Part shown: in pieces, positions 1-20,097 of the stretch | How the letters are laid out: every line of letters begins with the position of its first letter | Numbering within the stretch: position 1 is the first letter of the stretch | DNA from: a virus | Virus record (IMG/VR): IMGVR_UViG_3300007344_000351 | Coordinates: 1 to 20,097 of that record | Strand: one strand, 5' to 3' | DNA: 20,097 nucleotides | Notes under the pieces: model-generated | What the model saw: only the letters and a program-made list of their open reading frames with translations | Told to the model about the DNA's origin: nothing | Database searches by the model: none | Program-made: the position numbers and the translations under genes

Positions 1-172
1 ACTTCTTCTTGGGCCGCTCCTTGAGCACCCGCGCCCGCCACAGTTCTGCCCGCCGGATGTCGTGCAGTTCCTTGGCCGCTTTGGGGTCCGAGGTCTTGAG
101 CGACTCCCGGTGCCTGACGCCGTTGATACACACGTCAATCCAGTAGCTGCCCCCGCGTTTCTTGATCGTCAT
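1..172 (-). CDS. int: Tyrosine-type phage integrase, N-terminal fragment (runs off left edge)
   Basis: Fifty-seven residues are visible before the window ends. They open MTIKKRGGSYWIDVCING, followed by a Ser-Leu-Lys-Thr turn and a Lys/Ala/Glu-rich helix with an Arg-Arg-Ala-Glu segment. This is the usual start of phage tyrosine recombinases: a basic three-stranded arm-type DNA-binding domain ('G.Yw.D...nG.R.r.Sl.T.d...A...'). The catalytic R-H-R-Y domain lies outside the window. Integrases of this type insert phage DNA into the host chromosome and mark the genome as temperate. The ATG at 172 has GGAG about eight bases upstream and is the last visible gene of the leftward operon. The family call rests only on the N-terminus, so a non-integrase protein with the same arm domain cannot be excluded. 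Confidence 0.72.
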   Translation of the reverse strand, partial: MTIKKRGGSYWIDVCINGVRHRESLKTSDPKAAKELHDIRRAELWRARVLKERPKKK

Positions 173-207
173 CGTTGTGCTCCGTTCATGGTGGTGACAT
201 CATCTCA

Positions 208-390
208 TCATCGTGAGGGAACGTCAATACGCTTGGCGGGGCTAATCTCCCATTCGTCGCAGCGGTACTTCTCAGGCCGGCCAGTGCCGTCCAGTTCGCA
301 GCGCCGGATGATGATGTCCCAAATCTTTGCCGGCGGGCCTGACCATGCGCAGTTAGCGCAGCACTCAGTCTTGCTGTCTGATTCGCTCAT
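208..390 (-). CDS. Small Cys-rich, probably zinc-binding protein (60 aa)
   Basis: I do not recognise a named family. The protein starts MSESDSKTECCANCAW and has a Cys-x2-Cys pair near residues 10-13, then an Arg-Arg-Cys and an Arg-Cys-Asp-Glu-Trp further on. That spacing suggests a zinc ribbon with four Cys ligands. A longer reading from 441 is possible, but the ATG at 390 has a strong GAGGAA ribosome site and overlaps the upstream gene's stop by the four bases ATGA, so 390 is preferred. It lies between another small Cys protein and the integrase. The Cys layout resembles the second Cys cluster of the exonuclease in the same operon. The role is unknown; nucleic-acid binding is a guess from the zinc motif. 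Confidence 0.68.
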   Translation of the reverse strand: MSESDSKTECCANCAWSGPPAKIWDIIIRRCELDGTGRPEKYRCDEWEISPAKRIDVPSR

Positions 391-557
391 CTGTTCCTCA
401 TTGCCTGTTTGCGGACTTCCGCGCATCGTTTGCAGCGCCACATATTCGGCGTCTTCAAACCGCCTTCAATGGGCTTTGTCATCTGACACGCCGAGCACCA
501 GCGTTTTCCGGTGGCGGCGATTTCCCCTGCCATTGCTTCTTCCCTTGTGCTTGCCAT
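387..557 (-). CDS. Small zinc-finger-like protein with two CxxC knuckles (56 aa)
   Basis: From the ATG at 557 the protein reads MASTREEAMAGEIAATGKRW, then Cys-Ser-Ala-Cys, a short linker, and Trp-Arg-Cys-Lys-Arg-Cys before a basic C-terminal helix ending in Arg-Asn-Arg. Two CxxC pairs about 20 residues apart are a typical four-Cys zinc-binding fold. Upstream, the winged-helix gene's TAA shares one base with this ATG (TAATG), with GAGG just before it, so translation is probably coupled. The downstream gene starts inside this gene's stop (ATGA). The function is not known. The basic tail and zinc knuckles fit a small nucleic-acid-binding regulator, which is inference. Confidence 0.68.
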   Translation of the reverse strand: MASTREEAMAGEIAATGKRWCSACQMTKPIEGGLKTPNMWRCKRCAEVRKQAMRNR

Positions 558-742
558 TACCTCAAAACCCTCCAACCCTTGCCATATCCAAGATGCTCGA
601 CCAGGTTAAGTTCTTCAAGGTCGATCAAAGCGTTATAGACCGCGCTGCGTGACAGAAAGAAATACCCGGCCAACATCGCGACCGACTGCGGAGTTTTAAG
701 CTCCGACAGGCGGTGAAAAATTCGCCGCTGCGTGTTTGTCAC
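557..742 (-). CDS. Small winged-helix DNA-binding protein (61 aa)
   Basis: The protein is almost entirely one winged helix-turn-helix: a first helix (residues 4-14, RRIFHRLSEL), a helix pair (about 18-40) containing a recognition-helix-like SRSAVYNALIDLEELNLV, and a short wing ending near Gly-Tyr-Gly-Lys-Gly-Trp. This is the layout of MarR/IclR-type wings reduced to the DNA-binding core. It begins with GTG, whose last bases overlap the upstream gene's TGA (GTGA). Its place just ahead of two zinc proteins and the integrase suggests a regulator of integration or of this operon, which is inference. An excisionase role is possible but not supported by a clear motif. Confidence 0.7.
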   Translation of the reverse strand: MTNTQRRIFHRLSELKTPQSVAMLAGYFFLSRSAVYNALIDLEELNLVEHLGYGKGWRVLR

Positions 743-897
743 TCTTCATCCTCTTCCCAGAACTCTTCGTCGTACTCAGGATCAAGCGGGTCAGGGTGCT
801 TACGCGCCTGACGCTCGCGGATCGCCCGATTAATCTCTTCCTCGAGGCGCTCCTGATGCTCATACGCATCGCGCCAGTCTTTGAAGTCTCTAGGCAT
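739..897 (-). CDS. Small highly acidic-tailed hypothetical protein (52 aa)
   Basis: The real start is the ATG at 897, preceded by a GGGGGT ribosome site; the longer frame upstream is a shadow of the RuvC-like gene. The protein begins MPRDFKDWRDAYEHQERLEE, a charged amphipathic helix, continues with a basic Arg/Lys stretch, and ends in a run of Asp/Glu with Trp and Phe. The acidic C-terminus recalls the tails of some phage single-strand-binding or DNA-mimic proteins, but the protein is too short to assign. It overlaps the RuvC-like gene upstream by eight bases and the winged-helix gene downstream by four (GTGA). No family recognised. Confidence 0.65.
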   Translation of the reverse strand: MPRDFKDWRDAYEHQERLEEEINRAIRERQARKHPDPLDPEYDEEFWEEDEE

Positions 898-1366
898 GTA
901 ACCCCCAGTGTGCGATGAGTGCTGCCTCGGCTTTGCCGTCATCCTTGACGCGCCGGAACTCGCCGGCCATATCAGGCCAGATCGCCGCGGCCTTGGCGCG
1001 TGAGGCGTCTTTGCTTGGCGACAGGTTGTGCCACTTCTTCCACTTCCCCGCTGGCACCAGTTGCGCTGGTATCGCCAGCCCAGCCAGCACGCCTTGCACA
1101 ATCCCGAATGCCTGACCGAATGCGAACATCGACGTGACGCCTTGGCCTGGCATTGCATTCACCTGCTCAACGTAGGCGATCGTCGCCTTGACTGCATACA
1201 GTCTCAGGTCCGCGGCCAGCATCTCAGGCGAGATCCGGCGCTTGGCCTTGTTGTTGACAATCAACTCGACGGACGGCATCTCAAAAACATGCACCAGTTG
1301 CCCGTCGCGCTCGAGGATTGCCACGGCGCCTGACGCGCCGGGATCGACTCCGATGATGAAACTCAT
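890..1366 (-). CDS. RuvC-like Holliday junction resolvase (158 aa)
   Basis: This RNase H-fold nuclease probably cleaves branched DNA (Holliday junctions or replication forks) during phage recombination or before packaging. The first strand reads IIGVDPGASGAVA with the catalytic Asp at residue 8. A second-strand acidic residue lies in AYVEQVNAMPGQG (Glu67). The C-terminal helix has Asp142-Asp143-Gly-Lys-Ala-Glu-Ala, the usual last acidic site. The length of 158 aa matches bacterial and phage RuvC-type proteins. The start at 1366 is chosen because it opens directly on the first strand and shares ATGA with the stop of the small membrane gene upstream. A GGGGGT ribosome site precedes it. The family call is secure; the exact substrate is inferred from the family. 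Confidence 0.88.
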   Translation of the reverse strand: MSFIIGVDPGASGAVAILERDGQLVHVFEMPSVELIVNNKAKRRISPEMLAADLRLYAVKATIAYVEQVNAMPGQGVTSMFAFGQAFGIVQGVLAGLAIPAQLVPAGKWKKWHNLSPSKDASRAKAAAIWPDMAGEFRRVKDDGKAEAALIAHWGLHA

Positions 1367-1488
1367 AACAACCCCCAGCCAAAATTCACCAGCAGGTACA
1401 GCACCTTGAGCGCGACGCCAAGTCCAATGGCCCCGGCGGCCCACCAGAACAAGACCGCGCCGAAAGACATCACATGGCCGCGCCTCAT
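1363..1488 (-). CDS. Tiny single-span membrane peptide (41 aa)
   Basis: This short gene is in a separate frame between the exonuclease and the RuvC-like gene. It starts MRRGHVMSFGAVLFWWAAGA, continues with a long uncharged Gly/Ala/Leu/Val stretch broken by one Lys at residue 28, and ends Phe-Gly-Trp-Gly-Leu-Leu. The basic N-terminus followed by about 30 hydrophobic residues predicts one membrane segment with the N-terminus inside. Support for a real gene is positional: its ATG lies in the exonuclease's stop (ATGA, 1485-1488), its stop lies in the RuvC start (ATGA, 1363-1366), and GGAGG sits about eight bases upstream. No homologue is recognised. A holin-like or membrane-signalling role is possible but unproven. 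Confidence 0.62.
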   Translation of the reverse strand: MRRGHVMSFGAVLFWWAAGAIGLGVALKVLYLLVNFGWGLL

Positions 1489-2663
1489 TGCTGCTCCTCC
1501 AGCGCCTTGAGAGCGTCGCTGACTTTCTTGCGGGCCTCCTTCTTCTTAGGTGCGTCAGCCTTAATCGGGATGTCGTCAGGGTGGGTTGCCAGGTCATCGA
1601 ACGACGACGCAAACGTGCCGCTGATCACCTTGGCACCGGGGAACTCAGCCTTGAGTTCTGCCGCCCCCTCGAGCAGCGAGCCGGGGCAGTGCTCCAGTTC
1701 CTTGGAACTGAACACCGGCCCGTAGTCCTTGACCGACTCCGCGCCATTGGTGAAGAGGGCACCAGTCTCGCGGTGCCTGTACGCGACCCAGCCCTCGCCA
1801 CCATCAACAGGCTCGCCGTAAGGAACCAGTGCCGGGATCATCAAATGGTCGCCGCATCCCTTGCGCTGGGCGTCCAGCGGCGGGTTGCCCTGGTGAAATT
1901 CGCACCGCCATTCGCTATTCGCAACAGGCGTCGAATGAGAACAGGTGCGGCAGTTCGCCTCCGCGGCCTGGTTGTTGTGGCAGTGCGCCCAGAATGAGCA
2001 CCACTTGCATTGCCAGTGTGACGGGTCATCGCTAATCCGCTGCGGCGGCACAGGGGACTCAAGCAGCATGCTGGCCCGCACCATCAGCGAGTCAAACGTC
2101 TCCTTGCTGAACTCGACCCACTCTGTATACAGATCGTCGGTGTCCTTGTTGACTGCGATGTACAGGGCGCGGGTCAACTCCATCAGGCCCATATAGACCT
2201 GCATCTGCGCGTAGTGCTGCGGTTTGCTGGCCTCGACCTTGTTCTTGACCAGGTCCGCGAATGACTTGGATGAGTGCGTCTTGAACTCGAGCACCGCGGC
2301 AGTCTTGGGTGCCTCGGGCAGTCCTTTGGCGACGCCGTCAAGCGAGCCGCCAAAGTGACCATTGTGTGCGCTGACGGTCCACTGGTTGCCGGTCGCGGGA
2401 TCAGTGTCCCAGACCTCGGCACCGATGCCGCGCAACTCCTCGAGGATGCGCGTCTCTTCGCGTTTGCCGGTGTCAAACAGGCGCAGCACGCGGCCCTCAA
2501 ACGTGGGCTTCATGGCCCAGCGCCAGGTCAGCCAGACATTGCGTGAGCACGGGTGGCCGATGATGGACGCGCCCATGTGCGGGCGGTGTTCCTGCGGCTT
2601 GCGTTCGTACCATTGAACGATTGCGTGTGCGGTGGTGTGCTTGGATTCTGGGATTTGTGCCAT
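1485..2663 (-). CDS. Cas4/AddB-like PD-(D/E)XK exonuclease with iron-sulfur and extra Cys cluster (392 aa)
   Basis: This is a RecB-family nuclease that would resect DNA ends for phage recombination. The core motif is Gly-Ser-Leu-Asp (Asp109) followed by a strand with Glu126-Phe-Lys128, and a helix Tyr-Ala-Gln-Met-Gln-Val-Tyr-Met (141-148), the signature of this family. Cys39 in GHPCSRNVW plus Cys209, Cys212 and Cys218 reproduce the one-plus-three Cys pattern that binds a 4Fe-4S cluster in Cas4 and AddB. A second set (Cys228, Cys231, Cys244, Cys260 with nearby His) looks like a zinc ribbon. The last roughly 130 residues are an unassigned tail ending in a Lys/Ala-rich helix. It partners with the DUF669 and AAA genes just upstream, but is separated from them by a terminator-like hairpin 14 bases before its ATG. 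Confidence 0.85.
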   Translation of the reverse strand: MAQIPESKHTTAHAIVQWYERKPQEHRPHMGASIIGHPCSRNVWLTWRWAMKPTFEGRVLRLFDTGKREETRILEELRGIGAEVWDTDPATGNQWTVSAHNGHFGGSLDGVAKGLPEAPKTAAVLEFKTHSSKSFADLVKNKVEASKPQHYAQMQVYMGLMELTRALYIAVNKDTDDLYTEWVEFSKETFDSLMVRASMLLESPVPPQRISDDPSHWQCKWCSFWAHCHNNQAAEANCRTCSHSTPVANSEWRCEFHQGNPPLDAQRKGCGDHLMIPALVPYGEPVDGGEGWVAYRHRETGALFTNGAESVKDYGPVFSSKELEHCPGSLLEGAAELKAEFPGAKVISGTFASSFDDLATHPDDIPIKADAPKKKEARKKVSDALKALEEQQ

Positions 2664-2676
2664 CGTTGCCTCGTAT

Positions 2677-2709
2677 AAAAAACCCGCCGCGCCGGTTGAA
2701 CGCGGCGGG
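2677..2709 (-). terminator. Rho-independent terminator or attenuator inside the leftward operon
   Basis: On the minus strand the nine-base arm CCCGCCGCG pairs perfectly with CGCGGCGGG across a nine-base loop and is followed at once by six T. It sits between the DUF669 gene and the exonuclease start, so it would stop or reduce transcription before the exonuclease, RuvC-like and integrase genes. Since those genes lack another visible promoter, partial read-through or antitermination is likely (inference). Confidence 0.85.
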
Positions 2710-2722
2710 AAAGGGGAGACAC

Positions 2723-3184
2723 TTACCAGGGCCGTCCTGCTGCCTTGGCTGTCGGGACAGCCTTGACGGGTGCCGGCTTTGCGGTCACGGCACCGCTCGC
2801 GGACGTGTAGCCCATGATCCGATTGCGCTCAGGGTCTTTGCGGTCAATTGCGACCGATGCGATAAACGGCTTGTCGTGCAGTTCCTCGGTGTCGCTCATG
2901 TTCGGGACATTGACCGCAAGCTGCAACGCCGACAGCGCCTGCTTGGCGATGTCCTCGGCGGTCTTGTTGGGGTTGTCCACGTTCAGCCGCTCCCACAGGC
3001 GCCGGCCTGAGTGCTCGCCGCTGACGACGTGCATCTCCAGCTCGATGTAGTGGCCTGTGCCGGCGTTGGTTGGCTTGATGTCCGAGCGGGCAACAATCAT
3101 TTCGTAATCGCCAGCGGGGAGCGGGCCATACGCGCGCGGTTTCTGCGGTTCGACTGTCGTTGCGTCAAAGTTGAAGAGTGCCAT
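2723..3184 (-). CDS. DUF669 family protein, probable single-strand DNA-binding recombination partner (153 aa)
   Basis: The protein opens MALFNFDATTV, then Leu-Pro-Ala-Gly-Asp-Tyr and a Gly-Thr-Gly-His-Tyr-Ile-Glu-Leu strand, followed by Ser-Gly-Arg-Arg-Leu-Trp-Glu-Arg-Leu-Asn-Val. This order (NFD, P.G.Y, GTG.Y..L, GR.l...lN, then an Ala-rich helix) is the DUF669 signature. Members are encoded next to phage RecA-like ATPases and RecB-type exonucleases and are thought to act in single-strand DNA handling. The C-terminus is a Pro/Ala/Lys-rich tail. The start at 3184 is chosen because it has AAGGAAA upstream and begins on the family motif; a much longer upstream frame is a shadow. It follows the AAA gene by 10 bases. 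Family call firm, function inferred. Confidence 0.85.
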   Translation of the reverse strand: MALFNFDATTVEPQKPRAYGPLPAGDYEMIVARSDIKPTNAGTGHYIELEMHVVSGEHSGRRLWERLNVDNPNKTAEDIAKQALSALQLAVNVPNMSDTEELHDKPFIASVAIDRKDPERNRIMGYTSASGAVTAKPAPVKAVPTAKAAGRPW

Positions 3185-3194
3185 TTTGGTTTCC

Positions 3195-3923
3195 TTAGTT
3201 GATAGCTTGGGTAAATGCTTCCCAGGACATGGGTAGCGATTCGGGGAGTGAGTAGCGGTTCTTCGCCATGTAGGCAGGCTTCTCACTGGTAAACAACAGG
3301 CGCTCGCCCGTTGTGACACCTCGGTTGTTGGTCTTATTGAAACCGAGGTCATCTTTCTTGACGATCGTCCTGTAATTCGCAAACAGCACCGCGTCGCACC
3401 ACTCGCGAATCAGTGCGCTGGATCGTTCTTGCAGCTTGGGCTGATAGCGGTCATACGGTTCGACCTCGGGCGAATCAAACCGCTTGATCTGCGTGTGCGC
3501 AATCAGGATGACGCACATGCTCTTTTCGTTGCGCAGATGGTTCAGCCCTGCCAGCACATCGCGCCACCGCTCGGCAACGATCATTGCGCCTTTGCCGTAG
3601 GCGAGATCCTTGGCGTCGTGGGTCGCCTCAACGTCGGTCCAGATCAGGTTGTCGAGCCAGTCCACGCTATCAAGGACGACGGTATTGAAGTCGTGGTCGT
3701 CCTTGATCAGTGTGGCGATCGCGTCGAGCACATCAGCCGCGGTCTTTGCGACGGGGAAGTGATCGACGGCCAGACTGCCCAAACCATCTTCAGTGAGGAT
3801 AAAGACCGGGTTCTTTGCGCCTGACGCGAAGGTGCTCTTGCCGATGCCCTCAACGCCGTAGACCATCACACGCGGTGCGGCGATTGAGGTGTTTTTGCGG
3901 ATACTCTTTAAGTCGAATGCCAT
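3195..3923 (-). CDS. RecA-like AAA ATPase, Sak4-type phage recombinase (242 aa)
   Basis: The Walker A motif is GVEGIGKST (residues 23-31) and Walker B is TVVLDSVDW with Asp85. After a long helical region, a strand reads CVILIAHTQI with the polar sensor-like His-Thr-Gln typical of RecA folds. At 242 aa it matches the family annotated as phage nucleotide-binding proteins (AAA_24) that includes Sak4 recombinases, which promote single-strand annealing or exchange with a partner SSB. Its neighbours, a DUF669 protein and a RecB-type exonuclease, are the usual partners. The start at 3923 has AAGGA upstream, three bases after the previous stop. The ATPase class is certain; the Sak4 assignment is by context. 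Confidence 0.86.
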   Translation of the reverse strand: MAFDLKSIRKNTSIAAPRVMVYGVEGIGKSTFASGAKNPVFILTEDGLGSLAVDHFPVAKTAADVLDAIATLIKDDHDFNTVVLDSVDWLDNLIWTDVEATHDAKDLAYGKGAMIVAERWRDVLAGLNHLRNEKSMCVILIAHTQIKRFDSPEVEPYDRYQPKLQERSSALIREWCDAVLFANYRTIVKKDDLGFNKTNNRGVTTGERLLFTSEKPAYMAKNRYSLPESLPMSWEAFTQAIN

Positions 3924-3925
3924 CG

Positions 3926-4306
3926 TTAATCCTTGGTTCGTATGGTTACGCCAGTCTTGGCGGGTTTCGTTTCAATTGCTGGCGCGATGAGCGTCCAGAG
4001 CTTGGGCGTCTCGCGCCGGATTGCCTTGAGCTTCGTCTCGTCAACAACAACCTTTTTGATGAATGGCCGCGCGGACTCAGGCCAGGTTGCCGTCAGTCCA
4101 ATCAGTCGATCAATGTCGACCTTGTAGGACAACTTGCCGGTAACGGTGATGCGGGCACCGTTGTCAGTGGCGAATGACTCGCTGCCTTCCTCAGGCGCTG
4201 CGTGCAGGGCGAGGATCTGCTGCTCAACCGCGACGCGGTTGTCGCGCGCCGTGTCCTCCTGCGCCTTATACTCGAGCCACTGCTGGGAAAGTTGGTCAAG
4301 CGTCAT
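3926..4306 (-). CDS. Hypothetical phage protein with helical N-terminus (126 aa)
   Basis: I do not recognise a characterised function. The protein begins MTLDQLSQQWLEYKAQEDTA, a charged helix of about 35 residues ending near Gln-Ile-Leu-Ala-Leu-His. A region with short strands follows (Gly-Ala-Arg-Ile-Thr-Val-Thr-Gly-Lys-Leu-Ser-Tyr-Lys-Val-Asp), then a basic region (Val-Val-Asp-Glu-Thr-Lys-Leu-Lys-Ala-Ile-Arg-Arg) and a Lys/Thr-rich tail. Similar small proteins occur next to phage recombination genes. The ATG at 4306 is preferred over an in-frame GTG at 4327 because it carries GGAG about eight bases upstream and overlaps the membrane peptide's stop by ATGA. It may assist the AAA/DUF669 pair, which is only inference from the operon. 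Confidence 0.75.
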   Translation of the reverse strand: MTLDQLSQQWLEYKAQEDTARDNRVAVEQQILALHAAPEEGSESFATDNGARITVTGKLSYKVDIDRLIGLTATWPESARPFIKKVVVDETKLKAIRRETPKLWTLIAPAIETKPAKTGVTIRTKD

Positions 4307-4413
4307 TGCGGGACTCCGAAAATCCACTCACATATCAAAAGGGCTGCGCAGAACACTGCGACTGTGCCAAGTGCAACCGCAATGACGACATCTTCCATCT
4401 GGCGTCTCGTCAT
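4303..4413 (-). CDS. Tiny single-span membrane peptide (36 aa)
   Basis: The gene reads MTRRQMEDVVIAVALGTVAV and then a short Phe/Cys/Ala/Leu/Ile stretch ending Glu-Trp-Ile-Phe-Gly-Val-Pro-Gln. Residues 9-28 form one uninterrupted hydrophobic segment after a basic start, which predicts a single membrane helix. The gene exactly fills the gap between its neighbours: its ATG lies in the stop of the 222-aa gene (ATGA, 4410-4413) and its TGA overlaps the ATG of the 126-aa gene (ATGA, 4303-4306). GGGGAG lies nine to fourteen bases upstream. A competing frame (4328-4618) covers most of the same bases. No family recognised; the arrangement is the same as for the 41-aa peptide further down the operon. 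Confidence 0.58.
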   Translation of the reverse strand: MTRRQMEDVVIAVALGTVAVFCAALLICEWIFGVPQ

Positions 4414-4618
4414 GCTTTCGCTCCCCTGGTCTTGCGACTCGCCACTTTTTCTGAAACCCCGACCGATACAGATCCATCGCCGTCATTGACCCACCGCCCG
4501 GTAGAGCTATCAATCCGTCCGCTCGCTGCGAAAGCAGAAATGGCCCGTATTGCCATAGATCCAGCGGGTTGGCGGGTTTGGTTTTTTCCGCTGAGTCCTG
4601 TATTTCCTGTTGCATCAT
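4328..4618 (-). CDS. Overlapping-frame hypothetical protein with Cys-x2-Cys motif (96 aa)
   Basis: This frame overlaps the last third of the 222-aa gene and most of the 36-aa membrane peptide on the same strand. Evidence for it is an AAAGGAAG ribosome site just before a double ATG, and a protein-like sequence: Leu-Asp-Leu-Trp-Gln-Tyr-Gly-Pro-Phe-Leu-Leu, then Ala-Leu-Pro-Gly-Gly-Gly-Ser, a Met-Asp-Leu-Tyr-Arg helix, and near the end Cys-Arg-His-Cys-Gly-Cys-Thr-Trp-His, which resembles a small zinc site. Evidence against it is that its neighbours fit the exact-overlap pattern of the operon and this one does not. Third-position GC looks a little higher here than in the overlapping end of the 222-aa gene. 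Both may be translated, or one is a shadow. Confidence 0.42.
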   Translation of the reverse strand: MMQQEIQDSAEKTKPANPLDLWQYGPFLLSQRADGLIALPGGGSMTAMDLYRSGFQKKWRVARPGERKHDETPDGRCRHCGCTWHSRSVLRSPFDM

Positions 4619-5078
4619 TGCTTCCTTTCTTCACTTCGTTTTTGACTTTGACGATCTTGACGGTGCGCATGTCGCCTTCGCTATCGCGAGGCATTGGGAT
4701 CGGTTCTTCAGGGGAGAGCTTCCACAGTTCGTAGTTGATCCTGAAAGAACGCCGCGCGTACTCATCAATGCGCTCAACAGTGCTTCCGGCGTCGCCGCCC
4801 CTGCCTCTCAACGCGGCAGCGGTGGGTTGCTTGCGGCGTTCGTACATGACCTCCAGCAATTCACGCCGCAGCCAGTCAGGATCAATATCCAGCCACTTCA
4901 GATAAGCGTGCGAGGTATCGGTAAACAAAAAGTTAATCGCTGAGCGGGCGTGCATTGACAACTCGAAGTTTTCCAGCGAATCTGTTCGCCCGCGGTGCTT
5001 GACGATGGGGCGCTCGCAGGCGTCAACGATTGCCTGATTGACGACCGCGTACAGCACGCGCTCTTCCGGTGTGATCAT
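4410..5078 (-). CDS. Hypothetical protein, helical N-terminal domain and variable tail (222 aa)
   Basis: No family recognised. The first roughly 140 residues look like a compact helical domain: MITPEERVLYAVVNQAIVDA, then a region with Arg/His/Asp, Ile-Asn-Phe-Leu-Phe, a Trp-Leu-Asp-Ile-Asp-Pro-Asp-Trp-Leu-Arg-Arg-Glu-Leu-Leu segment, and Ala-Arg-Arg-Ser-Phe-Arg-Ile-Asn-Tyr-Glu. A basic Val/Lys linker follows (Thr-Val-Lys-Ile-Val-Lys-Val-Lys), then a low-complexity Gly/Ser/Asp tail. The start has a strong AGGAGGG site. The stop is shared with the next gene (ATGA), so the full length is supported by operon structure even though the tail overlaps another open frame. It is the second gene of the leftward operon, so it is expressed early; the role is unknown. 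Confidence 0.72.
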   Translation of the reverse strand: MITPEERVLYAVVNQAIVDACERPIVKHRGRTDSLENFELSMHARSAINFLFTDTSHAYLKWLDIDPDWLRRELLEVMYERRKQPTAAALRGRGGDAGSTVERIDEYARRSFRINYELWKLSPEEPIPMPRDSEGDMRTVKIVKVKNEVKKGSNDATGNTGLSGKNQTRQPAGSMAIRAISAFAASGRIDSSTGRWVNDGDGSVSVGVSEKVASRKTRGAKA

Positions 5079-5080
5079 GG

Positions 5081-5281
5081 TTAGCCCTCCTGCTTGACTT
5101 GAAACTGCGACGTGATTGCTTCGCGTCTTGCTTCAATAAAATCAAGCTGGAAGTCCAGCCACTTCTTGATGTATCGCGGGTCTTTGCTGGGAGGAACCCA
5201 GCCAGTGAGCCGCTGCCAGGTTGAGGCTACGTCGGCCCCGGTCACATAAATCGCCTTGGTACTTGTTGTTGCATCGTTCAT
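5081..5281 (-). CDS. Hypothetical protein, first gene of leftward operon (66 aa)
   Basis: The protein begins MNDATTSTKAIYVTGADVAS, continues Trp-Gln-Arg-Leu-Thr-Gly-Trp-Val-Pro-Pro-Ser, and ends in a long amphipathic helix (Lys-Lys-Trp-Leu-Asp-Phe-Gln-Leu-Asp-Phe-Ile-Glu-Ala-Arg-Arg). No known domain is visible. It is the promoter-proximal gene of the leftward early operon, with AAGGAG seven bases before the ATG, and stops two bases before the next gene's start. First genes of such operons are often small regulators or antitermination factors, but nothing in the sequence shows that here. Confidence 0.72.
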   Translation of the reverse strand: MNDATTSTKAIYVTGADVASTWQRLTGWVPPSKDPRYIKKWLDFQLDFIEARREAITSQFQVKQEG

Positions 5282-5435
5282 CGTTCACTCCTTGTTTTTG
5301 AGAACGCAAGTAGATTGGAACACACCGATGAGTAAAGCGCAACTGGTCGTGGTAAAAAGAGTAAATTTCGTGTGCGCGGTGGATCGTGTCAGAATATCCA
5401 CATTGAGTCAATCCCATCTGCTTGGAGAAAAAGTA
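5282..5435. promoter_or_regulatory. Divergent early control region with operator-like dyad
   Basis: This 154-base gap separates the leftward operon from the rightward HTH gene and should hold both early promoters. A dyad GTGGAT-N11-ATCCAC (5379-5401) overlaps a possible rightward -10, CAGAAT (5390-5395); the matching -35, TTCGTG (5367-5372), is weak. GAGTAAA occurs twice (5330-5336 and 5359-5365). Read on the minus strand these repeats include TTTACT, a fair -35 for the leftward promoter. The HTH product of the adjacent gene is the likely binder (inference). Confidence 0.45.
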
Positions 5436-5675
5436 ATGATCCCGACCGTTCATAAGTGTGAACCTGCGTATTCGGTGCTTGAGCGTCTTGGTGGAAAGGG
5501 GCCGGTCAGTGCCCACCTGGGGCTTGACCGCTCGACTCTGTCGCGGTGGTGTTCCGAGCGCCCCGGCGGCACTGGCGGGATGATCCCGCAGCAGCACTGG
5601 CCGAAACTTCTTTCTATGGCGCGGCGGTACGACATCAGAATCAAGCTGGCCGATCTGGCCGGCATGCGGGGTTAA
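5436..5675 (+). CDS. Small HTH regulator, Cro/carph-isopro-like (79 aa)
   Basis: The protein starts MIPTVHKCEPAYSVLERLGG, then Gly-Pro-Val-Ser-Ala-His-Leu-Gly-Leu-Asp-Arg-Ser-Thr-Leu-Ser-Arg-Trp, a clear helix-turn-helix with the recognition helix at about residues 35-44. A Pro-Gly-Gly loop and Ile-Pro-Gln-Gln-His-Trp-Pro-Lys-Leu-Leu follow. This order (HTH, R..GG...IP..hW..LL..A) matches small phage regulators that NCBI groups as carph-isopro proteins; that name is from memory. The ATG at 5436 has TTGGAG upstream. A longer in-frame start at 5256 runs through the promoter region and is rejected. As the first rightward gene it is placed like Cro or an early repressor and likely controls the dyad just upstream. 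Confidence 0.78.
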   Translation: MIPTVHKCEPAYSVLERLGGKGPVSAHLGLDRSTLSRWCSERPGGTGGMIPQQHWPKLLSMARRYDIRIKLADLAGMRG

Positions 5676-5678
5676 AGA

Positions 5679-7739
5679 GTGATCGGCCTCGAGATGACGA
5701 ACTCCGACTTCTTGGCCGAGCTTTACGGGCAAATACCCAAGGGAGAGTACGGGTGGGTTTGTACCTTCGCCGCTGACCCTTCAGACGCGCCGCCCGATGT
5801 ATGGTCGGGCAGACCCTACAACGGGGGTCCGGCGCAGGCTGGGCTGATTGATCGCGCAGTAAGTGAGAACACTTACTTCTGTCCGGCTTTGCTTGGTCTT
5901 GTCGATGGCGAGATGGTCAGGCGCAAGTCTGCCTTTGTGCAGTTGATGGCGCTCGTCGTGGACGACGTGCAGCCTGACGACATTGGGCAGTTCAGCTACT
6001 CGATCCAGACCAGCCCCGGCAAGTTCCAGGTCGGCATCCTGCTGGACCCGAATGACCCTGACTGCTCGAACCTTGACCTGGTTGATCGGGTGATGATGCA
6101 CCTGTCCGGTCGCGGGCTGATCAAGAACGACAAGTCGGGCAACAACGCGGTGCGCCTGTTGCGTCTGCCGCGGGGGATGAACACAAAGCCGCGCGATGCG
6201 GGGCCGTGGACGGTCCAGCTCGAGCAGTGGAATCCGTCGATCCGGTATTCGCTTGATGATGCGGTTGCATCGCTGGGGGTTGATCTTGCTGCGCTGCGTC
6301 AAGTCGTGAAGACTACCTCTTCGACAACTGGGTCAGGGGCAGGGCAGGGGTCGCACGCGGGTGACTTCGTGTCCGGCATTACGGGGCCGCTTGAGGATCG
6401 GGCGTATCACGACAACCTGATCAAGTTGGCGGCGTCATTGGTCGCGGGCGGGATGTTCCCAGGCGCGGCGGTCAGCTATCTGTACTCGCTGATGGATGCG
6501 TCAAAGCCTGTCGGGCCGGAGTCAGAGATCCTGCGCTGGCAGGCGCGTCGGGCTGAGATTCCGCGAGCAGTAAAGAGTGCTGAAAAGTTCGCGCCGGCTG
6601 AGCGTGCGCCTGTCTCTGTGACGGTTAACCTGGGCAAGCCTGTCGAGGCCGCGCTGGGTGATCCGGTGCCGCTCGACTGGATGGCGCTTGCTGGCCGTGA
6701 ACCGCGCCAAGTTGAGTGGGCTGTTGAGGGTTGGCTGCCGCGCGGGCATGTGACCCTGCTGTCGGCCAATGGCGGCGTCGGCAAGTCGACCGCGGCGCTA
6801 CAGATGGCCGTCTCGATCTGTCAGGGTTCGCCGTGGCTGGGGTTGCCGGTCGCGCAGGGTTCAGTGATGGTCGTCTCGGCTGAGGATGGTACGGACCTGG
6901 TGCATGCGCGCGTGTCGAACATCTGCCGAGCTTCTGATGTCAGCTTGCAGGCTTTGCACCGCGACTTGGTCGTGTTTGATCTGTCTGAGCAGGATTCGGT
7001 CTTGTGGCGCGACGGTGCGCCGACGGTGCGCATGCAGTGGTTTGCGGATGCCGTGGCGCGTGTGCGGCCTTCTGTTGTCGTTGTCGATAACGCGTCGGAC
7101 GTGTACGCAGACAATGAGAACGACCGCGCCACGGTGCGAGGGTTCCTGCGGTGCTTGAAGACGATTGCGTCGGGCACCGACGCAGCGATCCTGTTGCTGG
7201 CGCACGTCGATAAGGCGTCGGTGCGCTCGGGGGCCGGCAATGACACGGATTCGACGTTCAGCGGCTCGACTGCCTGGAATAACACCGCGCGCTCGCGCTG
7301 GGCGATGGTGCTCGCTGACGACCGCGAGATTGTGCTCAAGCATGAGAAGTGCAACGTCGGGCCTAAGTCTGCCGCGGTATCAATCGAGTATGACGCTGGC
7401 TCGCACATATTCCGCGAGTTCGGCACGATTCCTGGCGCTGCTGCCGCGGCGGCGGTGGTGCGAAATCATAACCAAGGTGTGATTCTTCGACTGATTGAGG
7501 ATGCGGTCAAAGCAGGGCAGCGCCTTAGTATGAGCGCGACCAGCAACAACAACGCATTCCGAGTGCTACAGCGCGCGCCAGGATTCCCGCGGATTGCGCG
7601 GTCGGATTTCTTCTCGTTGCTGTTTGCGATGCAGCGCGACGGCCTGATCGTCGAGCGTGACTATCAAGGGCCGTCGCGGCATGTTGCGAAGACGATTGAG
7701 CTTACGGATGCGGGCAGGATGCGGATTGCTTACCAGTGA
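5679..7739 (+). CDS. Replicative primase-helicase fusion, RepA-type AAA ATPase (686 aa)
   Basis: This protein likely both primes and unwinds phage DNA. Residues about 20-200 resemble a RepB/archaeo-eukaryotic primase domain: Val-Val-Asp95-Asp96-Val, then Ile-Gln-Thr-Ser-Pro-Gly-Lys-Phe-Gln (109-117), and Asn155-Asn-Ala-Val-Arg-Leu-Leu-Arg-Leu-Pro-Arg-Gly-Met-Asn. A linker leads to a RecA-like helicase domain of the AAA_25/RepA kind with Walker A Ala-Asn-Gly-Gly-Val-Gly-Lys369-Ser-Thr, a Ser-Ala-Glu-Asp-Gly motif, Walker B Val-Val-Val-Val-Asp470-Asn, and Leu-Leu-Leu-Ala-His-Val-Asp-Lys. The last roughly 100 residues look like a winged helix. The start is GTG three bases after the HTH stop; an ATG five codons later is the alternative. 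Its 3' end is nine bases from a convergent gene, with no terminator seen. Confidence 0.85.
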   Translation: MIGLEMTNSDFLAELYGQIPKGEYGWVCTFAADPSDAPPDVWSGRPYNGGPAQAGLIDRAVSENTYFCPALLGLVDGEMVRRKSAFVQLMALVVDDVQPDDIGQFSYSIQTSPGKFQVGILLDPNDPDCSNLDLVDRVMMHLSGRGLIKNDKSGNNAVRLLRLPRGMNTKPRDAGPWTVQLEQWNPSIRYSLDDAVASLGVDLAALRQVVKTTSSTTGSGAGQGSHAGDFVSGITGPLEDRAYHDNLIKLAASLVAGGMFPGAAVSYLYSLMDASKPVGPESEILRWQARRAEIPRAVKSAEKFAPAERAPVSVTVNLGKPVEAALGDPVPLDWMALAGREPRQVEWAVEGWLPRGHVTLLSANGGVGKSTAALQMAVSICQGSPWLGLPVAQGSVMVVSAEDGTDLVHARVSNICRASDVSLQALHRDLVVFDLSEQDSVLWRDGAPTVRMQWFADAVARVRPSVVVVDNASDVYADNENDRATVRGFLRCLKTIASGTDAAILLLAHVDKASVRSGAGNDTDSTFSGSTAWNNTARSRWAMVLADDREIVLKHEKCNVGPKSAAVSIEYDAGSHIFREFGTIPGAAAAAAVVRNHNQGVILRLIEDAVKAGQRLSMSATSNNNAFRVLQRAPGFPRIARSDFFSLLFAMQRDGLIVERDYQGPSRHVAKTIELTDAGRMRIAYQ

Positions 7740-7748
7740 CCGGCACCC

Positions 7749-8081
7749 TTAGCACCGTTCCGCGTTTGTATCGACTAAGTGCTTGCCGGCGGCTGACGTG
7801 AAATAGCGTTTGCCGCCGCGCGGCCCTTCGCGACGGATCTCAAGGTATCCGCGCGTGAGCAGCGATTGGATCACATTGAAATCAGAGTAACCGCGACCGC
7901 GTTTCTTAACGGTCGCGCCCTCTTCTGTGAGTCCGTCGAGCAGTTTCTGCTTGGCAACTGTCCAGCGACCGTGAAACCAGAGATGGATCGGATTTGTTTC
8001 TGCCAACTCAGCGCGCATTTGCTTGCGGAACTCGTCCAGGCCGAATGTCGAATGATCTTGTTGAAAGTGTCTGCTTCCCAT
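7749..8081 (-). CDS. Hypothetical protein with winged-helix-like C-terminus (110 aa)
   Basis: No named family recognised. The N-terminal half (MGSRHFQQDHSTFGLDEFRK, then Ile-His-Leu-Trp-Phe-His-Gly-Arg-Trp) has a His/Trp-rich motif. The second half reads like a winged helix: Lys-Gln-Lys-Leu-Leu-Asp-Gly-Leu, then Asp-Phe-Asn-Val-Ile-Gln-Ser-Leu-Leu-Thr-Arg-Gly-Tyr-Leu-Glu-Ile-Arg-Arg, and a Gly-Gly-Lys-Arg-Tyr-Phe wing. It is the last gene of the accessory operon and converges on the primase. An AAAGGA site precedes the ATG, within a leader resembling those of three other genes in this operon. DNA binding is inferred from the fold pattern only. Confidence 0.7.
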   Translation of the reverse strand: MGSRHFQQDHSTFGLDEFRKQMRAELAETNPIHLWFHGRWTVAKQKLLDGLTEEGATVKKRGRGYSDFNVIQSLLTRGYLEIRREGPRGGKRYFTSAAGKHLVDTNAERC

Positions 8082-8092
8082 GATTGATTCCT

Positions 8093-8320
8093 TTAGTTTA
8101 AGTTGCCTTTTTGAACTGGCCGCGAAAGTGAGTCGATGCCGGCGGTGATCAAGAAGCTTGCGCCGTCGAGCGCCGCTGAAACCATGAACGGATTCGGCAG
8201 GATGTGATCGTCATCGCATAGCATCAGCGCCAGCGCGTCGATGATTGCTTTAGCTTCGATCATGCGTTGTTCGACCGCGAAGTTGTCAATGATGAATGGT
8301 TCGGATTTTTTCTTAGTCAT
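8093..8320 (-). CDS. Hypothetical phage protein (75 aa)
   Basis: The protein begins MTKKKSEPFIIDNFAVEQRM, then a helix Ile-Glu-Ala-Lys-Ala-Ile-Ile-Asp-Ala-Leu-Ala-Leu-Met-Leu, a Cys-Asp-Asp-Asp-His-Ile-Leu-Pro-Asn-Pro loop, and a second helix (Met-Val-Ser-Ala-Ala-Leu-Asp-Gly-Ala). It looks like a small cytoplasmic helical-hairpin protein. The start at 8320 is chosen for its AAGGGAA site; the longer frame from 8443 is a shadow. Its stop lies 11 bases before the next start. Function unknown. Confidence 0.7.
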   Translation of the reverse strand: MTKKKSEPFIIDNFAVEQRMIEAKAIIDALALMLCDDDHILPNPFMVSAALDGASFLITAGIDSLSRPVQKGNLN

Positions 8321-8331
8321 GATTGGTTCCC

Positions 8332-8415
8332 TTAGATGTTGAGTGCGATCGCGGCGCCGAGCGCGATGCCGAATGCAAGGGCGATTGCCCAGTCGATGAT
8401 TGATTGGCTGGTCAT
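8332..8415 (-). CDS. Tiny single-span membrane peptide (27 aa)
   Basis: The gene starts MTSQSIIDWAIALAFGIALG and ends in a short Ala/Ile/Leu/Asn stretch. From residue 9 nearly every residue is hydrophobic or Gly/Ala with no charge, giving one predicted membrane helix in a 27-aa protein. The ATG lies within the stop of the DUF2591 gene (ATGA, 8412-8415), a GGAG lies about nine bases upstream, and the next gene follows 11 bases after its TAA. This is the third membrane peptide of this kind in the window. No known family; a role at the host membrane is inference. Confidence 0.55.
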   Translation of the reverse strand: MTSQSIIDWAIALAFGIALGAAIALNI

Positions 8416-8747
8416 TGCAGCTTCTCCGGCAGTTCGATCTCATCGCCCAGCTTACTTGCGACGTAGCAGCGCATCGCTGCGATCAAGGGAGTCGAGCCAT
8501 ATTCTCCGCGCACTTTGTCTTCGCTGATCGCCAAGTACGCAGCCCATGCGTATGCGTCACTCATCGTGGTATTGGTTACGGAAATTCCCTGGCGCTCAAT
8601 GATCGGGCCGGCCTGCGCCCAATCCGTCGACGGCGCGACCGCGACCGCTTCGCCCTGCTCGTCATAAACGACGGGATACGGCAAGTCGGCGCATTGCGCG
8701 ACCGCCCAATCAAGGGCCGCGCCAACAAGTTTTGATGTTGCTGTCAT
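8412..8747 (-). CDS. DUF2591 family phage protein (111 aa)
   Basis: The order of motifs is the DUF2591 signature: Leu-Val-Gly-Ala-Ala-Leu-Asp-Trp-Ala-Val-Ala at the start, then Pro-Ser-Thr-Asp-Trp-Ala-Gln-Ala-Gly-Pro-Ile-Ile-Glu-Arg-Gln-Gly-Ile, and at the end Thr-Pro-Leu-Ile-Ala-Ala-Met-Arg-Cys-Tyr-Val-Ala-Ser-Lys-Leu-Gly-Asp. The family is widespread in temperate phages and has no established biochemical role that I know of. The start at 8747 has AAGGGGA upstream inside a 17-base leader that is repeated exactly before the next upstream gene. It sits in an accessory operon with no structural genes. Confidence 0.88.
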   Translation of the reverse strand: MTATSKLVGAALDWAVAQCADLPYPVVYDEQGEAVAVAPSTDWAQAGPIIERQGISVTNTTMSDAYAWAAYLAISEDKVRGEYGSTPLIAAMRCYVASKLGDEIELPEKLQ

Positions 8748-8760
8748 GATTTATCCCCTT
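8744..8760 (-). repeat. 17-base translation leader, copy A (DUF2591 gene)
   Basis: The minus-strand leader AAGGGGATAAATCATGA, which covers the ribosome site and start codon of the DUF2591 gene, is identical to copy B before the 43-aa gene. Two further genes of the operon have looser versions ending AATCATG. Confidence 0.8.
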
Positions 8761-8882
8761 GCATGTAGATAGGCGAGCGCAGCGGCCCGCGACTCGAAAC
8801 GACCGCCAATAGGCGCCTGATGCCGACCGCGCACGATGAACCATGCGCCGAGCAGTTTGTTGTAGACGATGCGAATGCTCAT
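8751..8882 (-). CDS. Small basic hypothetical protein (43 aa)
   Basis: The protein reads MSIRIVYNKLLGAWFIVRGR, then His-Gln-Ala-Pro-Ile-Gly-Gly-Arg-Phe-Glu-Ser-Arg-Ala-Ala-Ala-Leu-Ala-Tyr-Leu. It looks like two beta strands (Ile-Arg-Ile-Val-Tyr-Asn, Trp-Phe-Ile-Val-Arg-Gly) followed by Gly-Gly-Arg-Phe and one helix, the layout of small phage proteins that pair a beta hairpin with a helix. AAGGGGA lies at the usual distance from the ATG. It fills the space between the GP88-like and DUF2591 genes with short gaps. Function unknown. Confidence 0.62.
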   Translation of the reverse strand: MSIRIVYNKLLGAWFIVRGRHQAPIGGRFESRAAALAYLHARG

Positions 8883-8895
8883 GATTTATCCCCTT
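8879..8895 (-). repeat. 17-base translation leader, copy B (43-aa gene)
   Basis: This is an exact copy of the leader at 8744-8760, again covering the ribosome site and ATG. It suggests that the gene units of this operon share an origin or are kept at equal translation strength (inference). Confidence 0.8.
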
Positions 8896-8897
8896 AA

Positions 8898-9551
8898 TTA
8901 AGCGGCAAGCTTGATATTGATAACTTTGGACATTTTGGCGCCGTGCGCCGGATAGGCGATTGCGCCGACCGACTTATCCCAGCATGCGCGGCAACCGCCA
9001 CATTTACCGTCGCGCGAATATGCTTCACAAACGCGCGCGTCGGTGCGCACGCTAGCGTCGGCAATGATTCCCGAATGATGACCCGACTTAGGCGCCGAAT
9101 AACTTGCGGTAAATACCTCGTCTGCCGAATACCGCACGACCGCATTAGGTTGCGCTGCAATGCGCTCGAGTACGCGCGCGACTTTCGGGAATTTATGCAT
9201 GCGCGTCGGCATCCAATGCTTGACCCAAGGAGTCAATTGCACGACCGCGAGGATCTTTTCGGCCAGTCGGTAGTCGTAGCAATCGCCCGAATCGAACCAG
9301 CGAAAATATCGCTGCGACTCGAGCGCGGCCACCATATCGTCAACCCATGCGTCGCGTTTCCAGTCGTCGCGATTCTCAAGACGCGGCGCCTTGACGTTAG
9401 CGAACCGATAATTGCCAGTTGTCGCGTAGCAACCGCGGCATGCTTCTACTAGCTGGCCGTCGCGGCCCTTGCTGCCGGGGCATGTGTCGATTGCCTGAAG
9501 TGACCAGGACAGGATACCGTCAAGCTTGCTGGTTTTGCTGATTCGTAGCAT
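8898..9551 (-). CDS. GP88-like phage protein with Cys clusters (217 aa)
   Basis: The protein resembles the gene-88 family of phage proteins: an opening Lys-Leu-Asp-Gly-Ile-Leu-Ser-Trp-Ser-Leu, Cys24-Pro-Gly, Cys38-Arg-Gly-Cys41-Tyr-Ala, a middle Trp-Phe-Asp-Ser-Gly-Asp-Cys-Tyr-Asp, and Trp-Met-Pro-Thr-Arg-Met-His-Lys. A second cluster near the end reads Cys-Glu-Ala-Tyr, then Cys-Gly-Gly-Cys-Arg-Ala-Cys-Trp. The family's activity is not known to me. The Cys groups suggest metal or iron-sulfur binding, which is inference. The ATG at 9551 follows GAGGTTAACG. It is the first gene of the accessory operon, downstream of a candidate promoter with a perfect -35. Length fits the family; no truncation seen. 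Confidence 0.72.
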   Translation of the reverse strand: MLRISKTSKLDGILSWSLQAIDTCPGSKGRDGQLVEACRGCYATTGNYRFANVKAPRLENRDDWKRDAWVDDMVAALESQRYFRWFDSGDCYDYRLAEKILAVVQLTPWVKHWMPTRMHKFPKVARVLERIAAQPNAVVRYSADEVFTASYSAPKSGHHSGIIADASVRTDARVCEAYSRDGKCGGCRACWDKSVGAIAYPAHGAKMSKVINIKLAA

Positions 9552-9598
9552 CGTTAACCTCGTTTGCGTAGTTGCGGTGCTGATGCGACCGTGACGCT

Positions 9599-9627
9599 AT
9601 GGTGCGGCAATCTCACCATCATGTCAA
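9599..9627 (-). promoter_or_regulatory. Candidate promoter for the leftward accessory operon
   Basis: On the minus strand a perfect -35 TTGACA (9627-9622) is followed after 17 bases by CACCAT (9604-9599), a weak -10. It points at the GP88-like gene 48 bases away. The position fits; the -10 is the uncertain part. Confidence 0.45.
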
Positions 9628-9635
9628 GCGGATTA

Positions 9636-9663
9636 TTGCGGCACATTCATGAATTGTTTTAAT
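9636..9663 (+). promoter_or_regulatory. Candidate late promoter toward terS, with palindrome in the spacer
   Basis: TTGCGG (9636-9641) and TTTAAT (9658-9663) are 16 bases apart on the plus strand. The spacer contains the perfect 10-base palindrome ATTCATGAAT (9645-9654), a possible operator. The divergent accessory promoter starts only eight bases away, so one regulator could control both (inference). Confidence 0.4.
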
Positions 9664-9722
9664 CGCGGGGCGACGATTGATAGGGTTTTGTCTGCGCGCG
9701 CTGCGCGAGCTGTGCGCTTGCT

Positions 9723-9755
9723 ATAGGTTGCGCATGCTCGCGCATAGGTTGCGCA
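9723..9755. repeat. Direct repeat ATAGGTTGCGCA, two copies 21 bases apart
   Basis: The 12-mer occurs at 9723-9734 and 9744-9755, a spacing of two helical turns that puts both copies on the same face of DNA. The core TTGCGC recurs at 9851 and 9861. Such phased copies are typical binding sites, possibly for the terminase small subunit or a late regulator. Confidence 0.65.
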
Positions 9756-9809
9756 GGATGGAGAAATAACACCCCTCCCCCCTAGGGGAGGGGGTGTTTT
9801 CTCCTGCGC
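9751..9809. repeat. Long imperfect inverted repeat upstream of terS
   Basis: GCGCAG (9751-9756), GAGAAA (9761-9766) and ACACCCC (9769-9775) pair in order with GGGGTGT (9791-9797), TTTCTC (9798-9803) and CTGCGC (9804-9809); small unpaired insertions lie in the left arm. The centre is the palindrome CCCCTAGGGG. Read to the right, the inner hairpin ends in TTTT, so it could act as a terminator. Its place in front of terS also fits a cos or pac element. Apart from this, the candidate promoters and the TTGCGC repeats, nothing gene-like was seen in 9552-9948. Confidence 0.6.
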
Positions 9810-9948
9810 GTGCTAGCACTTAGTAGGGGTGTGGGGAGAGCGCGCGCAGCTTGCGCAGGGTTGCGCGGGCTGGGTGCGCGCGCGCGTTTGCTGGGCGATT
9901 GTTTAGCGCGTTTGTGACGAGTGCAAAAATGGATGGCAGAATGGGGGC

Positions 9949-10437
9949 ATGAGTGAGACACAACAAGCAATTTCAAAAGATGACCGGAAGATGATGCGGT
10001 CGCCGAGCGGCCACATGCTGCCGGCTGGCCGGCCCAAGGGCACGCAGAACAAAGTGACCAGGACGATCCGCGAGGCGGTCGAAAAGGCATCGCACGAGTG
10101 CCATCCGCGCGGCCTGGCAGGCTGGCTTCTCGAGCGCAGTCGCGGAGGCATTCAGGACCGGCAGATCTTCGCGGCCATGGTCATGAAGGCGCTGCCGCTC
10201 CAGGTGCAGGCAAACGTCGACGGCACGGTCAAGATCGAGCTTGGCTGGCTGGGCGGTCGCAACGTCGGCGCAACACAGGCACAAATTGGCAGCGACCGCT
10301 CGCAAGTGCTTGAAATGCAAGCAGATTCTGATGGTGTGCTTCGGATTAAAGATCCGATTGATGACGCGCAGCCAGCCAATCCTGCCGCGGAAAAGCCAGA
10401 CCCCCATCCCCCCATCGAGCCAGGGGAGGGGGGCTAG
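9949..10437 (+). CDS. terS: Putative terminase small subunit (162 aa)
   Basis: The protein would recognise phage DNA and start packaging. After a polar start (MSETQQAISKDDRKMMRSPS) comes Gly-Arg-Pro-Lys-Gly-Thr-Gln-Asn-Lys-Val-Thr-Arg, the 'GRPKGt.NK.t' motif common at the N-terminus of small terminase and related DNA-binding phage proteins. A helical region follows (Gly-Leu-Ala-Gly-Trp-Leu-Leu-Glu-Arg, Gln-Ile-Phe-Ala-Ala-Met-Val-Met-Lys-Ala-Leu-Pro) and a Pro/Asp/Glu-rich tail. The assignment rests mainly on position: first gene of the late operon, two small genes ahead of terL, downstream of a structured non-coding region. The start has GGGGG unusually close to the ATG. It could be a different DNA-binding protein. 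Confidence 0.62.
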   Translation: MSETQQAISKDDRKMMRSPSGHMLPAGRPKGTQNKVTRTIREAVEKASHECHPRGLAGWLLERSRGGIQDRQIFAAMVMKALPLQVQANVDGTVKIELGWLGGRNVGATQAQIGSDRSQVLEMQADSDGVLRIKDPIDDAQPANPAAEKPDPHPPIEPGEGG

Positions 10438-10461
10438 CGATAGCTGGGTCCCTCCCCCCTA
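10422..10461. repeat. G-tract/C-tract inverted structure at the terS 3' end
   Basis: AGGGGAGGGGG (10422-10432) and CCTCCCCCCTA (10451-10461) flank the small hairpin GCTA-GCGA-TAGC. The same two 11-mers occur, in reverse order, at the centre of the inverted repeat upstream of terS (9784-9794 and 9774-9784). It could fold as a terminator but lacks a T-run. Confidence 0.55.
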
Positions 10462-10501
10462 TTTCAGTAACCCCCACCAGCCCTATTGAGAAATTCGCAC
10501 C

Positions 10502-10720
10502 ATGAAACTCACAGGCGACCGCAACCAATGCCGGAGCTGCTCCGTAGCCTTCAATTCGACGCGATCGTTTGACAGGCATAGGGTGGGTCAGTTTGGTGTC
10601 GATCGGCGCTGTTTGACGCCTACGGAGATGCTGCAAAGGGGCATGTCGCGCAACAGCCGAGGGTTCTGGGTAGGAAAGCGGATGCCGGGCGGCTTTCCAG
10701 CGTGGGCAAGGGCAAGCTGA
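10502..10720 (+). CDS. FDxHR-family small zinc-binding protein (72 aa)
   Basis: The key pattern is Cys-Arg-Ser-Cys followed by Phe-Asn-Ser-Thr-Arg-Ser-Phe-Asp-Arg-His-Arg-Val-Gly and Arg-Arg-Cys-Leu, then Glu-Met and Gly-Met. The FDxHR motif between Cys pairs gives this family its NCBI name (FDXHR putative zinc-binding proteins). The ligands would be two Cys, a His and a later Cys, a C2HC-type finger. Such proteins are common beside phage terminase genes, but I know of no proven role. The start at 10502 has only a weak ribosome site (GAGAAA, 5 bases after the preceding GC-rich stretch). The stop shares one base with the next gene's ATG (TGATG). Confidence 0.8.
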   Translation: MKLTGDRNQCRSCSVAFNSTRSFDRHRVGQFGVDRRCLTPTEMLQRGMSRNSRGFWVGKRMPGGFPAWARAS

Positions 10721-10884
10721 TGGACACCATTGATATTCAGGTCTTGGACAACCCTGACGGGTCAATCTCCTGGTTGTGGGAGTCGCCTGATGGCGCCGCG
10801 TTCATGGGCGTTTCAGAGACGGAGCAGGGCGCGTTCGAGGCTGCGATGCGGGCGCAGGATGACTGGTACCGGAGTGTGCATTGA
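10720..10884 (+). CDS. Small hypothetical protein before terL (54 aa)
   Basis: The protein reads MDTIDIQVLDNPDGSISWLW and then Ser-Pro-Asp-Gly-Ala-Ala-Phe-Met-Gly-Val-Ser, finishing in an acidic helix Gln-Gly-Ala-Phe-Glu-Ala-Ala-Met. No family recognised. The ATG at 10720 is chosen over a GTG at 10702 because it couples to the previous stop by one base and has AAGGGCAAG upstream. Its TGA shares four bases (TTGA) with the terL start, so expression is probably coupled to the terminase. Small acidic proteins at this place may help terminase assembly, but that is a guess. Confidence 0.65.
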   Translation: MDTIDIQVLDNPDGSISWLWESPDGAAFMGVSETEQGAFEAAMRAQDDWYRSVH

Positions 10885-12212
10885 AACTCTCCGAATACCA
10901 GCCCCGCGAGGTGTTCCACCCGCTGCACAACCGCAGCAAGAGATGGGTGACGGTGGTGGCGCACCGGCGGGCGGGTAAGACGGTCGCGATGTGCGCGGAT
11001 CTGGTGATCGGGGCGTTGGAGACGGCATTGCCAAAGCCGCAATTTGCATACCTTGCCCCGCAGCGGGACCAGGCAAAGCGGGTCGCGTGGAATTACTTGA
11101 AGGAATTAACGCGCGATTTCTGGGCAAAACCGCCGAATGAGTCCGAATTAAAGTTGACCATCAATAATGGTCACAAAGACACCTCAACGATATATGTTGC
11201 CGGGGCAGATAATTACGATGCCCTGCGGGGAATGTATTTCGATGGGGTCGTTTTGGACGAGGTGGGACAAATTCGTCCAAGTGCCTGGTATTCGGTATTG
11301 CGGCCAGCATTATCTGACCGCCGCGGGTGGGCGATATTTGCAGGGACGCCTGCCGGCAAGAATATGTTCTGGAATTTGCGGGAAGAGGCCAGACTAAATC
11401 CGAAAACCCATCTACTGCTTGAACTGCCAGTATCAAAAACGAACCTGATTCATCCTGACGAATTGCGCGACGCAAAGGCGCAGATGACGGAGGACGCGTT
11501 TGCGATTGAGTATGAGTGCAGTTTCGATGCCGCGGTGCCGGGGGCGTACTACGCCAAGCTGGTCGGGGCCGCGTATGACGAGGGTCGCGTCAAGGAGTTG
11601 CTGATTGACCCGGCGTTCCCGGTCAACCTGGTCGCTGACTTGGGGTTTACGGACTCCTGTAGCTGGTGGGGCTGGCAAGAGGCGCCAGACGGGTACAGGA
11701 TTGTCGAGTTTTATGAGGACGACAACCAGCCGATCCAGCACTACATTGACTGGGTCAAGAGTCGGCCCTATCGCGTGGGGAGTGTCTACCTGCCCCACGA
11801 CGCCAAAGCCAAGAGTTTGCAGACCGGCAAGTCGATTATTGAGCAGTTCTTGGCAAACGGCATCCGACCGAGCATGGTCCCAGAGATGTCGTTGCAGGAC
11901 GGGATTGAGGCGGCAAGACTTGTTTTACCGAAATGTTATTTCGATGAAACCAAGACGTATGACGGCCTCGAGCACCTGCGCGCGTACATGCGGGAGTGGG
12001 ACGAGCGCACGCAGTCGTTCCGCTCGAAGCCTAAGCATGACCAGCACTCGCACGCGAGTGACAGTTTCAGGTACCTGGCGCTTGCTGCGCGCCCAGTGTC
12101 GCGAAAAGCACAACCAAATACTACAATCGCACCAATTACCAGCGCCAGTTACCAGTTTTCGCTCAATGACATCTGGGACTGCGGGCCACAGGCGTCACAA
12201 AGGATTGGATGA
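10881..12212 (+). CDS. terL: Terminase large subunit, packaging ATPase-nuclease (443 aa)
   Basis: TerL drives DNA into the prohead and cuts it. The ATPase Walker A is Ala27-His-Arg-Arg-Ala-Gly-Lys33-Thr, Walker B is Val123-Val-Leu-Asp126-Glu127, and Phe-Ala-Gly-Thr-Pro-Ala-Gly-Lys is the coupling motif. The C-terminal nuclease opens at Val-Ala-Asp253-Leu-Gly-Phe-Thr-Asp and ends at His-Ala-Ser-Asp394-Ser-Phe-Arg-Tyr, the usual RNase H-fold acidic residues. The length of 443 aa is normal for this compact class. The start is TTG, with GGAG at good distance and the upstream stop overlapping it (TTGA). The stretch 11090-11460 uses visibly more AT-rich codons than its flanks, which may be a recombined patch. 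Confidence 0.93.
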   Translation: MKLSEYQPREVFHPLHNRSKRWVTVVAHRRAGKTVAMCADLVIGALETALPKPQFAYLAPQRDQAKRVAWNYLKELTRDFWAKPPNESELKLTINNGHKDTSTIYVAGADNYDALRGMYFDGVVLDEVGQIRPSAWYSVLRPALSDRRGWAIFAGTPAGKNMFWNLREEARLNPKTHLLLELPVSKTNLIHPDELRDAKAQMTEDAFAIEYECSFDAAVPGAYYAKLVGAAYDEGRVKELLIDPAFPVNLVADLGFTDSCSWWGWQEAPDGYRIVEFYEDDNQPIQHYIDWVKSRPYRVGSVYLPHDAKAKSLQTGKSIIEQFLANGIRPSMVPEMSLQDGIEAARLVLPKCYFDETKTYDGLEHLRAYMREWDERTQSFRSKPKHDQHSHASDSFRYLALAARPVSRKAQPNTTIAPITSASYQFSLNDIWDCGPQASQRIG

Positions 12213-14173
12213 TGGACACGCAAAGCAAATTAGTCAGCGAGAGCGACTTTGACAACTCGCCGGCTGGGCTGGCGCAAAGGTGGGGCACCGAGATTGAGGC
12301 GTCGCGTCAGGAACTATTGAAGTTCCATCAGGACGCGAACCGGATCACGCAGCGGTACCTGGACAAGCGTGACGCCTACGGCCACGACGAGTCGAAAGTC
12401 AACCTCTTCTGGTCGACGATGAAGGTATTGCTCTCCATGCTCTACGCGCGGCCACCCAAGGCTGACGTGAGTCGCACGTTTCAGGACTACGAAGACGACG
12501 TGGCGCGGGTTGCGGGCACGATGTTGCAGCGCATCCTGAATCGCGGCTTTGATGACGATGTATCGGAGTGGGACGCGGCAGTCAGGCAAGGGATTGAGGA
12601 CTGGCTGATTGTGGGACTGGGTCAGATCTGGCTACGGTATGAGGTCGAGACTGAACCGTACATGATCGAGGCCGTCCTGGACCCGATGACGGGTGAGGAA
12701 CTGGTCCCAGCGCAGGAGGCCGAGCGGATTACGGACGAAGATACCTGCTGTGATTACGTCTACTGGGAGGACTTCTACTGGTCGCCGGCGCGGGTGTGGC
12801 CGGAGGTGCGGTGGGTCGCGCGTCGGGTCTTTATGACCAAGGACCAACTCGAGGCGCGGTTCGGGGAAGAGATTGCGCGGATTGTCCCGCTGGGCAACCG
12901 CAAGCAAAGCGACAGCGTCAATGACCAAACGGTTAAGCATGACCCGTGGAGCAAGGCTGAAGTCTTTGAGATCTGGTGCAAGGATCACCGCAAGGTGTAC
13001 TGGTACGCCCGCGGCGCGGACGTGATCCTGGACGTGAAGGATGACCCACTAGGATTAGACAACTTCTTTCCGTGTCCTAAGCCTGTCGCGGCCAACGTCA
13101 CAAGCTCCAACTTCATGCCCCGCGCCGACTACATTTTTGCGCAGGATCAATTTAATGAGTTGGACGAGATCAATACCCGCATCACCTGGCTGACGCGCGC
13201 GGCCAAGGTGGTGGGTGTGTATGACAAGTCGGCTGACGGTATCCAGCGCATGTTTAGCCAAGGCGCGGAGAATCAGTTGATCCCGGTCGATAACTGGGCA
13301 CTCTTTGCTGAGCGTGGCGGGATCAAGGGTCAGGTTGACTGGGCACCGATCGAGCAGGTAGTCAACGCGATCAACCAGTTACGCCAGTACCGGCAAGACA
13401 AAGTCATGCAGATCTATGAGGTGCTGGGCATCTCGGACGTGATGCGCGGTAGTTCCAAAGCATCCGAGACGGCAACGGCGCAGCAGATCAAGGCGCAGTT
13501 CGGCTCAACGCGCGTGCAGTTGATGCAGTTCTATATCGCGGACTGGATCTCGCAAGCGTTGCGGATTAAGGCCGAGATTATCTGCAAGCACTGGCAACCG
13601 GAGACGATCATCAGGCGCAGCAACATCGAGCGCACGCCGGATGCGCCGCTGGCGATGCAGGCGATCCAGTTGCTCAAAGATGAAGAGATGTCCGAGTACC
13701 GGATCAATATCGAAGCGGACTCGATGGCGGCACTGGACTGGGCGGCTGAGAGGGATAGCGCCGTGCAGTTCATGCAGGGACTTGGCGCGTTTGTGTCCCA
13801 GGTTGCGCCGATGGCGCAACAGGTGCCAGGTGCTGCGCCGGTATTGCTGTCGATGCTCCAGTGGGCGGTCAGCAAGTTCCGTGTCAGCACGCAGATTGAG
13901 TCGGTATTGGATCAGGCGATCACGGGCCTGAAGCAGCAGGGCATTCAGCCGCCGCAGCCTAACCCGATGCAGATTGCGGCGGTGGAAGAAAAGAAAGCCG
14001 GTGCCGCCGAGAGAATGGCAAAGGCCAAGAAAACGAACCTTGAGGCCGAGGGCCAGGCGATGGACGTGGCCGTTGCGCGTCGGATGCTAGGCATCAACCA
14101 GCCGCAGCCGAATCTGCCGCCGGCATCCCCACAGATGCCGATGCCCCAAGGGCCGATGCCGCCTGTTCAGTGA
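12209..14173 (+). CDS. Portal protein, podovirus type (654 aa)
   Basis: The portal forms the dodecameric DNA entry ring of the head. Recognisable stretches are Leu-Tyr-Ala-Arg-Pro-Pro-Lys-Ala-Asp near residue 75, Trp-Leu-Ile-Val-Gly-Leu-Gly-Gln-Ile-Trp-Leu-Arg-Tyr, Tyr-Trp-Glu-Asp-Phe-Tyr-Trp-Ser-Pro-Ala, and the late helix Tyr-Glu-Val-Leu-Gly-Ile-Ser-Asp-Val-Met-Arg-Gly-Ser-Ser-Lys-Ala-Ser-Glu-Thr-Ala. These fit the P22-like portal family. The C-terminal 120 residues are Gln/Pro/Ala-rich with a coiled-coil-like Lys/Glu stretch, ending Pro-Met-Pro-Pro-Val-Gln. It starts at a double ATG overlapping the terL stop. The last 23 bases are repeated 507 bases downstream after an inserted gene. Confidence 0.9.
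   Translation: MMDTQSKLVSESDFDNSPAGLAQRWGTEIEASRQELLKFHQDANRITQRYLDKRDAYGHDESKVNLFWSTMKVLLSMLYARPPKADVSRTFQDYEDDVARVAGTMLQRILNRGFDDDVSEWDAAVRQGIEDWLIVGLGQIWLRYEVETEPYMIEAVLDPMTGEELVPAQEAERITDEDTCCDYVYWEDFYWSPARVWPEVRWVARRVFMTKDQLEARFGEEIARIVPLGNRKQSDSVNDQTVKHDPWSKAEVFEIWCKDHRKVYWYARGADVILDVKDDPLGLDNFFPCPKPVAANVTSSNFMPRADYIFAQDQFNELDEINTRITWLTRAAKVVGVYDKSADGIQRMFSQGAENQLIPVDNWALFAERGGIKGQVDWAPIEQVVNAINQLRQYRQDKVMQIYEVLGISDVMRGSSKASETATAQQIKAQFGSTRVQLMQFYIADWISQALRIKAEIICKHWQPETIIRRSNIERTPDAPLAMQAIQLLKDEEMSEYRINIEADSMAALDWAAERDSAVQFMQGLGAFVSQVAPMAQQVPGAAPVLLSMLQWAVSKFRVSTQIESVLDQAITGLKQQGIQPPQPNPMQIAAVEEKKAGAAERMAKAKKTNLEAEGQAMDVAVARRMLGINQPQPNLPPASPQMPMPQGPMPPVQ
14151..14173 (+). repeat. Portal 3' end, copy 1 of a 23-base imperfect duplication
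   Basis: These bases encode Pro-Met-Pro-Pro-Val-Gln and the TGA of the portal. Copy 2 at 14658-14680 matches 20 of 23 bases; all three differences are G to A and leave the encoded residues and the stop unchanged. Confidence 0.85.
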
Positions 14174-14183
14174 GGCATAAATC

Positions 14184-14627
14184 ATGGCTGACATCTACAA
14201 CACAATTGGCGCTTTACGAAAGCGCCCAAGGACGCAGGCTTTCCAAACTGAGCAGACTGATGCCGGCCCCATTCAGCCGTGGGCACAACCGACCACCCCC
14301 ATGACGCTCAAAGACGCAGCAAGCAATTTTGGTCTATCTGGCGATACGTCCGCTGCAATTAGGCAGTGGCACATTTCGACACAAGGCCAAGAGCCACTAG
14401 AGAACTTCTTGGCAACTGCGAGGGCAGCGTCACCAGACGCCGCGACTCAAAATCTCAGAAGCAAGATTCTTTCTGAGCAACCAAAGATTCTGCAAGCCTG
14501 GAACAGATTCACAGGCAAAAACCAACAAAACAACCAAGGCATCACTCAGATGTCGCTTGAAGACTTCAGCATCAAGCCAGTCGGGAGCACGGCGATTGTT
14601 GATGCGCTTAGAAAGACAAGACGGTAA
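14184..14627 (+). CDS. Cassette (moron-like) hypothetical protein between portal and head genes (147 aa)
   Basis: No family recognised. The protein starts MADIYNTIGALRKRPRTQAF, has a Pro/Gln-rich segment, an amphipathic helix near Ala-Ala-Ser-Asn-Phe-Gly-Leu-Ser-Gly, and a basic end (Leu-Arg-Lys-Thr-Arg-Arg). Base and codon use differ from its neighbours: seven of ten Arg codons are AGA or AGG, whereas the portal uses mainly CGN, and the gene looks richer in A. It is followed by a small hairpin and then by a second copy of the portal's last codons. Together these point to a gene inserted into the head operon. It has its own GAGG ribosome site; no separate promoter is obvious. Confidence 0.78.
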   Translation: MADIYNTIGALRKRPRTQAFQTEQTDAGPIQPWAQPTTPMTLKDAASNFGLSGDTSAAIRQWHISTQGQEPLENFLATARAASPDAATQNLRSKILSEQPKILQAWNRFTGKNQQNNQGITQMSLEDFSIKPVGSTAIVDALRKTRR

Positions 14628-14637
14628 AAAGTTTTGA

Positions 14638-14653
14638 TCTAGTGAGATCACAT
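14638..14653 (+). terminator. Weak hairpin after the cassette gene
   Basis: TGATCT-AGTG-AGATCA forms a six-base stem with a four-base loop 11 bases after the cassette stop. There is no T-run after it, so it is at best a weak terminator or a remnant of the inserted segment. Confidence 0.3.
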
Positions 14654-14657
14654 CAAA

Positions 14658-14680
14658 GGCCGATGCCACCTGTTCAATAA
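14658..14680 (+). repeat. Portal 3' end, copy 2 (vestigial portal tail)
   Basis: This copy still reads Pro-Met-Pro-Pro-Val-Gln-stop in one frame, but no longer belongs to a gene. It lies just before the ribosome site of the next head gene, as the original portal end would have. Confidence 0.85.
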
Positions 14681-14690
14681 AGAGTTGCCA

Positions 14691-15008
14691 ATGACACGCC
14701 GCCGCTACGTCCAGATTAAGGGTGAACTGGTCGAAATTACCGACGACTACCAGCCCCAGCATCACAATGACTCAGGCGCGTTGTGGGGCGATCGCAGCTA
14801 TGACGGGCTGCGCGCGACTGACGGCACCGACATCAGCACGCGGGCCAAGCACCGTGAATACATGAAGTTGAACAATCTGGCGACCGTGGACGACTTCAAA
14901 GAGACGTGGTCCAAGGCGCAAGAGCAGCGTGACCGTTACCGGCAGAGTGGCGGCACGTTCAGTCGGCGCGACATTGAGCGCGCGATTTCTCAATTACAAA
15001 GGCGATAA
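14691..15008 (+). CDS. Conserved hypothetical head-module protein (105 aa)
   Basis: The protein opens MTRRRYVQIKGELVEITDDY, then a loop with His and Asn, Tyr-Asp-Gly-Leu-Arg-Ala-Thr-Asp-Gly-Thr-Asp-Ile-Ser-Thr-Arg-Ala-Lys-His-Arg-Glu-Tyr, and an Arg/Gln-rich helix at the end. Proteins starting 'RRRYVQI.GELVE' followed by 'I.tR..HREy' are frequently found between portal and scaffold genes in podoviruses; their function is not established. The ATG at 14691 is preferred over a TTG six bases earlier because AAAGAG lies at the correct distance. It follows the vestigial portal tail and precedes the scaffold gene by two bases. Confidence 0.78.
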   Translation: MTRRRYVQIKGELVEITDDYQPQHHNDSGALWGDRSYDGLRATDGTDISTRAKHREYMKLNNLATVDDFKETWSKAQEQRDRYRQSGGTFSRRDIERAISQLQRR

Positions 15009-15010
15009 GC

Positions 15011-16126
15011 ATGAGCGAACCCACGACAATGCGCGACCAGATCGAGGCCGCGTTTGACTCTTCAGAACCGGAAGTCGTCAACGAGCCAGTCAGCGCACCG
15101 GAACCAGCGCCGGAACCAGCGGAAGTCTCGGAACCAGCGGCAGAAAGCGCATCAGCAGAACCACAGCAAGACCTGAACGCGCTGGCTGAAGACGCCAAAC
15201 CGGAGGCCGGCCCCACCCGCGATGAGCAGGGCAGGTTCAAGGCCAAAGAGACTGAGGCGATCCAGCCGGGTCCGAAACCGGGGCCAAAGCAGAACAGTGA
15301 AAGGGCACCGGCATCCTGGCGGCCTGACGTGCGTGAGCACTGGGCGCAACTGCCCGAGCCTGTCAGGGCAGAGGTGCAGCGCCTCGAGGTCGAGCGCAAC
15401 CGGGTCTTGCAGGAGTCTGCTGAGGCTCGCAAGGGCTACGACGCGGTAATGAAGACGATCGCCCCGTATGAGGGCTTTATCCGCGCCGAGAACAGCAACG
15501 CCTTGCAGGCAATCGACAACCTGATGAGCACCGCGGCGCGTTTGCGGACCGGCACGGCACCGGAGCTTGCGCAGCTTGTCTCTGGGCTGATTAACCAGTA
15601 CGGCGTGGGTCGGTTTGGCAAGGGATTTATTGAGATGCTGGACAGCGCCCTGGTGGGCCAGGTTCCGGCAATGGACCCCCAGCAGGCCGCGCTTGATCAG
15701 GTGATCAATCAGCGCCTGGCACCGATGCAGCAAATGTTCAACCAGTTCCAGCAGGCCCAGCAGGCTCAGGAGCAGCGGGTCACGCAGCAGGCTCAGAACG
15801 AGGTCAATACGTTCCTTGAGCGCGCTGAGTTCGGCAATGACGTGCGTGAAGAGATGGCCGACATCATTGAGTCTGCCAGCCGACGCGGGCAGAACATTTC
15901 CTTACTCGACGCTTACAAGAAGGCGTGCATGCTGAACGATAACGTGCGCACGGTGATCTCGCAACGGGCCAAGAATCAAGGCGCGCAGCAGCAGACACAG
16001 GCCGCGCAGCGGGCGCGATCGGCGGCGGTCAGTGTGTCGGGCGGGGCGCCGGTTGGCGGCTTAAAACAAGACCCGACAAATGTTCGCGCGGCAATTGAAG
16101 CGGCGATTGTCCAAACCGCAAGATAA
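15011..16126 (+). CDS. Scaffolding-like head assembly protein (371 aa)
   Basis: Residues 1-100 are a low-complexity Glu/Pro/Ala segment with repeated Ala-Pro-Glu-Pro-like units, then Arg-Asp-Glu-Gln-Gly-Arg-Phe-Lys. The middle is helical with Trp-Arg-Pro-Asp-Val-Arg-Glu-His-Trp near 103-111 and an Arg/Glu-rich coil. The region around 240-265 is a Gln-rich stretch (Gln-Gln-Ala-Gln-Gln-Ala-Gln) that looks coiled-coil, and the C-terminus ends in a basic/helical segment. Scaffolds of P22/T7-type phages have this kind of disordered acidic start and basic helical end, and lie directly upstream of the capsid gene as here. Strength comes from position and composition rather than a catalytic motif. 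Confidence 0.78.
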   Translation: MSEPTTMRDQIEAAFDSSEPEVVNEPVSAPEPAPEPAEVSEPAAESASAEPQQDLNALAEDAKPEAGPTRDEQGRFKAKETEAIQPGPKPGPKQNSERAPASWRPDVREHWAQLPEPVRAEVQRLEVERNRVLQESAEARKGYDAVMKTIAPYEGFIRAENSNALQAIDNLMSTAARLRTGTAPELAQLVSGLINQYGVGRFGKGFIEMLDSALVGQVPAMDPQQAALDQVINQRLAPMQQMFNQFQQAQQAQEQRVTQQAQNEVNTFLERAEFGNDVREEMADIIESASRRGQNISLLDAYKKACMLNDNVRTVISQRAKNQGAQQQTQAAQRARSAAVSVSGGAPVGGLKQDPTNVRAAIEAAIVQTAR

Positions 16127-16132
16127 TGTGGT

Positions 16133-16138
16133 TATAAT
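16133..16138 (+). promoter_or_regulatory. Consensus -10 (TATAAT) at the start of the capsid leader
   Basis: A perfect TATAAT begins seven bases after the scaffold stop. The best -35, TTGTCC (16107-16112), is 20 bases upstream, longer than ideal, and there is no TG extension. A capsid-specific transcript starting near 16145 would begin at the structured leader. Confidence 0.4.
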
Positions 16139-16141
16139 TAC

Positions 16142-16319
16142 ATCAAGGGCAGGGTAACTTGCCTTTGGTGTGCCGTAGCACCAGCCAGCCACCGAAAGCT
16201 CGCAGGAGACGCCGCAAGGGCGTCCCACCTACGACAAGACCGGACTGTCATAGGTCTGTAGGCGCATCTGAACTAGGTGGGCGCAAGCCCGTAGCCAACA
16301 CTCAGATGGAGTTTTCATC
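16142..16319 (+). ncRNA. Structured 5' leader of the capsid gene, two competing folds
   Basis: The 193 bases before the capsid gene have no convincing gene but many perfect or near-perfect helices. These are 16145-16152/16159-16166; 16166-16171/16178-16183; 16208-16213/16219-16224; 16237-16241/16253-16257; and 16279-16282/16287-16290, closed by a GCAA loop. An eight-base helix 16224-16231/16274-16281 excludes the alternative pair 16228-16232/16258-16262 plus 16265-16271/16302-16308. The latter's last base abuts the ribosome site GGAG (16308-16311), so the switch could gate capsid translation (inference). No known RNA class recognised. Confidence 0.55.
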
Positions 16320-17294
16320 ATGGCATTTCCGAATGTATCGGACATCGTCGCAACGACGATCCAGAATCGTTCGCGTCAAATCGCGGACAACGTCACCAAA
16401 AACAACGCCATCCTGGCGAAACTGAACCAGCGCGGCAACGTCCGCACGATCTCGGGCGGTAACACCATCCTGGAAGAGCTTTCGTTTGCTGAGAATGCGA
16501 ACGGTGGCTTCTACAGCGGGTATGACCTCCTGCCGGTCGCTGCACAGGACGTGATCTCGGCTGCCGAGTTTCAGATCAAGCAGTACGCTGTCCCGGTCGT
16601 TATGAGCGGCCTGGAGATGTTGCAGAACAGCGGCAAAGAGCAGTTCATTGACCTGCTGGAAGCTCGGCTGAATGTTGCCGAATCGACGATGGCGAACAAC
16701 CTGTCTGCCTCGATCTATTCGGACGGCACCGGCTCGGGCGGCAAAGAGGTGACTGGTCTGAACGCTGCGGTTCCGAGCGACCCGACCACTGGCACGTACG
16801 GAGGCATCGATCGGGCAACGTGGACGTTCTGGCGGTCCAAGTTGTATGACTTCAGCACCGCCACCGGCGGCAATGCGACCTCTGGCAACATCCAGGCTGG
16901 CATGAACAACCTGTGGGCGCAGACTACCCGTGGTTCTGACCGTGTCGATCTGATCGTCATGGACACCAACTACTGGTCGCTGTATCTGGCCTCGCTCCAG
17001 GCGCAGCAGCGTTTCACCAGCCCCGACACCGGCAACCTCGGCTTCCCGTCCATTAAATTCATGGACGCTGACGTGGTTCTGGATGGCGGCATTGGTGGCT
17101 ACTGCCCGGCGAACACCGGCTTCTTCCTGAACACCAAGTACCTGAAATGGCGCCCGCACAAGGACCGCAACATGGTCCCGCTGTCGCCGAATCGTCGGTA
17201 TGCAATCAACCAGGATGCGGAAGTTCAAATCCTGGCATGGGCGGGCAATCTTTGCGCGTCCGGTGCTCAGTTCCAGGGCCGCATGCAGAACTGA
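16320..17294 (+). CDS. Major capsid protein (324 aa)
   Basis: The capsid subunit builds the head shell. The sequence starts MAFPNVSDIVATTIQNRSRQ, then Leu-Ala-Lys-Leu-Asn-Gln-Arg-Gly-Asn-Val and Gly-Gly-Asn-Thr-Ile-Leu-Glu-Glu-Leu. Later features are Gly-Phe-Tyr-Ser-Gly-Tyr-Asp, Gln-Tyr-Ala-Val-Pro-Val-Val-Met-Ser-Gly, Leu-Ile-Val-Met-Asp-Thr-Asn-Tyr-Trp, and Gly-Gly-Ile-Gly-Gly-Tyr-Cys-Pro at the C-terminal side. These match the non-P22-length (about 320-aa) HK97-fold capsid proteins seen in many siphoviruses and podoviruses. It has no N-terminal scaffold fusion, consistent with the separate scaffold gene upstream. TGGAG precedes the ATG, and a strong terminator follows 30 bases after the stop. 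Confidence 0.86.
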   Translation: MAFPNVSDIVATTIQNRSRQIADNVTKNNAILAKLNQRGNVRTISGGNTILEELSFAENANGGFYSGYDLLPVAAQDVISAAEFQIKQYAVPVVMSGLEMLQNSGKEQFIDLLEARLNVAESTMANNLSASIYSDGTGSGGKEVTGLNAAVPSDPTTGTYGGIDRATWTFWRSKLYDFSTATGGNATSGNIQAGMNNLWAQTTRGSDRVDLIVMDTNYWSLYLASLQAQQRFTSPDTGNLGFPSIKFMDADVVLDGGIGGYCPANTGFFLNTKYLKWRPHKDRNMVPLSPNRRYAINQDAEVQILAWAGNLCASGAQFQGRMQN

Positions 17295-17323
17295 TTTTGG
17301 TGGACCGTCGTGGGTCAGCCTTT

Positions 17324-17360
17324 CCCGAGGGTTGGGCTGGCCCACTCCCTCGGGTTTTTT
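17324..17360 (+). terminator. Rho-independent terminator after the capsid gene
   Basis: CCCGAGGG (17324-17331) pairs with CCCTCGGG (17347-17354), with an inner TGGGC/GCCCA stem, and six T follow. It would raise capsid output relative to the genes behind it if partly read through; the next gene begins 15 bases later. Confidence 0.9.
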
Positions 17361-17374
17361 GAAGGAGTTTTATC

Positions 17375-17572
17375 ATGGCAATCACTTATGGTGCCGCAGT
17401 TTCTGCGACCGCCCCCGCGATTGTTGACACCGCAGCCAGCCAGTCAACTGGTTCCGTTTGCGAGGGTATCGGCCTTACTGGCGCGGATGGAGCAAGCATC
17501 AGCGGCAGTCGTATCGGCGGCTCACCAGGCACAGACCTGAAAGTCGAATACGGCGACGGCGTCGGCGTTTAA
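17375..17572 (+). CDS. Small Gly/Ala/Ser-rich head-region protein (65 aa)
   Basis: The protein reads MAITYGAAVSATAPAIVDTA, then Ser-Gln-Ser-Thr-Gly-Ser-Val and repeated Gly-Ala-Asp-Gly/Gly-Ser-Arg-Ile-Gly-Gly units, ending Val-Glu-Tyr-Gly-Asp-Gly-Val-Gly-Val. It looks beta-rich with no charged core. Immediately after a capsid gene, such proteins may decorate the shell, but no decoration-protein motif is visible. AAGGAGTTTTATC before the ATG closely resembles the capsid's own leader (GGAGTTTTCATC). Function unknown. Confidence 0.7.
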   Translation: MAITYGAAVSATAPAIVDTAASQSTGSVCEGIGLTGADGASISGSRIGGSPGTDLKVEYGDGVGV

Positions 17573-17591
17573 TTCATAAAAGGATAATTTC

Positions 17592-18197
17592 ATGCAACCC
17601 ACGACACCCACTGTATTTCCTGAGATCCCGGTACCGCGACCTGATGAGTCGCGGTATGCGTATGACAATCGGCTTTACGTTGAGTTCTATCGCAAGCCGA
17701 TGCAGCACGATGCCAAATCTCGAGACGCTGGTCGCGCGATCTATGACGAGATTGATTACATCCGCATCCACACGCCGGGTGACAAGTCCAGCGTGATTGA
17801 GCGTCCTGTGACCGCGATGGATGCAGAGCGGTTCGCTGAACGCTACAACAAGTGGAAGGCTGGTCAGGAAGAGGCAGTCAGCGGCACGCCGTTGACGGCA
17901 ATGCCTGGCATGACGCCTGGCAAGGTCGAAGAGTATCGGTTCTTCAAGATCACGACCATTGAGCAACTGGCCGAGGCGGCAGACAACTTGGGGCAGAAGT
18001 TCATGGGATTTCAGGGCGACAAGGCGCGTGCTAAGGCGTTCATGGAAGTCGCGGCCAACAATGCCCCGATCGAGAAGATGAACGCCGCACTGCAAGAGCG
18101 TGATGCGACGATTGAGCAGTTGAATAGTCGGATTGACGCAATGCAGGCGCAACTTGGCAAGTTGAGCAAGAAAGCAGCGACGGCAGACGCTGACTGA
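17592..18197 (+). CDS. Conserved virion-region protein with C-terminal coiled coil (201 aa)
   Basis: The protein begins MQPTTPTVFPEIPVPRPDES. A folded region follows, with Arg-Ala-Ile-Tyr-Asp-Glu-Ile-Asp-Tyr-Ile-Arg-Ile-His-Thr-Pro-Gly-Asp-Lys and Glu-Arg-Pro-Val-Thr-Ala-Met-Asp-Ala-Glu-Arg-Phe. After a Thr-Pro-Leu/Gly-Met linker, a long helix with heptad-like hydrophobics (Met-Asn-Ala-Ala-Leu-Gln, Ile-Glu-Gln-Leu-Asn-Ser-Arg-Ile) runs to the end with Lys-Lys-Ala. The 'DeiDYIRI..PGDK...ERPVT..D..RF...Y..WK' pattern recurs in podovirus head modules, although no activity is established. Spacing to the adaptor gene is 14 bases. A head-completion role is inferred from position. Confidence 0.75.
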   Translation: MQPTTPTVFPEIPVPRPDESRYAYDNRLYVEFYRKPMQHDAKSRDAGRAIYDEIDYIRIHTPGDKSSVIERPVTAMDAERFAERYNKWKAGQEEAVSGTPLTAMPGMTPGKVEEYRFFKITTIEQLAEAADNLGQKFMGFQGDKARAKAFMEVAANNAPIEKMNAALQERDATIEQLNSRIDAMQAQLGKLSKKAATADAD

Positions 18198-18211
18198 TTG
18201 GAGTTGCGGGG

Positions 18212-18961
18212 ATGGCCTTTCAAATCGTCAACGAGTCCACGTTAAGTGCCATTGTTCAAAACGTGGCCTCGATGGTGGCCTTCCCCGTCCCATCCGATCC
18301 TGCTAGTTCTGAAGATCCTGCCGTTCAGCAGATGGTGCAAGCGGCCAACATGGCCGGCATTGAACTGCTCACAATGTACGACTGGCAGGAGCTAATCAAG
18401 AACTACCAGGTCGCGATTCAGGCTGACACTAGCGGGCAGCTCGAGAAAGGCTACGCGCTGCCGGAAGACTTCTTCGACTGGATTGATCAGACCAACTGGA
18501 ACGCGACGACGCAGTTCCCGTCCTTGGGTCCGGTGTCGCCGCAGATGTGGCAGCAACTTCTGATCCGCACGACGCTGCCGACACTGTCGTTCTATTGGCA
18601 AGTTCGCGATAACTTGCTGTACGTCTTGGCGCCTCCTGACGCGCCGCAGACGATGAATTTTTTCTACTTGTCGCAAGCGTGGGTCAAGGATCAGGATGAC
18701 CCGACGCTGTACAAGAACCGCATCACCAAGAACGGCGACATCGCGTTGCTCGATGCCACGTTGATCACGCTGTACACACGCGTTAAGTGGTTGGAGATGA
18801 AGGGTCTTGATAGCGCGGCTGCGATGCGCGATTTCCAGATCGCGTTTGAGAATCGCAAGGGTGCTGAGAAAGGCGCGCCTGTGCTGTCAATGATTCGCGA
18901 TTTCAGGTTCCCGTACATCAATCCGTTGGTGTCGACGCCTGACACTGGTTATGGGGCTTGA
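18212..18961 (+). CDS. Head-to-tail adaptor protein, P22 gp4-like by position (249 aa)
   Basis: The sequence starts MAFQIVNESTLSAIVQNVAS. A helical region follows with Met-Ala-Gly-Ile-Glu-Leu-Leu-Thr-Met-Tyr-Asp-Trp-Gln-Glu-Leu, then Leu-Pro-Glu-Asp-Phe-Phe-Asp-Trp-Ile-Asp-Gln and Gly-Pro-Val-Ser-Pro-Gln-Met-Trp-Gln. The second half has Asn-Phe-Phe-Tyr-Leu-Ser-Gln-Ala-Trp-Val and a helical end (Ala-Leu-Leu-Asp-Ala-Thr-Leu-Ile-Thr-Leu). These match phage adaptor proteins that sit under the portal and receive the tail. A start at 18212 has a plausible GGAG upstream, and the stop is two bases before the gp10-like gene. The adaptor role is supported by family pattern and order, not by a diagnostic residue. 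Confidence 0.72.
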   Translation: MAFQIVNESTLSAIVQNVASMVAFPVPSDPASSEDPAVQQMVQAANMAGIELLTMYDWQELIKNYQVAIQADTSGQLEKGYALPEDFFDWIDQTNWNATTQFPSLGPVSPQMWQQLLIRTTLPTLSFYWQVRDNLLYVLAPPDAPQTMNFFYLSQAWVKDQDDPTLYKNRITKNGDIALLDATLITLYTRVKWLEMKGLDSAAAMRDFQIAFENRKGAEKGAPVLSMIRDFRFPYINPLVSTPDTGYGA

Positions 18962-18963
18962 GC

Positions 18964-20097
18964 ATGCCATTGGTTCAGCTTGCCCCTTTCAAGACGCCAC
19001 GAAAGGCGGCCGCCTCTAGCGTCGCGCAGCCTTATGTTGTGCCTGCGCCAACGGGCGGCCTGAACTGGCGTGACCCGATCAGCGCAATGTCACCAGCCGA
19101 CGCGCTGGTTCTGACCAACTTCATTCCCAAGCAGCAAGGGGTTGAACTTCGCCGCGGATACCAGGCGTATTCGGATGCTGTGACGGTGGGTGGCGTTGCG
19201 CAGTCGGTGGAGTCTGTGTTCGGGTATCGAGCACCGAATCCGAATGACGACAAGGTGTTCATGGCAACCGCCGGCAACATCTATGACGTGACTGCTGGCG
19301 GCACGCCAGTGGTGGCCGTTACTGGTACTGGCAGCGACGCGGACGAGTGGTGGACGACGCAGTTCTCCACGCCGGCAGATACGTTCCTGCTGGCCGTGTC
19401 GCCTGGCGCCGGGTACTGGACGTACAGCACGACGACTGGGTGGGTTGATCAGACGCATGCAGTGCACCCGCCTGGCGGTGGTTCTGTCATGCCAACAAAC
19501 GTGCGCACGGTGGCCGTGTGGAAGCAGCGCATCTGGTTCACGTTTGAAGAAGACTCGCAGGTGATGTATCTGGACACGGTCAACGCAATCACTGGCGGCG
19601 CGACGTTCTTCCCGATGGGATCAACGCTGCGCAACGGTGGCTATGTCTCTGCGCTAATCAACTGGACCGTTGATGCCGGGTTCGGCATTGACGACTACCT
19701 AGTTGTAGTTGGCACCGAGGGCGATGTCGGCGTCTGGGAAGGGACTGACCCGACCAGCGCGTCGACGTTTGGACTGAAGGGCGTCTGGTACGTCGGACCA
19801 GTGCCCAAGCACGGTGCCTATTTCACGCCGTTCGGCGGTGACGTAATGATCGTCAGCGAGCTTGGGCTAGTGCCAATGTCCAAGCTCATCACCGGCCAGT
19901 ATTCGCAAGATGTCCAGTCTGGCGGTCCCGCGTCAAAGATCCAGTCGGTCTTTGCGCCGCTGGTGCGCCGGCTACGCGATGAGAAGTTCTTTGCGTGCTT
20001 TGTCGTGCCGACATCTGACGTGCTGGTTGTGAAGTTGCCGGCTGATGGCGGCACTTATCGACAGTTTGCAATGAACGTCACGACAGGAGCATGGTGC
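18964..20097 (+). CDS. Tail hub / packaged-DNA stabilisation-like protein, partial (first 378 aa)
   Basis: The frame is open for 378 codons to the right edge with no stop, so the gene continues. It begins MPLVQLAPFKTPRKAAASSV, then Ala-Pro-Thr-Gly-Gly-Leu-Asn-Trp-Arg-Asp-Pro-Ile-Ser-Ala-Met and Leu-Thr-Asn-Phe-Ile-Pro-Lys. Repeated Gly-Trp/Trp-containing strand units follow (for example Trp-Lys-Gln-Arg-Ile-Trp-Phe, Gly-Val-Trp-Tyr-Val-Gly-Pro), suggesting a beta-propeller-like fold. P22 gp10-type tail proteins have this beginning and this place directly after the adaptor. The 'GGLN.RDPIS.M...dA..l.NfiP' start is also common in related podovirus structural proteins, so the exact role remains inferred. 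Confidence 0.62.
   Translation, partial: MPLVQLAPFKTPRKAAASSVAQPYVVPAPTGGLNWRDPISAMSPADALVLTNFIPKQQGVELRRGYQAYSDAVTVGGVAQSVESVFGYRAPNPNDDKVFMATAGNIYDVTAGGTPVVAVTGTGSDADEWWTTQFSTPADTFLLAVSPGAGYWTYSTTTGWVDQTHAVHPPGGGSVMPTNVRTVAVWKQRIWFTFEEDSQVMYLDTVNAITGGATFFPMGSTLRNGGYVSALINWTVDAGFGIDDYLVVVGTEGDVGVWEGTDPTSASTFGLKGVWYVGPVPKHGAYFTPFGGDVMIVSELGLVPMSKLITGQYSQDVQSGGPASKIQSVFAPLVRRLRDEKFFACFVVPTSDVLVVKLPADGGTYRQFAMNVTTGAWC

Follow-up and report, generated by a model that had tools for sequence, protein, structure and literature searches.

A conserved leader RNA of a phage major capsid gene, predicted to bury the ribosome-binding site and possibly to exchange strands during transcription

The capsid transcription unit

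The window, by which is meant the whole 20,097-nt stretch of viral DNA analysed here (IMG/VR record IMGVR_UViG_3300007344_000351), contains a major capsid gene separated by 193 nt from the gene upstream of it. This interval, which runs from the stop codon at 16126 to the ATG at 16320, had been predicted to be gene-free, and indeed it contains no gene. The features of the locus are listed in Table 1. Pfam and PHROG profile searches gave no match for the upstream gene, which is labelled as scaffold only because it is placed between portal and capsid, like p47 of Mx8. The Mx8 relatives of the capsid have been placed in the same deep podovirus lineage as P22 (PMC10386132).

Table 1. Genes, signals and helices at the capsid locus (window coordinates)
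Feature	Position	Strand	Remarks
Upstream gene, presumed scaffold protein	15011..16126	+	Position between portal and capsid
-10 element TATAAT	16133..16138	+	Just 3' of the upstream stop codon; conserved
H1, 5' hairpin	16139..16172 (16139-16153/16158-16172)	+	Sequence variable, hairpin kept
H2, mini-hairpin GUGC/GCAC	16170..16181 (16170-16173/16178-16181)	+	99% of cells paired, uninformative because H2 is nearly invariant (GUGUGC invariant)
M1 (candidate), CAG-CCA-CCG/CGG-A-CUG	16186..16247 (16186-16194/16241-16247)	+	CCA/A internal loop
P1, closing helix, anti-SD GAAAGCUC/GAGUUUUC	16194..16316 (16194-16201/16309-16316)	+	Predicted to hide the Shine-Dalgarno sequence
P2/M2 hairpin	16204..16230 (16204-16206/16228-16230, 16208-16213/16219-16224)	+	Internal loop A16207/CCA 16225-16227
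P3, CCUAC/GUAGG in the window	16228..16262 (16228-16232/16258-16262)	+	5/6 modelled pairs compensated
P3b, CGGACU/GGUUCG or GGUCUG (family consensus hairpin)	16241..16258	+	98% of cells paired
P4, CAUCUGA/UCAGAUG	16265..16308 (16265-16271/16302-16308)	+	5/7 pairs with compensatory changes
P4 inner hairpin, GGGC-GCAA-GCCC	16279-16282/16287-16290	+	4/4 pairs with compensatory changes
Shine-Dalgarno sequence GGAG of the capsid gene	16308..16311	+	At the P4/P1 junction
Major capsid gene	16320..17294	+	phrog_9953 major head protein, E 9e-119
Terminator 3' of capsid	17310..17360 (17324-17331/17347-17354 + U6)	+	Interleaved helix 17310-17321/17334-17345

Both the TATAAT at the 5' end of the leader and the ribosome site GGAG, as named in the original prediction, were located. 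A hexamer matching TATAAT at no fewer than five of six positions lies about 30 nt 5' of GGUGUG in 55 of the 61 members of the RNA family described below, compared with about 12% of shuffled upstream sequences. The -35 region is weak, with 3-4/6 matches in most members, and the TG of an extended -10 element is often present. Because H1 directly follows the -10 hexamer, the predicted transcription start, which at the usual distance lies near 16145, would fall within the 5' strand of H1.

At the other end of the unit, a terminator-like hairpin with a U-run follows the capsid stop codon by no more than 110 nt in all 50 family members tested (1% of shuffled sequences). A standard scan limited to loops of 3-8, which missed the window's own post-capsid terminator, revealed no terminator-like site on the + strand of 16127-16319, and a transcription attenuator, which would have a terminator hairpin and U-run in the leader, was rejected to that extent.

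The post-capsid terminator has some unusual features of its own. Its hairpin (CCCGAGGG/CCCUCGGG, followed by U6) is interleaved with a 12-bp helix, GUGGGUCAGCCU/GGGCUGGCCCAC, that competes with it, and relatives retain both elements with changed bases, e.g. GUGGGUCUCCC/GGGGAGACCCAC. A competing helix was seen in many of them, at a 6-bp cut-off for which the chance rate is 65%. The arrangement looks like that of a pseudoknotted or antiterminator-controlled terminator. In Stenotrophomonas phage BUCT555 (L082), the capsid gene is preceded by a TTGACA-17-TAGAAT promoter with an inverted repeat, ACACGGCC..GGCCGTGT, in the spacer, which is possibly a repressor operator.

A conserved, strand-specific leader RNA

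Folding of the leader + strand gave -80.7 kcal/mol over 184 nt, a z score of -4.23 relative to dinucleotide shuffles (0/200), whereas the - strand was unremarkable (z -1.55). The original observation of structure is thus right and goes beyond chance. Relatives of the capsid (n=80) were drawn from viral contigs, and it is apparent that most of them share the leader order GUGUGCC..AAGCACC..CAGCCACCG..GCUC..AGGAGACGC..GCGUCCCACCUACG..CGGACUG..GGUUCGCGUAGGC, followed by a hairpin and the Shine-Dalgarno (SD) sequence. A covariance model built from 18 sequences matched 61 of 79 sources, once in each and always with its 3' end at the capsid ATG; the weakest members scored 35-40 bits. The matches never precede a gene other than capsid, and across the matched loci a biosynthetic or transport gene was never found downstream. 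A pattern scan of viral contigs that made no use of the capsid yielded 78 loci, 68 of them true and all 5' of capsid; the remainder consisted of one member truncated at a contig end and of chance matches, and the capsid context was constant wherever a downstream capsid was visible. Exactly one copy was present in each of 12 larger phage records (roughly 30-70 kb), and no copy was found at a second site in three records that lack it before capsid, of which two carry an HNH-like ORF there and one a type-C leader.

Among bacterial genome contigs there was a sole clear member (L246, in a Brevundimonas MAG contig), with the same capsid downstream, which points to an alphaproteobacterium as host, or to a phage contig that was binned with such a genome. 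The weaker scores in bacterial contigs, when inspected, had no capsid downstream.

RNAalifold applied to a plain MAFFT alignment was misled by misaligned helices and returned only 18 pairs, and the covariance model was substituted. In the resulting alignment of 56 distinct sequences, which by its construction is biased toward the modelled structure, 92% of paired cells are complementary, as against 79.4% for shuffled sequences (0/500) and about 40% for a slid control. Changes on both sides of a pair that preserve pairing were observed at 27 of the 41 modelled pairs. Kinship can inflate such counts, so they were repeated by parsimony on an independent capsid-protein tree, which gave 87 compensatory events over the 41 pairs; only 2.4% of the variable column pairs that the model does not include reach two events. 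The covariation that the original prediction would imply for related capsid leaders is therefore present. At paired columns G-U exceeds A-C by 203 to 45 (82 to 42 without P3b, which has a constant G-U), which argues that it is the + strand RNA that is conserved.

In its conserved fold the leader forms a four-way junction, P1-P4, with the 5' hairpin H1 ahead of it. A stable hairpin is predicted at the H1 position in nearly all of the 61 relatives, L016 being an exception, with differing sequence and length. The GUGUGC of H2 has an alternative partner in GCCACC (16188-16193). P1, in which 7/8 pairs show compensatory changes (approximately 11 events on the capsid tree), appears in most single-sequence minimum-free-energy folds and is the least regular helix, with 78% of cells paired and register shifts in some lineages. 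The upper stem of P2 has undergone approximately 25 compensatory events, and its internal-loop bases are at least 98% conserved; the lower part (16204-16206/16228-16230) lies outside the model, and 16204-16230 covaries better than any other unmodelled pair (5 events, 98% of cells paired). The proximal P3 pairs compete with lower P2 and have been lost in lineages where 16230 changed but 16204 followed. In P3b the 5' strand is frozen and variation in the 3' strand is mostly wobble-compatible. Other lineages have CCACA/UGUGG in place of the P4 helix of the window.

Every helix named in the original prediction is complementary in the window, including the 8-bp helix 16224-16231/16274-16281. Three of them are conserved with compensatory changes, namely P3 (91.8% of cells paired), P4 (92.6%) and the GGGC-GCAA-GCCC hairpin (98.6%). 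The 8-bp helix is not: only one of the 56 distinct sequences has it in full, and with 65% of cells paired it does no better than shuffles.

No named RNA class had been recognised in the leader, and the searches bear this out. Rfam 15 gave no match to the window at gathering score, and a permissive search (E<=10) returned only two chance snoRNA scores (best E 3.6). Rfam likewise matched none of 40 loci from relatives, the majority of which carry leaders of other types, and no known riboswitch aptamer, ribosomal-protein site or thermometer from Rfam 15 was matched in the leader. A literature search, conducted largely outside the subscription journals, found no paper on this capsid leader. A superficial likeness of GCCGCAAGGGCG to the twister ribozyme, seen by eye, receives no support from Rfam, and a self-cleaving ribozyme was rejected.

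Judged from these comparisons, the scaffold-capsid gap almost certainly contains a conserved functional RNA. It is best read as an uncatalogued one, a new class of cis-acting leader for translational control, and would constitute a new Rfam entry and a new RNA module.

Burial of the capsid Shine-Dalgarno sequence

In the predicted ensemble of the window the capsid SD is buried by P1 and P4, pairing in P1 with GCUC of the anti-SD strand, and its probability of being unpaired is 0.00. The corresponding median is 0.02 in 52 family members, as compared with 0.38 in 194 other ORFs, which were chosen from the same contigs by a mechanical rule (SD-bearing, at least 100 aa); loci with an SD beyond the search interval were left out of the scoring. 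A rank test gives p 4e-15, which is only indicative, the sequences being related and the values predictions. The SD is paired in the conserved fold, and the leader belongs on that basis among the SD-sequestering leaders.

Leaders of a quite different make-up precede the more distant relatives of the capsid, and in these too the SD is predicted to be hidden (median probability of being unpaired 0.06, n=49). Many of these carry an exact anti-SD, e.g. ACCUCAAGUU..AACUUGAGGU in L421. At least five further scaffold-capsid leader families, none with an Rfam match, were observed (L406-L416, L421-L435, L444-L481, L082 and L083); in many of them an exact anti-SD lies about 40-50 nt upstream, and a GCUNACCYC motif recurs.

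In some phages the leader is replaced by an HNH-like ORF (L017:4393-5004 and L073:4410-4994; also in L071, L072, L076 and L388). In the two loci inspected as ORFs, L017 and L073, it starts approximately 16 nt past the scaffold stop and reaches the capsid start. The label rests on a VDHIVPL motif recognised by eye, and a Pfam search of the ORF gave no hit. The SD is predicted to be open in the four such loci that were scored (L017, L071, L073 and L076), with values of 0.59-0.74, and the terminator downstream of capsid is retained in L017, L073 and L076.

The original view of the leader as a regulatory element of the capsid gene is strongly supported by the covariation, the SD burial, the conserved -10 element and the terminator after capsid. 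The leader very probably acts in cis on capsid translation via the SD, and would lower that translation until it is opened. It probably controls when, or how much, capsid is made; a late-timing element, as first proposed, is possible. The proportion of capsid to scaffold in tailed phages is usually attributed to promoters and coupling. The conserved leader, the other SD-hiding families and the HNH-replaced relatives with an open SD make control of capsid at the RNA level directly testable, and Stenotrophomonas phage BUCT555 and Myxococcus phage Mx8 are isolates in which such tests could be made.

Alternative partners of CGGACUG and models of control

The leader had been proposed to switch between two exclusive folds. 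That kind of architecture is partly supported, whereas the exclusive pair originally put forward fails; the better candidate is the strand 16241-16247, which has two conserved partners. Neither the exclusive helices on this strand nor the helix that actually hides the SD formed part of the original prediction. One partner, with the consensus GGUYYG, lies in P3b and the other in M1. The two helices exclude each other, having 16241-16246 in common, and G16194 is needed by both M1 and P1. Within the family described above (family A) the M1 strands, CAGCCACCG and CGGACUG, are practically invariant, so the case for M1 is drawn from other families and from folding prediction. Across the other families the triplet pair that flanks its internal loop varies with compensation (CAG/CUG, GAG/CUC, GCG/CGU and AUG/CAU). 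The CCA/A internal-loop module is present twice in the leader, in M1 and in P2, and outside the family it was observed 28 times against 1.4 expected, many of these loci being related. A frozen CGGACUG, together with a P3b 3' strand that varies by wobble, is as would be expected of a strand with two partners.

When RNAs ending near 16248 were folded, M1 was dominant in 58 of 62 sequences; in the full-length RNAs it was dominant in none of the 62, P3b had a probability above 0.5 in 45, and P1 was closed in most of the examples inspected. The change of partner is thus predicted, as the idea of a switch would have it, but in the window itself it is pairing with a neighbour, rather than the consensus P3b, that displaces M1: the full-length probability of P3b is 0.01, and GACC/GGUC pairing and P3 are preferred. 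M1 lies approximately 9 kcal/mol above the free full-length ensemble of the window, so that a bound factor would be required to hold it other than during transcription; a bistable M1 in the complete RNA without a ligand is energetically unsupported and was rejected. M1 and most of P1 (16195-16201) might, moreover, form together in a pseudoknot, and would then no longer be exclusive. The leader is possibly a strand-exchange switch, and the chance that the predicted exchange from nascent M1 to the P3 arm is functional is put at slightly less than even.

Our preferred reading, to which we assign a probability of roughly 0.6, is that of a capsid-unit leader with an SD-burying junction, a nascent exchange from M1 to the P3 arm, and opening by a factor. 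The capsid transcription unit would comprise an internal -10 promoter, a 5' hairpin, the folded RNA, the capsid gene and an intrinsic terminator. During transcription, CGGACUG is predicted to pair first with CAGCCACCG, forming M1; as the following strand emerges, M1 would yield to the P3-arm hairpin, and P1 would then close over the SD. In the finished leader, whose fold is indicated by comparison, the P1-P4 junction would bury the SD between P1 and P4, and capsid would be poorly translated until it is opened. High expression is the rule for capsid genes, and an SD hidden this firmly would call for something to open it. Such an opener could be a factor recognising the paired modules, which would either hold the M1 form, with the SD open, or open P1 directly, and capsid synthesis would be matched to the stage of infection or to the amount of free assembly protein. 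An approaching ribosome, or translational coupling, might also suffice. A virion protein (capsid or scaffold) is a natural guess for the factor, since podovirus assembly genes, such as P22 scaffold, are post-transcriptionally regulated and Mx8-type capsids have been placed in that lineage; the identification is tentative.

A more elaborate version, which we regard as speculative, is a co-transcriptional riboregulator in which a phage assembly protein reads the two CCA/A modules on the nascent leader, and CGGACUG either stays with CAGCCACCG, leaving the SD open, or enters the P3 arm, whereupon P1 shuts the SD. The origin of the transcript would add a further layer: in read-through RNA, GGUGUGC would be paired with a CACACC-like strand; transcripts begun at the internal promoter would largely lack this strand, and their GGUGUGC would be freed for pairing with GCCACC.

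The leader has likenesses to several known systems. The phage T7 gene 10 leader is a short leader of a capsid mRNA that leaves the SD open. Like it, the present RNA leads the major capsid gene and has its own promoter, a hairpin at the predicted 5' end and a terminator after capsid; unlike it, it has a conserved junction of 150 nt that buries the SD. The scaffolding protein of P22 is autoregulated post-transcriptionally, and the likeness is one of podovirus virion assembly genes under post-transcriptional control (here predicted), although there the regulated gene is scaffold and here it is capsid. The regulation of P22 scaffold is not known to involve a comparable defined RNA structure. The coat protein operator of MS2 and R17, found at the replicase gene of these ssRNA phages, consists of one small hairpin. 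Both RNAs place a stem with a bulged A close to a virion gene's start codon, whereas here there are two CCA/A internal-loop modules in the leader of a DNA phage. Translational riboswitches and ribosomal-protein leaders share an anti-SD/SD helix, a conserved core and possible exclusive helices with this RNA, but here a phage capsid gene is regulated and no known aptamer or ribosomal-protein site is matched. In its predicted mode of action the leader resembles known SD-sequestering leaders; it would possibly be newer in kind if strand exchange with module binding is real.

Other explanations must be weighed against the preferred reading. The leader could be a static autogenous operator, a rigid junction with no alternative fold that binds phage capsid or scaffold protein, whereby the closed form is stabilised and capsid synthesis stops. 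The conserved unpaired and internal-loop bases (CAGCCACC, GGA and CCA), the two copies of one module, and the occurrence of the leader only ever 5' of the capsid gene are all consistent with this. A closed SD requires no additional repressor, however, and a static operator does not account for a CGGACUG that is frozen though its P3b partner may wobble, or for the M1 predicted in nascent RNA; we consider it unlikely.

A riboswitch sensing a metabolite or ion, with M1 and P2 as the aptamer, would explain the conserved loop bases in a folded core, the SD sequestration (as expression platform) and the candidate exclusive helices. It is improbable, given the limitation of the RNA to one virion gene, the lack of an Rfam aptamer match, and the absence of any biosynthetic or transport gene downstream. 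We give similarly little credence to a leader that, in the manner of T7 gene 10, mainly stabilises and insulates the capsid mRNA at its 5' end, with H1 protecting the message and the structure having no regulatory role. Nearly all members do have H1 where the 5' end is predicted, and the promoter and terminator delimit a separate capsid unit, but the exact conservation of CAGCCACC/CGGACUG and of the CCA loops, as well as the SD burial, would be left unexplained.

A trans-acting or packaging RNA that lies 5' of capsid by coincidence could draw on the presence of its own -10 box and on its length of about 175 nt, close to that of the phi29 pRNA; it is most improbable, as the 3' end is always the capsid ATG, the last helices include the capsid SD, the scan with loops of 3-8 found no terminator separating leader and capsid, and the whole is replaced by the HNH-like ORF in some phages. 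The thermosensor suggested originally has nothing else in its favour than the position of the SD within a helix, and an RNA thermometer is hardly credible: the junction is large and GC-rich, its loop sequence is invariant, the SD is paired neither to a U-run nor in the ROSE/FourU manner, and no Rfam thermometer matches.

Some leaders outside the family carry the module more than once. In family B (L535-L539) and in L590, NNNCCACC..GGANNN is present two or three times. Two of the modules in L590 form local hairpins, and GGACUCC of the module is also complementary to the SD, which would present a choice between module and SD.
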